Shown: positions 1 to 64,000 of the stretch, one piece after another | How positions within the stretch are numbered: the first letter of the stretch is position 1 | Layout: each line of letters starts with the position of its first letter | Source: Luteolibacter luteus | GTDB lineage: Bacteria > Verrucomicrobiota > Verrucomicrobiia > Verrucomicrobiales > Akkermansiaceae | Direction: 5' to 3' | NCBI RefSeq assembly: GCF_012913485.1 | Contig: NZ_CP051774.1 | Span: forward strand, 558,001 to 622,000 | Length of the DNA stretch: 64,000 nucleotides | Notes under the pieces: model-generated | Told to the model about the DNA's origin: nothing | Databases searched by the model: none | Seen by the model: only the letters and a program-made list of their open reading frames with translations | Translations under genes and position numbers: made by a program

Positions 1-1
1 T

Positions 2-3000
2 AGCATCGTGCCGGACTTCATCGGCAACGATCTGCTGGAGGCCCGGAAGCTAAGCGATGAGCTGCGCTACATTCTCGACCGCCGCGCGGCCAAGAGCTAT
101 CCCGGCTCCCTGCTGCCCCGCCCCGGTCTGCTGGTAAACCGCTGGAGCCAGGAAGATCTGGTCCAGGACAAGCAAGCCGGCGCCGGAGGCCTGGATGGGA
201 ACGTCTTGCCCCGTCTCAGCGAAGGGGAATCGCAGCCAGCTCCGGAAAGCAGTGACGATGACGATTCAAACCGGGAGGACCTGTGGGAAAGCGTGGATTT
301 TCTAGCGAAGGGCTCGGTCGTCCGCAGTGATCTGCAGGTAGCCGAAGATGGCACGCTCCGTCTTCCCGCAACGGACTTCGTGCATTGCCAGTATCTTGAG
401 GTGATCGTCCTTGATCACCACGCGCGCCACCACAGCATCCTTCCCCTTGCTCCGAACGATCCACCTTTGCGCGATCGCAGGCTGAGCCGCCCGCTTGACC
501 CGGGGAAATATCACGTGGGAACCCGTCGTGCCGCCGCTTTGGCCAAAGGCGCGGAAGCCAGCATCGAGAGTGTGATCGATGCGGACTGGCGTGCCTTCAC
601 TACTCTTGCAGAAGCGCATGCGTTTCTCGCAGGAGCGAGTGGCGATCCAAACCTTGAGAGATTCCGCCCGCTGATCGATTGGCCCTCGCTGGACGAAGCC
701 GCCAAGCTCGCTTTTCTCTCCGAGCACGCGTGCCATGAGCTCCATCTCTTCCTGGCGCGCAAGGACAAGGAATTCTTCGACAAGCACGTGAAGCCGATGC
801 TTGCGGAGAAGAAGGCGCCGGATCTGATCGATGACGTCCTGCTGCAGCGCGACCTGAACAAATATCTGCGCCCCTACGCCTGGCAGCGGCTGAATGCCGC
901 GGAGAAAGCCCTGCTTTCGCAAGCGCTGCCCGCGGCGCGACAGCGCATCACCAGCGAGTTGGAGAACCGCTGGGAAATCGAGTCTCCGACCCCGGAACAG
1001 GAAACGATCCTCTTCACGAAGACCCTCGGTGGCAGCGAGCTTTCCGTAGCGGACTCGCTGGGACTGGCTTCCGCATCGCCCGAGTTTAATGCACCTGAGG
1101 AGGGAGGAACCACGGGGGCTACCTATCTAATAAAAAAGCTGGATGCGATCATCATCCCGGAGATCGATTTTGAGGATATCTCTGTTGCAGAGGCAATCGA
1201 CCACCTTCGTGCAAAATCGATTGAACAAGACACAATCGAAATCGACCCCGCCAAAAGGGGTATCAATTTTGCGATCCGGAAACCTCGTCCGTCCCTTGTT
1301 GGCGAGGCGCAAGGGATTGACCCCGGTACGCTCCGTGTAAAAGAGCTGAAGCTGCGAAACGTACCATTGGGGAAGGTGCTCAAGTATCTGGTCGATGGGA
1401 CAAAGCTCCGCTATAAAGTGGATGACTTTGCCGTGACCTTCGTCCCGGCCACGGAGACTGACGAAGATCTGTTCACGAAGACCTTCCTCGTACCGCCAGA
1501 TTTCATTTCGTCATTAGGCGGTTCCCTACGAGACCCCCAGGATGATCCATTCTCAGATCCCTTTGCCGACTCCCCCTCCGGAAGAATGCCGGAAATCTTG
1601 GCTCCGAGGAAGAATGAGATTGAGGTGCTCCAATCCAACGGCGTGAAATTTCCAGAAGGTGCAACCGCCAGATTCGATGCGGCCACCAGCACTCTCGTCG
1701 TCCGCAATACGCCAACGAATCTTGATCTGATCGAGCAGATCACAGAGCAGATTTCAGGAGGCCATAGCGGAGCGCTTGAGGCTATGGACGCCTTCAGCGG
1801 CAGTGAGGGGAGCATCGCGAACTCCATCGGAAAACCCATCGACCTGAGCGTCACCGATATGGTGACAGGCAGCCTCCGCAGCGACGGCTCCGCAACCAAC
1901 CGCAACTACATCGACGCGGTGCTGAACAATCCGCAGCCTGGTGCCCCTGCCTTCGCAGGTCCTGTGGCGGGCAACTTCCCCGCACGCCCGTCCTGGAGCT
2001 CGGATCGCGACAAAACCCGGCTGTGGAGAGAGTCCCGATACTACCACTACATCGGATCCACCGGTGAGGCATTCATCCCTCTAAACCGCTTCTGGCTGGA
2101 TCTTGCGGCATGGGATGGCAATGGCTCTTTCGTCTCGCCCCACTTCAATGCCTGCACCAGCAATGCCAACGAAGCACTGCTGTGCCTCGCGATGCTGGAC
2201 CTTCCTTTCAAGGCCGAACGTCCCGAAACAACGGTGGATGGCTCAACGCTACGCGTGAAAGCGAGGGAGCCGATGCTTCTCTTCTACAAGGACACCCGCG
2301 AAACACAGAAGCTGGCGCAGGACTCTCCGGTGCTGGTTCGCCAGACCTTCCATCGCTTCGATGATCAGTTCCGGACGGAGAACGGCCGGAAGATCGAGAA
2401 CAGTATCACCGGGGATTTCACACCGGGCATTCCCTATGAAGCGTCGATGATCGTCACCAATCCCTCCGGGGCAGGCCGCCGGATCGACGTGCTGGCACAG
2501 ATTCCCGCCGGCGCGATTCCCTTGTCGGCGAAGAGTTCCACGGAATCCCTCACCAAGGATCTTGAACCCTACGGAGTGCTGACGCTGAAGCTCGCCTTCT
2601 ATTTCCCTCTACCGGGCGAGTTCCCGATCTACCCGATGCAAGTGTCCGAGGGTGATCTCGTGCTCGCGCGTGGTGAGAGCAAGACCCTGCGGGCCCCAGC
2701 CGAAGCAGCTCCGATCGACGCGAATTCCTGGCCCGCCATCGCGCGGGATGCCTCTCCCGAGGTGGTATTAGAACGGCTGAAGACCATCAATCTGAAGACT
2801 GCGGATCTCAAGCTGATCCGCTGGCGGATGCGGGAGCTCGATTTCTATCAGAAGTCCGTGGCCATCTTGCGCGAACGGCTCCATTTCTCCCGTGAAGTTT
2901 ACGCTTATGCCTTCTTCCATGCGGATGCGGGCAGCCTCGGGGATGCGCTGGAGAACACCCCGCTGACCGACGACCTCGGGGAGTGGCTCGACAGCACGCT

Positions 3001-4036
3001 GCTCAAGATCCGGCCAGAGGAGCATCGTCATTGGGAAACCATTGAGTTCGATCCGCTCGTCAATCCGCGCACTCATCGTTTCGCGGACAAGGATCGCCTG
3101 ACTCATCCGGATGCACTGAGACACTTCGAGTCATTCCTCGACATCCTGGCATGGAAACCGGTGCTCACGGCAGAGGACCAGCTATCGCTCACCGCACAGT
3201 TGCTGCTTCAGGACCGGGTCGATGAAGCTTTGACAAGATTCGACGCTTTCAATCCTGCCGATCTCACGAGCCGGATGGCCTACGATTACCTGCAAGCGGT
3301 CGTGCTTTTCCATCGTTCACAAGCGGTGGAAGCCAGGGCCATCGCGCTGGAGTATGGGGCGCTCCCTCCGGGCCTATGGAAAGAACGCTTTGGCAAGGTC
3401 ATTGCACAGGCGGACGAAATCCTGGCCCTTCAAGTGCCCCGGAAGGCAGACGAAGAAAAGCCGCAGGAAGAAGCGCCTTCGATCGACCTCGCCTTGGCTG
3501 CCGACGGAAAGCTCCTGGTGAAGCAACACAAGCTGGGCAAGACCTCGCTCCAGCTTTTCAGCGTGGATCTGGAAGTTCTGTTCTCGAAGGACCCCTTCCT
3601 CACGGGAGAGGGTGCATTGCAGCCCGGCATCCGCGCGAACGAAACCCGGGAAGTCGCCTTGGCAGCAGCGGAAACCACTGTGGAGCTACCGGAGAACTTC
3701 CGGAAAGGAAACGTGCTCGTCACCGCGAGCTCAGGCACCACCAACATGCTGAAGGTGCTCGATAGCCGTGCGCTCGAGATGATCCGCCAGCCGGAAGAGC
3801 GGACCTTGCAGGTCTATGATACCGCAAGCCGGCTGCCCCTCTCCCAATGCTACGTGAAAGTCTATGTGCAGGGGATGAATGGCGAAACCCGCTTCCACAA
3901 GGACGGCTACACGGACTTGAGAGGGAAATTCGACTATCTGAGCCACACCGGCGAGAAACTCGGTGAAATCCGAAGGATCTCAGTGCTCATCAGCCACCCC
4001 GAGAAAGGCGCGAGGATCGAGGTATTCGATTTGTGA
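2..4036 (+). CDS. Large protein with internal secretin-like N-domains, 5' end outside window
   Basis: The reading frame is open to the left edge, and the first possible start (GTG at 8) has no signal peptide, so the gene most likely begins before the window. I do not recognise the whole protein. Around residues 378-590 (about 1140-1760) it carries a stretch clearly similar to the N-domains of the secretin encoded at 41255-43717: both have an IDF/VSF-start, an EAIDHLRAKSIE/EAFDFLRAQSIE helix, a KRGINF/RKGINF strand, LRNVPL, VPPDF, and a FPEGxxAxxxAxTS(T/K)L strand. The flanking parts lack any secretin beta-barrel. The middle has DUF11-like or beta-sandwich segments (GIPYEASMIVTNPSGAG) and the C-terminus ends in a beta-rich domain (YVKVYVQG...). 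The secretin-like segment is visibly more AT-rich than its surroundings. It ends 48 bases before the convergent sulfatase. Function unknown; possibly an envelope protein that contacts a secretin complex (inference). Confidence 0.75.
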   Translation, partial: SIVPDFIGNDLLEARKLSDELRYILDRRAAKSYPGSLLPRPGLLVNRWSQEDLVQDKQAGAGGLDGNVLPRLSEGESQPAPESSDDDDSNREDLWESVDFLAKGSVVRSDLQVAEDGTLRLPATDFVHCQYLEVIVLDHHARHHSILPLAPNDPPLRDRRLSRPLDPGKYHVGTRRAAALAKGAEASIESVIDADWRAFTTLAEAHAFLAGASGDPNLERFRPLIDWPSLDEAAKLAFLSEHACHELHLFLARKDKEFFDKHVKPMLAEKKAPDLIDDVLLQRDLNKYLRPYAWQRLNAAEKALLSQALPAARQRITSELENRWEIESPTPEQETILFTKTLGGSELSVADSLGLASASPEFNAPEEGGTTGATYLIKKLDAIIIPEIDFEDISVAEAIDHLRAKSIEQDTIEIDPAKRGINFAIRKPRPSLVGEAQGIDPGTLRVKELKLRNVPLGKVLKYLVDGTKLRYKVDDFAVTFVPATETDEDLFTKTFLVPPDFISSLGGSLRDPQDDPFSDPFADSPSGRMPEILAPRKNEIEVLQSNGVKFPEGATARFDAATSTLVVRNTPTNLDLIEQITEQISGGHSGALEAMDAFSGSEGSIANSIGKPIDLSVTDMVTGSLRSDGSATNRNYIDAVLNNPQPGAPAFAGPVAGNFPARPSWSSDRDKTRLWRESRYYHYIGSTGEAFIPLNRFWLDLAAWDGNGSFVSPHFNACTSNANEALLCLAMLDLPFKAERPETTVDGSTLRVKAREPMLLFYKDTRETQKLAQDSPVLVRQTFHRFDDQFRTENGRKIENSITGDFTPGIPYEASMIVTNPSGAGRRIDVLAQIPAGAIPLSAKSSTESLTKDLEPYGVLTLKLAFYFPLPGEFPIYPMQVSEGDLVLARGESKTLRAPAEAAPIDANSWPAIARDASPEVVLERLKTINLKTADLKLIRWRMRELDFYQKSVAILRERLHFSREVYAYAFFHADAGSLGDALENTPLTDDLGEWLDSTLLKIRPEEHRHWETIEFDPLVNPRTHRFADKDRLTHPDALRHFESFLDILAWKPVLTAEDQLSLTAQLLLQDRVDEALTRFDAFNPADLTSRMAYDYLQAVVLFHRSQAVEARAIALEYGALPPGLWKERFGKVIAQADEILALQVPRKADEEKPQEEAPSIDLALAADGKLLVKQHKLGKTSLQLFSVDLEVLFSKDPFLTGEGALQPGIRANETREVALAAAETTVELPENFRKGNVLVTASSGTTNMLKVLDSRALEMIRQPEERTLQVYDTASRLPLSQCYVKVYVQGMNGETRFHKDGYTDLRGKFDYLSHTGEKLGEIRRISVLISHPEKGARIEVFDL

Positions 4037-4047
4037 AGAACAAGCGA

Positions 4048-4074
4048 CCGGGGGCGAAACGAATTCGCCCCCGG
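4048..4074. terminator. Strong hairpin between convergent genes
   Basis: An 11-bp perfect stem (CCGGGGGCGAA/TTCGCCCCCGG) with a 5-base loop lies in the 48-base gap between the convergent large protein gene and the sulfatase gene. There is no U-tract on either side, so it is a probable bidirectional termination or transcript-end hairpin rather than a classical intrinsic terminator. Confidence 0.5.
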
Positions 4075-4084
4075 CAGAGTCCAG

Positions 4085-5989
4085 TCAGCGGATCGTGATC
4101 GTCGCCCGCGTGACCTTGCCGCTGAAAGCGTTTGGCGCGGAGTAAGGACCGACTGGATTGCTGCCGTCATTCCCCACGGTGAGTCCTTCGCCCGGACGCT
4201 TCTTGATCAACTCCGGCGTCTTCCCTTCCGCGACTTCCTTGTCGTCGAGTTTGAGCGTGAGACGACCTACCGGAGATAGGTTCGCTTCGATCTTATGCGT
4301 GCCTACGGCCAGCGCTTCGGAGCAAGCGACGGTTGTGAGCTCACCATCCGACCGGAAAGAGAAGACAAGCTTGCCCCCGGTCACATGCAGCGCATACCCG
4401 CGAAGATGCCCGCCATGGGCCAGGATCACACCGGTCGGTGCATCTCCCGTTTCAATCTCGGCTCCGAGCGTGAAGCCCTTGTTTGCGATCGATGGTGAAT
4501 CATCGAGTGCAAGCACGTCACCCGATTTCCAAGGACCTACCCTCGAGGCATTGCTGGCCACTTCTGCCTTCGACTTCTTGCCTTGCGTCTTTGTCGACTT
4601 TGCAGCCTTCCCTTCTTTGATCCGTCCGCCTTCAGGATGGAATCCCGGCGGAGTCCACTTCGGCGCGATCAGTGTCGCATTCCAAGCGTTCCAAAGCGCC
4701 GCCAACTCCTCCACCTTGGCGGGATTTGCAGCGGCGAGGTCGTTCCTTTCCCCGATATCGCTGGCGAGGTTGTAAAGCTTCGCGCCCCCTGTCTTTGCCA
4801 AGCCGGGTTCGGCACGATCGATGACGCCATCCGCAGCGGACTTCACCAGCTTCCAATCTCCCATACGGATCGCGAACTGCTGGCCGAAGCGCCAATACAG
4901 CACATTGTGCGGTTCCTCGGTCTTCTCACCCTTCAAATAAGGCAACAGGTTGACGCCATCCAGCTTCCAAGCCGGATCGATCTCCACGCCCGCGGCGGCC
5001 AAGCTGGTCGGCAGCAGATCAAGCTGGATCACCGGGCGCGAATCTACCTTCCCCGCAGGAAGATGCCCTTTCCATTGGATCGCGAAGGGCACGCGGATGC
5101 CGCCCTCCGAGGTCTGCGCCTTGAGCCCCTTCAGCGGGCCGTTGCCTGAAGTGGTCACATCGGTCGGCCCGCCATTGTCGCTAACGAAATAGACGAGCGT
5201 GTCTTCTTCCAAGCCCAGTTCCTTCACTTTCCCCAGCACCTCGCCGACCGCATCATCCAGAGCGGAAAGCAGCGCCGCGAATTTCCGGCGCTTTGGATTC
5301 TGGATCGAAGTAAAGCGATCCTCGTACTTCGCCAGCGTCTCCAGCGGCGCATGGACCGCATTGAAAGGAAGATAAACGAACCACGGCTCATCCTTCTTCC
5401 GCTCGATGAATGACACCGTCTCCGCCGCGAAGGTCTCCGTCAGATAGCCCGGCTCCTTCACCACATCGTATCCCCGCAGAATGGCGTTCGTACCACTCCC
5501 CGGACTGATATAGCTGTGCCCCCCCGGAGCAAGGAAGCCGTAGAATTCATCAAAGCCGCGCCGCAGTGGATGATGTGACGGCGTGGTTCCCAAGTGGGAC
5601 TTGCCGAACCACCCGGTCGCATAGCCCGCGGACTTCAGACGCTGGCCCATGGTGACCTCATCCAGCGGCAAGCCGGTCGGTTCACTCGCCACCACCGGAA
5701 TGCCCGGATTGAACTCATGGCCGAAGCGCTCTTGGTAGCGCCCCGTCAGTAGCCCTGCACGGGTGGGACTGCAGTAGGGAGCGCTCACATATCCATCGGT
5801 AAAGCGAGTCCCATTCGCGAAGATGCTATCGATGTGGGGCGTCGGGATCTCCTTGGAGAAACCTTGGCAACCCAGCTCGCCCCAGCCCAGGTCATCGGCG
5901 ACGATCAGAAGGATATTCGGCTTCCTTTCCGCATGGGCGATCAATGGAAAGACGGAGAGAACCAAGAGGAGCAGTCGGCGTGAAGTCAT
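4085..5989 (-). CDS. Secreted arylsulfatase-family hydrolase
   Basis: Sulfatase of the alkaline-phosphatase superfamily, predicted to remove sulfate esters from sulfated sugars in the periplasm or outside the cell. The start MTSRRLL gives a clean signal peptide (RLLLLVLSVFPLIAHA); a start six codons upstream is possible. Visible motifs: metal-binding ADDLGWGE near residue 32, and the formylglycine signature CSPTR at about residue 73, inside the conserved context YCSPTRAGLLTGRYQ. HNVLYWRFG-type and NDLA-type C-terminal sulfatase signatures follow. After about residue 450 there is a Lys-rich linker and a roughly 130-residue beta-rich C-terminal domain (lectin/LamG-like) that could bind carbohydrate. 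No formylglycine-generating enzyme or SPASM maturase is nearby. The gene stands alone and is convergent with the upstream large gene. Substrate cannot be told. Confidence 0.93.
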   Translation of the reverse strand: MTSRRLLLLVLSVFPLIAHAERKPNILLIVADDLGWGELGCQGFSKEIPTPHIDSIFANGTRFTDGYVSAPYCSPTRAGLLTGRYQERFGHEFNPGIPVVASEPTGLPLDEVTMGQRLKSAGYATGWFGKSHLGTTPSHHPLRRGFDEFYGFLAPGGHSYISPGSGTNAILRGYDVVKEPGYLTETFAAETVSFIERKKDEPWFVYLPFNAVHAPLETLAKYEDRFTSIQNPKRRKFAALLSALDDAVGEVLGKVKELGLEEDTLVYFVSDNGGPTDVTTSGNGPLKGLKAQTSEGGIRVPFAIQWKGHLPAGKVDSRPVIQLDLLPTSLAAAGVEIDPAWKLDGVNLLPYLKGEKTEEPHNVLYWRFGQQFAIRMGDWKLVKSAADGVIDRAEPGLAKTGGAKLYNLASDIGERNDLAAANPAKVEELAALWNAWNATLIAPKWTPPGFHPEGGRIKEGKAAKSTKTQGKKSKAEVASNASRVGPWKSGDVLALDDSPSIANKGFTLGAEIETGDAPTGVILAHGGHLRGYALHVTGGKLVFSFRSDGELTTVACSEALAVGTHKIEANLSPVGRLTLKLDDKEVAEGKTPELIKKRPGEGLTVGNDGSNPVGPYSAPNAFSGKVTRATITIR

Positions 5990-6111
5990 GGATGCCGCTG
6001 AAACCACGGCTCCCAGGGCGCGGTCGCGAAGCTTCAGGTGACAAGATCGGAGGATTCGAATCCTTGCCCTCCGCCGCCTCGTAGCTGCGAATTCGTGCCT
6101 TGATCACGGGC

Positions 6112-6136
6112 AAAAAAGAACCCCGCGATCGCGGGG
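6112..6136 (-). terminator. Intrinsic terminator of tRNA-Ala
   Basis: On the minus strand a self-complementary CCCCGCGATCGCGGGG stem is followed by TTCTTTTTTG. It lies 12 bases after the tRNA 3' end and is a standard rho-independent terminator. Confidence 0.85.
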
Positions 6137-6147
6137 CTTCAAAGACG

Positions 6148-6220
6148 TGGAGGATAGCGGATTCGAACCGCTGACCCCTTGCATGCCATGCAAGTGCTCT
6201 ACCAACTGAGCTAATCCCCC
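6148..6220 (-). tRNA. tRNA-Ala(GGC)
   Basis: The minus strand folds as a 73-nt cloverleaf: acceptor GGGGGAT/ATCCTCC with discriminator A, D arm AGCTCAGTTGGTAGAGC, anticodon arm CTTGC-ATGGCAT-GCAAG with anticodon GGC, and T arm CAGCGGTTCGAATCCGCTA-type stem and loop. CCA is not encoded. The anticodon reads GCC alanine codons. It is transcribed alone and ends at a strong intrinsic terminator. Confidence 0.95.
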
Positions 6221-6312
6221 TTACGGTGTCTTGTTGTTGCTCGTGGCTCCGTGAGGTGCCGCGTGCGGGCGGCTTGGTAGGAGATGAATCGGGGCCGCGC
6301 AAGAGGTTTTTT

Positions 6313-7233
6313 TCATGAATCTGAAAGTCTTTGGATCAAGGTGACCAGTGCCCCCGTGGAACCCGCATGAATAGCGGGATCCGGAGCGCCCGCATCTTCC
6401 TCGTCCATCTTCACCACCGGACGCGTGGCGACTCGCACGGTGGGCAAGCCAGTCTCGAAAAGCACCGAGGAAAGATCGAAGTCTTCTTCCAGGCAGATGC
6501 TTTCCGCACCCACTACTTCACCGATCCCGCTCACTTGACGGAGCGCACCGCTCTCCGCATTCCGGCTGCTCAGCATGAGCTGCTTCGCAGCCCCCGTCGA
6601 TTCCACCACCAGCACCTCGGACGCACCGCCGATCCGCCCGCGAAGCGCTTCAAAAGTTTCCATCAGCGGTGCATCGGCATCGTAGGCGTGCGGCAGGAAA
6701 GCAAAGCTCACCGCCCGCTTCGGAGACTTGTCCGCGAGTTGATGGGCTGCAGCCATCACGCTGGCAACACCGCTGGCATTTGCTTCGGCCCCCGGAGAAC
6801 CCGGCCTCGTGTCATACGCGGCGACCACCCACAAGGGATCCAGCTTCGCATCCTGCCCGCGCAGCGTAGCGACCAGGATCGGCCAAGTGCCCACGCCCGT
6901 CTCCGGCGTCCGCACTCTTTCCACCGTGTAGCCGGCATTCGCCCCGCCGAGCGAGCCCTCGATCATCGCCGCCGCGCGGTTCAATCCCTGCGCGCCGACC
7001 TCGCTAGCCGTGTGGCGCTCACCCACGAATCCCAGCAGCTTGGACATGTCATCCTGCAGCCCCTCCTTGCTCACCACCGTGGCGATCTTCAGCCGTTCTT
7101 CCTGCGCGGCGGCGGCTTGCTTGCGGAAATAAAGCCACATCCCCACCCCGCTGGAAATCACCAGCCAGAGGGGCAGCATCCAGAGCAGCAGGGTCACGCG
7201 CGGGTCGCGGCGCGGGGCAGATTCCTCGGTCAC
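6313..7233 (-). CDS. Membrane-anchored M28 peptidase-like protein, predicted inactive
   Basis: 306 residues with a short cytoplasmic N-terminus, one transmembrane helix (about residues 13-34, LLLWMLPLWLVISSGVGMWL) and an exported domain that resembles the Zn-aminopeptidase M28 fold. The equivalent of the family's AHYDSRPGSPGADDNASG is AAYDTRPGSPGAEANASG here (about residues 136-153): the metal-binding His is Ala and the bridging Asp positions are Glu/Ala. The usual Glu-Glu active-site motif after the next strand is also absent (AFLPHAYDADA). The fold appears kept but the di-zinc site lost, so this is probably a pseudoenzyme with a binding or scaffold role (inference). It is divergent from the LON-domain gene, with 114 bases between. 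Confidence 0.8.
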   Translation of the reverse strand: MTEESAPRRDPRVTLLLWMLPLWLVISSGVGMWLYFRKQAAAAQEERLKIATVVSKEGLQDDMSKLLGFVGERHTASEVGAQGLNRAAAMIEGSLGGANAGYTVERVRTPETGVGTWPILVATLRGQDAKLDPLWVVAAYDTRPGSPGAEANASGVASVMAAAHQLADKSPKRAVSFAFLPHAYDADAPLMETFEALRGRIGGASEVLVVESTGAAKQLMLSSRNAESGALRQVSGIGEVVGAESICLEEDFDLSSVLFETGLPTVRVATRPVVKMDEEDAGAPDPAIHAGSTGALVTLIQRLSDS

Positions 7234-7347
7234 GCGCCCATCCCACTGTCAGGCGGGGAGCCGGTGCAAGGCTGGACCGTCCTATTGTGGCAAGCTTTCC
7301 CGGTTTTTTGAATTGCACCCGGGCAGGGCCACGCCTCCCTTGCGGCG

Positions 7348-7962
7348 ATGTCGTCGCTGAACATCCCCCAGACTTGCGGCGTGATGCTGCTGCCCGACTG
7401 CACCCTTTTTCCACACGGGGGACTGCCGCTGCATATTTTCGAGCCCCGCTATCGCGAAATGCTGCAGGATACCCTGGAGGGGAGCTGCTTTTTCTCCGTC
7501 GCCCGCCTGCTCGGCCCGGAAACCGACAATCCCGGCAGTTGCGTGGCGCCGATCGGCACCATGGGCCTCGTCCGGGCTTCACGGGAACTGGATGACGGCA
7601 CCTCTAATCTCCTCCTCCACGGGGTGATCCGCGTCCGTTTCACCGAGTGGCTGGATGGCCCCTACCCCCTCGCCCGGATCGAGCCCGTGCCCTCGATTTT
7701 CGAACCGGAGTCCCAGTCGAAAGGCGCGCTCGAGGCCCTCCACGAAGCCGTGGAGTCCGTGACGCGCGATCTTCCGGGCGAAGTCCGGGAAGCCCTCACC
7801 AACATGACGTCCCAGATCGATGACCCCTCGATTCTGGCCGACGTCATGGCCCAGCAATTCCTGCACGATCCCGACGAACGCCAGGACCTCCTCGAAATGG
7901 AGTCCGCCGCCGCCCGGATCGCATGGATCTGCAAGAAGTTCGAGTCCGGTGCACCCCAGTGA
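7348..7962 (+). CDS. LON substrate-binding domain protein (standalone)
   Basis: 204 residues matching the N-terminal PUA-like substrate-binding domain of Lon protease, with no ATPase or protease part. Typical features are the opening MLLPDCTLFPHGGLPLHIFE, followed by PRYREM, the GTMGLVRA strand, a LLLHGVIRVRF strand and an LARIEPVP strand, then a helical C-terminal half (about residues 125-200). Standalone LON-domain proteins are common, and their role is poorly known; they are thought to bind unfolded or small-molecule ligands in the cytoplasm. No signal peptide. Its stop codon overlaps the likely start of rarD by the GTGA arrangement, so the two are probably co-translated. Confidence 0.9.
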   Translation: MSSLNIPQTCGVMLLPDCTLFPHGGLPLHIFEPRYREMLQDTLEGSCFFSVARLLGPETDNPGSCVAPIGTMGLVRASRELDDGTSNLLLHGVIRVRFTEWLDGPYPLARIEPVPSIFEPESQSKGALEALHEAVESVTRDLPGEVREALTNMTSQIDDPSILADVMAQQFLHDPDERQDLLEMESAAARIAWICKKFESGAPQ

Positions 7963-8885
7963 ATGAATCCCGGAATGGTGTCCTGAGCGCGGTCGCGGCG
8001 TTTTTCCTATGGGGCGTGCTTCCGATCTTCTGGAAGCACCTTCATTTCCTTCCGCCCGCCTCGATCATCGCGCACCGCACTCTCTGGTCCCTTCTCCTGC
8101 TTCTGCCGGTGCTGGCCTTCCAAAGGCAGCTGTGGACCATGCTCCGTGGCATCTCCACCCTGCGCGGAGCGGGCTGGCACCTCCTCTCCGGAGTCCTTCT
8201 CGGCTCGAATTGGCTGCTCTACGTCTGGGCGACTCTCAACAATCACATTCTGGAAGGCGCTCTCGGCTACTATCTGAATCCCTTCCTGAACATGCTCTTC
8301 GGCGCGTTGTTCTTCGGAGAGCGCCAGAATCGCCTGCAAATGCTCGCCGTGGCGGTAGCTGCTTCCGGGGTGGCTTGCCAATTCCCCGCCGTAAAAGGCG
8401 TCCCGTGGATCGCGCTGGTGCTGGCCGTGACCTTTGCCCTCTACGCAGTGGTCCGGAAAAAGGCGCCGCTGGGCGCGCTGGCTGGCCTCGGTGCGGAGAC
8501 CGCCCTGCTGGCTCCGATTGCTCTAGGTTGGCTGATCTGGCGGGGCACACAGGGCGTTGAACTCTTCGGCCCCAGTGGCTGGACGGCCGCACTGGTGATC
8601 TGCACCGGCATCGCCACGGCCACTCCCCTCCTCTGCTTCGGCCACGCCACCCGCACGATCTCCCTCACCAGCCTCGGCATCCTCCAATTCATCGGGCCCA
8701 CGCTCCAGTTCCTCATCGGCTGGGGAATGTATGGGGAGCCATTGAATACCCTCCGCCTGATTTCCTTCGGCCTGATCTGGACCGCCGTGGCGATCTATGC
8801 CGTGGACGCGCTGAAGCGGGGCACAAAAAAAGGGCCGCCCCAAACGGACAGCCCTCTTGAAAATCAGAAAGTTGCGGCAGATTGA
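7959..8885 (+). CDS. rarD: RarD-type EamA/DMT transporter
   Basis: An inner-membrane permease of the drug/metabolite transporter superfamily with about ten hydrophobic helices. The opening ESRNGVLSAVAAFFLWG, then LPIFWKHL, HRTLWSLLLL, SNWLLYVWATLNNHILEGALGYYLNP and GFLQFIGPTLQF-like elements are characteristic of RarD. Transport substrate is unknown in this family. I chose the GTG at 7959 because it overlaps the preceding stop as GTGA and brings the protein to the usual 300 or so residues; an upstream ATG at 7923 would give an odd extension. The hydrophilic C-terminal tail is encoded by DNA that also forms the bactofilin terminator on the other strand. The stop abuts the bactofilin stop with no gap. 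Confidence 0.9.
   Translation: MNESRNGVLSAVAAFFLWGVLPIFWKHLHFLPPASIIAHRTLWSLLLLLPVLAFQRQLWTMLRGISTLRGAGWHLLSGVLLGSNWLLYVWATLNNHILEGALGYYLNPFLNMLFGALFFGERQNRLQMLAVAVAASGVACQFPAVKGVPWIALVLAVTFALYAVVRKKAPLGALAGLGAETALLAPIALGWLIWRGTQGVELFGPSGWTAALVICTGIATATPLLCFGHATRTISLTSLGILQFIGPTLQFLIGWGMYGEPLNTLRLISFGLIWTAVAIYAVDALKRGTKKGPPQTDSPLENQKVAAD
8825..8854 (-). terminator. Intrinsic terminator of bactofilin gene, inside rarD 3' end
   Basis: On the minus strand GGGCTGTCC-GTTTG-GGGCGGCCC forms a 9-bp stem (two G-U pairs) followed by seven T. It lies 32-61 bases past the bactofilin stop codon and entirely within the coding 3' end of rarD on the opposite strand. Confidence 0.85.
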
Positions 8886-9203
8886 TTAGCCGATCTCGGT
8901 GCGACCGGAAAGCTGGGCGCCTTCCTCCATCGAGAACATCTTGGCCTTGATGTCGCCTTCCAGACGGGACTTGGCCTTCAGTTCGCATCGCTCGCCGGTG
9001 ATCTTGCCTTCGACCTTGCCGAAGACCTTCACGTCGCCAGCGGTGACGTTACCCTTGATCATGGCGTTCTCACCGATGGTGACGCGGCCCTTCTCGGAGA
9101 TGATCTCGCCCTCGATCTTCCCGTCGATGATCATGTCATTGGAGAAGCGGATGGAACCGTTGATCTCGATCCCGCTCGCGAGCACGTTGGTTGCGTTTGC
9201 CAT
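8886..9203 (-). CDS. Bactofilin (polymer-forming cytoskeletal protein)
   Basis: 105 residues from the start MANATNVLASG. The body consists of short regular beta-helix repeats (GSIRFSNDMIIDGKIEGEI, KGRVTIGENAMIKGNVTAGD, VKVFGKVEGKITGER) typical of the bactofilin/DUF583 domain, which polymerises into filaments at the inner membrane without nucleotide and takes part in cell shape, polarity or wall synthesis. It has no extensions beyond the core, only a short N-terminus. A longer upstream frame to 9326 is open but has no recognisable content, so I favour 9203. It is transcribed alone and ends in a strong terminator. Confidence 0.93.
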   Translation of the reverse strand: MANATNVLASGIEINGSIRFSNDMIIDGKIEGEIISEKGRVTIGENAMIKGNVTAGDVKVFGKVEGKITGERCELKAKSRLEGDIKAKMFSMEEGAQLSGRTEIG

Positions 9204-9506
9204 GATGGGGAAGAATTCAGCAGAGCACGGGGGGCTTGGCAATCGGATTTCCCGAGGGATTTGGTGCACCGGCGACGCGATCCGGCGGGATTCCGGGGGC
9301 GCCGCCGATGGTCCGGCCGAACTCACCTTGAGGGGGCTTTCATGGAGATCAGCGGTCCCGCGAAAATCGCATCATTTTTTCACAACTCCTATGTAGACGC
9401 TTTCTCTATCTGTCTGCTCTTCTAGTGACCTGAAGCCTGAATAAACTCAAAGCGATGGTGGCGGCTCGCGGCCCGGGCCCCATCATCGCCCCTTCCACCC
9501 TGAAAG
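9204..9506. other. Divergent intergenic region, no gene seen
   Basis: About 300 bases between the bactofilin start and the first FG-GAP gene. It must hold the promoters of both divergent genes. I see no convincing -35/-10 pair, RNA gene or repeat. There is an AT-rich patch near 9370-9420 preceding the FG-GAP gene. Confidence 0.5.
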
Positions 9507-12320
9507 ATGAATCCTCTCGTCTTGCTTCTGGCCGGAATCTCCGGCATTGCCTTCGCCTCCACCACTCCCCAACTGTCCCCCGCGCCGGAAGGTCTCGCCG
9601 CCGCGGATTGGGCCGGGATACGCTCCGCCCATGAAATTACCCGCCATGCGGCCCAGCAGCAGCAGGATGGCAAACTGAGCGCCCGCAATCCCAGCCAGCA
9701 GTGGCAGACGGAATTCGATGGCAAAGGCTTCACCGTTTCCCCCGACCACGGTGCTTGGACCTGGGGCCTTGAGCTCACCGGATACGGCGACCGCACAGTG
9801 CCGGCCACCGCATCCCCTGCCGAGCTGAGTCAAACGGGAAACAAGATCACTTGTCAGCGGGACGAGAACCTAACCGAGTGGTTCATCAATGACACCCGCG
9901 GTCTGGAACAAGGCTGGGACATCCGGCAGCGCCCGGATCGCTCTAACGCAAGCGCCCCGCTGCATCTTCATCTGCGCACCCGCGGCAGTGTCAGCCCGCG
10001 GGTATCCGAGCAGGGAGACAGCGTTTCATTCCATCAGGAAGACGGAGCCACCGCCCTGAGCTATGGCGGGCTAAAGGCCTGGGACGCCACGGGCGCGAAG
10101 CTCGCGGTTCGTTTTGAGCAGGCCAGCGGCAAGGACATCCGCATCACTGTCGATGACCGGAGCGCCCGCTACCCGATCACGATCGACCCTATTGCCCAGC
10201 AAGCGTTCATGCGGGCCAGCAATGCCGGGAGCTCAGACTACTTCGGCCGCGCGGTTGCGGTCTCCGGAGATACCGTGGTCGTCGGGGCATCCAACGAGGA
10301 CAGCGCGGCCACCGGCGTGAATGGCGACCAAGCCAGCAACGCCGCCATGGATTCGGGCGCGGTTTACATCTTCGTCCGCACTGGCAGCACTTGGACCCAA
10401 CAAGCTTATCTGAAGGCCAGCAATACCGGTGCTGAGGACCAGTTCGGTTCCACCGTGGCGATCTCCGGCGACACGGTGGTCGTGGGGGCGGCCTGGGAAG
10501 ACAGTGCCGCCTCCGGCGTGAATGGCAATCAGGCGGACGATAGCGCTGGTTTCGCCGGTGCTGCTTACGTTTTCACCCGCAGCGGCACCACTTGGAGCCA
10601 GCAGGCCTACTTGAAGGCCAGCAATGCCCAAGCAGACGACTCTTTCGGCACCGCCGTGGCGATCTCCGGCGATACGATCTTGGTCGGTGCTCCAAGCGAA
10701 GACAGCAACGCCACCGGCGTGAATGGCAATCAGACGGACAATAGCGCTGCAGGTGCCGGGGCGGTCTATGTCTTTACCCGCAGTGGCACGGACTGGACCC
10801 AGCAAGCCTACCTGAAGGCCAGCAATGCCGAAGGGGGAGACTATTTCGGCAACGCCGTAGCCATTTCCGGGGATACCCTGGTCGCTGGAGCCGTTTACGA
10901 GGACAGCAGTTCCCCCGGGGTGAATGGCGACCAATCCAACAACTCCGGCGCCTATGCCGGAGCAGCCTATGTCTTCGTGCGGAGCGGCACTACATGGTCT
11001 CAGCAGGCCTATCTGAAGGCGAGTAACCCCAGCACCAGCGATACGTGGTGGCAGGGCTACGAGTTCGGCACCTCCGTGGCGATTTCCGGTGACACGGTGA
11101 TCGTCGGCTCGCCCTCGGAGGAGTACGGCAACACCGGCGTGAACAGCCCCCCCTCGGGATACGCCGACAGCTCGGGTGCCGCCTATATCTTCGTCCGCGA
11201 CGGCACGTCTTGGTCGCAGCAGGCCTACCTTAAGGCCCACAACTCTACCACCAACCTAAACTTCGGACGTTCCGTGGGAGTCTCGGGCGACAAGGTGGTG
11301 GTGTCAGGAAGACCGGTCAGCAACACGTTCGAATACCCGGCCGGCTACATTTTCAGCAGGGACGGCACGTCCTGGAGCCAGCTGGCTTTTCTGCCTTCGA
11401 GTGGTTCAGGAGGGTATCGCAGCTCCGTGTCAATCTCCGGCGAGACAGTCGTGGTAGGGGCCGAAACGGTCAGTTATGGTGTACACGGCGTGACGCGGAT
11501 CCAAGATCCCACGCAAGGTGATGTGAGTCAGGCCGGGGCCGCATTCGTGACCCAGCTCGATATTCCCGTGGCTCCTCCCGCGATCACGGTCGCGGTATCC
11601 GGCGGTGCTGTCGTCCCCAAGGGCGGCACGGTGGCCTGTGGTCCTCTCGTGATCGATACCAGCCGCGAGATCACCATCCAGATTACGAATCCCGGCACGC
11701 CAGCCTACGTTCCCCCGCCAGGGCCGCTTTCCCTGACCGGGAGCCCTGCGGTGGCCGTTTCGGGCGACGCCAGCTTCACGGTGAGCGCGCAGCCCTCCTC
11801 GGACCCGATCACCGCCGGCCAGAACACGAGCTTCAAGGTGCTCTTCGCTCCGACCACCGAGGGCGCCAAGACGGCCACGCTTTCCATTCCGAACAACAAC
11901 GTGGATGGAGCCGATCCCTTCATCATCCAGCTCACCGGCCGGGGCCTGTCCTTCACCACGGATACGGATGGCGACGGCCTGAACGATGCCTCCGAGTATA
12001 ATATGGCCGTCCTCAACTTCAATTGGGAGCTGAGCCAGCCCGCCCTCGCGAGCGCCTATCTCGCCCAAGTGGCGCGGACACCGCTCTATACCCCGGCCCA
12101 GATCCAAGCCCTCCACCCGGGAGAATCCGTGGTCGCGCCAGACCCGGTCAGCCACCGCTTCAAGCTCACCACCCGCTGGAAGAAGTCCACCTCGCTCGAG
12201 GACTTCGTCGACTTCCCGCTGCCGTCCGGTTCCTCGCCCGTGATCACCCCTTCGGGCGGCATCGAGTTCCAGTTCGCGTCGCCGGAGGCCAAGGCCTTCT
12301 TCATGTTCGAGACGGATTGA
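9507..12320 (+). CDS. Secreted FG-GAP repeat protein, copy 1
   Basis: 937 residues with a signal peptide (MNPLVLLLAGISGIAFAS). Residues 30-230 form an N-terminal beta-rich domain shared with the next gene (QQWQTEFDGKGFTVSPDH, QRDENLTEWFINDTRGLEQGW, SVSFHQEDGA, ARYPITIDPIA). Then come seven roughly 65-residue FG-GAP-like blade repeats of the form YLKASN...FG..VAISGDTVVVGA..ED....VNG...AGAAYVF.RSGT.W, expected to build a seven-bladed propeller. A beta-sandwich (about 690-810, with a DxF-type Ig/ASH-like strand pattern) follows, then a calcium-type motif DTDGDGLNDASEYN. The final 60 residues match the shared C-terminal module ending FFMFETD. Probably exported and cell-surface or extracellular; ligand unknown. 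Tandem paralogue of the gene at 12344. Confidence 0.88.
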   Translation: MNPLVLLLAGISGIAFASTTPQLSPAPEGLAAADWAGIRSAHEITRHAAQQQQDGKLSARNPSQQWQTEFDGKGFTVSPDHGAWTWGLELTGYGDRTVPATASPAELSQTGNKITCQRDENLTEWFINDTRGLEQGWDIRQRPDRSNASAPLHLHLRTRGSVSPRVSEQGDSVSFHQEDGATALSYGGLKAWDATGAKLAVRFEQASGKDIRITVDDRSARYPITIDPIAQQAFMRASNAGSSDYFGRAVAVSGDTVVVGASNEDSAATGVNGDQASNAAMDSGAVYIFVRTGSTWTQQAYLKASNTGAEDQFGSTVAISGDTVVVGAAWEDSAASGVNGNQADDSAGFAGAAYVFTRSGTTWSQQAYLKASNAQADDSFGTAVAISGDTILVGAPSEDSNATGVNGNQTDNSAAGAGAVYVFTRSGTDWTQQAYLKASNAEGGDYFGNAVAISGDTLVAGAVYEDSSSPGVNGDQSNNSGAYAGAAYVFVRSGTTWSQQAYLKASNPSTSDTWWQGYEFGTSVAISGDTVIVGSPSEEYGNTGVNSPPSGYADSSGAAYIFVRDGTSWSQQAYLKAHNSTTNLNFGRSVGVSGDKVVVSGRPVSNTFEYPAGYIFSRDGTSWSQLAFLPSSGSGGYRSSVSISGETVVVGAETVSYGVHGVTRIQDPTQGDVSQAGAAFVTQLDIPVAPPAITVAVSGGAVVPKGGTVACGPLVIDTSREITIQITNPGTPAYVPPPGPLSLTGSPAVAVSGDASFTVSAQPSSDPITAGQNTSFKVLFAPTTEGAKTATLSIPNNNVDGADPFIIQLTGRGLSFTTDTDGDGLNDASEYNMAVLNFNWELSQPALASAYLAQVARTPLYTPAQIQALHPGESVVAPDPVSHRFKLTTRWKKSTSLEDFVDFPLPSGSSPVITPSGGIEFQFASPEAKAFFMFETD

Positions 12321-12343
12321 AGTCGCACACCCTCTCTTCCCCG

Positions 12344-15142
12344 ATGAAAAACCTCCTTTCGCTCTTCGCCGCCCTCTGCCCCGGCATCGTTTGTGCCATG
12401 GATGCCAGTACCGTGCCGGAAGGCGTCTCCTCCTCCGATTGGGATGGCCTCCGGGCTGCTCATGCTACCGCCGTGCATGCCCCGCAACGTCAGGCGGACG
12501 GCGATCTGGTGGCGCGCAATCCCGGCCAGCAATGGGAAACGGAATTCGATGGCAAGGGCTTCACCGTCACGCCCGATCACCGTGGCTGGAGCTGGGGCCT
12601 GGATCTCACCGCCTATGGGGACCGCAGTCTTGGCGCCGGCATGTCACTCCGCCACGAGGGCGGCAAGGTCACCTGCCAGCGCGACGAGAACCTGACCGAG
12701 TGGTTCATCAACGACAGCCGCGGCCTCGAACAAGGCTGGGATATCCAGCGGCGCCCCGGGCGATCCGATCACGCTGCGCCCTTGCTGCTTCATCTCTCTG
12801 TCCGCGGCGATGTGAAGCCGCAGGTATCCGCCAGCGGCGACAGCGTTTCCTTCCACCAGGAAGACGGGGCCAGCGCCCTGAGCTACGGCGGCCTGAAGGC
12901 TTGGGATGCCGATGGGAAGACCCTTCCCGTTCGCTTCGAGCAAGCAGTTGGAGACGGACTCCGCATCTCGGTCGATGACCTCGCTGCGCGCTATCCCATC
13001 ACGATCGATCCGGTTGCCATGCAGACTTACCTGGCCCCCAGCAACGGCGATCAGAGCGATGACTTCTCCCACGCGGTGGCAATCTCCGGCGACACGGTTG
13101 TGATGGGTGCACCCGGTGAAGACAGCGCGGCCACCGGCGTGAACGGCGACGAAGCGAGTAATGCCGCCACGGACTCGGGTGCGGCCTACATTTTCGTCCG
13201 CAACGGCTCGGCATGGACCCAGCAGGCCTACCTGAAGGCCAGCAATACCGGGGCTGGCGATTCCTTCGGCTGCGCCGTGGCGATCTCCGGCGACACCGTG
13301 GCGATCGCCGCCCGGAGCGAGGACAGCGAGGCCACCGGGGTGAATGGCGACCAGTCGGGCAACGCGGCCGCCAACTCCGGGGCCGTCTATGTCTTCACTC
13401 GCAGCGGCACCACTTGGACCCAGCAAGCCTACCTGAAGGGTGCCAACACCGGGGCCGACGACAACTTCGGGGCTTCTGTTGGAATCGTGAACGACACCGT
13501 GGTCGTGGGCGCAAGTGAGGAGGACAGCAACGCCACCGGTGTGAACGGCAACGCGACAGACGAGTCGGCTCCGGGCTCCGGAGCCGTTTATGTCTTCACC
13601 CGCAGCGGCACCACCTGGACCCAGCAGGCCTACCTCAAGGCCAGCAACCCCGGCCCGGGCGACAAGTTCGGCAATGCCGTGGCAATGTCCGGCGAGACGC
13701 TCGTGATCGGGGCGGTCGGGGAAGGTAGCAACGCCACCGGCGTGAACGGCAACCAGGCGGACAACAACGCTGGAGGCTCCGGTGCCGCCTACGTCTTCAC
13801 CCGCAATGGCACGACTTGGAGCCAGCAGGCCTACCTGAAGGCCAGCAATACCCAATTCGGCGATGCCTTCGGCTATGCAGTGACGATCTCCGGCGATCTC
13901 GTAGTGGTCGGTGCACCCTACGAAGACAGTAGCTCCCGGACGATCAATAGCGGCCAGAACAACAACGATGTGGAGGCCGCAGGAGCCGCCTATGTCTTCA
14001 CCCGCAGTGGGACCACGTGGAGCCAAGAGGCTTATCTCAAAGCGCTCAATACCGGCGGCTGGGACCCCTCGAACGTCACTTACGACCAGTTCGGCTGTGC
14101 CGTCGCCTTGTCGGGCGACACGCTGGTGGTGGGAGCCTTCTATGATGCCAGTCCGGACAGCAACCCGGACGGCACCGGCGACCCCGGGGCGGGAGCCGTG
14201 CATTCCTTCACCCGCCGGGGAACCAACTGGTTCCAGTATGGCTATCTCAAGGCGACGCACCGCTATCGCTACAATTACACGAATTTCGGACGCGCGGTGG
14301 CAATTTCCGGCGGCACGGCCCTGATTGGCGCGCCGCAGCACCATATCACCCAGGCTCCGTTTCCTACTGCGGGAGTCGCCTATATCTTCGACGTCACGCT
14401 GGCTCCCGTAATCACGTTGGCCCAACCGAACCAGTATGGCCAGCAGGTCGGTATCCCGGGCGGCACGCGCTCCTTCGACTCCGTCAGCATGGAGGGCGGC
14501 GCCAAGGATCTTACGTTCTGGGTGAGAAACGATGGCGAGCTCGACCTGATCCTCTCCGGCAGCCCCGTGATCGCCCTGAGTGGAAGTAGCGACTTTACCG
14601 TGGTAGAGGCTCCGACCCCGCCCTCCGACACCATCTTCAGCTACAAGCAGGCTCGATCCTTCAAGGTGCGCTTCGCCCCTACCGGTGAAGGCCTCCGCTC
14701 GACGACTCTCTCCATCGCGAGTAACGATCCCAAGACCCCTCTCTTCACCCTCAACCTAGAAGGCAGCGGCCTCTCCTTCACCACCGACACGGACGGCGAC
14801 GGCCTGAGCGATGCCGCGGAATACAACCTGTCCGCTCTCAACTTCAACTGGCGGGTGAGCCAAAGCGCTCTCGTGGCGACCTACTATGAGGACCTGAATC
14901 GGGGCGGGCTCTATGCCGCCACGCAGGTACATGCCCTCCGCCCGGTGCACTCGGTTGCAAAGGACCCGGTGAGCGGCCAAGCCAAGCTGACCACGCACTG
15001 GAAGAAATCGGCCAACTTCGCCACCTTCTTCGACTTTCCTGCGCCGGCAGGCTCCTCAGTCTCGGTAAACCCGTCCGGCGGCATCGACTTCGAGTTCCCG
15101 TCTTCCGACGGTGCGGCTTTCTTTAGGGTCGACCATCCCTGA
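12344..15142 (+). CDS. Secreted FG-GAP repeat protein, copy 2
   Basis: 932 residues, starting MKNLLSLFAALCPGIVCAM, a clean signal peptide 23 bases after the stop of copy 1. A frame open further upstream runs inside copy 1 and is not the true start. Same architecture as copy 1: N-terminal domain, seven FG-GAP-type repeats (YLKASNTGAGDSFGCAVAIS and variants), beta-sandwich, DTDGDGLSDAAEYN, and C-terminal module ending AAFFRVDHP. The two proteins are alike along their whole length, so this is a tandem gene duplication that has diverged moderately. The close spacing suggests one transcript. Confidence 0.88.
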   Translation: MKNLLSLFAALCPGIVCAMDASTVPEGVSSSDWDGLRAAHATAVHAPQRQADGDLVARNPGQQWETEFDGKGFTVTPDHRGWSWGLDLTAYGDRSLGAGMSLRHEGGKVTCQRDENLTEWFINDSRGLEQGWDIQRRPGRSDHAAPLLLHLSVRGDVKPQVSASGDSVSFHQEDGASALSYGGLKAWDADGKTLPVRFEQAVGDGLRISVDDLAARYPITIDPVAMQTYLAPSNGDQSDDFSHAVAISGDTVVMGAPGEDSAATGVNGDEASNAATDSGAAYIFVRNGSAWTQQAYLKASNTGAGDSFGCAVAISGDTVAIAARSEDSEATGVNGDQSGNAAANSGAVYVFTRSGTTWTQQAYLKGANTGADDNFGASVGIVNDTVVVGASEEDSNATGVNGNATDESAPGSGAVYVFTRSGTTWTQQAYLKASNPGPGDKFGNAVAMSGETLVIGAVGEGSNATGVNGNQADNNAGGSGAAYVFTRNGTTWSQQAYLKASNTQFGDAFGYAVTISGDLVVVGAPYEDSSSRTINSGQNNNDVEAAGAAYVFTRSGTTWSQEAYLKALNTGGWDPSNVTYDQFGCAVALSGDTLVVGAFYDASPDSNPDGTGDPGAGAVHSFTRRGTNWFQYGYLKATHRYRYNYTNFGRAVAISGGTALIGAPQHHITQAPFPTAGVAYIFDVTLAPVITLAQPNQYGQQVGIPGGTRSFDSVSMEGGAKDLTFWVRNDGELDLILSGSPVIALSGSSDFTVVEAPTPPSDTIFSYKQARSFKVRFAPTGEGLRSTTLSIASNDPKTPLFTLNLEGSGLSFTTDTDGDGLSDAAEYNLSALNFNWRVSQSALVATYYEDLNRGGLYAATQVHALRPVHSVAKDPVSGQAKLTTHWKKSANFATFFDFPAPAGSSVSVNPSGGIDFEFPSSDGAAFFRVDHP

Positions 15143-15257
15143 GCCCTGCAAGGTTTTCAGAGCTTCACACCGCCCAGGCCCGGGCTGCCGGAGTTTTTCC
15201 GTGCAGAGTCTGCCCTTTTGCCGCTAGAAAGCGTCGCAAGTTCACGTCTTTCAACCC

Positions 15258-15905
15258 ATGCCACGCGTCACCATCACCGTTCCGGATCGCAATCCGCAGC
15301 CATACCGCTTCCAGCTTGATCGGATGGCGGTGAATATGGGCCGCGGCAGCGACAACGACATCGTGGTGGAAGACGGCTCCGTTTCCGTCAGCCACGCCGT
15401 GATGGAGCGCATCGATGGCGGTTACCAACTCCGCGACTTGGGTTCCACGAATGGCATCAAGCTGGACGGTCACGTGATGCCCGTCATCCCTCTGCGCCAT
15501 GGCCTGTCCGTGAAGATCGGCGATGTGGCATTTGATTTCACCCTCAGCGACGAGGAGCGCGAGGCGCTCGCCCGCGAAAAGCCGCAGCAGGAATCCCCGA
15601 TCATCAAGGAGTCCGCTCTCGATGCGCCGAAGCGTCCGGCTGGTCCGGTCCGCCCGGCTCCAGCAGCCCATCGTCACGTGGTGTACGAACAGCAGCCGAG
15701 TGCCTCGGCCAGCTTCTTCATGACGCTTTTCTTCCTGATCCTCGCGGCAGGTGCCTTCTGCGTCGGGCTCTCAATCCGGCATCAGAAGGAAACCGGACGC
15801 TCCCTGCTCCACGACATCCAAGGCTCCGCCGCTGGTGTTCCTCTGCCGGCACCGGGAGCAGAGAAGGCAGCCGAGGGAGACAGCGCTCCGGCACCGGAGA
15901 AATAG
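15258..15905 (+). CDS. FHA-domain membrane protein
   Basis: 215 residues. Residues 1-95 form a forkhead-associated domain: MGRGSDNDIVVEDGSVSVSH carries the phosphothreonine-binding Gly-Arg, Ser and His positions, followed by LRDLGSTNGIKLDG. A proline-rich linker leads to one transmembrane helix (about residues 153-173, FFMTLFFLILAAGAFCVGLS) and a short Ala/Pro-rich tail. FHA domains bind phosphothreonine peptides, so this protein probably senses Ser/Thr kinase signalling at the inner membrane. No kinase is encoded in the window. The next gene starts 11 bases downstream and is likely co-transcribed. Confidence 0.9.
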   Translation: MPRVTITVPDRNPQPYRFQLDRMAVNMGRGSDNDIVVEDGSVSVSHAVMERIDGGYQLRDLGSTNGIKLDGHVMPVIPLRHGLSVKIGDVAFDFTLSDEEREALAREKPQQESPIIKESALDAPKRPAGPVRPAPAAHRHVVYEQQPSASASFFMTLFFLILAAGAFCVGLSIRHQKETGRSLLHDIQGSAAGVPLPAPGAEKAAEGDSAPAPEK

Positions 15906-15916
15906 AAAAGTCCCGC

Positions 15917-16474
15917 ATGAAGCTTGCGGCGAGCTTGTCATTGGTAGCTGCATTCATTGCTTCGACTTGCAGCGTTTGGTCGCAAGACCTCAAGGACCGC
16001 GCTTATGCCAAAATCGTCGAAGAGGTACGGGGCACGAAGATCGAAGCTGCGTGGCTTTGGATCGATGTCTATTCCGACACGGCTGAGGAAGAGGATTACT
16101 TTTCCCCTACCAATGTTCTCAAATTCAGCGAGCGGGAGATCGGACTACTGAACCAGGCCCTTGCTCAAGCCGCGGCCCAGACGAATACGAAGAATCTACT
16201 CGGCGAGCGCACTAGCTACGCGATTGTCATCAAGCCGGACAAGGGTCCGGCCTTTGGCTTGTTGCGGAATCCCCGGCATTCCGCAGATCTGTTTACCTTG
16301 ATCGCCGTCGAGATTGCCCCAAAGCCCGTGATCACGGGTAGGCTGGACCTCCGGACACTGGTCCGCGACGAAGCCGGCCTTGAGGACAAAGTGAGCGGGA
16401 TTAACCTGCCAGGCCTTCTTCAGTCCAAGGTCGGCGAATTTATCGCGTCCTCGTTGCGGGACTTGAACAAGTAA
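15917..16474 (+). CDS. Secreted protein of unknown function
   Basis: 185 residues with a signal peptide (LAASLSLVAAFIASTCSVWS). The mature part is mixed alpha/beta with WLWIDVYSDTAEEEDYFSP, a helix ALAQAAAQ, TSYAIVIKPDKGP and ITGRLDLRTLVRDEAG. I recognise no family. It follows the FHA gene at 11 bases and ends by a small hairpin. Confidence 0.75.
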   Translation: MKLAASLSLVAAFIASTCSVWSQDLKDRAYAKIVEEVRGTKIEAAWLWIDVYSDTAEEEDYFSPTNVLKFSEREIGLLNQALAQAAAQTNTKNLLGERTSYAIVIKPDKGPAFGLLRNPRHSADLFTLIAVEIAPKPVITGRLDLRTLVRDEAGLEDKVSGINLPGLLQSKVGEFIASSLRDLNK

Positions 16475-16482
16475 TGAGGTCC

Positions 16483-16504
16483 CTTCCGGACGAAGTTCCG
16501 GAAG
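16483..16504. terminator. Hairpin between convergent genes
   Basis: CTTCCGG/CCGGAAG, a 7-bp stem with an 8-base loop, fills most of the 33-base gap between the secreted unknown and the squalene-cyclase-like gene. A short CTTTC follows on the plus strand. Probably a shared transcript end; weak as an intrinsic terminator. Confidence 0.4.
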
Positions 16505-16507
16505 CTT

Positions 16508-17554
16508 TCACTCCCCCTCGTCCACCGTCTCGTCCCGCTGATAAATCGGGAGCTGCCGGTAAGGCACCGTGAAGGCCAGCACCATCATGCAGGTGCCATA
16601 GATCCGCCCGGCCTCGCGGCTATTCCAAGAGCCGTCTTCCGATTGCTTCTTCAAGTAAGTCTCGTACATCCAGTTTGCGTATTCGCTCCAATAGCGCCCG
16701 CCGATCTGGAAGGTCCCTTGGGCATTATAGTAGTTCCCGTAGAACTCGAATTGATCCCCCGGCAGATCCCGGAAAGTCTTCATTACATAATCCGCCGCCT
16801 GCACCGTTTCCTCAGTGCCGTGGCGTCCGCAGAGCTCCAGGCAAAGCAATCCCATCCCTGTAAGAGAGCGCGCGTGATCGTGGCGATCCATGTAGCCGAA
16901 GCTCCCTTCCTTGTCGTCCTGATGCCGGCTCAGATAAGCGACGGCATCGGCGATCGCCTTGTCCGGGACTGCGGCACCGTTTAGCTTCGCGGAGCGCAGG
17001 GCCATCAGCGCCCAGCCGCTGCAAGAGGTGTCGCTATCCGATGACCCGGGATGATAGCGCCAGCCACCCTGATGGCGGTCTTCCTTCTGCACCGCTTGTG
17101 CCTTCAAGATCAGCTTGAGCGCCGGAGGCAGGGCCTTCGCGATCTTTTCCTGCCTACCGGGATCGACCATGCCACTTACTTCGGAAAGGAAGAGCGTGGA
17201 GATATTGTGGGCATACATCGGACCGCTGCCCGCATTGCCCTTCTCGAAAAGGCCGCTGCCGCGTTGGTTTTCCAAAACGAAGTCGATGCAGCGGTTCAAG
17301 GCCTCGGCATAGGGCCCCTCGGTCGGGAGATGCCCCTTCGAAAGAAAGGCCATGCCCGCCAGCGCCGGGATGCCGGTGGAGTCGCCATAGTTCTCAGGAT
17401 AGGAGCCATCCTCCTTCTGAACCCGAGACAAGTATTCCAAGGCGTTCTCCACCGCGGGATCCACTTTCTCCTTCCACTCGGAAAACACAGGGTCAGCAGG
17501 CTCTTGTGCTGCAAGCGGGAGGATGAGCGACAGGACGATGGAGAGAGTCTTCAT
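16508..17554 (-). CDS. Secreted squalene-cyclase/prenyltransferase-repeat protein
   Basis: 348 residues from the start MKTLSIVLSLILPLAA, a signal peptide. The rest is an alpha/alpha toroid of the terpene-cyclase/prenyltransferase repeat type: ALEYLSRVQKEDGSYPENYG, FVLENQRGSGLF, GGWRYHPGSSDSDTSCSGWA, VAYLSRHQDDKEGSFGY, YLKKQSEDGSWNSREAGRIYGT. The cyclase DxDD acid motif is only DSDT here, and the protein is exported, so it is unlikely to make hopanoids; such folds also act as binding domains, as in complement-like proteins. It is the last gene of the MoxR/Bat operon, 20 bases after DUF4175, which is the usual neighbourhood for this type in Planctomycetes and Verrucomicrobia. Confidence 0.85.
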   Translation of the reverse strand: MKTLSIVLSLILPLAAQEPADPVFSEWKEKVDPAVENALEYLSRVQKEDGSYPENYGDSTGIPALAGMAFLSKGHLPTEGPYAEALNRCIDFVLENQRGSGLFEKGNAGSGPMYAHNISTLFLSEVSGMVDPGRQEKIAKALPPALKLILKAQAVQKEDRHQGGWRYHPGSSDSDTSCSGWALMALRSAKLNGAAVPDKAIADAVAYLSRHQDDKEGSFGYMDRHDHARSLTGMGLLCLELCGRHGTEETVQAADYVMKTFRDLPGDQFEFYGNYYNAQGTFQIGGRYWSEYANWMYETYLKKQSEDGSWNSREAGRIYGTCMMVLAFTVPYRQLPIYQRDETVDEGE

Positions 17555-17574
17555 GGAAATGGAAAATGTGTTCC

Positions 17575-20500
17575 TCATTCGTCTGCCATCGCCTCGAAGT
17601 ATTTCTTCACCAATCCGCGATACTCTTCGGGAACTCCGGTGCCCGCACCACCGCCCACATCGGACTTCAGGGTCGCTTGGATCTTCTCCCAATCAGCAGC
17701 GCTGATCCCCAGCTTCGCCAGCTCGGGAGGGACGCCGGGATCGGCCTCGGGGCTGCGGTCACCTTCCTCCGGCTTTTCTCCGGGTTGATTGCCGGGCTGC
17801 GGCATACCGGGTTGACCCGGCTGGCCCTGATTCTGTCCCTGCATGCTCTGGCGGGCTGCCTGCGCAGCACGCGAGAGGGCATCAGCAGCTTGCGACGCTT
17901 GATTTGCGGCTTCGGAGCCTTCTTGCTTCTCGCCTGCCGCCTTGGCTGCCGATTGGAAAGCATCGGCCAGGTCCGTGGGCGGGATCGGCACACGATGTTG
18001 CTCCGGCTGCTGGCCCTTCGCTTGCTCGGCATTGCGGGCAAATTCCTCCGCGGCACGACCGAGGGCATCGGCACTGCGCTGAAGGCTGTTTGAGGATTGG
18101 TTATGTTGTCCGGCAGCTTCCTGCAGCTTGCCTTCTTGCCCGCTCTGAGCGGCGGCTTTCGCCTGTTCGCCTCCTTGGTGTGACGCATCCTTGGCTTCAT
18201 TCATGTTCCCCGAACCCTCGGCCTGTGGCATCCGGGCGATCGCTTCCGAGAACTCTCCTGCTTGCTCGGCCTGCATCTGCTGAAGGCTCTGAACCGCCTC
18301 AGCGGTCTTTCCTTCGGCAAGGGAGTTCAGCGCCTCCGCTACCTTCTCCTGCCGTTCTGCAAGAGCTTCCATCTGCGCGGCCTGAGTCGACTGACCTTGT
18401 TCGGACTGACCTTGTTCGGACTGACCTTGTTCGGACTGACCTTGTTCGGACTGACCTTGTTCGGACTGACCTTGTTCGGACTGACCTTGTTCGGGCTGAC
18501 CTTGTTCGGGCTGACCTTGTTCGGGCTGACCTTGTTCGGGCTGACCTTGTTCGGGCTGACCTTGTTCGGGCTGACCTTGTTCGGGCTGACCTTGTTCGGG
18601 CTGACCTTGCTCGGACTTCGCTGCTTCGCGGAGAGCCTGCGCGGCTTCCTTCGCTGACTCCGCCGCAGCCTTATCCTCACCCTTGGCCAGAGATTCACTC
18701 GCTTGTTTCGTCTCCGCAACGACCTCCGGCAGAACATCCGCCGCCTCGCTGCGCTCTTTCTGTGCTTCGGCCAGTTGCTGCGCCGCCTGCTCGGCAATCT
18801 TCGCCTGCTCCTTCTGCAGCGACTCACGAACGGATCGTTCCGCCTGTTCCGGCACGGACGCGTTAGCCGGAATCTGCTTGGCCTGCTCCTCCAGTTCTTT
18901 CTGAGCCTCGCTCAAAGCCCTGGCTTGATCCGCCATCTCGCGGGCTTCCTTGGCTTGATCCTCCAGCACCTCCGCGCGCGCCTGAGGTTGCTCGCGCAAT
19001 TGCTGGCGGAGCTGCTCCTCCATCTGTCGCTGACGGTTCTGCCAATCCTCGGGCAAGGCTTTCTCTTCCCTGTTCTCCGCGACCTGGCGTTCCGCCTGAC
19101 GTGCCAGCTCGCGTTGCTGCTGGGCTAATTCCTGAAGGCGCGCCAGTTCTTCGATCTTCTGGCGATCCCGCTCCATCCGGTTGCGGACTTCCTCCAGCTT
19201 TCTCACCGCGTCCTCCGCCTTCTCGCGCGCGATATCAAGCTTCTCCTCACGCTGCTCCTTGCCGTCCTGCAAGGGCGCGCTCTCAAGCTCCTGCCGGGCC
19301 TGCGCGACTTGCTCCGCCGCCTGCCGCACTTCGTCTGCCTTCGTGGCGTGCACGCTTTCCTGCATCCGATCGGAAAGCTCCGACAACTTCTGCTGCGCTT
19401 CGGCCAAGCGTTCCCGCGCTTCCTCGAAATGCTTCACCGCATCCTTGCTCAGCTCCTCTCGCTGCATCTCCCCGCGGTGCCAATCCATCCGCTCCCGCGC
19501 CTCGCGCGTCGCACGCATAGCCTGCTCGATTGTCTCATGCGCGCCATCGTGCTCGGCCCGCATTTCCTGCCTCGCCAGGGATTCCGCTCCTCGATCGATG
19601 CGCAGCAGAATCCACTCGGAATGCCCGACGCCCGGCCCCTTCAGCTCCTTGGTGCGCCCATCTTCGGCACGCACGCGCATGCGGATCTCACCCGCGCCCT
19701 GCCAGCGCTCCAGAAGTTCACCGACCGCTACTTCGTTCCCCCCGCGGAAGCGCGCCGGCTTGGTCGCCGCACCGAAGCGCTCCGGCAAATCCTGAGCGAG
19801 CCTCACCGGCTCCTTGCCCTCGGTCTTCGCCTCGATCTGCACCGCGGCCACACCGAAGTCCTCCGTGATCTCATAGCGAAGCCCCAGCACCTCATCCGGC
19901 CGCACGCGGATTTCCTTTGCGATGGGGCTTAGCCAACGCACCACCGGCGCTGCATCCTCAAGCACCCGCACCGGAAAACGCAGCGCATCCACCTCACGGC
20001 CCAAGCGGTGCTTCAACCACAGCACCGCATCCCCAGCGCCATTCTCTTCGAGATTCCATGAGACACTCATGCGTCCGCCATCCGCCGCGCGCTCGATCTT
20101 TGCGTCCGCGACCCGCTTGCCATCGATCTCCAGCCAACCTTCCTCCACCGCGGTATTTAGCGCACCGCTAATTTCCACCATCGTGCCACGGATCGCTTCG
20201 ATCCCGCGGCCCAGCGGTTCTTCCTGCGGAATCACTCCGGTGTATTCCGGAAAGCGCAACCTCACCCGTGGCTGCACCACCGTGGGCAGAGGCCACACGG
20301 TCACCGTGAAGCGGTCGCTTTCTCCCCGGCCCGCGCGCGCGCGATAGCTAAAACCCTCGCGCACGGGATCCATCCGGTAGCGCCAGGCGTCGCCTTCGGG
20401 ATACATCGGCTGGGTAACTTCGATCCCCGTCGCGCCCATCTCCATCACCACTTCCAGCTTGTCGGCATGACCTTCGTAGTTGGCCACGATCTCGATCGCG

Positions 20501-21126
20501 TCGCCTTCGAGCAACTCCACGTTGCCCGGCTTGAGCTCAAACTTCACAGCCGCGGCATTGCCGACCTTGCTAAACGGAGCTACTGCCCGCACCGCCAACC
20601 TCGACACCTCTTTCGGCCATACCGCGAAAAGCAAGAGCGTCAGGACTGCCAGCGCAGCCGCGGGCTTGGCCCAGCGCTTTCCAGCACCGGCCGCTTTCAT
20701 CTCAGCCTTCGCATCCACCCGGCCGACATCTTCATTCGCCGCACGTGCCAGCTCCGCCAGCAGGTCCGCGGAAGCACCGGCATCACCACCAGAGAGTTCC
20801 ATGACCGTGCTCATCCGCTCCTCGATCTCCGGGTGGCGCCCCTCGATCCAGCGAGCCACTTGAACCAAGCCGATCTTCCGTATCAGCGGCCTGAGTCCTG
20901 CGCAACCCGCGACAAGAATCGCGGCTACCCATGCGCCGAACATCACCCAGCGCGCCGCCACGGGCAGCGGAGCCAGAAGATGATCCGCCGCCATGATCGC
21001 GAGCAGGCCACCGAGTGCCACGGTGGCAACCAAGAAGCCGCCGCGCATCCACTGCGCACGACGGATGCCCGACCGCACGGCAGCCAAGCGCCGTTCGATG
21101 TCCTGTCTTGCTTCGCTCGTTTTCAT
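17575..21126 (-). CDS. DUF4175-type membrane protein with long coiled coil and GQ(P/S)EQ repeats
   Basis: 1183 residues. Two N-terminal membrane helices (about 28-75) and a third near 150-170 are followed by an exported beta-rich region (about 180-500) and then a very long charged helical region (about 530-1140) rich in Gln, Glu, Ala and Lys. Residues 838-912 are 15 exact-length GQ(P/S)EQ pentapeptides. The size and layout match DUF4175 proteins found beside MoxR/BatA genes. It is probably anchored in the inner membrane with the coiled coil crossing the periplasm (inference). It sits 21 bases after the VWA gene and 20 before the squalene-cyclase-like gene in the same operon. Confidence 0.85.
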   Translation of the reverse strand: MKTSEARQDIERRLAAVRSGIRRAQWMRGGFLVATVALGGLLAIMAADHLLAPLPVAARWVMFGAWVAAILVAGCAGLRPLIRKIGLVQVARWIEGRHPEIEERMSTVMELSGGDAGASADLLAELARAANEDVGRVDAKAEMKAAGAGKRWAKPAAALAVLTLLLFAVWPKEVSRLAVRAVAPFSKVGNAAAVKFELKPGNVELLEGDAIEIVANYEGHADKLEVVMEMGATGIEVTQPMYPEGDAWRYRMDPVREGFSYRARAGRGESDRFTVTVWPLPTVVQPRVRLRFPEYTGVIPQEEPLGRGIEAIRGTMVEISGALNTAVEEGWLEIDGKRVADAKIERAADGGRMSVSWNLEENGAGDAVLWLKHRLGREVDALRFPVRVLEDAAPVVRWLSPIAKEIRVRPDEVLGLRYEITEDFGVAAVQIEAKTEGKEPVRLAQDLPERFGAATKPARFRGGNEVAVGELLERWQGAGEIRMRVRAEDGRTKELKGPGVGHSEWILLRIDRGAESLARQEMRAEHDGAHETIEQAMRATREARERMDWHRGEMQREELSKDAVKHFEEARERLAEAQQKLSELSDRMQESVHATKADEVRQAAEQVAQARQELESAPLQDGKEQREEKLDIAREKAEDAVRKLEEVRNRMERDRQKIEELARLQELAQQQRELARQAERQVAENREEKALPEDWQNRQRQMEEQLRQQLREQPQARAEVLEDQAKEAREMADQARALSEAQKELEEQAKQIPANASVPEQAERSVRESLQKEQAKIAEQAAQQLAEAQKERSEAADVLPEVVAETKQASESLAKGEDKAAAESAKEAAQALREAAKSEQGQPEQGQPEQGQPEQGQPEQGQPEQGQPEQGQPEQGQPEQGQSEQGQSEQGQSEQGQSEQGQSEQGQSEQGQSTQAAQMEALAERQEKVAEALNSLAEGKTAEAVQSLQQMQAEQAGEFSEAIARMPQAEGSGNMNEAKDASHQGGEQAKAAAQSGQEGKLQEAAGQHNQSSNSLQRSADALGRAAEEFARNAEQAKGQQPEQHRVPIPPTDLADAFQSAAKAAGEKQEGSEAANQASQAADALSRAAQAARQSMQGQNQGQPGQPGMPQPGNQPGEKPEEGDRSPEADPGVPPELAKLGISAADWEKIQATLKSDVGGGAGTGVPEEYRGLVKKYFEAMADE
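18391..18615 (-). repeat. 15-bp coding minisatellite, 15 units
   Basis: Fifteen head-to-tail 15-bp units lie in frame within the DUF4175 gene. Read on the minus strand the unit is TCC/CCC-GAACAAGGTCAG. In order along the gene there is one S-type unit with one base change, eight identical P-type units, then six identical S-type units. Units are otherwise perfect, which points to recent expansion by slippage; copy number is probably variable between strains without frame loss. Confidence 0.95.
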
Positions 21127-21147
21127 GCGATTCCTCCGCTTCGATGG

Positions 21148-23559
21148 TTACGGCAGTCCGCCACCTCTTCTGATCACCCATTCCGTGCCGAGCAGCATCG
21201 CAAGCAGGCCCAGCACCCAACCGCTGTCCCAGAGCGAAGTCTCGCGCACTTCATGGCGCTCGTTGCTCTCCTTCAGGAACAGCCCGGAAAGTTCACCCGC
21301 CTGATCCGCCGCCACCACCTTGCCACCGGAAAGATCCGCCACCGTATCGAGGAGGCCGCGATTCAAGGTCGTCTCCGCCAGTTCCACCGGGCCACGCGAG
21401 CCCACCACGCGGAAACCTGCGCTCACGCCTTGGTTTCCATCCTCCGCGCTCAAGCGGTCCGCCTGGGTGCCGCGCAGGCGGACTTCATAGCGCCCTGCCT
21501 TCGCGATGCGCGGCAACTCCGTCTCGTGGAGACCATTCGACTCCTCCACGTAGGCCAGTGGCGTACTCGAAATCACTTCGCCCTCGCGGACCAGCTCCAC
21601 CTTCAAATCCTCATCCTTCACCGGGCTCAAGCCCGTGTCGCGCAGCCGCGCCGTCACTTTGATCCGGTCGTCCGCCGTATAGGTCAGCTGATCCGTCCCG
21701 AGTCGCACGCGGTTTCCTCCGGCACGGAGAATCGGCCCCGCACCCCAGCGCACCAGATTCCCCCAGAAGCGGTGGTGATAGATGTCCCCTGCTCCCTCGC
21801 GCAGCCGCCATGTGCGGTCTGTTAGAAGCAGAGCCACCTTCCCTTTCCCGGTTTGCCGGGTCACCAGCAGGGCGGCCGCAGCTTCATGCTCGCGACGACG
21901 GGCCAATGCATCCAGCGCGGCATTCAGGCCTTCATCGCCTGAGACCACCTGCTGCTCGTTGCCATCGCTCGCCGTCAACAAAACCTCCGCTCCCTCCTTG
22001 AGCGATTTTACCGGCTGCCGCCAACGGACATCGGGAAAACCCGCCCATACCGAGTCATTCGCCGTTTCGCCGGTTGCCTGCTGCGTGACCGGATGCGAGC
22101 GCCCTTCCGAAGTCAGCGAAAAGCGGAACGGCTCCTCGGTGGAGACGTAGAAGTTTCGATGTTCTTCAAAGGTTTCCACCGGCACCAGATTACGCCCCGC
22201 CTCCGGCCCGATGCCATGCGGCATGAAGCGCGGCCCCGCAATCATCACCAGTAGCGCGGCGCGTTCTGTTACGCACTTCGAGATGACGTCCCAAGTCCCG
22301 GCGTCGATCGCATCCGGAGCAACATCCCCGAGGATGATCACATCGAACTTCCGCCATTCCTCCTCGCTCACCGGCAGACGAGTCGCTTGGGCTTCGCCAA
22401 AGGGCCGCGATGCTGATGCAGGGATCTCCGCATCGTCTTGTCCGTCGATCCGGTCCGGGTGCAGCAGCACGTATTGGAGGTGCACCGACTTGTCGCGGCC
22501 GTAGAAAAGGTTCCGCAGGTAGCGGAACTCCCAACGCGGCGTGCTCTCCACGATCAACACATTCGTCCGTGCATCCGTGATCGAAGTCTCGAAGGCCCAG
22601 TCGTTGTTGTCGGGGAAACGCTCGCCATCGAGCGCCGCGATCTCGATCCGGAAACCACCTACACCGCCTTCTTCCGGCACCGTCGTGAAACGGACCTCCT
22701 CGCGGTGGCGATCCTGCGGGATCTGGATCACCCGTTCCTCGATCCGCTCCTCACCGCGCATCAGGCGCACCTTTGCCTCCTTGCCCTTGTAACCGTCGAA
22801 CTTGAGCGTGGCCGTTACCCGCATCCGGTCGCCCAGATGGATCGCTTCCGGTGCCTTCACGTCCAGCACCGCGGCATCGCGCGGCGGCTCCGTGCTTCCC
22901 GCCGCCACGATCCCCACCGGCGCATCGAGGATTCCGAAGCGCCGCGCCACATCCTCGACATGGCCGGGACGATTGTGCCGGCCATCACTCACCATGATCA
23001 CGCCGCCAAGATCATCGGGCGGGACCTGCTCCAAAACTGTGCCGAGCGCCGCGGCCAGATCCGTCGCATCGTTCCAACCTTCGGTTTCAGCTTCACCGGT
23101 GTCGTGGACACTCCGCGCGGCACGCACCGTCCGCACTTTCATGGACTCACCAAGCTTCGCGAGAATGCCTGACTTCTCCAGAGCCGCCTCGCCGATCTCC
23201 AAGCGTGTGGCCTCCTCGCCATCGTCCTTCAAGTGCATCGATGCAGAGTCATCCAGCACCACCACCACTTCCTTCTGTCGGTCGCGCTTCACCTCACGAA
23301 CCCACACTGGCTCGACCAAGATCCACACCAGCACCGCCAGCGCCACCAATCGCAGCGCCACCAGCCATCGGCCCCGCTTGCTCGTCACCGCACCCGCCTC
23401 ATAACGATACAAGCCGATCACCGCCTCCACCGCCAGCGCCGCACCGAGCGCCACCGCCCATGCCGGCCAATCCGGCGCAAGCCGCACGACCTTTCCGATG
23501 CCGTGGAGAAGCCCCCACAGCAGGAAGAAGACGATCGGAAATCTGAACAGGATCTTCAT
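21148..23559 (-). CDS. VWA and glutamine-amidotransferase-like membrane protein
   Basis: 803 residues. Two or three N-terminal membrane helices (about 1-95) precede a von Willebrand factor A domain with an imperfect MIDAS (VVVLDDSASMHL) and a GVIMVSDGRHN strand. A beta-sandwich of the CARDB kind follows, then an amidotransferase-like fold (NVLIVESTPRWEFRYLRN, FDVIILGDV, LVMIAGPR) without a visible catalytic Cys. A second beta-rich region and a C-terminal membrane helix (SLWDSGWVLGLLAMLLGTEW) end the protein. It starts 9 bases after the BatA-like gene. Predicted role: structural partner of the BatA-like protein in an inner-membrane complex governed by MoxR. Confidence 0.87.
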   Translation of the reverse strand: MKILFRFPIVFFLLWGLLHGIGKVVRLAPDWPAWAVALGAALAVEAVIGLYRYEAGAVTSKRGRWLVALRLVALAVLVWILVEPVWVREVKRDRQKEVVVVLDDSASMHLKDDGEEATRLEIGEAALEKSGILAKLGESMKVRTVRAARSVHDTGEAETEGWNDATDLAAALGTVLEQVPPDDLGGVIMVSDGRHNRPGHVEDVARRFGILDAPVGIVAAGSTEPPRDAAVLDVKAPEAIHLGDRMRVTATLKFDGYKGKEAKVRLMRGEERIEERVIQIPQDRHREEVRFTTVPEEGGVGGFRIEIAALDGERFPDNNDWAFETSITDARTNVLIVESTPRWEFRYLRNLFYGRDKSVHLQYVLLHPDRIDGQDDAEIPASASRPFGEAQATRLPVSEEEWRKFDVIILGDVAPDAIDAGTWDVISKCVTERAALLVMIAGPRFMPHGIGPEAGRNLVPVETFEEHRNFYVSTEEPFRFSLTSEGRSHPVTQQATGETANDSVWAGFPDVRWRQPVKSLKEGAEVLLTASDGNEQQVVSGDEGLNAALDALARRREHEAAAALLVTRQTGKGKVALLLTDRTWRLREGAGDIYHHRFWGNLVRWGAGPILRAGGNRVRLGTDQLTYTADDRIKVTARLRDTGLSPVKDEDLKVELVREGEVISSTPLAYVEESNGLHETELPRIAKAGRYEVRLRGTQADRLSAEDGNQGVSAGFRVVGSRGPVELAETTLNRGLLDTVADLSGGKVVAADQAGELSGLFLKESNERHEVRETSLWDSGWVLGLLAMLLGTEWVIRRGGGLP

Positions 23560-23568
23560 CTCAATCGC

Positions 23569-26385
23569 TCATCGCCACACGGCATCTTGCCCGAAATCGA
23601 CACGCACATCTTCCGCCATCCGGCGGTTCCGCGAAACCCATCGCGCCAAGGCGCTTTCCAGCAGGAAGAGAACAAACGCGGCAATCGCCAGCAGTTTCCA
23701 AATCTCACGCCCGAAGCCCTTGCCCTGCAACACGCCCAGGATATCCGCCACCGAGCCCGGCTGCAGGAGATCCACGTGCTTCCTCACCAGAGCCAAATCC
23801 TCTTCGGTCCGCGGCTCAAAATGGCTCTCACCCGGATCACGGATCACCGCCACCGGCAGCGCCGTATCGGCAGGAACCGAAAGCAACTCGGAAAGATCAT
23901 CACTCGTCGTGACCTGATAGATCCCCGGCACCGCGGAACCGCCAATCGCCAGTTCTTTGCCTCGGCGCGTCGGCTTGAGGATCGCTTCACGCGGCATCCC
24001 CATCGGATCCATGACGCGCATCGGCTCGGAGTTCTCCTCGCGCTCCGGCTTGAAGGCAAAGCCCGGGATGATCTGCTTCGTTCCGCCCGGCGGTGTCCAA
24101 AAAAGCCGCAGGTAAGCCTCGCCGCCCCGTTCCCGATACTTCGCGTGGAACGGCACCGGCTTGCCCTCTTCAAGATTCGCTTTGCCCAGATCCTTGCCAC
24201 CATAGTCCGCATGCATCGCGGAGTGGTCGCCGAGCCGCAGCTCGATCTCGTCATCGACCTCCGCGGAAAAGAGATACTCCCCGCTCACCGGCGGAACCAG
24301 TTGCCCCTGCCATTCGATCGTGAAGTTGTCGTTCGGCATCCTCTTGTCCGGCTTCTCATTGCCCCAGCGATAATCAATGCCCGGCTCAACGCGCACGATC
24401 GTTGGACGCCCGCGCCACTCGTCGTTCCGGTAGTAGCTCGCTGTGAGGCCACCCGTCGCACCGTGCAAGGCCACGGAAGGGCTCCATGCTGCCTCGACAT
24501 TCAGCTCAGCCCCGGTTCCCGCGCTCCACGAGACCAGCTCATGGACCAGCGGAACAAAGGAGCGCTGTGCCGGAAGATTTCCCGAGCGTGCATCAAAGGC
24601 GCAAGTCGCCAGCAAGGTACGACCATTCCCGTAGTTCTTCGCCGCCAGGAAAGTGTCGCCATTCAGAAATGCCGCTGCCTGCACGCCTCCGGTGGACTCA
24701 CCGGTCTTCCGCCATTGCTTGAGCCTCGCCATCGCCAGGTCGGAGTTCCTCTCGTCCTTGAAAAGCGTCACCGACTCATGGAGAAATGTGGATGGCGCAG
24801 GCGAAACACCTTCCGTATCGACAGCCATCTCACCCAGCGGCACCGGGAGCATCGCCCCCTCTCCGCCTTTCCAATTGTTGAAGAACGCCGGTTCGGTCCG
24901 CGGACCCGCAATGATCATCAGACCCAGCCCGTCCGCCACCCGGCCCGCCAGCTTCGCGGCAATCCGTTCCGGCAGGCGGGGCACGTCCGCCAGCACCACC
25001 ACCGCGCAGTCATCGAAATCATCCTCCCGCAGTTCCGGTGCGGGGACCACCTTGGGATCCATCAGATAGACCTCGCCCGCATCCCGGCCATGCCGGAGAT
25101 CTGGCGATGGAGCCAGCGCCAGCGCGGAATATCCGGCGGCCCGCTCGAAGAAAGACCCCGCCGGGTTCCCGTCCACTAGCAGCACCGGCAGCTTGCCCCG
25201 CACGTTCACCACGCGTTCCGCCTTGTCGTCCGCTGGCAGATCATCCGAGCCACTCATCCTCGCCGCCACCACCTGAGGTCCCGGCTTGGTGAAGCGATGC
25301 CGGAACTCAACGATCTCCTTCTGCCCTGCCATCAGCATGCCCACCGGCTTCTCGCCCACCTTCGCGCCACCCACCTCAAATGATACCGGTCCCGGCGTCA
25401 CCGCTTCGGTCCCCGTATTCTCCACCGTGACCCGCAAGGTTGCCTCGCGATCCGTGCCAATCACCCGCCGCGAGACATCGACTCCCGCAATTGCCACATT
25501 CCTCAGTGAGGTCGGCACACCATAGTCCCGCAGTAGCAGCTTCGGCTTCGCAGGCATCGCCTTCCACGCCTCATCCAGGCCAGCCCACGCATTCGGGTTG
25601 TCAAAACGCCAGCCCGCACGCTGGGCATCCGTGAAAACGATCACTTCCTTCGAGGCATTCGTCCCCTCCGCCAATCCCAGCGTCGCGATCCCCAATGCCT
25701 CATGGGCCCGGAAAGTCCCTCCAACCGGCCGTAACGAATCCAGCACCCCGAGCACATCCGCACGATGCGTCAGCGGCGCCGCCGTCTTCGCTTCTGGAGC
25801 GGGCCCGCCGAGAACCACGAGAAACGCCGTACCTCGCGGCGCTTCCTTCACCAGTTGCTTCGCCTCCTCTACCGCGTGCGCGAAAACCGTCCGCCCGTCC
25901 CGCGAAAGCTCCATCGAGGAAGAAGCATCGATCACTAGCGCCACGTCACGGCGGCCACTTGCCTCGAATCGCTTCAAGTTCAGCGACCGCTCCAAGAAGA
26001 TCAGCCCTGCTGCGGCAATCACCAGCACCAGCGCGCAAAGCTTCAGGATCCACCGCATCTTCCCCGCCAGCACGAAGGACGCTCCCAAGAGCGCGATACC
26101 GATCAAGGCAGCCGGCAAAACAAACAGCCACGGCACCGTGGAATCCGGCGGGATGAATGGCCGCGCCAAAGCCAGCGCCAGCAAAGCCAGCAACAGGCAC
26201 CGTGCCGCCATCAGCAGCAGATCCTCCCACTCCATCTTCCGCCGCCGCACTGCCACGGTATCGAAGAGAAAGCGCATCGCCCCCCAATCGATCGGCTTCG
26301 CCGCCTGACGCCGGACCAGATGAATGATGATCGGGATCGAGACACCCGCCAATCCCGCCAGCAGCCATGGATTCAGGAAAAGCAT
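23569..26385 (-). CDS. BatA-like VWA protein with inserted PA14 domain
   Basis: 938 residues. The N-terminus MLFLNPWLLAGLAGVSIPIIIH is the BatA/Alginate-type membrane start, followed by a helix at about 60-80 and two more to residue 140. A VWA domain (VALVIDASSSMEL with full MIDAS) spans about 155-330, then a CARDB-like beta domain, an amidotransferase-like region (DCAVVVLADVPRLPERIA) and, at about residues 640-770, a PA14 beta-barrel (LTASYYRNDEWRG, YLFSAEVDDEIELRLGD). A C-terminal helix (LLAIAAFVLFLLESALARW) closes it. PA14 commonly binds glycans. Its start codon directly follows the DUF58 stop codon, so translation is coupled. Confidence 0.88.
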   Translation of the reverse strand: MLFLNPWLLAGLAGVSIPIIIHLVRRQAAKPIDWGAMRFLFDTVAVRRRKMEWEDLLLMAARCLLLALLALALARPFIPPDSTVPWLFVLPAALIGIALLGASFVLAGKMRWILKLCALVLVIAAAGLIFLERSLNLKRFEASGRRDVALVIDASSSMELSRDGRTVFAHAVEEAKQLVKEAPRGTAFLVVLGGPAPEAKTAAPLTHRADVLGVLDSLRPVGGTFRAHEALGIATLGLAEGTNASKEVIVFTDAQRAGWRFDNPNAWAGLDEAWKAMPAKPKLLLRDYGVPTSLRNVAIAGVDVSRRVIGTDREATLRVTVENTGTEAVTPGPVSFEVGGAKVGEKPVGMLMAGQKEIVEFRHRFTKPGPQVVAARMSGSDDLPADDKAERVVNVRGKLPVLLVDGNPAGSFFERAAGYSALALAPSPDLRHGRDAGEVYLMDPKVVPAPELREDDFDDCAVVVLADVPRLPERIAAKLAGRVADGLGLMIIAGPRTEPAFFNNWKGGEGAMLPVPLGEMAVDTEGVSPAPSTFLHESVTLFKDERNSDLAMARLKQWRKTGESTGGVQAAAFLNGDTFLAAKNYGNGRTLLATCAFDARSGNLPAQRSFVPLVHELVSWSAGTGAELNVEAAWSPSVALHGATGGLTASYYRNDEWRGRPTIVRVEPGIDYRWGNEKPDKRMPNDNFTIEWQGQLVPPVSGEYLFSAEVDDEIELRLGDHSAMHADYGGKDLGKANLEEGKPVPFHAKYRERGGEAYLRLFWTPPGGTKQIIPGFAFKPEREENSEPMRVMDPMGMPREAILKPTRRGKELAIGGSAVPGIYQVTTSDDLSELLSVPADTALPVAVIRDPGESHFEPRTEEDLALVRKHVDLLQPGSVADILGVLQGKGFGREIWKLLAIAAFVLFLLESALARWVSRNRRMAEDVRVDFGQDAVWR

Positions 26386-27318
26386 CTACTTCCGTCCTCC
26401 CAGGTAACGCAGCAGGGTATCCCGCAGCGGGGTTTTCGTGTTCACCGCCACGTAGTCCGCACGGAGCTTCCCGCATGCGGAATCGATCCGCTTCACAAAA
26501 TCACGCAGTCGCTCCAGATAGGCCGCACGCACTGCCTGCGGGTCGATCCGTAACATCTTCTCGATTCCCTCGAGATCGCGGAAGCGCTGGAAGCTCTTGA
26601 ACGGAAAGGTCAGCTCTTCCTCCGCCAGCAGATGGAAAATCACCAACTCATGCTGCCGGAAATCGAAGTGATGCAGCGCCTCGATCACCTTGGTCGGATC
26701 GTCGAAAAGATCGCTGATCAGGATCACCAGCCCGCGCTTCGGAATCCGCTCGGCCACGCCGTGCAAGACCCCGCCCACATCCGTATCCGCACCGGCCTCC
26801 GCCGTGTGCAGTTCCTCAAGGATCCGCCGCACCTGGCTCGGGCGGCTGCCAGCCCGGATAAATCCGCGCACCTCTTTGTCAAAGGTCACCAATCCCGCGG
26901 CATCACCCTGCTTCACGAAGAGATACGCCAGAGCCGCGGCCAGATGCTTCGCATACTCCAGCTTGGAAAGCGCCACATCACCGATCTTCGCAGCAGTATC
27001 ACCGGTGTATTTCATCGAGCCGGAGACATCGATCGCCAGCGTCGCCCGCAGATTCGTCTCTTCGATGTACTGGCGGATCACATTCCGATCGCTCTTTGCG
27101 ATCACCCGCCAGTCCAGATCCTTCGGATCATCCCCCGGCACATACTCGCGATGCTCCGCGAACTCCACGGAGAAGCCCTTATCCGGAGAGCTGTGCCGCC
27201 CCGTCAGCGTACCCTGCATCCGTCGTCGGGCATACCACTCCAGGCGCTTCATCACGCCCATGATCTCCGGCGGCAGCAGCCGCATGCACTCGGGAAGTTT
27301 TAGCGAATCACCGGACAT
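26386..27318 (-). CDS. DUF58 domain protein
   Basis: 310 residues, cytoplasmic. DUF58 signature FAEHREYVPGDDPKDLDWRV is followed by a VWA-like domain with DVSGSMKY and a conserved GLVTFDKEVRGFI. DUF58 proteins accompany MoxR ATPases and are thought to be its direct partners in assembling or regulating membrane or periplasmic complexes. Nine bases separate it from moxR upstream, and its stop is immediately followed by the BatA-like start. Confidence 0.93.
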   Translation of the reverse strand: MSGDSLKLPECMRLLPPEIMGVMKRLEWYARRRMQGTLTGRHSSPDKGFSVEFAEHREYVPGDDPKDLDWRVIAKSDRNVIRQYIEETNLRATLAIDVSGSMKYTGDTAAKIGDVALSKLEYAKHLAAALAYLFVKQGDAAGLVTFDKEVRGFIRAGSRPSQVRRILEELHTAEAGADTDVGGVLHGVAERIPKRGLVILISDLFDDPTKVIEALHHFDFRQHELVIFHLLAEEELTFPFKSFQRFRDLEGIEKMLRIDPQAVRAAYLERLRDFVKRIDSACGKLRADYVAVNTKTPLRDTLLRYLGGRK

Positions 27319-27327
27319 GGGAAATTC

Positions 27328-28335
27328 TCAAACCACGAGCTCTTCCTTCGGGGCCAGCACCTTGATCAGGCGCTTGATCACGTCATCACTACTCACCCCT
27401 GCCGCCTCGGCATTGAAAGTGGTCAGCACCCGATGCCTGAGCACCGGCACCGCGATCGCCGCGACGTCACTGGTCGTCGCATGGAAACGCCCTCGTAATA
27501 CCGCGTGCGCCTTCGCTGCGGAAATCAGGCTGATGCCGGCACGTGGCCCGGCACCCCAACCCACCATCTCTTTCACGAAGTCCGGTGCCGAAATATCCTT
27601 CGGCCGCGTCGCACGTGCCAGCTTCGCGGCGAAGTCGATCACATGATCCCCCACCGGCACGCGGCGCACGATCTGTTGGAGATGGATGATCTCTTCCGCA
27701 TTCATCAGCGGCGTGATCTGCGCATCGCCCGGGCTCGTCACGCGGCGGATGATCTCGCGTTCCTCCTCCTCGCTCGGATAGTCCACCACGATGTTGAAGA
27801 GGAAGCGGTCCAACTGCGCTTCCGGAAGAGGATAGGTGCCCTCCTGCTCGATCGGATTTTGCGTCGCCAGCACGAAGAACGGCTTCGGCAGATCCAGCGT
27901 GTGCTCACCCACCGTCACATGGTGCTCCTGCATCGCCTCTAGCAGCGCGGCCTGCGTCTTTGGCGGCGTCCGGTTGATCTCATCCGCCAGCACCAGGTTC
28001 GAGAAAATCGGCCCATGGACGAACCGGAACCCGCGCCGCCCTGTCTCAGGATCCACCTCCAGCACGTCCGTTCCGGTAATGTCCGCAGGCATCAGGTCCG
28101 GCGTGAACTGGATTCGCTTGAATCCCAGATGCAGCGCGCGGGAGAGCGTCGCCACCAGCAGGGTCTTCGCCAGACCGGGAACCCCCACCAGCAGCGCATG
28201 GCCACGGCAAAAAATCGCCATCAGGGCCTGCTCGACGACCGCTTCCTGGCCGACGATCACACGTCCGACCTCCTCTTTCATCTGCCGGTAGGTCGCGTGA
28301 AGCTTCTCGACTGCCGCCTTGTCGTCGTTGCTCAT
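27328..28335 (-). CDS. MoxR-family AAA+ ATPase
   Basis: 335 residues. Walker A GVPGLAKTL (about residue 53), Walker B LVLADEIN, sensor region ATQNPIEQEGTYPLPEAQLD and arginine-bearing C-terminal lid are all present. MoxR ATPases act as chaperone-like motors helping assemble metal- or VWA-containing complexes. It is the first gene of a six-gene minus-strand operon (moxR, DUF58, BatA-like, VWA/amidotransferase-like, DUF4175, squalene-cyclase-like) with gaps of -0 to 21 bases. The promoter must lie in the 164-base divergent gap with the MlaE-type gene. Confidence 0.95.
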   Translation of the reverse strand: MSNDDKAAVEKLHATYRQMKEEVGRVIVGQEAVVEQALMAIFCRGHALLVGVPGLAKTLLVATLSRALHLGFKRIQFTPDLMPADITGTDVLEVDPETGRRGFRFVHGPIFSNLVLADEINRTPPKTQAALLEAMQEHHVTVGEHTLDLPKPFFVLATQNPIEQEGTYPLPEAQLDRFLFNIVVDYPSEEEEREIIRRVTSPGDAQITPLMNAEEIIHLQQIVRRVPVGDHVIDFAAKLARATRPKDISAPDFVKEMVGWGAGPRAGISLISAAKAHAVLRGRFHATTSDVAAIAVPVLRHRVLTTFNAEAAGVSSDDVIKRLIKVLAPKEELVV

Positions 28336-28499
28336 GATTCGGGCACTACGACAAGCTCTAGCGGCAAATTGCAGGGATTGAAACGGGTTTCGATTTTTTC
28401 CCTAAGAAGGCAACAGGGATACGCGTTCCAAACCTCCTTCCCCGCGCAAAATCACGACCGCGCTTCCCAATTCGGAATCGCCTCCCTAAGGTCCCGCGC

Positions 28500-29297
28500 G
28501 TGGGTTTTCTGCGGTTTCTCGGCAGCTTGGTTACGGGCTTTCTCCGGTATCTCGGGGAAGTGGCCCTGCTGTTCGGGCAAATCTTCGAGTCCTTGGTAAA
28601 GGGTAAGATCCGCTGGCGGCTGGTTCTCCAACAGATCGTCGAGATCGGCCACCGCTCCCAGCCCGTGGTCATGGTCACCGGGGCCTTCACCGGCGCGGTC
28701 CTCGCCGCCCAGTCCCTCTTCCAATTCGCCACCCTGAATATGGAGACCGGCGCCGGGGCCTTGGTCAGCGTCGCCATGCTCCGGGAGCTCGGTCCCTCCA
28801 TCACCGCGCTCATGCTCGCCGGCCGCGTCGGGGCCGCCATGGCCGCCGAGATCGGAACCATGAAAGTGACCGAGCAGGTCGATGCCCTGCGCTCGATGAG
28901 CGTTCATCCCGTCGATTACCTCGTCACCCCGCGCCTCATCGCCATGATCATCGCCATGCCTCTCCTCATCGGGGAATCGGCGGCCTTCGGGATCATCGCT
29001 TCGGTGCTCGTCGGCACCGGCCCCTTCAACGTGAACCCGGCCTACTGGATGGCGCAGATGGGCAAATACACCGACCTCAGCGATATCGCCATCGCCCTGA
29101 TCAAAGGCATCGTCTTCGGCCTCCTCATCGTCGGGATTTCCTGCCATCAAGGCATGTGCGCAAACAACGGGGCTGTCGGCGTGGGTCGTAGCACCACCCG
29201 CGCGATGGTCTACTCCGCCCTGGCGATTCTCATCTTCAATTTCTTCCTCACCCTGCTGATGAACATGATCTTCCCGGCGGGACTGAGCAGGCATTGA
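28500..29297 (+). CDS. MlaE-family ABC transporter permease
   Basis: 265 residues, GTG start. The MlaE/YrbE signature includes GAFTGAVLAAQ, LRELGPSITALMLAGRVGAAMAAEIGTMKVTEQVDALR (read in pieces: LRELGP, AGRVGAAMAAEIG, TEQVDALRSM) and five or so hydrophobic helices. These permeases work with an MlaF ATPase and an MCE-domain protein to move phospholipids between membranes. The gene has no ATPase or MCE gene next to it in this window, since the next gene is an HNH nuclease on the opposite strand. It is probably complemented in trans. Confidence 0.93.
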   Translation: MGFLRFLGSLVTGFLRYLGEVALLFGQIFESLVKGKIRWRLVLQQIVEIGHRSQPVVMVTGAFTGAVLAAQSLFQFATLNMETGAGALVSVAMLRELGPSITALMLAGRVGAAMAAEIGTMKVTEQVDALRSMSVHPVDYLVTPRLIAMIIAMPLLIGESAAFGIIASVLVGTGPFNVNPAYWMAQMGKYTDLSDIAIALIKGIVFGLLIVGISCHQGMCANNGAVGVGRSTTRAMVYSALAILIFNFFLTLLMNMIFPAGLSRH

Positions 29298-29363
29298 GTC
29301 CCGAAGGTCCGTGCCTTGGCCCGGAAAGACTGCCGAAGCCCCCGGGCTAGCGATTCCCCGACC

Positions 29364-29975
29364 CTAGGCCGACATCCTCACGGTCGAGGGATCCGGATCG
29401 ATAAAGTGCCCCCAGCTCTCGTCCGAGTTGCTCTCCCTCAGCCCGAACATCGGCCGCCACCGCGGTGCCGCAGGCTTGCGGAGCGGGTGCATGTTCGCCT
29501 CCTGCGGCAGCTTGTTCGCCTTCCGCGTATTGCAGCGGATGCAGGAGGTCACGATGTTCTCCCACGTGGTCCGGCCGCCCTTGTCGCGCGGCATCACGTG
29601 GTCGAGATTCAGCTCCGCCTCGGTGAAGGTCTTCGCGCAATACTGGCAGGTATGCTTGTCCCGCAGGAAGACATTCCGGCGGGTAAAGCGCACCTCCATG
29701 CGCGGCAGCTTTTCATAGAGCGCCAGCACGATGATCTTTGGCACGCGCAGCGCCAAACGAACGGTGTGGATCATTTCGTCGACGATGTCTCGCGACGACG
29801 AATGCTCCACCCAAGACCCCAGGTCATGGGTACGGAAACGGTCTTCGCCTTCCGTCTGCACTACCTGGGCGTGCCCAAGAAACAAAAGCTTGAGCGCACG
29901 TCTGACGGTGCAGGTTTGCACCGGCTGCCAAAACCGGTTGAGTACGAGGACGGGATAGTCAAGATGGCCTACCAT
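29364..29975 (-). CDS. HNH endonuclease family protein
   Basis: About 203 residues. The C-terminal half has the HNH core with two zinc-knuckle Cys pairs: CQYCAKTF, LNLDHVMPRDKGG, WENIVTSCIRCNTRKANK. The N-terminal half begins YPVLVLNRFWQPVQTCTVRRA, typical of a widespread family of stand-alone HNH proteins. I chose ATG at 29975, which has GGGA about 9 bases upstream; a TTG at 29990 is the alternative. Its cellular role is not established; not part of a recognisable restriction or mobile element here. Upstream, 283 bases separate it from the divergent DUF1080 gene. Confidence 0.9.
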   Translation of the reverse strand: MVGHLDYPVLVLNRFWQPVQTCTVRRALKLLFLGHAQVVQTEGEDRFRTHDLGSWVEHSSSRDIVDEMIHTVRLALRVPKIIVLALYEKLPRMEVRFTRRNVFLRDKHTCQYCAKTFTEAELNLDHVMPRDKGGRTTWENIVTSCIRCNTRKANKLPQEANMHPLRKPAAPRWRPMFGLRESNSDESWGHFIDPDPSTVRMSA

Positions 29976-30258
29976 GCCTTTTCCCAGCAATTGCCGCGGA
30001 AGCTAGCAGGAAAGCGGGATGTCGCAAGGAAAAGGTCGGTGACAGGGAAGTTACAGAGAGCGTCGATTTCCAGCTTCCCAAAGAAGGCCAGCAGGCATCC
30101 GGAAAAATACGGACGATCCCGCCATTCCAAACACCGCTTGAAATGTCCGGGGGATCTTTTGCCGTTTCGAGGGTTGTTCTGATGGCGCTGCTTTCCAGAG
30201 ACACCGACTTCTGACTTGCGCTGTAAAAAGCGGCCGTCAAATTTGTCTGACAACTTCC

Positions 30259-30942
30259 ATGAAAATCCGTACCTTCATCGCCACCATGGTCCTCGCCCTT
30301 CCAGCCGCCCAAGCGGCCGAACCGGGCTTCACCGATCTCTTCAATGGCAAGGATCTCGCCGGCTGGACCCGGGTGAATGGCAGCGGCGAATTCAAGATCG
30401 AGGGCAAGGAGATCGTCGGCTTCGGCGAGAACGTGAAGTCGAACACCTTCCTGCGCACGGACAAGACCTACAAGGACTTCGATTTTCGCTTCGAAATGAA
30501 GTTCGACGACCTTTCCGGAAACTCCGGCATGATGTTCCGCGGGCTTCAAAAGGAAGGCAATGACGGCCGGGTGCACGGCTACCAGTGCGAGCACGATCAG
30601 GACAAGAAGCGCGCGTGGACCGCCGGTCTCTACGATGAGGCCCGCCGCGGCTGGCTCCAGCCGGTGAAGCATGGCAATGCCAAGGATGACAGCGAGGAAG
30701 ACAAGAAGGGCCAAGCCGCTTTTACCAAGCAGGGGCAGGACCTGATGAAATGGAACGACTGGAACGAGATCCGCATCGTCTGCAAGGGCAAGCACATCCA
30801 GATCTGGCTCAACGGCAAGGAGCGCGTCGATTTAGAAGACGAGGGCAAGGAGTTCACACCGGAAGGTTTTTTCGCCCTGCAGGTGCATGCCGGGCCGTCC
30901 TGCAAGGTCCGCTGGCGCAACATCCGGATCAAGGAACTCTGA
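30259..30942 (+). CDS. Secreted DUF1080 / 3-keto-disaccharide hydrolase-type protein
   Basis: 227 residues with a signal peptide (TFIATMVLALPAAQA). The family pattern is clear: FTDLFNGKDLAGWT, then FRFEMKFDDLSGNSGMMFRG, EHDQDK, WNEIRIVCKGKHIQIWLNGK and FFALQVHAGP. DUF1080 is a jelly-roll domain abundant in Planctomycetes and Verrucomicrobia, with some members shown to hydrolyse keto-sugars. It carries an atypical charged insert (KDDSEEDKKGQAAF) around residue 140. Its 3' end overlaps the convergent regulator gene by 14 bases. Confidence 0.9.
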   Translation: MKIRTFIATMVLALPAAQAAEPGFTDLFNGKDLAGWTRVNGSGEFKIEGKEIVGFGENVKSNTFLRTDKTYKDFDFRFEMKFDDLSGNSGMMFRGLQKEGNDGRVHGYQCEHDQDKKRAWTAGLYDEARRGWLQPVKHGNAKDDSEEDKKGQAAFTKQGQDLMKWNDWNEIRIVCKGKHIQIWLNGKERVDLEDEGKEFTPEGFFALQVHAGPSCKVRWRNIRIKEL

Positions 30943-32827
30943 TCGGCCTCGTCGTTCCCAGAATCTCTTTCCACTCACCCTCGCCGAGCTCGGCGAGGGT
31001 GTTTGCTTTCCGGAGGCAAGGTCCTTCCACTGCTGCAGTGGTGATGGCGAGAACCCTGATCCCCGCAGCCTGCGCTGCGGCCACCCCATGGGGACTGTCC
31101 TCGATCGCGATGCAATCCTTCGGATCCACCCCAAGACGCTGGCAAGCCAGCAAGTAAACATCCGGCGCAGGCTTCCCTTCCGGCACCTCGTCCCCGGCAG
31201 CTCGCACCGGGAAATGCGATGCGAGCCCCGCCGATTCCAAACTGAGTTCTATGTCCTCGCGGTCACTGGAACTGGCCAAACCGATCCGAATCCGGTCCTC
31301 CATCAGCCGCTCCAGTAGCTCCCGCACTCCGGGCAGCACCTCGAGTGGGTTCGCCGCCAGCAGCGCACGCCACTTCGCTTTCCAGCCTTTCCGGAATTTC
31401 CGCACGTCGAAGCGGTCTTGCGCCATCGCACCAAGGGCGGTTTCGATCGCGGCATTCGAGAGCCCCATCAGCTTGCTGAAGTAAACCTCACGGCTGAGCT
31501 CCCCGCCTTGGGCGGCGAAGGCATGGCGATACGCTTCGAAATAGACCGGCTCGGTATCGAAGAGCGTGCCGTCCATATCGAAGATCACCGCGCTGACCAC
31601 CTTCCCCGGCGTCGCCGTCTCCGGCTTCCCGCGGAAGTCCGTGGGACGCTGGCCGGTCTCCGCCAGGAAAAACCGGCTCAACTCGTGGGCAGTGCCAAAT
31701 TGCATCTGTCGGGCGATCTCGGCGAGGCTGAGGCGATGATCCATCAAAAGATGCCTCAGGTGCCGGAGCCGCACCCGTTGGATCTCCTGCTTCGGCCCAT
31801 GGCCCAGCACCGTGGCGAAACGCGCCTTGATCGTGGTCATCGAAAGCGTCGTCCGCTCTGCCAGCTCGGCCACTCGCAACGCTTCATGCGGTGCCTGCCG
31901 GCGGATGAAGCGCACTAGGTCCCGGATCTCCTCATCCTCGATCGCCAGCGTATCGCTTGATTCCCTCGCCACCACCGTTTGCACCGCCACTTCCGTCCGC
32001 ACTGGAGGCGGAGCACCGCCATTCATCTGCTGCCAGAGCATGGCCGCAGCCTGCTTCCCGATCTCCCTGCCGGGGTAGGCGATGCTGCTCAGTGCGGGAA
32101 AGGTGGCGAAGCAATAGCTGGGATCATCACCGAAGCCGATCACCGCGAGCTCGCCCGGCACCCGGATGCCGAGACGATCCGCAGCCCGCAGCACGACAGC
32201 CCCCAGCGAATCATCCACCACGAAAAGCCCGCAGGGCCGCGGCAGCAGGTCAAGGAAAGCCATCACCTCCGTCTCGACCTCCCGCCATGTCTGATCCTTC
32301 CACAACGGCCTTCCCTTCAAATAATGAACCGTGGGCTCGATGGCATACTCCGCGAGCTTGGAGCGGAAGCCTCCCAACCTCTCACGGGCATAGCGCCGCA
32401 GCCCGGGAGCGAATTGCTCTTCGCGATAGAACGTCTCGCCACGGGCAAGGAAGGCGAAATGCGGGACGGAGCACTCGATCAAATGCTCCGCGGCCACCCG
32501 GCCGATCTGCTGGTTGTCCGGCACCACGCGCGGAAAGCCGAGATCCGGCCCCTCGGTGCTGGTGAGCACCACCGCTTGGCCGCGCCGCCGGAACTCCGCC
32601 AATTCATCTTCGGTCGCTCGGAAGAGGATCAGCCCATCCCCGTGCCACTCACGGTCGATCTTAACGGCCTCCATCTCGCCATAGGAGTCATTCTCCGTGG
32701 CCAGCCGCCAAGGATCCTCCTCCCGCATGAAATCGACCACGCCCGCCATGACCAGCGGACCATAGGAAGACCACACCGGGTGACGCATGGCGACACTGCG
32801 GCGGATCAGGGGAGGCTTGCCGTTCAT
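30929..32827 (-). CDS. XylR-type AraC regulator fused to HAD-family phosphatase
   Basis: 632 residues from MNGKPP. Residues about 5-290 are a periplasmic-binding-protein-like sugar-sensing domain as in XylR (GLILFRATEDELAEFRRRG, IGRVAAEHLIE, GLFVVDDSLGAVVLRAAD, AVIGFGDDPSYC). Residues about 300-400 are an AraC double HTH (VAELAERTTLSMTTIKARF, SLAEIARQMQFGTAHELSRFF). From residue 411 a complete HAD domain of the beta-phosphoglucomutase kind follows: FDMDGTLFDTEPVY (nucleophile Asp near residue 417), LASSSDRED, GKPAPDVY and IEDSPHG. All four HAD motifs are intact. The linker is continuous, without a stop. A GTG at 31588 with GGGGAAGG upstream could allow separate translation of the HAD part. 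Predicted sugar-responsive repressor/activator with sugar-phosphate phosphatase or mutase activity. Confidence 0.92.
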   Translation of the reverse strand: MNGKPPLIRRSVAMRHPVWSSYGPLVMAGVVDFMREEDPWRLATENDSYGEMEAVKIDREWHGDGLILFRATEDELAEFRRRGQAVVLTSTEGPDLGFPRVVPDNQQIGRVAAEHLIECSVPHFAFLARGETFYREEQFAPGLRRYARERLGGFRSKLAEYAIEPTVHYLKGRPLWKDQTWREVETEVMAFLDLLPRPCGLFVVDDSLGAVVLRAADRLGIRVPGELAVIGFGDDPSYCFATFPALSSIAYPGREIGKQAAAMLWQQMNGGAPPPVRTEVAVQTVVARESSDTLAIEDEEIRDLVRFIRRQAPHEALRVAELAERTTLSMTTIKARFATVLGHGPKQEIQRVRLRHLRHLLMDHRLSLAEIARQMQFGTAHELSRFFLAETGQRPTDFRGKPETATPGKVVSAVIFDMDGTLFDTEPVYFEAYRHAFAAQGGELSREVYFSKLMGLSNAAIETALGAMAQDRFDVRKFRKGWKAKWRALLAANPLEVLPGVRELLERLMEDRIRIGLASSSDREDIELSLESAGLASHFPVRAAGDEVPEGKPAPDVYLLACQRLGVDPKDCIAIEDSPHGVAAAQAAGIRVLAITTAAVEGPCLRKANTLAELGEGEWKEILGTTRPIRVP

Positions 32828-33004
32828 GGACGTCCGATTGAAGCCCAGCCCGTCCCCCGATGGCAAGCTGGCGCCAATTTCCCGCCGATATTCCCACGGC
32901 CTCTGACGAAATTGCCCCACTCATTTGAGCAGCCTTCCTAAGCCGTGATGCCAAGCCTACCGTTAGAAAACGGAAGTTCAATCCGTCTTCCCTAGATCAA
33001 GCCC

Positions 33005-35494
33005 ATGATGAACTCGTCACTTCCATCTCCCTTCGGCCGGCATATCCTGATGGTCTCAGCACTGCTGATCCCTCTCGCTTCTGCCGATCTCTATTCCACG
33101 GCCGTCCTCTCGGACTCCCCCCTCGCCTACTACGCGCTGGGAAATGCCGCTCCCACCAGTGTCGCCGCCAATAGCGGCAGCCTCGGTGCCGCCCTCAATG
33201 GCACTCACAACAATGTCCAGTATGGCGCGGTCGGTGCCCTGGTCGCCAACTCCAATACCTCCATTACTTATGGCGGCAGCGGGCGCACCGTGCTTTCCTA
33301 CAATGCCTCGCTGAATCCCGCGGCCTCCCAGTCCTTCACCGTCGAAGCATGGGTGAAGCCCGTGATCGGCGACGCCAGCCCCGAGGGGCGAATCGCGATT
33401 TCCAATCGCCAGGCCACCGGCAACTACCGGGGCTGGGCCTTCGTCCAAAAGGCGGATGAAAGCTCGGGCTGGAGTTTCCAGATGTTCAACCAATCCGGCA
33501 CCACTCCCGCCATCACCATCACCGGCGGGATGCGGACCCCGGGATTCTGGAGCCACCTCGTGGCAGTCTGGAATGCGGGCACCTCCACCGCGACGCTTTA
33601 CGTCGATGGCACCGCCGTCGGCTCCCAGACCTTGGCCGGCGGATATGTCGCCAACCCCGACGCCCCGCTCGTCATCGGGGCGGGCGATGCCGTGAATCCC
33701 GGCGCGAACGGCTACGCGGGCGATATCGATGAAGTCGCCTTTTACCCGAGCGCTCTCACCACCACCCAGATCGTGGAGCACACGGATAATGCCTTCAGCT
33801 TCGAGCCCACCGAGCCTTATGAAACCCTCCTCGCCGGCGATGGCGCCACACTTCACCTCCGCATGGCCGAGCAGGCATCCTGGCGTTCAGTCGCGACCAA
33901 CCTCGGCACCCTCGGATCAAATGGCAATGCACTCCACTTTCCGGGAGCGGTCCATCAGGTACCCGGTGCCCTCGCGACCGGGGGCGATACCGCACTGCGC
34001 TTCAACCGCATCGACAAGACTTCGAATGATGGTGGCTATCCCACCGTCCTGCCGAATCTTCCCGAATTCCAGACCGAAAGCTTCTCATGGGAAGGCTGGG
34101 TGAAACCCGCCGCGGAAGGTGCCGGAAACGCCCAATGCGTCGTGATGAACTACAATTCCGGGGCCAATCGCACCGGCTGGGTCCTCTGGCAACGCGGATC
34201 GGTGGCGGCCTCCAGTCCGGCGGAAGGCTTTGGCTGGAATCTCCGCCTCTACAACGGCACCGGCAACAACCGCACGATCAACATCACCACCGGCAACGCG
34301 GCGGGCGGTTACACGATCGGCCAGTGGCAGCATCTCGTGGTAACCTACGACAAGGCAACGCAGACTGCGGCCGTTTACGTCAATGGTGTCTCCGTGGCGA
34401 CCCAGACCGCCACCGCAGGCGACTATGTGCCAAACCCGGGAACGATCGTTCCGGCGTTCGGCGGTTTCGCCAACGGAACCGAGAATCCTTTCGAAGGTGA
34501 CATGGATGAGGTCGCCTTCTATGGCTCGGCTCTTACTCCCGCCCAAGTCTCGGCTCACTACGCGAATGGCACCAGCACTTCACCGGCCACCCCTTATCAG
34601 GATCTGGTCGTGTCCCACGCTCCGGTGGCTTACTACCGGATGAACGAGGCCGCGAAGGCCGTGGTGAACAACGCCGGAACCCTCGCCGCCGCAGCTGATG
34701 CCACTTTGGTGAATGCCCCTGAGGTGATCAACGGACCGCAGCCGCCAACCTATGCCGGCTTCGATCCTTCAACCGCTGCCAGCCGTTTCAATGGCGACGA
34801 TACCTATTTGGAGGTCCGTAACCCCGCAGGCCTGAACTTCACCGGCCCCATCACCTTGGAGGCTTGGGTACAACCCGCGGCAGCCCAGCCGAATGCCTCG
34901 GCAAACATCATCGGTCACGGCGGCAATGACAACTTCTCGGGCGAGGTTTTCCTCCGTATCGAAGGCGGCAACTACGAGATCGGTGCGAATGGCGGCAAGG
35001 CTTCCTTCCCCGTGCCCGCCGAAGATCTCGGCAGCACCGCGTGGGTCCACCTCGCCGGAACATGGGACGGCACCCAGTGGGCACTCTATCGCAATGGCAC
35101 CCAAGTCGCCACCGCCACCGCCGCAGGAGGTGCGGTCCTGGTCGACAATGCCAACTGGGCGGTCGGCGCACGCGGCCGCTGGAAGAATGGCGCGGGCTTC
35201 CCCGAAAATCCGGGAGGTGCCGCCCGTGTCTTCAACGGCGGAATCACCGATGCCGCCATCTATAATACCGCCCTCTCCGCCAGCCGGGTCAATGCACACT
35301 ACCTCGCGGGAACCGGCACGGTGAACGATCCGATCCTGACGATCTCCCGCCCGGGTGGAGTAATCACCTTGGACTGGGCAGGCGGCGTTTTACAGCAATC
35401 GGACGATCTCCTCCAGTGGAACGACGTCCCATCCGTCACCTCTCCCTATGCTCCGGCAGACGGACCAAGCCACTTCTATCGCCTGCGCTACTAA
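33005..35494 (+). CDS. Secreted triple-LamG protein
   Basis: 829 residues with a signal peptide (ILMVSALLIPLASA). Three concanavalin-A/LamG domains each begin with a similar sequence, SPLAYYALGNAAP (about 38), LHLRMAEQASW (about 285) and APVAYYRMNEAAK (about 540), and contain FTVEAWVKP/FSWEGWVKP/ITLEAWVQP and a GDIDEVAFYPSALT/GDMDEVAFYGSALT strand pair. The last 70 residues match the shared C-terminal module (QQSDDLLQWNDVPS, ending SHFYRLRY). Likely surface or extracellular carbohydrate-binding. It is divergent from the XylR-HAD gene and ends at an intrinsic terminator. Confidence 0.9.
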   Translation: MMNSSLPSPFGRHILMVSALLIPLASADLYSTAVLSDSPLAYYALGNAAPTSVAANSGSLGAALNGTHNNVQYGAVGALVANSNTSITYGGSGRTVLSYNASLNPAASQSFTVEAWVKPVIGDASPEGRIAISNRQATGNYRGWAFVQKADESSGWSFQMFNQSGTTPAITITGGMRTPGFWSHLVAVWNAGTSTATLYVDGTAVGSQTLAGGYVANPDAPLVIGAGDAVNPGANGYAGDIDEVAFYPSALTTTQIVEHTDNAFSFEPTEPYETLLAGDGATLHLRMAEQASWRSVATNLGTLGSNGNALHFPGAVHQVPGALATGGDTALRFNRIDKTSNDGGYPTVLPNLPEFQTESFSWEGWVKPAAEGAGNAQCVVMNYNSGANRTGWVLWQRGSVAASSPAEGFGWNLRLYNGTGNNRTINITTGNAAGGYTIGQWQHLVVTYDKATQTAAVYVNGVSVATQTATAGDYVPNPGTIVPAFGGFANGTENPFEGDMDEVAFYGSALTPAQVSAHYANGTSTSPATPYQDLVVSHAPVAYYRMNEAAKAVVNNAGTLAAAADATLVNAPEVINGPQPPTYAGFDPSTAASRFNGDDTYLEVRNPAGLNFTGPITLEAWVQPAAAQPNASANIIGHGGNDNFSGEVFLRIEGGNYEIGANGGKASFPVPAEDLGSTAWVHLAGTWDGTQWALYRNGTQVATATAAGGAVLVDNANWAVGARGRWKNGAGFPENPGGAARVFNGGITDAAIYNTALSASRVNAHYLAGTGTVNDPILTISRPGGVITLDWAGGVLQQSDDLLQWNDVPSVTSPYAPADGPSHFYRLRY

Positions 35495-35520
35495 GCAGGA
35501 TCCCGATCTTCAGGAGGTCA

Positions 35521-35554
35521 GGAGGCTCGCCGCAAGGCGGGCCTCCATTTTTTT
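35521..35554 (+). terminator. Intrinsic terminator of LamG gene
   Basis: GGAGGCTCGCC-GCAA-GGCGGGCCTCC forms an 11-bp stem with one T-G pair and a GCAA tetraloop, followed by A and seven T. It lies 27 bases after the stop codon. Confidence 0.9.
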
Positions 35555-35722
35555 AAGGGGCTGAAATCCCATCACACAGGCTTCGCAGAAGTGGTATCTG
35601 CCGGGAAAATAGCGGGCATCGTTTTGTGAAAATCAGCCTCCTTGTTTCGCCGAAATCCCCACGCCTCCCGGCGATATTGCCCGTTTCTCGGAAACCGCCG
35701 CCACCTCACGCTGGGCGGTGAA

Positions 35723-36547
35723 ATGAAATCCCGACTCTCCCTCCTGAGCATCCTCCTTTGCTCCACCCTCCCTTTGTCCGCCGCCACGTCGGTCTATGAA
35801 TGGACCTTCAACAACGGCGATCTCACCGCGGCAGCCGGGAACGGCACGATGGCTACCACTGGATCTGCCACCGTCTCCTTCGCGACGACGGACGGCACCA
35901 CGGTCCCCCATATCGGCGGCGTCGCCTCCGGCTACATGAGCGTGCCCTCTTTCACTGCAGGAGCGAATGGCGTGCTGCTGACCTTTGCCGATAGCGCCCC
36001 GAATGGCGGCGGAGCCTACCTGAATCAGTACACCATCCTGATGGACATTTACAGCCCCGGCGCGGCGGGCTGGCAGGCACTGATGAACACGGCCACCGAT
36101 AACGCCAATGATGCCGATTGGTACATCTCCGACACGGGTGGCCTCGGCATAGGCGAACTCGGCTATTCTTCCGGTGGTGCCGTAACGCAGAACTCCTGGC
36201 AGCGCATCGCGATGAGCGCTGATCTCGCCGCGGGAACCGTCAAATACTATGTGAATGGTAACTTGGTGAAGACCCGCACCGGGGGATCCCTTCTTGACGG
36301 ACGCTTCGCCGTCTACACGAACAATCATCCGGGTGCCGACCTTCTTCTCTTCAATGAAGGGGACAACTCAGGCAGCTACGTCCATCCGCTGCTGGTGGGC
36401 TCGGTGGCCTTCACCGATCAAGCGCTTGGCGACTCCGCCATCGCATCCCTCGGTGGTCCCTCCGCCAATGGCATCCTCGTTCCGGAGCCCTCCGCCGCCC
36501 TGCTCGGTGCGCTCGGAATGACGGCGCTGCTCCGCCGCCGCCGCTGA
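35723..36547 (+). CDS. PEP-CTERM protein with LamG-like domain
   Basis: 274 residues from MKSRLSLLSILLCSTLPLSAA, a signal peptide. The body is a jelly-roll similar to LamG (VYEWTFNNGDLTAAAGNGTM, NQYTILMDIYSP, WQRIAMSADLAAGTVKYYVN). The C-terminus has VPEPSAALLGALGMTALLRR followed by RR, i.e. the PEP motif, a hydrophobic helix and a basic tail, the signal cleaved by exosortase. No exosortase gene is in the window. Probably processed at the outer face of the inner membrane and released or anchored. Confidence 0.9.
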   Translation: MKSRLSLLSILLCSTLPLSAATSVYEWTFNNGDLTAAAGNGTMATTGSATVSFATTDGTTVPHIGGVASGYMSVPSFTAGANGVLLTFADSAPNGGGAYLNQYTILMDIYSPGAAGWQALMNTATDNANDADWYISDTGGLGIGELGYSSGGAVTQNSWQRIAMSADLAAGTVKYYVNGNLVKTRTGGSLLDGRFAVYTNNHPGADLLLFNEGDNSGSYVHPLLVGSVAFTDQALGDSAIASLGGPSANGILVPEPSAALLGALGMTALLRRRR

Positions 36548-36579
36548 CCCGCACGCTCGGGGAGCACGTTCCATCTCAT

Positions 36580-36602
36580 CCCTCCGGCTCCAGGCCGGAG
36601 GG
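36580..36602. terminator. Perfect 9-bp hairpin between secreted-protein genes
   Basis: CCCTCCGGC-TCCAG-GCCGGAGGG is a perfect inverted repeat with a 5-base loop, 33 bases after the PEP-CTERM stop and 57 before the next start. No U-tract follows, so it may be a transcript-end or mRNA-stabilising structure. Confidence 0.5.
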
Positions 36603-36658
36603 CACGCCGCCTGACGCCCCTTTCCTTCCATTTCGAAAACCACCCCGCACTCCTTGCC

Positions 36659-39394
36659 ATGAAACGCTCCGATTTCCTCCGCCTCTCGGCGCTCGGCTCC
36701 CTCGGTCTGGCCACCCGCAGCTTCGCATTGCCCGAAGGCTACACCGGCATTCCCGCTGGCATCCGCCCCTACCTGCAAACACCGCGCCCTGACTCGATGT
36801 GGGTTTCATGGTTCTCCGATAATGCTCCGAGCGGACAGATCGAATGGGGCACCTCGCCAGCAAACCTCAACAACACGGTCAACGCCGCGCTCGACGTGCT
36901 CGGCACCGGCTATCACTACCACGCCGGACGCATCACCGGACTCTCGCCGGCGAGCTACTATTACTACCGGGTCCGCAATGGCTCCACAGTTTCGGACGTC
37001 TTCCGCTTCCGCACACCGGTCCCCGCAGGCACCAAGACGGGGCGCATGCGCGTGCTCGTGATGGGCGACAACCAGATCATCGGCGAAAACCGCTACGAGA
37101 AACTCATCGCCTGCGCCAAGGCGAAGATCGAATCGACCTACGGCGTGCCCATCGAGGAAGTCATCGATTTCATCCTGATGCCCGGGGACCAGGTGGATGT
37201 CGGCACCCTCGATCACTACCGGAACCTGCACTTCAAGCAGTGCGGCCTGATCTCCCCGAATATCCCGATCATGACCACGGTCGGGAACCATGAGACCTAC
37301 TACGATACCAACCTCGATCTCTACAGCCGGATCTTCCGCTACGATGACATCAGCTACGCCAATACTCCCGGCACGGAAGGCGAGAAATACTATGCTTACC
37401 AGCTGGCAAACATCGCGTTCATCCACACCAGCAGCGAACACACCACCACCGCGCAGAAGCAGTGGGTCCGTTCCTTGGTCGATGCCCTGAAGACCGATGC
37501 CTCCACGGATCTCTGCGTGAGCGTGGTCCACCGACCCTACCAAGCGGAGCAATACGTGGGCGACATCTCCGGATGGTTCCGCAGCGAGATCATGCCGATG
37601 CTGGCGGAGACGGAGAAGCATGTGCTGAACATCGGTGCGCATCACCATCTCTACGCCCGCGGCCAGACCCGCGAGTGGCCGATCTACCACATCATCTCCG
37701 GTGGCACCGCCTGGGACCAGTACTGGGGCCAGTCCTCGGAATCGGATTTCGACGACGTCCAGAAAACCATCGCCCACTGGGCCTGGCAGCTCATGGACTT
37801 TGACCTCTCCGCCCGGACCATGGAGGTCACCTGCTATGCGGAGGCCAATGTGAAACTCTCTGCCGAGACCCGCTGGAACTACAACAGCCGGATCATCGAC
37901 AGCTTCCACCGCAAGCTCGGCCTCGAAGCTCCAAACAAGCCTGCACTTGAGAATACCTTCAGTGGTCCGGTCACTCTGCCGCTCGAACTCATCAGCAGCG
38001 CTTACCAGAGTGGCAGCGGGGAGGCGATCAATAGCACTTGGTTCCAGATCGCCGCCGATTCTGGATTCACCAATCTCAAGATCGATCGCATTCGCGACGT
38101 GGAGAATCTCTACGGCGACACCGGTGCTCCGCTCTACGAACCGGTAAATATCCACGCGAACGTGGACATCCTGCGCCTCGCCGTTTCTTCCGGCATCTAC
38201 AATGGCACCCACTACGCCCGTGTCCGCCATCGCGACACGAATGCGATGTGGTCCGCATGGTCGGATGCCATCGCCTTCACCGTTGAAGGCAGCACCAGCG
38301 GGCCGACCGCCCTGAAGCTTGCGAAGACCGTCTATGCCCCGAACGAGGACTTCCTGGCTACCTACGAAAATGGCACCGGCCTGCCGAAGGACTGGATTGG
38401 CATTTACAAGAAGGGCCAAAAGCCCGGCTCGGGGGCCGGCACCGTCACTTCCACCACCTGGCAATATGTCGATGCCGCGAACCTGGTGAACGGCACGCGG
38501 AACTTCACCTACAACCTGCCGGTTGGCGAATGGTACGCCGCCTTCTTCACCAACGATGGCTACACCGAGATCGCTCCGCGCGTTCCTTTCTATGTCGGCA
38601 ATGCAGCTGTCATCAGCACCGCGAAGGAAGCTTACGACGAAGGGGAGACCGTGAGCATCCAGTTCTCGAACGCCCCTGCAGGAGCCACGGATTGGATTGG
38701 CATCTACCAGATCGGCCAGACCCCGGGAGGCCCCCTTTCGACGCAATACAAGTATGCGCCCACCGCCTCGGGATCACTCGACTTCACGGGCCTCCCGAAG
38801 GGATACTACTTCGCCTCCTTCTTCGTGAATGATGGCTATCAGGAGATCAGCCAGCGCATCGTTTTCTCCGTGGGAACGCAGATCACGAGCGTCTCGATGG
38901 AATCGAACCAGATCACCGCGGGCAGCGACTTCACGGTGAGCTTCAACAAGGGCCCCGGCATCCCGAAGGACTGGATCGGCATCTTCAAGCAAGGCGATGT
39001 CCCCGGCGTGGACGTCCTCACCGCCTATCTCTACTTCGCGGGCGCCACCTCCGGTAGCGTGACCTTCCACCTGCCAGATCTTCCACCGGGTGATTACTTC
39101 GCGGCGATGTTCACGAACGACTCCTACACGGAGGTCTCGAACCGCTTCCTCTTCACCATCGTCGGCCAATCCGAACTCAAATTCGAGCAGGCGACGATGG
39201 AGGGAAATGAAATGCGCTTCCGTTGGAAGTCCCAGAGCGGACGTAGCTACAAGATCCAGAAAAGCACGACTTTGGCTACCGACTCATGGATGGATATCCG
39301 CACCGTTACCGCCAGTGGCGCCAGCCATGAGGAACTTGTGCCGATCGATCGCCTCGCAAACCCGAACTGCTTCTTCCGGGTGGTAGAGAATTGA
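36659..39394 (+). CDS. Exported purple-acid-phosphatase-like metallophosphoesterase with three DWIG(I) domains
   Basis: 911 residues. The N-terminus MKRSDFLRLSALGSLGLATRS resembles a Tat-type signal. Residues about 30-125 are a purple acid phosphatase N-terminal Fn3-like domain (GIRPYLQTPRPDSMWVSWF), followed by a calcineurin-like phosphoesterase domain (about 130-385) with metal motifs MGDNQI, MPGDQVD, VGNHE, VVHRPY and GAHHHLYAR. A Fn3-like domain (about 410-545) precedes three tandem 95-residue repeats (about 551-838) that each contain DWIGI(Y/F) K/Q-x-G-(Q/D) and end in (FTNDGYTEIA, FVNDGYQEIS, FTNDSYTEVS), similar to the SKICH-type immunoglobulin-like fold. The last 70 residues are the shared C-terminal module, ending NCFFRVVEN. 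Predicted exported phosphatase; substrate unknown. Confidence 0.88.
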   Translation: MKRSDFLRLSALGSLGLATRSFALPEGYTGIPAGIRPYLQTPRPDSMWVSWFSDNAPSGQIEWGTSPANLNNTVNAALDVLGTGYHYHAGRITGLSPASYYYYRVRNGSTVSDVFRFRTPVPAGTKTGRMRVLVMGDNQIIGENRYEKLIACAKAKIESTYGVPIEEVIDFILMPGDQVDVGTLDHYRNLHFKQCGLISPNIPIMTTVGNHETYYDTNLDLYSRIFRYDDISYANTPGTEGEKYYAYQLANIAFIHTSSEHTTTAQKQWVRSLVDALKTDASTDLCVSVVHRPYQAEQYVGDISGWFRSEIMPMLAETEKHVLNIGAHHHLYARGQTREWPIYHIISGGTAWDQYWGQSSESDFDDVQKTIAHWAWQLMDFDLSARTMEVTCYAEANVKLSAETRWNYNSRIIDSFHRKLGLEAPNKPALENTFSGPVTLPLELISSAYQSGSGEAINSTWFQIAADSGFTNLKIDRIRDVENLYGDTGAPLYEPVNIHANVDILRLAVSSGIYNGTHYARVRHRDTNAMWSAWSDAIAFTVEGSTSGPTALKLAKTVYAPNEDFLATYENGTGLPKDWIGIYKKGQKPGSGAGTVTSTTWQYVDAANLVNGTRNFTYNLPVGEWYAAFFTNDGYTEIAPRVPFYVGNAAVISTAKEAYDEGETVSIQFSNAPAGATDWIGIYQIGQTPGGPLSTQYKYAPTASGSLDFTGLPKGYYFASFFVNDGYQEISQRIVFSVGTQITSVSMESNQITAGSDFTVSFNKGPGIPKDWIGIFKQGDVPGVDVLTAYLYFAGATSGSVTFHLPDLPPGDYFAAMFTNDSYTEVSNRFLFTIVGQSELKFEQATMEGNEMRFRWKSQSGRSYKIQKSTTLATDSWMDIRTVTASGASHEELVPIDRLANPNCFFRVVEN

Positions 39395-39643
39395 CGGCCT
39401 CCCAGCCCCCTCGTGCGGCTACGGAGACAGGCATTCACGGTGTCAGGAAGGGACACCTTCATAGCCCGGGGTCTGCGACATGCAACCCCGGGTGATGTTT
39501 TCCAAGGATATCTCTCCCGGTTGCACGGACTACCATCCCATTCAAGGGCGAGCCCGGAACCTAGTCCCCGGGGACGGCCTGCTACGATGCCTATCGAAGA
39601 CCGCCCTTCTCCGGCTGAACTTATCTTTGCACCGGAGGCCCGC
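39395..39643. other. Convergent intergenic, no gene seen
   Basis: About 250 bases between the metallophosphoesterase gene and the convergent membrane-anchored protein gene. Short open frames here have no recognisable content, and I see no clear terminator. Confidence 0.4.
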
Positions 39644-41203
39644 TCAGCGCGCACCCGGCGTGATCAACTGCTCGAACGTTTCGTCCAGCGCCTTGTCTCC
39701 CCCCACTGCAGGAGATGTCACGGTGGAGGAAGTCTTCAGCTGCACTTCGAGGTCGTCCAAGGGCTGCTGGTTGGTACCCGAAATATGAATCTTCGCCCAT
39801 GAAGATCCACCGGCCCGGCGGTGGAAAACCCTCTGGAACGCCGGAGAACCGCCATCGACCGCAGAGCTCGGAAGACCAACCTGAAGCTCGCCATCGAGCT
39901 TGCCGCTGGCATCGGCAAAGATGCTTCCGCCAATCGAAATCCGACCCCGGGCATCAAGAATCAGGCTCTCGACCCCCGTCCGGTTCTTGTCTCTCACTGC
40001 GACGCCCTTCGCTTCGAGATCGAAACGCGGCTTTTCATACCACACCTCGCCCAGTTCGCGGGCGATCAACTCGAACATGGGTAATCCTGTCGCCGTGGAA
40101 TCCGCTGCCGCGATCGCACGGAAAGGAATGCGCCAGGAAAGACCGGCGTCCCCGGAAGTCCGGACGATCAGGTCACCGGTCGCTTTCTCCCCGGGAACCT
40201 CCACCGTCGTGGACAAAAACGAGCCGAAGGATGGCCCCAAGAGATGCTGCAGCTCGATATCGGCGACTCTCACAGGGAGTATGGTCTCACCGCTCTCGAA
40301 ATCGAAGGGCACGCTCTCCTTGTTTTCCTCGTTGTTGGAAATCTCGATCCTGCCTTTCGCGGCACCCACCGGCGAAAGCCGGGCATTGCTGAGAAAGATC
40401 TTTCCCTTCTCGATGAGCAGGGAGGCAAACTCGAGCTTGAAGTCACCCCATCCGGCAAAGGTCGCCGTTCCGCCATCAAGGCGCAGGCTGGCAGACACGG
40501 CCTCCGGCTCATGAATCTCCAGGCTCGCCTCGCTGTTACGGACATGGAAGGCCGGAGCAGTTTCTTCACCCAGAAGGACGTTGAATTTGGGGCTGCGGTA
40601 GCGGAAGTGGAAGGGAAGCTCGCCCTCAGGCCGCTTGAACCAAGCCTGATTGCCTGTGGGAGGACGAAGCAACAGATTGCCACCTTGTCCGGCCACGATT
40701 TCGGATCCGTGCCAGGAACCTCCGACCAGCTTCGTGAAATTCAGATCTCCTTGCAGCCCGCGAAGGTCCAGCTTGGCGAGGATCGACTCCTGCGGCCAAG
40801 TGAACTCGATGGCATCCGCACTGGCCCCCACCGGGGTAAGGCGGAGCTGCGTGACCTTCGTCTCAGCACCGCTCCAAGCCTGGATCTTCGCGATCACCGA
40901 GTCCCGGTAGGCGCTGCTGTTCAAAAACACCAGCGAGGCAAAGAAACAGACCGCAACAAGGATCACCAGAGCCACCGCAAGGATCACCTGAAGGATCCGG
41001 AAGCGCTTCTGCCGCGCTTCCTTCTCTTTCTTCGGCTGGCGGCTACGCCGTTTCCGCTTTTTCACGCGGTAAACCTGCGTGCCGTCCGGCCGGGTCACCA
41101 GTTGGGGGGCATCTCCATCCTGCCCACCCTCCCCTCTGGACCGCAGGCGGTCCATCATTTCATCGATGGAATAATTGTCCGGTTCGCTATCGGAGTCAGC
41201 CAT
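39644..41203 (-). CDS. Membrane-anchored protein downstream of secretin
   Basis: 519 residues. A hydrophilic N-terminal cytoplasmic segment (about 1-70, with a very basic KKRKRRSRQPKKEKEARQKR) leads to one transmembrane helix (about 71-95, LQVILAVALVILVAVCFFASLVFL) and a long exported beta-rich domain resembling AsmA-type repeats. It begins 51 bases after the secretin stop, so it is probably in one transcript with it. I do not recognise the family. By location it could be an inner-membrane partner of the secretin, in the way GspC/PilP-type proteins act (inference). Confidence 0.75.
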   Translation of the reverse strand: MADSDSEPDNYSIDEMMDRLRSRGEGGQDGDAPQLVTRPDGTQVYRVKKRKRRSRQPKKEKEARQKRFRILQVILAVALVILVAVCFFASLVFLNSSAYRDSVIAKIQAWSGAETKVTQLRLTPVGASADAIEFTWPQESILAKLDLRGLQGDLNFTKLVGGSWHGSEIVAGQGGNLLLRPPTGNQAWFKRPEGELPFHFRYRSPKFNVLLGEETAPAFHVRNSEASLEIHEPEAVSASLRLDGGTATFAGWGDFKLEFASLLIEKGKIFLSNARLSPVGAAKGRIEISNNEENKESVPFDFESGETILPVRVADIELQHLLGPSFGSFLSTTVEVPGEKATGDLIVRTSGDAGLSWRIPFRAIAAADSTATGLPMFELIARELGEVWYEKPRFDLEAKGVAVRDKNRTGVESLILDARGRISIGGSIFADASGKLDGELQVGLPSSAVDGGSPAFQRVFHRRAGGSSWAKIHISGTNQQPLDDLEVQLKTSSTVTSPAVGGDKALDETFEQLITPGAR

Positions 41204-41254
41204 GCAAATAAAAGGACGTGCGGAGCAGCAAGCTCCGCGCGAAATGACAGGGCG

Positions 41255-43717
41255 TCAATTGCCCTGGGCGTTCTCACCCGTCGGATCCAGCACATTCACC
41301 GTCACGAGGAACAAAAGCAGGGTCCGCGAAGGCGCGGTAACCTCGCTCCTGAACAAACGTCCCACGACCGGGATGTCCCCGAGGACTTTCGTGTGGTCTT
41401 CCACCTTCTGCATCCGGGATTGTAGAAGTCCGCCCACCGCAAAGGTGGTGCCGTTCGCAATCGTGAGATTGGTGTCCAGCTGGGTCTTCGAGAAAACCGG
41501 CATCAGGATCTGGTTCTCCGTCAGGATAACGCGCTCGTTTCCGGTTCTGCCAATGCTCGCAATGGATTGCGGAGCCGGACTGGTAATCGGTGTCCCGTAG
41601 TTGATGAAGCCGTCGAAGTCCGTGATGCTGGGCTTCAGCGCCACGTCCACGAAGTGCCCATCGCCACTGACCGTCGGCAAGACGTCCAGCACCACGCCCA
41701 CCTTCTCCATTTCGAAGGAGGTCGGGGTCGCAGGCGTGATCGGCATGATGGGCGAGCCCGCTCCGATCTGCCCGGTATCAAAGTCAATCGCAGCCGAACC
41801 ACCGACACTGTTTGGCAGTTCCGGGGGCTCGTATTCCGTCGGGTAAATAAATTCCCGCATGATCTCGACCGTCGATTGCTGGCCGCTGCGGGTGACCGTG
41901 GAAGGACTCACCACGATATCGACACCCTTCTTCTGCGAGAGACCCCGCATCATCATGGTGAGGTTGGTGTTGTTGATGATACCGTTCATCCACATCACCC
42001 CCGGAGCGCGCGAAGAACCGGGCGCAAATCCCTGCTGCTGCTGGAGGATCCGGTCGTCGATCGCATTGCCGTCCACCGCCTCGGTACCACTACGGTTGCC
42101 GCTGGTGATCGCATGCTGGAAAATCGAACCCGGTGCCAACGGCATGTCGGCCATGTTTCCCGGATTTTGGGTACCTCCGCTCAAGTGACCGGCAGTCGTT
42201 CCCGGAGTCAGGCCAGTACCACCCAGGCTGTAGTCATCCAGCAACCAGTCGAAGCCCAGCTCCTCCAGATTGTTTTCCTGGACCTTGATCATCCGGACCG
42301 TGACCGAAACCATGCGTGGCTCGGCGCTATTCGCCTGCTCCACCGCCTGTTCCACCATCGCGAGATTCTGCACCGTATTGGTAACCCGCAGCTTGCTGGT
42401 GGTGGCGTTGTAGTTCGCGGAAGAACCTTCTGGGAATTCCACGCCGAAATTCTTGAGGACGTCCTGGGCACTCATTCGTGCTGCCAGCAGTCCTTCCGAG
42501 GCTTCCTTGTCGGCGAAGGGATCAAGCTCGCCCGAACCACCCGCCGCAGTGCCTGCCTGGGACAAGAAATCAGGCGGCACACTGTAGGTCCGCGTGATCA
42601 GGTCGGAGGAACCAGCGCCCGCCGGACGGATCTCCACCGCGAATTCCTGCGGCACCACGATCGTGCGCGTCACGTCCGCGATGTATTTGACCACTTGGGA
42701 AAGTGGCACGTTCCGCAGTTCCAGCGAAATGGGCACCTGCAGAATTCCCTGAGCCGCGGCCGAATCGCCGAGATTCAGCACGAAATTGATTCCCTTTCGG
42801 GTCGGATCCACTTCGAGGGTATCCCGCTCGATGGATTGGGCGCGAAGGAAGTCGAAAGCTTCCTGAATCTTCACGGCGTCGAAGGAGACCACCGGAAGGA
42901 TGATCCGCTCCATCTTGCTGGAAAGGAGGACATCCCCGGCACCGGGTTGGTGCCTGCCGGCTCCCACCAAGGACGCAACATCTTCCTTCGGCGTCACGCG
43001 CAGTTGCCAGGACTCGTCCACCTCGGCGAGCAATTCAGCGCGGGCATGATCACGCGCTGCACGATAGTAGTCTGCCTTATACTGCGAAACTTCTTCCATC
43101 CCGCGGCGGGCCGCCTTGTTCGTGGGGTCCACCTGCAGCACGTCTTCATAGACCATGCTCGCCTTGTCGTAGTCGCCCAGATTCTTGAAGCCTTCGGCCT
43201 TGTAGAGAAGCAGCCGGACTTCCTCCACATCCTTGCCGTGCTCAAGGGTCGCGGCGGGATTGGTGCGGATAGGGTCGTTGAGTTGCTCGTCCATCTCGAG
43301 CGCCAAGCCATTGCCCGGCGCCACATCATCGGCGAGCACCTTGGACATGGTTTCCTTAGCACCGCTCACATCGCCCAAGCGGCGCTGGTTGCGTGCCTGC
43401 TCGATGGAAGCTTGGATGAGGCGCTCGGTCGCGGCCTTGCGCAGTTCCGTGGTAGCCGGGGCTTCCGGCAGGAGATCGCGGGCACCACTGTAGGCTTCCA
43501 CGGCAGCCTTCCACTTGCCTTCCTGATAGGACTCGTCGCCCTTTTTCAGAAGCTCATGCGCCTCCTTGGCGTTAGCCGCACGGCGCTGGAGCTCGGCTTG
43601 AGCCAAGGCAGAGGTCTGTGCAACCAGAGGCTGCGACAGGAGGAAACAGGTCAGCGGCGCGACTGCCAGAAGGCGGGCGCGGGTCGTGACATTTTGGAAA
43701 CGATCGGAGATCGGCAT
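41255..43717 (-). CDS. Secretin (Amuc_1098-like outer membrane pore)
   Basis: About 820 residues with a signal peptide when started at MPISDRF (43717); an ATG at 43783 that overlaps the ribF stop as ATGA is the alternative start. Mature protein begins with TPR-like helices (about 25-230: ANAKEAHELLKKGDESYQEG, DYDKASMVYEDVLQVDP), then secretin N-domains (about 290-480: EAFDFLRAQSIERDTLE, LELRNVPLSQVVKYIAD), then the secretin barrel domain with VDIVVSPSTVTRSGQQ and the terminal signature KVLGDIPVVGRLFRSEV and TLLLFLVTVNVLDP. This layout resembles the Akkermansia Amuc_1098 type IV pilus secretin. The Amuc_1099-1102 pilus genes are not in the window. Confidence 0.9.
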   Translation of the reverse strand: MPISDRFQNVTTRARLLAVAPLTCFLLSQPLVAQTSALAQAELQRRAANAKEAHELLKKGDESYQEGKWKAAVEAYSGARDLLPEAPATTELRKAATERLIQASIEQARNQRRLGDVSGAKETMSKVLADDVAPGNGLALEMDEQLNDPIRTNPAATLEHGKDVEEVRLLLYKAEGFKNLGDYDKASMVYEDVLQVDPTNKAARRGMEEVSQYKADYYRAARDHARAELLAEVDESWQLRVTPKEDVASLVGAGRHQPGAGDVLLSSKMERIILPVVSFDAVKIQEAFDFLRAQSIERDTLEVDPTRKGINFVLNLGDSAAAQGILQVPISLELRNVPLSQVVKYIADVTRTIVVPQEFAVEIRPAGAGSSDLITRTYSVPPDFLSQAGTAAGGSGELDPFADKEASEGLLAARMSAQDVLKNFGVEFPEGSSANYNATTSKLRVTNTVQNLAMVEQAVEQANSAEPRMVSVTVRMIKVQENNLEELGFDWLLDDYSLGGTGLTPGTTAGHLSGGTQNPGNMADMPLAPGSIFQHAITSGNRSGTEAVDGNAIDDRILQQQQGFAPGSSRAPGVMWMNGIINNTNLTMMMRGLSQKKGVDIVVSPSTVTRSGQQSTVEIMREFIYPTEYEPPELPNSVGGSAAIDFDTGQIGAGSPIMPITPATPTSFEMEKVGVVLDVLPTVSGDGHFVDVALKPSITDFDGFINYGTPITSPAPQSIASIGRTGNERVILTENQILMPVFSKTQLDTNLTIANGTTFAVGGLLQSRMQKVEDHTKVLGDIPVVGRLFRSEVTAPSRTLLLFLVTVNVLDPTGENAQGN

Positions 43718-43779
43718 CGGGGTTTCCGCGTTGTATAGAGACCGACTTTCAGCAGGGTAAGCGGAAAATCCGGGAAATT

Positions 43780-44718
43780 TCATTGTTCCACGCCCTCATC
43801 CCCACGAAGTAAATACAACGCCTGCTCTGCATCGCGGGAAATCTGGGCCTTCAACTCCTCAAGAGATCCGAATTTCCTTTCACCGCGCAGATGGCGCACG
43901 AATTCGACCTCCAAAATCTTCCCATACAGATCTCCGGAGTAGTCGAAAAGATGCACTTCCAAGGTCCGGGTTTCACCGTCCACCGTGGGTCTCACTCCCA
44001 GATTCGCCACCCCTTTCAGGCAGGTCTTCCCTTCCCTCGCACGCACGGCCCATACCCCGTCCGGCGGAAATTGCTCTTCGCCACGCTCCACATTGGCCGT
44101 CGGAAAGCCGATTTGCCTTCCCAAGCGTCGCCCTTCCACGACGCGCCCCTCCACCGTGTAAGCTCGTCCCAGCATCGCAGCAGCTGCGTCGAGGCTGCCG
44201 TCCCGGATCGCTTGGCGGATGCGGGTGCTACTGATGCGCTCTCCGTCCATCATGACCGGAGGCACGGCATCCAGATGGTAGCCTAACTCACCGGACAGGC
44301 GGGAAAGCAGGGCTACGTCGCCTTTCCGGCTCTTGCCGAAGCGCCAATCCTCCCCCACCGCGACGGTGCGAACCCCGGCCGAGGAGATCTCGCCAAGAAA
44401 CTCTTCTGCATCCTGCGCAGCCCTCTCATGGTCGAAGGGAAGCGCCAGCAGGAAATCAACACCCATCCGCTCCAGGATCTCCGCCTTGTGATCCAGCGAG
44501 GCCAAGAGCCGCCGAGGCGCCTTTTCCGGAGCCAGAATCCGGATCGGATAAGGATCAAAGGTCAGCACCCCACAAGTCCCCCCCTCTCGAGCGCGTCCCG
44601 CCAAGGCCCGGGAAATCACCGCCTGGTGCCCCAGATGCACGCCGTCAAAAACCCCCAAGGCCAGATGGTGCGGCCCAACCACCCGAGCCAATTCGTCGAT
44701 CCCCGTGAAACGCAGCAC
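43780..44718 (-). CDS. ribF: Bifunctional riboflavin kinase / FAD synthetase
   Basis: 312 residues from a GTG start (VLRFTGIDE). The adenylyltransferase half has LGVFDGVHLGHQ and ISSTRIRQAI; the riboflavin kinase half has GRQIGFPTANV and a downstream VRPTVDG. It converts riboflavin to FMN and then FAD in the cytoplasm. An ATG further upstream would add about 50 residues of low-complexity sequence, so I favour the GTG, which matches the usual RibF length. The stop overlaps a possible secretin start by 4 bases (ATGA). No FMN riboswitch was found upstream. Confidence 0.95.
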   Translation of the reverse strand: MLRFTGIDELARVVGPHHLALGVFDGVHLGHQAVISRALAGRAREGGTCGVLTFDPYPIRILAPEKAPRRLLASLDHKAEILERMGVDFLLALPFDHERAAQDAEEFLGEISSAGVRTVAVGEDWRFGKSRKGDVALLSRLSGELGYHLDAVPPVMMDGERISSTRIRQAIRDGSLDAAAAMLGRAYTVEGRVVEGRRLGRQIGFPTANVERGEEQFPPDGVWAVRAREGKTCLKGVANLGVRPTVDGETRTLEVHLFDYSGDLYGKILEVEFVRHLRGERKFGSLEELKAQISRDAEQALYLLRGDEGVEQ

Positions 44719-44846
44719 GCGACGAGAATGGGAGCCCCGTCCGGGGATTTCGACACCGGATTTGCCCCGAGCACGCTTTTTGTAGCACCCTCTCCTCACA
44801 CTTTCGCTGGACCTCGGGCCACGGGCCGCGATGGTTTCGCCCGCAC

Positions 44847-46184
44847 ATGGCTGAAGTCTTCCGCTCCACACCTCAGGCCCCCGGTCTGCCAGAAACCCTC
44901 GCCACGGTCCTCAAATGGCGCGATGTCCCGATCCCGCTCAGCGAGGAGGACTTCACCACCGCCATCGGCGAGCTGACCAATGTCGTCGAAGTCGCCGGGG
45001 AAAACCCGGATGCAGGTACCCGCCAGGCCCGCGCGATGGCGCGCATGGTGATGGGAAACCTTCACCGCGATCACGGCCTGCTCGATCACGCGCTGCCCTT
45101 CTACGATGCCGCATTGGAGAATCCCGCCGACCTCGATGACGGATCGGTGCACGGAAAAAACGAACTCGCCAATCTCTACACCAACCGGGGGATCTCCCTG
45201 CTGACCGGCGGAGGTGAAGAAAAGCTTCCGGCCGCGCTGGAGGACTTCGACCGCGCCATCGCTCTCCGCAAGGATCTCCCCTTGGAAGAAGAGCCGAGCA
45301 TCCGCTGGGGCCTTTCCGCTGGCTTCATGAACCGCGGCGACGTGCTTCACCGCATGGGCGACCGCTCTGCCGAGGCTACCGCCGCTTATGACGAGGCGAT
45401 CTCCCACCTCAAGCAGCTCCCCTACGCCGAGAATCCCGCCACGCTCCAGCGCTACGCCCTCGCTTGGGCAAACCGCGGCCTGGTGGTCGAAGATCCCGCC
45501 GAAGCCCGCCGCTGCTTCGATGAATGCATCAATCTTCTCTCGGATCCGCAGAACCCGCAGCAGCTTCTTACGCTCTGCAACGCCATCCTAAATCGCGGCC
45601 GCCATTCGCTTCAGGTCCACGACGATACGGAGGCCACCGCAGCCGACGCCCGCCAAGTGCTTGGACTGCTGGTCCCCCATGAACAGAACCACCCTGCTCC
45701 CGCCGAAATGGCCCTGCAGGCCCGCCACCTCCTTGCTCATGCGTTGATCGCGTGGCTCGACAGCTCCCGGAAAGGCCCCGGCATCGCGGAAGACTGGATC
45801 GGTGATGCTACCGACACCGTTGAAGACGCCCTCGCAATCGAGCGCCTTTGGGAACAACGCGGCGTCGAGGCGCTGCGCCCTCTCGCCAGCGATCTCTTCG
45901 AACTCGGCTTGCACGTCTATCGCGTCTGCCAGCCCCACTTCTTCGCGGATTTCCTTGTCGAGTCCATGGACCCTGAAATGTCTCCGGGCGCACCCTTTAC
46001 CGATCCCCGCTTCCAAGCTGCCGCGGCACGGAATCTCCAGGCCGCGGTGAACGAGGTCGCCCAGCGGGCTGCCTCCTCCACCCTCGAGCCCCAGGAAATG
46101 GAGAAGCAGCAGAAAGTCCTGCACATGCTCAAAGCCGCCGACCACCGGCTCTCCGAGCTCCAGCGCGCCTACCAGAGCGCCTGA
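44847..46184 (+). CDS. Cytoplasmic TPR-repeat protein
   Basis: 445 residues without a signal peptide. Several TPR-like helical hairpins are visible: ARMVMGNLHRDHGLLDHALPFYDAA, NELANLYTNRGISLL, ALEDFDRAIALRKD, GFMNRGDVLHRMG, ALAWANRGLVVEDPAEARRCF and RHLLAHALIAWLD. It ends in a coiled-coil-like helix. Divergent from ribF with a 128-base gap. No enzymatic motif; likely a scaffold or adaptor. Confidence 0.8.
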   Translation: MAEVFRSTPQAPGLPETLATVLKWRDVPIPLSEEDFTTAIGELTNVVEVAGENPDAGTRQARAMARMVMGNLHRDHGLLDHALPFYDAALENPADLDDGSVHGKNELANLYTNRGISLLTGGGEEKLPAALEDFDRAIALRKDLPLEEEPSIRWGLSAGFMNRGDVLHRMGDRSAEATAAYDEAISHLKQLPYAENPATLQRYALAWANRGLVVEDPAEARRCFDECINLLSDPQNPQQLLTLCNAILNRGRHSLQVHDDTEATAADARQVLGLLVPHEQNHPAPAEMALQARHLLAHALIAWLDSSRKGPGIAEDWIGDATDTVEDALAIERLWEQRGVEALRPLASDLFELGLHVYRVCQPHFFADFLVESMDPEMSPGAPFTDPRFQAAAARNLQAAVNEVAQRAASSTLEPQEMEKQQKVLHMLKAADHRLSELQRAYQSA

Positions 46185-46188
46185 TCGA

Positions 46189-46211
46189 TTTACTACAGTC
46201 GCCGTAGTAAA
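46189..46211. other. Perfect AT-rich hairpin downstream of TPR gene
   Basis: TTTACTAC-AGTCGCC-GTAGTAAA is an 8-bp perfect inverted repeat 5 bases after the TPR stop codon. It abuts the terminator of the convergent gene. It could be part of a shared transcript end. Confidence 0.5.
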
Positions 46212-46217
46212 AAACGG

Positions 46218-46254
46218 AAAAGCTCCGGCCGCGGTGGAAGCCGCAGGCCGGAGC
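46218..46254 (-). terminator. Intrinsic terminator of discoidin/lectin-like gene
   Basis: On the minus strand a stem GCTCCGGCC(TGCGG)/(CCGC)GGCCGGAGC with 9 to 13 pairs is followed by TTTTCCG and then TTTTTT. It lies 27 bases after the stop codon of the gene at 46281. Confidence 0.85.
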
Positions 46255-46280
46255 CGACCATCCGTGGGAATGGATCCGAC

Positions 46281-48836
46281 TTATTCTTCCTCGATCCGGA
46301 AGAAGAGCTTGGTTCCCGGAGTGAAGGTTACCGACCGGCTCGTCATTACACCTTCAGACGGGATATCCTGCATCAGGATCGTCGGAAAGGTAATCAGATC
46401 GGTGGACGCCGTGATGCGATACTCCTTCCCCGCCGTGGAGAGCCAGGTGAAGCTCGCATTGCCCGTCAGCGGATTGATCGCGCTGCTGGCCAGCGTCAGC
46501 GGCGCCGCCGGTCCGGGACCCGCCGTCGCGGACATCGTCCAATCGGTGATGTCACTGGCCTGATCCCATCCGCCCGTGCGGGCCACGAAGCCGACGTAAG
46601 ACGTCCCTTCGCTATCGATCGCTCCGATGTCTCCCAGATCCACGTCCAGACTGTCCAAGGCCAGAACGCCATCCACATAGACATCCAGATCTCCGGGGAC
46701 ATAGACGACGCGAACGACATAAGGAGTTCCATCGACCGGCCCGGTGAGAGTGGAGTATGTCTGGCCACGCAGGGTAATGCCTGAAACCTGGCGGAGATCG
46801 GAGGTGCCGATCTTCGTTGCTCCCGCAAAGACATTAATACGGGCTTCATTGAGGATGCCCTCGGCATTTTCCCATGAGGAGAATTTCACGGTCAGCGCAT
46901 TGGAGGCCGGACCATTGTCCTGGGGTAAAGCCGCCGCACCTTCCGGGGTATTCTGGATCATGAAGCCCAGACCTTCCGCTCCATAGCCACGATGGGCACA
47001 GGTGAGCTGAAGTCCGAAGGTCGTATCAAAGCCACCGCTCAGATCGATCCGCTGGTTATACCAGGAAACCCCGTGCTTTCCAGCCTCATCCGGCACCATG
47101 CGGAGACGCACCACATCACCCGGATTCGGAATCTGCGGACTATCATTCACCAGCGAGGCGTCGCCAAGCAGCACGAACTCATCACCGGCCGAGGAGAAAT
47201 CCTCATAGCTGATGCTTGCAGGAGGCGTGGCCACCGCGCCGAAACTCAGCGACTTGGTGGCAGGACCGCCCGCGTTCGTCGCGGTGATCGTGTAGACCGC
47301 ATCGGAAGTCGCTACGAATTCCAGCGTACCGCTGGCGGGCAGCTCCTCGCCGGTGCCAGGCGTGATCTTGATCGAATCCGCACCGCTCACCTCCCACGAG
47401 AAGATGATCGGATCATCCGGCAGCGAGGTATCACGTCTGGCTCGGAAGAAGGCGATCTCCGGTGGTTGGACCACGGAAATACCCGGCAGAGGAATCGTGC
47501 GGGTAGTAGCGAGCCGGCGTTCCGGGGTCGGATAATCGAAGTCCACCTTCTCGATCAGGTTCCAGACCACACCGTCATCGCTGCCTTCGAGCGTCCACTG
47601 GATCGGATCGCGTTCGGGAGCATCACCGCCCGTCACGAAAGCGTAGCGATCAAAAGTTGGACTCACGGTGCCCAAGTCGAAGACCACCGGGGAGTTGGTG
47701 AAGTCGAGCCACTTGTTCCCGCCTTCCGCCACGATGCCATCGATCAGCTTTTCGACGCCCTCCGCATCCGGAGTATCGCCACCCGGATTGGTCACGGAGA
47801 TCTCCGTAAGCTTCGACTCCCCGCTATAGAGTTCGAATTCCGCGAGCTGGATCGTCCCGGTTCCCACTCCGCTTCTCAGCTTCGTCGCCTTGAAGCGGAC
47901 ATAGCGGAAATTGGACGCGCCGCCGGCTACCGAGCGCACGGTCACATTGGCCGTTGCCGCTTGGGAAGTCGCTGCTTGCTCCGCAGTCAAGGTGTAGACC
48001 GTCGTCGCATTCGAGGGTGGCGTGACCGCAAGGAATCCGAATTGATCCACATCCCCCGGCGCAGGCGCGAGTGTGGTTCCATCCAAATCTCCATACAGGG
48101 AATCCCACTCCAGCGTCACCTGTTCTCCGTTCTTCACGATCGCCGCCGTGCCTTCAAACTCGGTGTTGATGATGTTGAAGTAGTTGATCACCGGAGCCAC
48201 GCTTTCCGGGATCGTGAAGCCGGCTTGGTAGGTGTGGTTCTGGTTGACGATCGCGACGTTGTTCCGCGCGTCCAGCAGCTCCCAGTCCCCCTCCTCGGTT
48301 CGTCCCCAGAGGTTCCACGAAACCGGCGACCGGTTGTAGGCCACGCTATCATTCGCGGTGCAGAAATTGTAAGAGTCCACCGTCACCGGCTCGGTGAAGG
48401 CGAAGTCCAGCGGCACGGCAAGGGCGGCACCGTTGAACCACTTCGTGGAAGTCTGCCCGACGGGAAGCGGATTGCCCCCGATCAGCGGTAGACCGTCGGC
48501 CACCTTGCCAGGGCCCTCACCCGCGTTCGGATCCTGACCACCCGCAGTCACCGTCACCGGGACCACGCTGGCATTTGAACCGTTGCGGTTGTTCAGATTC
48601 AGCAGGGTTCCGTTCACCGAGAAGGTGAACTCCGCAAGCTGCATCTGCGTGTTGTTGTTCTGGATCTTCGTCGGCTGGAACCGGAAGTACTGGTAGGTTT
48701 TTTGCGCAGCCGAGGCGGAACCGCCCATCAATATCGCAATGGTAGCCAAGGCTAGTGGCTTCCAGGTGAATCGCGATGGTGTGGGGAGGTTCCCGGAATG
48801 CCCGGGATTGATGTCGGGGTATTTTTTCGGGGTCAT
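46281..48836 (-). CDS. Secreted discoidin-/lectin-domain protein
   Basis: 851 residues. A long n-region precedes a signal-like helix (WKPLALATIAILMGGSASAA). Two discoidin-like beta-sandwich domains (about 45-215 and 310-450) begin similarly, YQYFRFQPTKIQ and FRYVRFKATKLRSG, and both carry QLAEF(T/E) and PVSWNLWG/PIQWTLEGSDDG. After an Ig-like stretch (about 460-560), residues about 570-780 form an L-type lectin-like domain (YGAEGLGFMIQNTPEGA, VRVVYVPGDLDVYVDG). The end is the shared C-terminal module (YRITASTDLITF, ending LFFRIEEE). Predicted extracellular glycan-binding protein. A folded leader lies directly upstream. Confidence 0.87.
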   Translation of the reverse strand: MTPKKYPDINPGHSGNLPTPSRFTWKPLALATIAILMGGSASAAQKTYQYFRFQPTKIQNNNTQMQLAEFTFSVNGTLLNLNNRNGSNASVVPVTVTAGGQDPNAGEGPGKVADGLPLIGGNPLPVGQTSTKWFNGAALAVPLDFAFTEPVTVDSYNFCTANDSVAYNRSPVSWNLWGRTEEGDWELLDARNNVAIVNQNHTYQAGFTIPESVAPVINYFNIINTEFEGTAAIVKNGEQVTLEWDSLYGDLDGTTLAPAPGDVDQFGFLAVTPPSNATTVYTLTAEQAATSQAATANVTVRSVAGGASNFRYVRFKATKLRSGVGTGTIQLAEFELYSGESKLTEISVTNPGGDTPDAEGVEKLIDGIVAEGGNKWLDFTNSPVVFDLGTVSPTFDRYAFVTGGDAPERDPIQWTLEGSDDGVVWNLIEKVDFDYPTPERRLATTRTIPLPGISVVQPPEIAFFRARRDTSLPDDPIIFSWEVSGADSIKITPGTGEELPASGTLEFVATSDAVYTITATNAGGPATKSLSFGAVATPPASISYEDFSSAGDEFVLLGDASLVNDSPQIPNPGDVVRLRMVPDEAGKHGVSWYNQRIDLSGGFDTTFGLQLTCAHRGYGAEGLGFMIQNTPEGAAALPQDNGPASNALTVKFSSWENAEGILNEARINVFAGATKIGTSDLRQVSGITLRGQTYSTLTGPVDGTPYVVRVVYVPGDLDVYVDGVLALDSLDVDLGDIGAIDSEGTSYVGFVARTGGWDQASDITDWTMSATAGPGPAAPLTLASSAINPLTGNASFTWLSTAGKEYRITASTDLITFPTILMQDIPSEGVMTSRSVTFTPGTKLFFRIEEE

Positions 48837-48853
48837 CGGAATTGTATGTCTAC

Positions 48854-48970
48854 GTCTCGCCTCCGCTTGGTAACGGAGGCAGCCAGACCGCCGGGCATGG
48901 ACCCGGTAGTCCGGATGTAATCACACGCAACTCCAGGCCGGATGGGTTTAACCTTCCGGTCTGTTAGATC
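48854..48970 (-). promoter_or_regulatory. Candidate structured leader, locus A
   Basis: Upstream of the gene at 46281, on the minus strand. An 11-mer GATCTAACAGA (48960-48970) is followed by a branched GC-rich stretch, and then a two-part hairpin: GTCT-(GGCT)-GCCTCCG-loop-CGGAGGC-(G)-AGAC (48854-48888). The 11-mer and a similar hairpin with compensating changes recur upstream of the RCC1-type gene (locus B, 63601-63665). A GGAGG that could pair with 16S rRNA is inside the stem. It may be a regulatory leader or a dispersed palindromic repeat. Confidence 0.5.
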
Positions 48971-49042
48971 CTGAAACAAAACCCCGCGAATCCGCACAAC
49001 CGATGAGCCCGGCTCATCATCCCGATTTTTGCGGATTCCCTC

Positions 49043-50206
49043 TCACTCCGCCAATGGCGCTTCTACAGTGCTCTTCTTCTTGAAGAACCTGCGCCACGCC
49101 AAGGCCAAGCCGGTCCAAACCAGCATCACGGCCGCAGCCGCGGACAAGCCGGCTACGGCCTGCCCAATCCACGATCCAGCCTCACCCGTGTGAGCCCAGC
49201 GGACCCACTGCCGCAATTGGCGGCCACGGCTTTGTTCCTCGAATTTCTCAATTTTGCGGAGTTCACCGGTGGACAGGTCCACCGTGACCATCTGCTTCAG
49301 ATCAGGACGGCCACGGTGACCGTCGAAGACATTGAAAATGGCTTCCTTCCCTTGCGGAAATTGAAACTGGATCGATTTCCAGGTCTCGCTCGATTCCTTC
49401 GCGAATTCGAAAGCACGGTTCCATCCCGCCGTGGAAACCGGCCCCGCTTGCGGAGACCCCGGACCACGTCCGCCCATCCCCGGCTTTCCGCCACCCGGCG
49501 GGCCCTTCGGCGGCGGCGCTTCTTCACCCACCGCACGAAAGAGCAAGGCATTCGCCCACGGATAGGCAATGACGAGGCCAGTCGTACAGATCACCAGCAG
49601 CGGCAGCGCGAACCAGAAGCCAAGCACGTTGTGCCAGCTCCAATTCCAAGCCCTGCCCTTGAGGCCCCCTTGCGGAAGCGTGATCACCTTCAGCCCGCGG
49701 CGCGTCCAGCGCTTCGGTATCCACAGCACCAGACCGCTGAGGATGAGGAAAAAGAACACCACCGCCGCAGCCGAGGTGATCGCTTGTCCGGTCTTCTGAG
49801 ACTCCCCCTTCATCGCCAGCCAGCGGTGCACGCCGGTGACGAACTGGAAAAATCCGCGCGTGCCCTTGGCTCCCTCGCCCAGCACTTCGCCGCTATAGGG
49901 ATTCAGGAAAAGGGTCTTCTCCTTGCCGAATTGGAAGGCCACCGCTTGCGTGGGATCGTAGGAAACGACCATCCCCGTGGGAGCCGCACCGGGCTCCGCG
50001 GCTTGCAAGGCGGCGAACAGTTCCTCCGGCCCCTTCTTCTGCACATCGATCGGCATGGAGACCTGGTAGCCATCGACAGACTCCGTGATCTGCCGCTCGA
50101 AGGACAGCAGCGTGCCACTGGTGGCCATCACGAGGATCACCAGGCCCGCCGCCACGCCGGCGACGAGGTGAAGCCAGAACAAGATCTTTCTAAAGGGACG
50201 GAACAT
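49043..50206 (-). CDS. PepSY-domain membrane protein (distal)
   Basis: 387 residues with four hydrophobic helices. The N-terminus FRKILFWLHLVAGVAAGLV is the PepSY-associated helix pattern, followed by VMATSGTLLSFERQI, a PepSY domain with VSYDPTQAVAFQFG, FFQFVTGVHRWLAM, and SAAAVVFFFLILSGLVLWIPKRWTRRG. A Gly/Pro-rich loop (PPPKGPPGGGKPG) lies in the second periplasmic segment. Members accompany TonB-dependent siderophore receptors and are thought to reduce or help release iron from siderophore in the periplasm. It is the last gene of the iron module, separated from DUF4198 by a large hairpin. Confidence 0.92.
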   Translation of the reverse strand: MFRPFRKILFWLHLVAGVAAGLVILVMATSGTLLSFERQITESVDGYQVSMPIDVQKKGPEELFAALQAAEPGAAPTGMVVSYDPTQAVAFQFGKEKTLFLNPYSGEVLGEGAKGTRGFFQFVTGVHRWLAMKGESQKTGQAITSAAAVVFFFLILSGLVLWIPKRWTRRGLKVITLPQGGLKGRAWNWSWHNVLGFWFALPLLVICTTGLVIAYPWANALLFRAVGEEAPPPKGPPGGGKPGMGGRGPGSPQAGPVSTAGWNRAFEFAKESSETWKSIQFQFPQGKEAIFNVFDGHRGRPDLKQMVTVDLSTGELRKIEKFEEQSRGRQLRQWVRWAHTGEAGSWIGQAVAGLSAAAAVMLVWTGLALAWRRFFKKKSTVEAPLAE

Positions 50207-50224
50207 GCGGACCAGACGAGAGAA

Positions 50225-50263
50225 AAGGGACGGCGGGCGCGTTTGCGGCGCCTGCCGTCCCTT
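50225..50263 (-). terminator. 16-bp hairpin within the iron module
   Basis: AAGGGACGGCGGGCGC / GCGCCTGCCGTCCCTT is a 16-bp stem with one G-T pair and a 7-base loop, lying between the DUF4198 gene and the distal PepSY gene on the minus strand. Read on that strand it is followed by TTCTCTCG, a weak U-rich tract. It may terminate part of the transcript or mark a processing site. Confidence 0.6.
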
Positions 50264-50315
50264 GTTTTGCAGTGCAGGTCAAGCTCTGCCGGAGCAAAGT
50301 GACCGCGCCGTGATC

Positions 50316-51137
50316 TTATTCCGGCAACACTTCGAAGGTGGTCGTGTAAGACACGCGGCTACCCATGGGGACGCCTTCAAACTCGCCTGCCTCGCTCTCG
50401 AGCGTGGCATTCAGCCAGTAGCGGCCCGGCTCGGAGAAGGAGACTTCGAAGATGCCGTTTTCATTGGTGGTCACCTCCGTTTCGCCCGGCTCGTTGCGGT
50501 AGCGGTCGTCGCCCTTCACCACGGTGATCTTGACGTTCGGCGCCGCCTTGCCATTCAGGGCTAAGCCAAAGGAAGCCTTCTCGCCAGCGAAGAGGTCATT
50601 CGGGTGGTTCTTGTCCACCACCAGCTCCAGGCCCTTGCCCGTCGGCTTTAGCACCTCATTGCTCGGCTCGCCGGAGGTCACCACGGTTTCCACGCGGGTC
50701 TGGTTTTCGAAAACCTTCAGCTCCGGCTTGCCTTTCAGATTCTGCTTGGCGAACTCGGCAGCCGGACCGCGCCAGCGCTTCGTCTCCTCGCCTTCCTTCC
50801 ACTGGGCGGAAAGCATCGAGCGCACCGATGCCACCTTGTAGGTGCCCGGCTTGGTCAGTTCGATGTCGAAGGTGGTGCGGATCTTTCCTTCCTTGCCGTT
50901 CTGCACCTCCACGGCCTTGCCGTCCGGACCGGTAGCGATCAGCGATTGCAGCGGTGCCGCAACGTGGTTGGCGAAGAAGAGATTGTTCGAGATCGCAGCA
51001 TCGAAACTCACCCATGCGTTCTCACCGGAAAGCACGGAGGTCGAGGGGATGATCCAGAAGCGGTGCGCCAGCACCGGGCTGGAGGAAAGGGCGAGCAAAG
51101 CGGCGACGCCGAGGGATTTCTTGAACATGGTCATCAT
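50316..51137 (-). CDS. DUF4198 periplasmic protein
   Basis: About 272 residues starting MMTMFKKSLG with a signal peptide (VAALLALSSSPVLA). The mature protein begins HRFWIIPS, the typical start of DUF4198 proteins, followed by a beta-rich domain and a second one with GLALNGKAAPNVKITVVKGD, FEVSFSEPGRYWLNA and ending in a conserved YTTTFEVL. DUF4198 proteins are found with TonB receptors and PepSY proteins and are presumed to handle metal or siderophore in the periplasm. Three closely spaced ATGs (51137, 51134, 51128) leave the exact start open. Confidence 0.88.
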   Translation of the reverse strand: MMTMFKKSLGVAALLALSSSPVLAHRFWIIPSTSVLSGENAWVSFDAAISNNLFFANHVAAPLQSLIATGPDGKAVEVQNGKEGKIRTTFDIELTKPGTYKVASVRSMLSAQWKEGEETKRWRGPAAEFAKQNLKGKPELKVFENQTRVETVVTSGEPSNEVLKPTGKGLELVVDKNHPNDLFAGEKASFGLALNGKAAPNVKITVVKGDDRYRNEPGETEVTTNENGIFEVSFSEPGRYWLNATLESEAGEFEGVPMGSRVSYTTTFEVLPE

Positions 51138-51156
51138 AGGGATCTTGGTTTGAGTC

Positions 51157-51672
51157 TCAGGGAGTGATCGTGAACTTGATTTTCCCAAGTTCGGTTTTGC
51201 CTTGGGTTGCGGTATCGACGGCAGCATGGCCGTCCCACTTGAAGGGAAGCCGCAACATCTCGCGGCCACCCACTTCTCTCGATGCCTCCACGACCACCTC
51301 GTAGTCACCGGCAGGCAGCGCCGCGGGATCGAACACCTTTACCGGCACGGTGGACGTGTGAGTGCCTACCGGCTTGGTCGGCCCGCTGACGCCATCGACT
51401 GGCATCTTCAGGGAGCGGCCGGACTTGCGCCACCATTGGCGGATATCCTTCAGCCACTTCTCCCCTTCGGCGTCCTTCATGTCGGTGTCGTACCACACAC
51501 TCAGGTTCTTCACGACGGTACCGTCCGGAGCCTGGATCCAGGAGGCCACGTAGGGCCGATGATATTCGGCCACCTCCAGACGGGGGATTTCTATGGTTAA
51601 TTTGACCTCACCGGCAAATCCGGTGGGACTCGCAAGCATCGTTAGAAGCGCGAGGAGCGTTTTCTTGTTCAT
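51157..51672 (-). CDS. DUF2271 secreted protein
   Basis: 171 residues from MNKKTLLALLTMLASPTGFAG, a signal peptide. The mature part is a DUF2271 beta-sandwich: PYVASWIQAPDGTVVKNLSVWYD, KWLKDIRQWWR, DGVSGPTKPVG, YEVVVEASREVGGREMLR. Such genes are regularly seen between PepSY and DUF4198 genes in iron-uptake clusters; the reaction, if any, is unknown. It begins 17 bases after the proximal PepSY gene stop. Confidence 0.88.
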   Translation of the reverse strand: MNKKTLLALLTMLASPTGFAGEVKLTIEIPRLEVAEYHRPYVASWIQAPDGTVVKNLSVWYDTDMKDAEGEKWLKDIRQWWRKSGRSLKMPVDGVSGPTKPVGTHTSTVPVKVFDPAALPAGDYEVVVEASREVGGREMLRLPFKWDGHAAVDTATQGKTELGKIKFTITP

Positions 51673-51689
51673 TTTTTGGGGTGGGATGG

Positions 51690-52451
51690 TCAGTGAACGA
51701 AGAAGACGATCAGGATCACGGGCAAGAGGATGCCCGCAGCCACGATCGGCCAGGTCTTCGGTCGCCGCTTGGCATGGACCCAGAGCAGGGCCAGACCAGT
51801 CAGGCAAAATACGACGCATGCGATTGAAAAGATGTCAATGAACCACGACCACACGGGTCCGGTATGCCGGCCTTTGTGGAGATCGTTCAAATAGGAGATC
51901 GCCCCGCGGTTCGTCAGTTCATGGACCACCTCTCCTGTCTCGCGATCGATGCTCACCCAAGCGTCTCCGCCGGGACGCGGCAGACCCAGGTAGATCTCAA
52001 ATTCCGACCACTCCGCCACCTTCCCCTTGATCGGCGTACGCAGCTCTTTGCGGAGCCATGCCGACAACTCGTCCGGCAGCGCCGCCTTCGAGTCCGCTTC
52101 CCCTTCCGTCGCCGCGATCTTGCCTAACAGATCATCAGGAAGCTTGAGCTTCGTCTCGGTGACTTGCGGCTTTGCGGGGATCTGCCCTGCATGATTGAGG
52201 GTGATGCCCGTGAAGGCAAAGAGCAGCATCGCCGCCAGGCAGATCGCGCTGCTAACCCAGTGCCAGAGGTAAAATTGCTTCGTCCAGAAAGCCTTCCGCT
52301 TCTTCGCAGCGTCTCTGGCACTTGCGATGGCTGGATCGGCAGCGGCGGGACGTGGTGCTTCGGCGACCTGCATTCCTGAAACGTTTGAAGGGCCGCTCTC
52401 TGGAAAAACGGGACGGGAAGCACGCCCTGGCGAAACTTCCCGTCCACTCAT
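51690..52451 (-). CDS. PepSY-associated membrane protein (proximal)
   Basis: 253 residues or 227 if started at the ATG at 52373. Starts with a basic cytoplasmic segment, then TKQFYLWHWVSSAICLAAMLLFAFTGITLNH, a PepSY-type helix with its His residues. A periplasmic segment (GDAWVSIDRETGEVVHE, LNDLHKGRHTGPVWSWFIDI) leads to two C-terminal helices. Its small size fits the short PepSY-associated TM-helix family. It is the first gene after the TonB receptor, 23 bases from its stop. Confidence 0.88.
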   Translation of the reverse strand: MSGREVSPGRASRPVFPESGPSNVSGMQVAEAPRPAAADPAIASARDAAKKRKAFWTKQFYLWHWVSSAICLAAMLLFAFTGITLNHAGQIPAKPQVTETKLKLPDDLLGKIAATEGEADSKAALPDELSAWLRKELRTPIKGKVAEWSEFEIYLGLPRPGGDAWVSIDRETGEVVHELTNRGAISYLNDLHKGRHTGPVWSWFIDIFSIACVVFCLTGLALLWVHAKRRPKTWPIVAAGILLPVILIVFFVH

Positions 52452-52474
52452 TGCAACCGTAGCTAGAAACCCGA

Positions 52475-54742
52475 TCAGAAGGTCATGGTGGCGCTCAACA
52501 CTGCCGAGCGGCCTGCCCCCGGGACGAAGTGACCACCGCCGACGCGATCGATGTAATCTTCATCGGTGAGGTTGTTGATGTTAAGCTGGAGAGAAAGGTT
52601 CTCCGTCGCTTGGTAGCCCACCATCGCATTGAAGATGGTGAAGCTCGGTGCGGTCTGGCGGGTCGTCTCGTTGTTATTGTTGAAACGGCTGTCCACAAAC
52701 TGGGCACCCGCGCCGACATTGAAGCCGGCAGGGAGGACGTAGTCGGTCCAGATGCTGAAGGAATTCTCCGGAGTATTGCTCAGCTCGCTCCCGACCTCGG
52801 CAGGCACCGCGGACTCCTTCACCTCGCCGTCGAGGTAGGTATAGCCACCGGTGATGCTCCACTTGTCAGTGATCTGGCCGGTCACGCCGAATTCGAAGCC
52901 CTTCACCACTTGCTCGCCGGTAAGGGTCACGACACTCGGATCCGCCGGATCCGTGGTGCGGGCATTGGTCTTCTCGGTGCGGAAGACAGCCCCGGAAACG
53001 AGGAGCTTCTCATCGAAGAATTCCCACTTGGCACCGAGTTCCACCGTCTCGTTCTCTTCCGGATCGGCTTGGAAAAGGCTCAGGGTGTTGTTCGTGCCGG
53101 TCGGAGCAGCGATGTAGGTCAGGTTCTCCGTCGAGGGATTGAAGGAGGTGCCGTAGGAAAGGTAGATGCTACCCTCTTCCACCGGCTTGTAGGTGACTGC
53201 CGCTTGATAGCTCAGCATCGAATCATCGCGCTGAAGCGGAGTGATGACGCCCGCCGTGGTCCGGGAGGTGTAATCGGTATCGTAGTAGTCCCAGCGCAGG
53301 CCACCGTTGACTTCCCAGTTCTTGTTGATCGTGATTGTATCGAAGAGATACAGGGCCACGATATCGGAAGATGTCTCGGTAAAGGAGCCGTTGCGAATCG
53401 CCAGATCCGGATCGCCGAAAGGATTCGGGAACCAGAGGTTGGTCTGCGGCGTCTGCGCCGTGGTCACCGGCGTGCCATCAAGGTTGTAAGCCGTGCGGCC
53501 GTGGTTGATCGAGTCTTCACGTCCGAGCTCAAGACCGCCAACCACCTGGTGCTCGACAGTGCCGGTGTTGAAGTCGTAGCGCAGGTCGGTCTGGCTATAG
53601 TAGGACTCGTCCGTCTGGTCGCGGGATTGGAACTGCTGGTTGAGGATCGGACTCGTGTTCACATTCACGAAGCGCGGCGCGGTCGTGACGGAGTCACGGA
53701 CGTTGTGGCCATAGCGCAGGGTGCTGCGGAGCTTGAGGTCCTCGTTGAAGTCATGCTCGAAGGTCCCGGTAAGGATGTCCGTGATGGTCTTCTCGTAGTC
53801 GCGGTTCAGGTTGCCGTAGTAGCTGTCAAAGCCGACGCCATACGGGATACCCGGTGGCAGCATCGGGTTCGTGCTCGTGCGGGCGACCCAAGGAATGCCG
53901 TAATCAGGCACATTGTCCTGATCGAGGTGCATGTAGTTCAGCGTGAAGCGCGTGTCCGTGCCCAAGCCGAAGGCGATCGAAGGAGCAATGCCCCAGCGCT
54001 CGTTCTCGACGTAGTCGCGGCCCGGGATCATCTGGTCGTGATAGAGACCGTTGAGTCGCACGGCCACGCCGTTGAGATTCGGGATCTCCTGATTCACGTC
54101 GAAGGTGCCGCGGAAATAGTCATCCGTGCCGCCGCCGAGGTTGAAATTGTAACCGTTGTCGAGGTGCGGGGTCTTGGTGACGATGTTGATCGAACCACCG
54201 GTGGAACCGCGGCCGGTCGTCGTGGAGCTCGGGCCCTTGGTCACTTCGACTTGCTCGAAGTTGAACGGGTCACGGCTGTAACCGCCGCCAGCGGTGTCAC
54301 GCATGCCATCGACAAAAATATCCGAGCGGGACGAGAACCCTCGGATCGAAAGGTTGTCACCGGCTGGACCGCCGCCGCCTTCACCGGCCTGCATGGAAAT
54401 GCCCGGCACGTTGCGCAGCACGTCGCGCAGGTTGGTCGCGTTCTGGGCCTTCATCACCTCGGTCGGGATGACGGTGATGGTCTTCGCCACGTCGCGCAGC
54501 GGCTGGGTCACCTTCGGGGACTGCAGGCGCTCCGGCTTGTAGAGCTTCTTCTCTTGGTTCGCATCCACCACCAGCTCTGCGAGTTCTTCCGGCTTCTTGT
54601 TCTCATCCTTCTTTTCTTCCTGGGCCACCGCGACAGGAGCGGCCAGTTGGCTTAGGGCCAGAAGGGTTCCAGTCACGGCAAGGCCGTCTGGACGGGAAGT
54701 CGTGCGAAGATTCAGCAGAAGCTGGGCAGGGTCTGTTTTCAT
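52475..54742 (-). CDS. TonB-dependent siderophore receptor
   Basis: 755 residues with an N-terminal signal region. A plug domain (about 65-190) carries DVAKTITVIPTEVM, NLRDVLRNVPGISMQAGEGG, LSIRGFSSRSDIFVDGMRD, VEVTKGPSSTTTGRGSTGG and SINIVTKTP, typical of catecholate siderophore receptors. The barrel ends in the usual aromatic residue (TMTF). It moves ferric siderophore across the outer membrane with TonB energy. It heads a minus-strand operon with two PepSY genes, DUF2271 and DUF4198, and is divergent from piuC with a Fur-box-like site between. Confidence 0.95.
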   Translation of the reverse strand: MKTDPAQLLLNLRTTSRPDGLAVTGTLLALSQLAAPVAVAQEEKKDENKKPEELAELVVDANQEKKLYKPERLQSPKVTQPLRDVAKTITVIPTEVMKAQNATNLRDVLRNVPGISMQAGEGGGGPAGDNLSIRGFSSRSDIFVDGMRDTAGGGYSRDPFNFEQVEVTKGPSSTTTGRGSTGGSINIVTKTPHLDNGYNFNLGGGTDDYFRGTFDVNQEIPNLNGVAVRLNGLYHDQMIPGRDYVENERWGIAPSIAFGLGTDTRFTLNYMHLDQDNVPDYGIPWVARTSTNPMLPPGIPYGVGFDSYYGNLNRDYEKTITDILTGTFEHDFNEDLKLRSTLRYGHNVRDSVTTAPRFVNVNTSPILNQQFQSRDQTDESYYSQTDLRYDFNTGTVEHQVVGGLELGREDSINHGRTAYNLDGTPVTTAQTPQTNLWFPNPFGDPDLAIRNGSFTETSSDIVALYLFDTITINKNWEVNGGLRWDYYDTDYTSRTTAGVITPLQRDDSMLSYQAAVTYKPVEEGSIYLSYGTSFNPSTENLTYIAAPTGTNNTLSLFQADPEENETVELGAKWEFFDEKLLVSGAVFRTEKTNARTTDPADPSVVTLTGEQVVKGFEFGVTGQITDKWSITGGYTYLDGEVKESAVPAEVGSELSNTPENSFSIWTDYVLPAGFNVGAGAQFVDSRFNNNNETTRQTAPSFTIFNAMVGYQATENLSLQLNINNLTDEDYIDRVGGGHFVPGAGRSAVLSATMTF

Positions 54743-54828
54743 TCGGTTGGGAAGCTCTCAGAACATCCGTCCGCCCTAACGGCAGCCGGATTGTTGCGAA
54801 TGCGTCTCAATAGCTCCGCCAAGTCAAA

Positions 54829-54858
54829 ATCAAAATTGCCAAATCACGAAAATGTCAA
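54829..54858 (-). promoter_or_regulatory. Candidate promoter of the TonB receptor operon
   Basis: On the minus strand TTGACA (54853-54858) is a perfect -35 match, with TTTGAT (54829-54834) 18 bases further, a 4-of-6 match to the -10 box. It lies about 90 bases before the receptor start. Confidence 0.4.
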
Positions 54859-54912
54859 TCTGGCGCTAATCGCACTTCTCTGTGGCCGGATTGCGCTTGC
54901 ATGCGATCACTA

Positions 54913-54929
54913 TTGAGAATCAATCTCAA
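54913..54929. promoter_or_regulatory. Fur-box-like palindrome
   Basis: TTGAGA-ATCAA-TCTCAA (17 bases) is a 6-6 inverted repeat close to the AATGAGAATCATTCTC type of Fur operators. It lies 22 bases before the piuC start and about 170 bases before the receptor start, in the divergent gap of an iron-uptake module, so iron repression through Fur is likely. The site lies inside the upstream extension of the piuC frame, which supports the start at 54952. Confidence 0.7.
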
Positions 54930-54951
54930 CTCAACCAGCGCCCGCCTGCCC

Positions 54952-55644
54952 ATGATTGTCTGCATTCCCGATGTCCTCACCCCGGAGCTAACCGCCGAAT
55001 TCCGCCGTCTGCTGGAATCCGCCGATTGGGAAGACGGAAAGGCCACCGCTGGCCATCAGGCGGTGAAGGCGAAGGACAATATGCAGATCCCTGCCACCCA
55101 TCCGGTCGCCCGCCAGGTGGGCGACGCCATCGTTCGCGCGCTCGGGGCGAATCCCCTCTTCATGTCAGCGGCCCTTCCCCTTCATTTCCTGCCGCCGATG
55201 TTCAATCGCTACTCCGGCGGTCAAACCTACGGCACCCATGTCGATGCCGCGATCCGGAATGTCCCCGGCACCGGCCACCGCATCCGCACGGACCTCTCCT
55301 GCACCCTCTTCTTCTCCGGACCGGAGGAATACGAGGGCGGAGAACTGATCATCGAGGACACCTATGGCTCAAAGAGCGTGAAGCTCCCCGCCGGCCACAT
55401 GGTGCTTTATCCCGCCACCAGCCTCCACCGCGTCACCCCGGTCACCAGCGGCACCCGCCTCTGCTCCTTCTTTTGGGTCCAAAGCATGATCCGCTCCGAC
55501 GAGCAGCGCTCGATCCTCTTCGACCTCGACCTCGCGATCCAGCGCCTCGCCGCCAGCCTCCCGGATCACCCCGCCGCCAGCCAATCCGGAGTCCAGCTCA
55601 CCGGGGTCTACCACAATCTCATCCGCCAGTGGGCGGAGATGTAG
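54952..55644 (+). CDS. piuC: PiuC-type PKHD 2-oxoglutarate/Fe(II) hydroxylase
   Basis: 230 residues. Member of the PKHD-type hydroxylases (PiuC/YbiX): opening [20 protein letters not shown], then [20 protein letters not shown] with the iron ligands His96 and Asp98, [20 protein letters not shown], and [12 protein letters not shown] with His159 and the 2-oxoglutarate-binding Arg. These enzymes sit next to TonB-dependent siderophore receptors and are iron-starvation-induced; their substrate is not known. The start at 54952 removes an N-terminal extension that would span the Fur-box-like site. Divergent from the receptor operon. Confidence 0.93.
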
Positions 55645-55789
55645 AATATAGCGCCTGCCCCCAGCGCCAGCGGTCTATGGGATGTAGCGACGTCTATGAC
55701 GGTCGCGAGTTGGCGAAATGGGTCGCATCCATGCGCCTGCGTCTCACCACGGTAGTGGCGACGCGGGCCGGGTCGCCCCACCGTCGGCG

Positions 55790-56176
55790 CTACCAAGGCA
55801 TCGATGATTGGAACACCCGAAATAATCCCACGAGGCTCAAAAGCGCCAAGCCCATCGATACGAAGGCCAATGCGAGGGTGGGCTGCCTCCGTCCTGTGAA
55901 TGACAAGGCCAAGGTGAAAAGCGCGGTTCCCAATACAAGCGCATTTGGCAGCCGCCAGTTCCACCACGTCAGCATGGAAACCCACGACTCCTCCCCTGCC
56001 TTGAAACCCACTTCATCGGTGATCGCCCGCAGTTCCCGGATTAGGTAAAGGATGACCGCGTTGGCTAGGATCGAGCAAATCGCAAGGAAGCGCGCCACAT
56101 TGAGCGCCTTATGATCCTTCGCGTCGACCGGCAGTTGGTCACCCTGAGTCTTCGGAGAGCGGTAGGGAGAATCCAT
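55790..56176 (-). CDS. Small membrane protein, unknown function
   Basis: 128 residues with three hydrophobic stretches (about 27-48, 77-93, 100-122): FLAICSILANAVILYLIREL, ALVLGTALFTLALSF and LALAFVSMGLALLSLVGLF. No family recognised. It starts 13 bases after the stop of the upstream alpha-hydroxyacid oxidase gene, so the two are probably co-transcribed. Other open frames over this region lack any membrane or domain signature, so I regard this one as real. Confidence 0.6.
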   Translation of the reverse strand: MDSPYRSPKTQGDQLPVDAKDHKALNVARFLAICSILANAVILYLIRELRAITDEVGFKAGEESWVSMLTWWNWRLPNALVLGTALFTLALSFTGRRQPTLALAFVSMGLALLSLVGLFRVFQSSMPW

Positions 56177-56189
56177 GGTCCTTGGGCGA

Positions 56190-57269
56190 TCACCAGATCA
56201 CCGAACGATCCACCTCTTTCAAGGTCGCCCGCCCCGTCAGCGCTATCGCGATTTCCAGTTCCGTGCGCAGGATCTTCAGCACGTGCGCCACGCCCGTTGC
56301 CCCCGCCGCGGCCAACCCGTGAATCACTGGTCGGCCTACCATCACCGCCGAGGCCCCTAGCGCCAACGCCTTCAAGATATCCGTCCCCCGCCGGATCCCC
56401 CCATCCATCAGCAGCGGCAAGGCCCCCTCCAAACGATCAGCAATCCGCGGCAGCACCTCGATCGCGGCGGGCACTGTATCCAGGGTCCGTCCGCCGTGAT
56501 TGGACACCACGATCCCGGAGACTCCTTCATCCGCCGCAATCACCGCGTCTTCCGGATCGATCACGCCCTTTAAGATCACCGGGAGCCCCGTCAATGATCG
56601 CAGCCATTCCAGATCCTTCCACACCGGCACGCTCGCCAGCAATTCGCTGCCAAAAACCCGATCCGAAGGCGGCACCGCTTTCATCCCGCGCAAGTTCACC
56701 GCCTCGATTCCCGCAGGCACCCGGAACATCGCCCGCTGCTCGCGATTGCGCAGCCCGGAAAGCGGCGCATCCGCCGTCACCACCAGCGCGCCACATCCGG
56801 CCGCTTCCACCCGCTTCACCAGCTCCGCCGTGAAACCACGGTCCGGCTGGATGTAGAGCTGAAACCAAGGCGGCACCGTCGCCTGTGAAACAATATCCTC
56901 GATCCCTGTGCTCGCGGAGGTGCTCACCGTCAGGCAGCTTTCCATCGCCGAGGCCCCCAGCACCGTCGCCAGCTCTCCTTCCGGGTGAAACATCCGGTGA
57001 AAAGCCGTGGGCGCGATGAAGATGGGATGCGCATACTCCCGGCCAAAGAGCGTGAGAGCCGTGCTCGCCGAGGAAAGATCCCGGAAAATCCTCGGACTCA
57101 GCTTGATCCGTCCGAAAGCCTCACGGTTCTCAGCCAGCGTCGCTTCATCCCCGGATGCTCCGCAAAGATAGGCCCAAACCCCAGCCTCTACCCGTTCCTT
57201 GGCAAGCCCCTCGTAATCATCGAGCGAAACCACCCAGGGAGGAATAGCGGACAGCGGCGGGAGAAGCAT
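56190..57269 (-). CDS. FMN-dependent alpha-hydroxy-acid oxidase/dehydrogenase
   Basis: 359 residues, full-length for the family of lactate/glycolate/mandelate oxidases. Typical signatures: IAPTAFHRMFHPEGELA, FQLYIQPDRG, VVTADAPLSGLRNREQR, LPVILKGVIDPEDA with the FMN Lys, and the active-site VSNHGGRTLD, followed by DGGIRRGTDILKALALGA. It oxidises a 2-hydroxy acid to the 2-oxo acid in the cytoplasm; which one cannot be told. Upstream, 167 bases separate it from the divergent DUF1592 gene. Confidence 0.95.
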   Translation of the reverse strand: MLLPPLSAIPPWVVSLDDYEGLAKERVEAGVWAYLCGASGDEATLAENREAFGRIKLSPRIFRDLSSASTALTLFGREYAHPIFIAPTAFHRMFHPEGELATVLGASAMESCLTVSTSASTGIEDIVSQATVPPWFQLYIQPDRGFTAELVKRVEAAGCGALVVTADAPLSGLRNREQRAMFRVPAGIEAVNLRGMKAVPPSDRVFGSELLASVPVWKDLEWLRSLTGLPVILKGVIDPEDAVIAADEGVSGIVVSNHGGRTLDTVPAAIEVLPRIADRLEGALPLLMDGGIRRGTDILKALALGASAVMVGRPVIHGLAAAGATGVAHVLKILRTELEIAIALTGRATLKEVDRSVIW

Positions 57270-57436
57270 GGCAGCGCGAGGCTAGCAGCCATGGCAAGCA
57301 ACACCTCGTTTCCTCCAATTTCCGCGTGTCCCGGGTATTCCGCGGTTCCTCACTTCTCAATCTGACCGACAAATCCTACGCGAAGCTTCAATTTCCTGCG
57401 AGTTTGGCGCGGAATCCGCCGTAAAACCCGGCGCGC

Positions 57437-59737
57437 ATGCGGAAAACTCCTTCCATCCTGATCGCGAGCACCTTCTCCGTCGTCCCTACGCTTCACGCCC
57501 AAGGGAACACCGGGGATCTCGACACGCGTTGGGAAAAGGAGGTCCTGCCACTCGTCGAGACCTACTGCTACGATTGCCACGGCGATGGCATCAAGAAAGG
57601 CGAACTGGCGATCGATAAATACGATTCCATCTCCGAGATGCAGCAGCATCGCGAGGTCTGGAAGCGGGTCCGCGATCACCTGAAGCACCAGCTGATGCCG
57701 CCGATCGACGAGGATCAGCCGACAGCGGATGAACGGAAGAAGATCCTCGCATGGATCGACGACGCCGTATTCCCGGTCGATCCGAACCACCCGGATCCCG
57801 GCCGCGTGACGCTGCGCCGCCTGAACCGCGTGGAGTATCAAAACACGCTTCGCGATTTGCTCGGGGTGAACGTCAACGTGATGGATCTCATTCCGCCGGA
57901 TGATTCGGGCTACGGCTTCGATAACATCGGCGACGTCCTCACCCTTTCCCCCGCCCACCTCGAGCGCTACCTCGAAGCCGCCCGCGTCTCCTTGGACAAG
58001 GCGGTCATCCCCGGCGAGATGCCACCGCCGGAGACCGATCTCCCGGGCAAGGATCTGAAGGGCGACGGCCAGCGTTCGGAAGACGGCCACTATCTTTTCA
58101 AATCCGGCGAGGCGAAGACGGTCTTCAAGCCACAGCGCGCAGGCAGCTATCGCGTGACCATCACCGCCAGCGGCACCTTCGGCGCGGATGTCGCCCCGCT
58201 AATGGAGCTCCGCATCGATGGCAAGAAGCTCAAGGATTGGTCCGTCGGCGCACGGATGGACAAGCCGGAGGAATACTCCGAGGAGATCCGCATCGAGAAG
58301 GACGAACCGGTGGAACTCACCGCGGCCTTCATGAACGATTACTGGGATGAAAATTATCCCGACCGCAGCCGCCGCGATCGCAATCTCATGGTGAATGCCA
58401 TGAGGATCACCGGCCCTCTCGATGGCCCGGCTCCGGAAAAACCCCAGAGCCACAAGCGCATTTATCTCGAGCGCAAGCCCGGCGAGAGAGACGATAGCTA
58501 TGCGCTGAGGGTATTGAATGGATTCGCCCGCCGTGCCTTCCGCCGTCCGACCATGGAGGGCGAGGTAAAGCGCTACCTCCAGCTCGTCGCCCTCGCGAAG
58601 AGCCAGGGAGAGGGCATCGAGCACGGCATCCGCCTCGCCTTGGAAGCGATGCTCGTCTCCCCTTCCTTTCTCTTCCGCGAGGAACCGCAGCCGGAGCCGG
58701 ACAAGGCGGACAAGATCCACCAGATCGACGAGCATGTCCTCGCCACCCGGCTTTCCTACTTCTTCTGGAGCACCATGCCGGACCAGAAGCTCATGGAACT
58801 CGCGAGCCGCGGCGAGCTTCGCAAGAACCTCGACAGCGAGATCGACCGGCTCATCAACGATGATCGTTCAAGGCAGTTCGTCTCGAATTTCACCGGCCAG
58901 TGGCTGCGCCTGCGAGATATCCCGTCCACACGGCCTCAGGAAAAGATGTTCCCGAAGTTCAATGGCAAGGTCCGCGATGCCATGCGCCGGGAAACGGAGA
59001 TGTTCTTCGGATATATCGTGAAGGAAGGCTTGCCGATCGACTCGCTGCTCGACGCTGACTTCACCTTTCTCAACGAAACCCTCGCCAACTACTACGGCAT
59101 CCCCGGCGTGGAGGGTGACAAGTTCCGCAAGGTGACCCACACCGACAGCCACCGCCGCGGGATCATGGGTCAGGGTTCCTTCCAGTTGCTCACCTCCTAT
59201 CCGCTTCGCACTTCACCCGTGCTCCGCGGAAAATATGTGCTGGAGAATCTTCTCGATACCGCCCCACCGCCACCGCCGCCGAATGTGCCTCAGCTCGAGC
59301 CGCCTTCACACAAGGGCGACCAGCGCAGCCTGCGCGAGCAGCTGGAGAAGCACCGCGAGGATCCATCCTGCGCCTCTTGTCACGCGCTGATGGATCCCAT
59401 CGGTTTCGCCTTGGAGAACTTCGACGCCGCCGGGGCTTGGCGCGACCAGGAGAACGGCAAGGACCTTGATACCGCCGGAAAGCTGATCACTGGTCGCGAG
59501 ATCCACGGCGTGGACGATCTCCGGAAAGCCCTCGTGCAGGATCACAAGGAGGAGTTCTACCGTTCCGTCGCCACGAAAATGCTTACCTACGCCCTCGGCC
59601 GGGGCTTGGATTGGTATGATAAGCCAGCCCTCGACCGGATCGTATCTGACACGGAGAAAGCCGGAGGAAACTCCCGCGCGCTGGTCCGCGCGGTGATCGA
59701 TTCCGTGCCTTTCCAATATCGCCGCGGAGATTCCTAA
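57437..59737 (+). CDS. DUF1592-type planctomycete cytochrome protein
   Basis: 766 residues with a signal peptide (ILIASTFSVVPTLHAQG). Domain order matches DUF1592 proteins: cytochrome c-type CYDCHGDG near residue 50, DUF1587 (VTLRRLNRVEYQNTLRDLLG), a carbohydrate-binding-like insert (about 215-345), DUF1595 (RAFRRPTMEGEVKRYLQL), DUF1592 (LATRLSYFFWSTMPDQKL), DUF1588 (GSFQLLTSYPLRTSPVLRG then CASCHALMDPIGFALENF, a second heme site) and DUF1585 at the C-terminus. Exported, probably heme-bearing; the reaction is not established but the family is tied to polysaccharide use in PVC bacteria. Paired with DUF1552, 16 bases downstream. Confidence 0.95.
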   Translation: MRKTPSILIASTFSVVPTLHAQGNTGDLDTRWEKEVLPLVETYCYDCHGDGIKKGELAIDKYDSISEMQQHREVWKRVRDHLKHQLMPPIDEDQPTADERKKILAWIDDAVFPVDPNHPDPGRVTLRRLNRVEYQNTLRDLLGVNVNVMDLIPPDDSGYGFDNIGDVLTLSPAHLERYLEAARVSLDKAVIPGEMPPPETDLPGKDLKGDGQRSEDGHYLFKSGEAKTVFKPQRAGSYRVTITASGTFGADVAPLMELRIDGKKLKDWSVGARMDKPEEYSEEIRIEKDEPVELTAAFMNDYWDENYPDRSRRDRNLMVNAMRITGPLDGPAPEKPQSHKRIYLERKPGERDDSYALRVLNGFARRAFRRPTMEGEVKRYLQLVALAKSQGEGIEHGIRLALEAMLVSPSFLFREEPQPEPDKADKIHQIDEHVLATRLSYFFWSTMPDQKLMELASRGELRKNLDSEIDRLINDDRSRQFVSNFTGQWLRLRDIPSTRPQEKMFPKFNGKVRDAMRRETEMFFGYIVKEGLPIDSLLDADFTFLNETLANYYGIPGVEGDKFRKVTHTDSHRRGIMGQGSFQLLTSYPLRTSPVLRGKYVLENLLDTAPPPPPPNVPQLEPPSHKGDQRSLREQLEKHREDPSCASCHALMDPIGFALENFDAAGAWRDQENGKDLDTAGKLITGREIHGVDDLRKALVQDHKEEFYRSVATKMLTYALGRGLDWYDKPALDRIVSDTEKAGGNSRALVRAVIDSVPFQYRRGDS

Positions 59738-59753
59738 CAAGCCCGACCACGCC

Positions 59754-61061
59754 ATGACACCACGCCGGACCTTCCTGAAAAGCATCGCCGCCACCTTGGC
59801 CGTGCCCGCCTTTCCCTCCCTGCAAGCCGCCACCCAGGCCGCTGCCAAGCTGGGCGCCCCGACCCGCATGGCTTTCATCTACATCCCGAACGGGGTGAAC
59901 CTTGACCTCTGGCGTCCGCAAGGCTCCGGGAAGGATTACACGCTCTCCAAAACACTCGAGCCGCTCGCCGATCTCCGCGACCACTTCTCCGTCCTCCGCG
60001 GTCTCGATCACGACAAGGCCTTCGCCAACGGCGATGGCGCTGGCGACCACGCCCGCGCAAATGCCACCTTCCTCACCGGCGTGCAGGCCCGCAAGACCGC
60101 CGGAGCCGATGTCGAGCTCGGGGAATCGGTGGACCAGATTGCCGCCCGCCACATCGGTGCGAATACCCGACTCTCCTCGCTGGAGCTTTCCACCGACCCG
60201 GCCCGCAGTTCCGGCAATTGCGACTCGGGCTACTCCTGCGCCTATCAATTCAATCTCTCCTGGATCAACGACACCACCCCCGCTCCGGCCGAGCGTGACC
60301 CGCGCCTCGTCTTCGAGAAGATGTTCGGCTCCGGAAATGAGAAGGAAGACTCCCGCCGCCGCGCCTATCGCAAGAGCATCCTCGATTTCGTGATGGCAGA
60401 TGCGAAGCGCCTGCAAACGCGCCTCGGCTCCACCGACCGCGGCAAGATGGACGAATACCTCACCGCCGTCCGCGACGTGGAGCAGCGGATCGAAAAGGCC
60501 GAAAAGTTCCGCAAGGAGGTCCCCGAGGACAAGCGCCCGAACGGCGTGCCGGAAGGCTACGGCGAGCACATGCGCATGATGTTCGACCTCATGCACCTCG
60601 CCTTCCAGACCGATACCACACGCGTCTCTTCCTTCCTGCTCGCGCACGATGGCTCGAACCGCACCTTCCCGGAAATCGAGGTCCATTCCGCGCACCACGA
60701 ACTCTCCCACCACCGCAGCAATCCCCAGACCCTGGAGAGCATCGGCAAGATCGACCGCTTCTACGTGGAGCAACTCGCCTACTTCCTCCGCAAGATGCGG
60801 GATACCCCGGACGGCGAGGGTTCGCTGCTGGATCACTCGATGATCGTCTACGGCGGCGGCATCGCCGATGGCAACCGCCATAACCATGATGACCTTCCGG
60901 TGCTCCTCGCCGGCCGAGGCAATGGCACCCTCAAGCCTGGTCGCGTGATCGAGGCACCGAAAGGGACGCCGATGACCAATCTCTACCTCTCCCTGCTCGA
61001 CCGCATGGGCGTGAAGGCAAACCGGATCGGAGACTCCACGGGAGTGTTCGAAAAGGTGTGA
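59754..61061 (+). CDS. DUF1552 protein with Tat signal
   Basis: 435 residues. The N-terminus TPRRTFLKSIAATLAVPAFP is a textbook twin-arginine signal. The body is the DUF1552 domain (MAFIYIPNGVNLDLWRP, FLTGVQARKTAGADVELG, SVDQIAARHIG, IVYGGGIADGNRHNHDDLP). DUF1552 genes follow DUF1592 genes throughout PVC bacteria and the two presumably act together in the periplasm. Same operon as the DUF1592 gene. Confidence 0.95.
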   Translation: MTPRRTFLKSIAATLAVPAFPSLQAATQAAAKLGAPTRMAFIYIPNGVNLDLWRPQGSGKDYTLSKTLEPLADLRDHFSVLRGLDHDKAFANGDGAGDHARANATFLTGVQARKTAGADVELGESVDQIAARHIGANTRLSSLELSTDPARSSGNCDSGYSCAYQFNLSWINDTTPAPAERDPRLVFEKMFGSGNEKEDSRRRAYRKSILDFVMADAKRLQTRLGSTDRGKMDEYLTAVRDVEQRIEKAEKFRKEVPEDKRPNGVPEGYGEHMRMMFDLMHLAFQTDTTRVSSFLLAHDGSNRTFPEIEVHSAHHELSHHRSNPQTLESIGKIDRFYVEQLAYFLRKMRDTPDGEGSLLDHSMIVYGGGIADGNRHNHDDLPVLLAGRGNGTLKPGRVIEAPKGTPMTNLYLSLLDRMGVKANRIGDSTGVFEKV

Positions 61062-61210
61062 ATACCGCGGTCCACTTCTCATGGCCGCGCTGCTCCGCCT
61101 TGGTCCGGTGCTCTCCCTCGGGCATGCGCGAGTCGGCTTTACCACGCTCCCGCAAGGCATCTTCGATCGACTTCCATCCCCACGATGCCTCCGTGGTTCA
61201 TTCGGTCGGA
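61062..61210. other. Convergent intergenic, no gene seen
   Basis: About 150 bases between the DUF1552 gene and the convergent RCC1-type gene. Overlapping short frames show no family, and no strong terminator is visible. Confidence 0.4.
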
Positions 61211-63490
61211 TCACGGCTTTTCCGTCACTTCCAGTCGGCTGAAAAAGCGCGTTGTCGAAGCGGGATCGATCGGTTCCTTCACCACCACCCGCTCCCACGC
61301 CGGAGCACCGGGAATTTCGTCAACGGTCACCGGCCCGCTCATGGGCATGAAAGAATCCCCCTCCAAGCTCGTGGATTTGGCGGGCCTGTAGTCTAATAGC
61401 GAGTTCTTCCGTCGGACGAATTCGACTCTCCAGAATAGCTCCTGCCCCTCCCTCTGGATTCCTTCCACCGGCAGGCCGGAGGAAGAACCAGCCAAAGAAC
61501 TCTCCGCCGCCGGTTCCGCAAGATCCATGTTGAAAGCGTACTTCAGCAGGTTGGGCACGCCGTCATGAAAGGGGATCGCCTGCGCCTCCGCTTCCTCCCC
61601 GCTCAAGCCCGCCGAAACGGCGGCTTCGAAAAACGAAGGCCATGCCGACGCGAGACGGCGGAAGGTCACGACTCCTCCGGCCGCAATCGCCGAGACCGGA
61701 GCGGTGATCGGGCCACGATCGCGCTGCAGGGAATGGTCAGCCCCCCAAGTAATTACCTCCCCATCGCTTTTGAGGGCCACACTGTGGCTTTCCCCCGCCG
61801 CGATCGCCACCACGCCCGACAGAGCCCCCTCTGGAACGACGCACTGACCGAAGTAATTTGCCCCCCACGCAAGGACCCTGCCGTCAGCCTTGAGCGCCAA
61901 AACGTGCTCGGCTCCGGCGGCGATGGCGACTACGCCCGCGAGGGCCTCCGGAGGGACATCCGTCTGACCCAGGTCATTCGATCCCCACGCAATGACCCGG
62001 CCATTTTCGTTCAAGGCCACCCTGAACTCATAGCCAGCGGAAATGGCAACAATTCCCGATTGCACCTCTACGGGAAGCTCTACCGGCCCTTCGTAATAGC
62101 CACCCCACTCCACCACGCTGCCATTGTTCTTCAGCGCCAGGGCATGGTTTCCTCCGGCAGCGACGGCTTTCACCTCCGACAAGGCGGCGGCAGGAACATC
62201 GGTCTGCCCATACTGGTTGCTTCCCCAGGCAATCACGCGCCCGGTACTCTTCAGGGCCAGCGAATGATTGTGGCCCACAGCAATGGCCTCGACTCCTTCC
62301 AAAGCCTCAGCGGGGACGGTCGTTTCACCATAGCTATTGTTTCCCCAGGCATGAACAACACCCCCGACCGTCAAGGCCAAGGTATGGGTGAAGCTGGCCG
62401 CAACAGTCTCCACATCATCCGCCAATGCGTTGGGCACCGCGGATTGCCCTCCATGCAGGTCGCCGATCATTAATCCCGGGTGATTCGTGCTCCCCGCTCC
62501 CCACGCGACCACCGTGCCGTCTTCCTTGAGGGCCAGAGTGTGGTTGCTCCCCGCCGCAATGGCCGTCACCCCTGACATCGCCGCCTCGGGAATGCTCACC
62601 TGCCCATAGTTGAGAATCGGATTGATGAATGTCGCAAAGACGCGTCCTTGGGAGTTCAGCGCCGTGAAATGATTCCGCCCCCCGGAGATCGAAATCATCC
62701 CGCTTCCGGGAACTGCCAGTTGGATGACTTCGCCGGCCGGAAGCGTGCCACCCCATCCGATCACGCTGCCGTCCTCTTTCAGGGCCGCACTGTAACGGAG
62801 GGCGGCGGAAATGGCCACCACCCCGGACCCCGCAGCTTGAGGCACCGTGCTCTGGTTATTGTGAGGGACCTCGGCGGGAGAGCCCGGAGAGCCTGCTCCC
62901 CAAGCCAGCACCGAGCCATCCTCTTTCAGGGCCAAGCTATGGTGATCACCAGCCGCCATCGCAATCACCCCTCCGCTTGCCTCCGGCGGGACCTCACATT
63001 GCGCATGGGCATTCATTCCCCAGGCCAGGACCGCCCCACCCTTCAAGGCCAGAAGGTGGTCGCGGCCCGCCGCGATCCGCGTGACACCCGATCGCGCGGA
63101 CGTCGGGACGGAGAGAACCGGATGAGTTCCTCCCCCGCCCCACACCCTTACCTCGCCATCCTCCTTCAGCGCCGCCGTGAATCTCGCCCCGGCAGCAATG
63201 GCGGTCACTCCGCTCTCCACATCCAGAGGAACCCGGCATTGGTCATAGGAATTTGAGCCCCAAGCGAAAACCTGTCCGCCACGCGACAGGGCAACACTGT
63301 GGGTTTCGCCTCCCGCCACCGCGATGATATCGGCAAGCAGGGGGATGCCAATCTCCTGCGGAACTTGGGCCATCTGCAGGCCGGAATAGGACCAAGCACC
63401 TCCGGGCAATGCCTGAACGGCCGCCACCTTGGTCACCGGCAGGCAGAGGAAGATTGAAATAAATCCAACGAAGTAGGCACAGGACTTCAT
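61211..63490 (-). CDS. Secreted RCC1-repeat protein
   Basis: 759 residues from MKSCAYFVGFISIFLCLPV, a signal peptide; an ATG at 63523 gives 11 more residues. Fourteen or so RCC1 repeats of about 42 residues follow, each with a GGxNHALALK/AGxxHSLALKEDGxVxAWG core, giving two seven-bladed propellers or one long array. The last 90 residues contain a verrucomicrobial NLLKYAFNMDLAEPA motif and the shared C-terminal module ending TRFFSRLEVTEKP. Predicted exported binding protein. A candidate leader element lies upstream. Confidence 0.88.
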   Translation of the reverse strand: MKSCAYFVGFISIFLCLPVTKVAAVQALPGGAWSYSGLQMAQVPQEIGIPLLADIIAVAGGETHSVALSRGGQVFAWGSNSYDQCRVPLDVESGVTAIAAGARFTAALKEDGEVRVWGGGGTHPVLSVPTSARSGVTRIAAGRDHLLALKGGAVLAWGMNAHAQCEVPPEASGGVIAMAAGDHHSLALKEDGSVLAWGAGSPGSPAEVPHNNQSTVPQAAGSGVVAISAALRYSAALKEDGSVIGWGGTLPAGEVIQLAVPGSGMISISGGRNHFTALNSQGRVFATFINPILNYGQVSIPEAAMSGVTAIAAGSNHTLALKEDGTVVAWGAGSTNHPGLMIGDLHGGQSAVPNALADDVETVAASFTHTLALTVGGVVHAWGNNSYGETTVPAEALEGVEAIAVGHNHSLALKSTGRVIAWGSNQYGQTDVPAAALSEVKAVAAGGNHALALKNNGSVVEWGGYYEGPVELPVEVQSGIVAISAGYEFRVALNENGRVIAWGSNDLGQTDVPPEALAGVVAIAAGAEHVLALKADGRVLAWGANYFGQCVVPEGALSGVVAIAAGESHSVALKSDGEVITWGADHSLQRDRGPITAPVSAIAAGGVVTFRRLASAWPSFFEAAVSAGLSGEEAEAQAIPFHDGVPNLLKYAFNMDLAEPAAESSLAGSSSGLPVEGIQREGQELFWRVEFVRRKNSLLDYRPAKSTSLEGDSFMPMSGPVTVDEIPGAPAWERVVVKEPIDPASTTRFFSRLEVTEKP

Positions 63491-63600
63491 GATTCTAGAT
63501 TTCCAGACTGCAAGATTGATCAAGGAAGAAGATTGAAGATAGATCTCATGAGAAACTCAAGATAACCCCGGGCACATCGCTTGGCAGCCCCCTCAACCCT

Positions 63601-63665
63601 GCCTGCCTCCCTTTAGCGAAGGCAAAGCCAGACGAAGAGGCTTGGCCCCACAAATCTGTTAGATC
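63601..63665 (-). promoter_or_regulatory. Candidate structured leader, locus B
   Basis: Upstream of the RCC1-type gene on the minus strand. The 11-mer GATCTAACAGA (63655-63665) precedes, 21 bases on, GTCT-(GGCTTT)-GCCTTC-loop-GGAGGC-AGGC (63601-63633). Pairing is kept relative to locus A although bases differ (outer GTCT/AGAC becomes GTCT/AGGC, inner C-G becomes T-G), which suggests selection for the fold. Confidence 0.5.
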
Positions 63666-64000
63666 AACTGATCAGGGCCGGGATTGATGGCAACAGAAAG
63701 CGGGAGCGAAAGCCGGTCGATAGATAAGGGGGCACGAAGGGACATGTCTATCCTAGGATCCGTCCCCAAGGGCCGGAAGGATACACGAAATTTCGCCCGG
63801 GCCTCTTGAACCCCGCTTGAAGCCGCTACGCGGGCGCTGACCGGTTTTCCGTAAGAACCCCCGGAAACGGCCGCGCAAACCTTGCTGGCCAGTCTTTCAA
63901 AACAGGAGCCCTCCGGTCTTCGGAAATCCGGAATTTCCCGTGAGTCCCAACCTCTTAGCCGGACGGCAGAAATGCGGTCGAATCCCGCACTCGACGCCCC
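63666..64000. other. Intergenic to window edge, no gene seen
   Basis: About 335 bases with no convincing ORF. The sequence has several short GC-rich inverted repeats. The last 40 bases have a T-arm-like stem and loop (TGCGG-TCGAATC-CCGCA) but no matching rest of a tRNA can be folded inside the window. Confidence 0.35.

Follow-up and report, generated by a model that had tools for sequence, protein, structure and literature searches.

The window, that is, the whole stretch of 64,000 nucleotides of Luteolibacter luteus DNA that was analysed, carries on its minus strand, between 30929 and 32827, a single open frame of 632 codons counted from ATG 32827. The encoded protein consists of an XylR-type sugar-binding domain, an AraC-type helix-turn-helix (HTH), a short linker and a complete HAD (C1-cap) phosphatase domain. 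The 3' end of the gene overlaps a convergent gene with a 3keto-disac_hyd domain by 14 bp (30929-30942). The features of the locus are listed below, with residues counted from ATG 32827.

30259..30942, plus strand: convergent neighbour with a 3keto-disac_hyd (DUF1080-type) domain, kept in 5 loci, outside the predicted regulon
30929..32827, minus strand: gene of the fusion (XylR-type regulator and HAD phosphatase), 632 aa, ATG 32827, stop 30929-30931
31034..31594, minus strand: HAD-IA, C1-cap phosphatase domain, residues 412-598; D417, D419, S519, K552, E576 and D577 invariant in 12 orthologues
31595..31630, minus strand: linker, residues 400-411, differing among orthologues; model confidence is lowest at 402-408
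31631..31864, minus strand: AraC-type helix-turn-helix domain, residues 322-399 (Pfam HTH_18, 5.1e-15)
31955..32803, minus strand: LacI/periplasmic-binding-protein-like sensor domain, residues 9-291 (Peripla_BP_3 at 113-291, and structure matches to XylR/LacI)
32882..32916, minus strand: predicted operator 1, GGCAATTTCGTCAG-N7-GGGAATATCGGCGG, period 21 bp, upstream of both the fusion ATG (by 54 bp) and the divergent LamG gene (by 88 bp)
33005..35494, plus strand: divergent gene, predicted target; its secreted product has three Laminin_G_3 domains
35647..35681, minus strand: predicted operator 2, GGCAATATCGCCGG-N7-GGGGATTTCGGCGA, 41 bp before ATG 35723
35723..36547, plus strand: predicted target, a secreted protein of PEP-CTERM/LamG-like type; the ATG that follows operator 2 is taken as its start
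36659..39394, plus strand: secreted purple acid phosphatase-like protein (Pur_ac_phosph_N and Metallophos), homologue in 14 of 21 loci, predicted target

The fused protein and its HAD domain

The frame is free of stops from 32920 (first GTG) or 32827 (ATG) down to the stop at 30929. Judged from the alignment, the ATG is the better start, since conservation among the fused orthologues begins only around residue 9 and the conserved operator-like repeat at 32882-32916 would lie inside the GTG version. The Pfam matches fall in the order Peripla_BP_3 (113-291, 1.7e-25), HTH_18 (322-399, 5.1e-15) and HAD_2 (414-595, 3.6e-37). The regulator half is of the XylR type, that is, a LacI/periplasmic-binding-like sensor followed by a C-terminal AraC HTH, with no N-terminal LacI HTH, and it probably responds to a sugar. 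E. coli XylR aligns with residues 20-384 (E ~1e-21), and the last 220 residues align with HAD-IA C1-cap sugar phosphatases, TM_1254 of T. maritima being the best. We have also built an AlphaFold model, with the window protein and 11 orthologues as input. It shows three ordered domains, with the linker at 402-408 of low confidence and predicted to be disordered; with an overall pTM of 0.57, the arrangement of the domains relative to one another cannot be trusted. A Foldseek search with this model returned E. coli XylR first, followed by TM_1254, a LacI ancestor, CbbY and beta-phosphoglucomutase (beta-PGM).

All four HAD motifs are present in the fusion (D417/D419 of the DxD motif, S519, K552 and E576/D577), and they are invariant in 12 of 12 fused orthologues. 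The HAD domain passes the TIGR01509 cut-off (71.9 vs 29.4 bits). It misses those of the beta-PGM families TIGR01990 (104.3 vs 189.4 bits) and TIGR02009 (133.1 vs 153.35 bits), as well as that of the HxpB equivalog (104.6 vs 191 bits). His20 and Arg49 of beta-PGM are residues with roles in the mutase reaction. In the alignment, these positions are Tyr429 and Asn458 in the fusion, both invariant in the fused proteins. The replacement of these key residues and the missed family cut-offs make mutase activity improbable. Since the residues are absent, the sequence makes a phosphatase likelier than a beta-phosphoglucomutase.

The original prediction had described a complete XylR-type regulator joined in one frame to a complete, beta-phosphoglucomutase-like HAD domain with all four catalytic motifs. 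The open frame, the Pfam order and the occurrence of the fusion in 11 other species agree with the first part, and the motifs are indeed intact. The term 'beta-phosphoglucomutase-like' describes the fold correctly, though probably not the activity. The same prediction had suggested that free HAD might additionally be made from an internal start at GTG 31588. We have rejected this start, as neither its codon nor its Shine-Dalgarno-like stretch is conserved: the codon reads GTC in five relatives (G003, G015, G012, G014 and G336), and only the window genome has the GGGGAAGG stretch ahead of it.

The HAD domain could alternatively be a second sensor, which would bind a phosphorylated ligand and signal to the HTH, with catalysis minor or of no importance. 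There is a precedent in BzdR, where a shikimate-kinase-like domain has turned into an effector-binding domain (PMC3602430). Nevertheless, the invariant catalytic residues in the 12 orthologues do not resemble those of a decayed enzyme, and the fusion already has a LacI-type sensor domain, which make this explanation improbable. Overall, the domain is apparently a working sugar-phosphate phosphatase, as far as its residues and their conservation can tell.

Conservation and history of the fusion

The same domain order, for which the original prediction had proposed a search in relatives, was found without interruption in 11 other species, namely seven of the same genus, three of a sister genus and one of another family of the order. 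Within the genus, 8 of the 18 species examined carry the fusion, the window genome included. The fused orthologues are 53-72% identical to the window protein. In class-wide and phylum-wide samples, no further fusion was detected at the E-values used, and a scan of named genomes returned nothing but a distant archaeal HAD. Among the long frames in the match lists, those of G716 and G005 were inspected and others (e.g. G353 and G259) were left out. The G716 frame turned out to be merely a stop-free extension, and the extra length of the 771-codon G005 frame is an open stretch upstream, the frame ending after the HTH.

Unfused orthologues were found in G005 (68% identical), G139, G205, G150, G025, G239, G240 and G039, and as a second copy in G179. 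No HAD gene adjoins any unfused XylR orthologue within the stretches read. The original prediction would have been refuted by a missed stop codon or frameshift at about 31590-31620, or by relatives that always have two separate genes. Neither is the case: eleven other species show the uninterrupted frame, and the relatives without the fusion have no adjacent HAD gene in the stretches read. With 11 species sharing this single-frame architecture, the fusion is neither a chance join nor a frameshift product. We found nothing in favour of an assembly or sequencing artefact that joined two neighbouring genes, and regard it as having a negligible probability.

The history of the fusion can be read in part from the trees. 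In the XylR tree, the fused state requires three changes, with G005 nested among the fused proteins and G336 among unfused branches. The position of G005 points to domain loss, and its HAD domain has probably been lost, though this genome is a 61% complete draft and the HAD could sit elsewhere in it. The HAD domains form one clade (99/98). Two free-standing genes, from G142 and G025, also fall within this clade, though their nested position is weakly supported; these free genes may possibly have been released from a fusion. In addition, the distance from the end of the HTH to the beginning of the HAD is short and similar in all fused proteins, which points to a single fusion point. The simplest reading of these sequences is an early fusion followed by several losses or releases of the HAD domain, although the inner tree support is limited. 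The fusion would have arisen once or a few times, and its HAD domain would later have been lost or released in some lineages. The loci concerned are as follows.

L045:10627-12942: close unfused orthologue in G005; its frame stops directly behind the HTH, and both the operator-like repeat and the purple acid phosphatase are retained
L104:739-2184 and L105:1387-2151: free HAD genes of G142 and G025, grouping inside the fused-HAD clade and adjoining DUF5690 genes

We have further calculated dN/dS for the separate parts of the protein. The HAD domain shows values of 0.06-0.16, which indicate purifying selection, although they are rough, being derived only from pairs with estimable dS, where dS is near saturation. 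On the other hand, the linker drifts freely, with dN/dS from 0.27 to more than 1 among orthologues at few sites.

These observations bear on a second alternative, in which the fusion serves co-expression only. The HAD would act independently in the same pathway, and the fusion would ensure joint production with no signal between the parts. The free-standing relatives of the HAD in G142 and G025, the G005 protein without a HAD domain, and a linker that is short, variable and predicted to be disordered are all in line with it. On the other hand, 12 species have retained the fusion with its HAD domain under constraint, and a regulator is an odd carrier for a pathway enzyme, since regulators are usually low in amount. 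Weighing both sides, we consider this explanation rather unlikely, though by no means negligible.

A predicted operator and the neighbouring phosphoesterase genes

A direct repeat with a period of 21 bp and a half-site of about GGCAWWWTCGNCGG lies upstream of both fused and unfused genes. The motif was first picked by eye. With leave-one-out matrices, each built from the first half-sites of all genomes but the one scored, the top second half-site was exactly 21 bp away in 9 of 9 genomes, these nine being the genomes where the motif had been seen by eye. In the window, 2 sites were found against 0.05 expected, both in the cluster of the fusion gene. Their scores are 28.6 (32882-32916) and 25.6 (35647-35681), and the next best is 14.5. 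The sites of the relatives are on the opposite strand and precede the start codons of secreted genes (purple acid phosphatase, Exo_endo_phos, LamG and others) by 31-45 bp. Shuffled sequence (371 kb) gave no match. G003 and G015 have no strong site directly before the fusion gene, and each has one before another cluster gene. From these sequence patterns, the direct repeat is the likely DNA-binding site of the fusion regulator.

The genomes were also searched more widely by a pattern with mismatches, where many of the 3-mismatch matches look like chance occurrences in coding sequence. Some strong sites elsewhere in relatives adjoin Exo_endo_phos, metallophosphoesterase and secreted-protein/TPR-sulfotransferase genes, which suggests that the predicted regulon consists mostly of secreted phosphoesterases. 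The following repeats, away from the fusion locus, may represent a possible wider regulon.

L157:4073-4107: operator-like 21-bp-period repeat in a relative
L159:4125-4159: the same
L160:3947-3981: the same
L161:3990-4024: the same
L162:3889-3923: the same

Across the 21 fused and unfused loci, the commonest constant neighbour is the secreted purple acid phosphatase-like protein (14 loci), and other recurrent neighbours are Exo_endo_phos proteins, LamG/PEP-CTERM proteins and TPR-sulfotransferases. A DUF5690 permease is found inside the cluster in six of these loci, and such permeases also stand beside both free HAD genes. In addition, a more distant XylR relative (G366) adjoins an organophosphate-antiporter-like gene. 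The DUF5690 permeases beside a purple acid phosphatase cluster or free HAD genes are located as follows.

L040:2796-4157
L041:17594-18886
L043:2720-4045
L044:1970-3661
L104:92-1405

The best match of the DUF5690 AlphaFold model (mean pLDDT 74) is the human glucose-6-phosphate transporter (G6PT), with other MFS sugar carriers close behind. Since MFS folds are alike, this model match is weak evidence on the substrate. We found no mention of DUF5690 in the open-access papers searched. DUF5690 is absent from the fusion-bearing window genome and from G003, G015 and G007; sugar-phosphate import there would have to proceed without DUF5690 as the entry route.

Proposed role and comparison with known systems

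Taken together, we lean towards a reading in which the fusion protein is the regulator of an organophosphate-use regulon and carries a phosphatase for imported sugar phosphate, by which it may set its own ligand level in cis. The HTH domain would bind the direct repeats with the 21-bp period, both the one lying between the fusion gene and the divergent cluster and those in front of further units of the cluster. Judging from gene content, the cluster products (purple acid phosphatase, Exo_endo_phos, LamG/PEP-CTERM proteins and sometimes a DUF5690 permease) would use extracellular organophosphates. The cytosolic HAD domain, with its intact catalytic residues under purifying selection, would dephosphorylate a sugar (or polyol) phosphate taken up by the cell or formed in it. 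In the least certain step, the freed sugar, or the removed phosphate ester, would be the signal for the attached sensor, and the enzyme would thus set the ligand level of its own regulator.

The occurrence in 12 species, the invariant HAD residues and the constrained HAD beside a free linker support the organophosphate-regulon reading, as do the purple acid phosphatase neighbour, the operator statistics, the DUF5690 genes beside clusters and free HADs, and the neighbour of the G366 relative. Counting against it are the four genomes with the fusion and no DUF5690, the missing strong site before the fusion gene in G003 and G015, the motif having been picked by eye, and the weak G6PT evidence. 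In addition, operator, phosphatase and regulator are all retained in G005, whose regulator lacks the HAD, which indicates that the basic switch can do without this domain. The original prediction had supposed that the join couples gene control to sugar-phosphate metabolism. Such a link fits the conserved neighbourhood and the operator, while the coupling in cis is only inferred; that the attached phosphatase makes or destroys the sensor's ligand in cis, as a self-tuning regulator, is a tentative proposal. If true, one polypeptide would sense the flux through sugar-phosphate dephosphorylation rather than the bulk sugar concentration. With a predicted operator and a predicted regulon of secreted phosphoesterases, whether cis catalysis tunes the ligand of the regulator is directly testable. 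The fused orthologues, the unfused orthologues, one probable domain loss and the free HAD relatives are natural controls for this question. The analysis also offers a hint to the function of DUF5690 and of the secreted purple acid phosphatase clusters in these bacteria.

Among known systems, E. coli XylR, the xylose operon regulator (PDB 4fe4, 4fe7), is the best sequence and fold match to the first 400 residues. It likewise has a LacI-like sensor without the LacI HTH, followed by an AraC-type HTH; however, it has no enzyme domain, and it controls xylose catabolism instead of secreted phosphoesterase genes as predicted here. The best HAD matches, TM_1254 (PDB 3kbb) and E. coli YniC/HxpB (PDB 1te2), share the same catalytic motifs, and at the position of beta-PGM His20 they have Tyr and Trp, respectively, not His. 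Unlike the fused HAD, both are free-standing enzymes. L. lactis beta-phosphoglucomutase (PDB 1lvh) has the fold and the catalytic core in common with the fused HAD, at 31% identity.

Regulator-enzyme fusions include NadR and PutA, and to our knowledge few transcription factors are joined to a metabolic enzyme whose catalytic site is intact. We found no report of an XylR-HAD fusion in the open-access literature searched, which omits most subscription papers. In the bifunctional mannitol-1-phosphate dehydrogenase/phosphatase MtlD (PDB 7oct), a HAD phosphatase of the same subgroup is also fused to a sugar-pathway domain, but the partner is a dehydrogenase instead of a regulator and the HAD is N-terminal (residues 7-194 of 727 matched). 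BzdR, like the protein described here, combines a DNA-binding regulator and an enzyme-type domain in one polypeptide; its enzyme-like domain is the effector-binding domain, and the model of its origin includes the loss of enzyme activity (PMC3602430). Unlike BzdR, the present fusion has a separate sensor domain beside an intact catalytic domain, and it adds a sugar-sensor/phosphatase version to the regulator-enzyme fusions.
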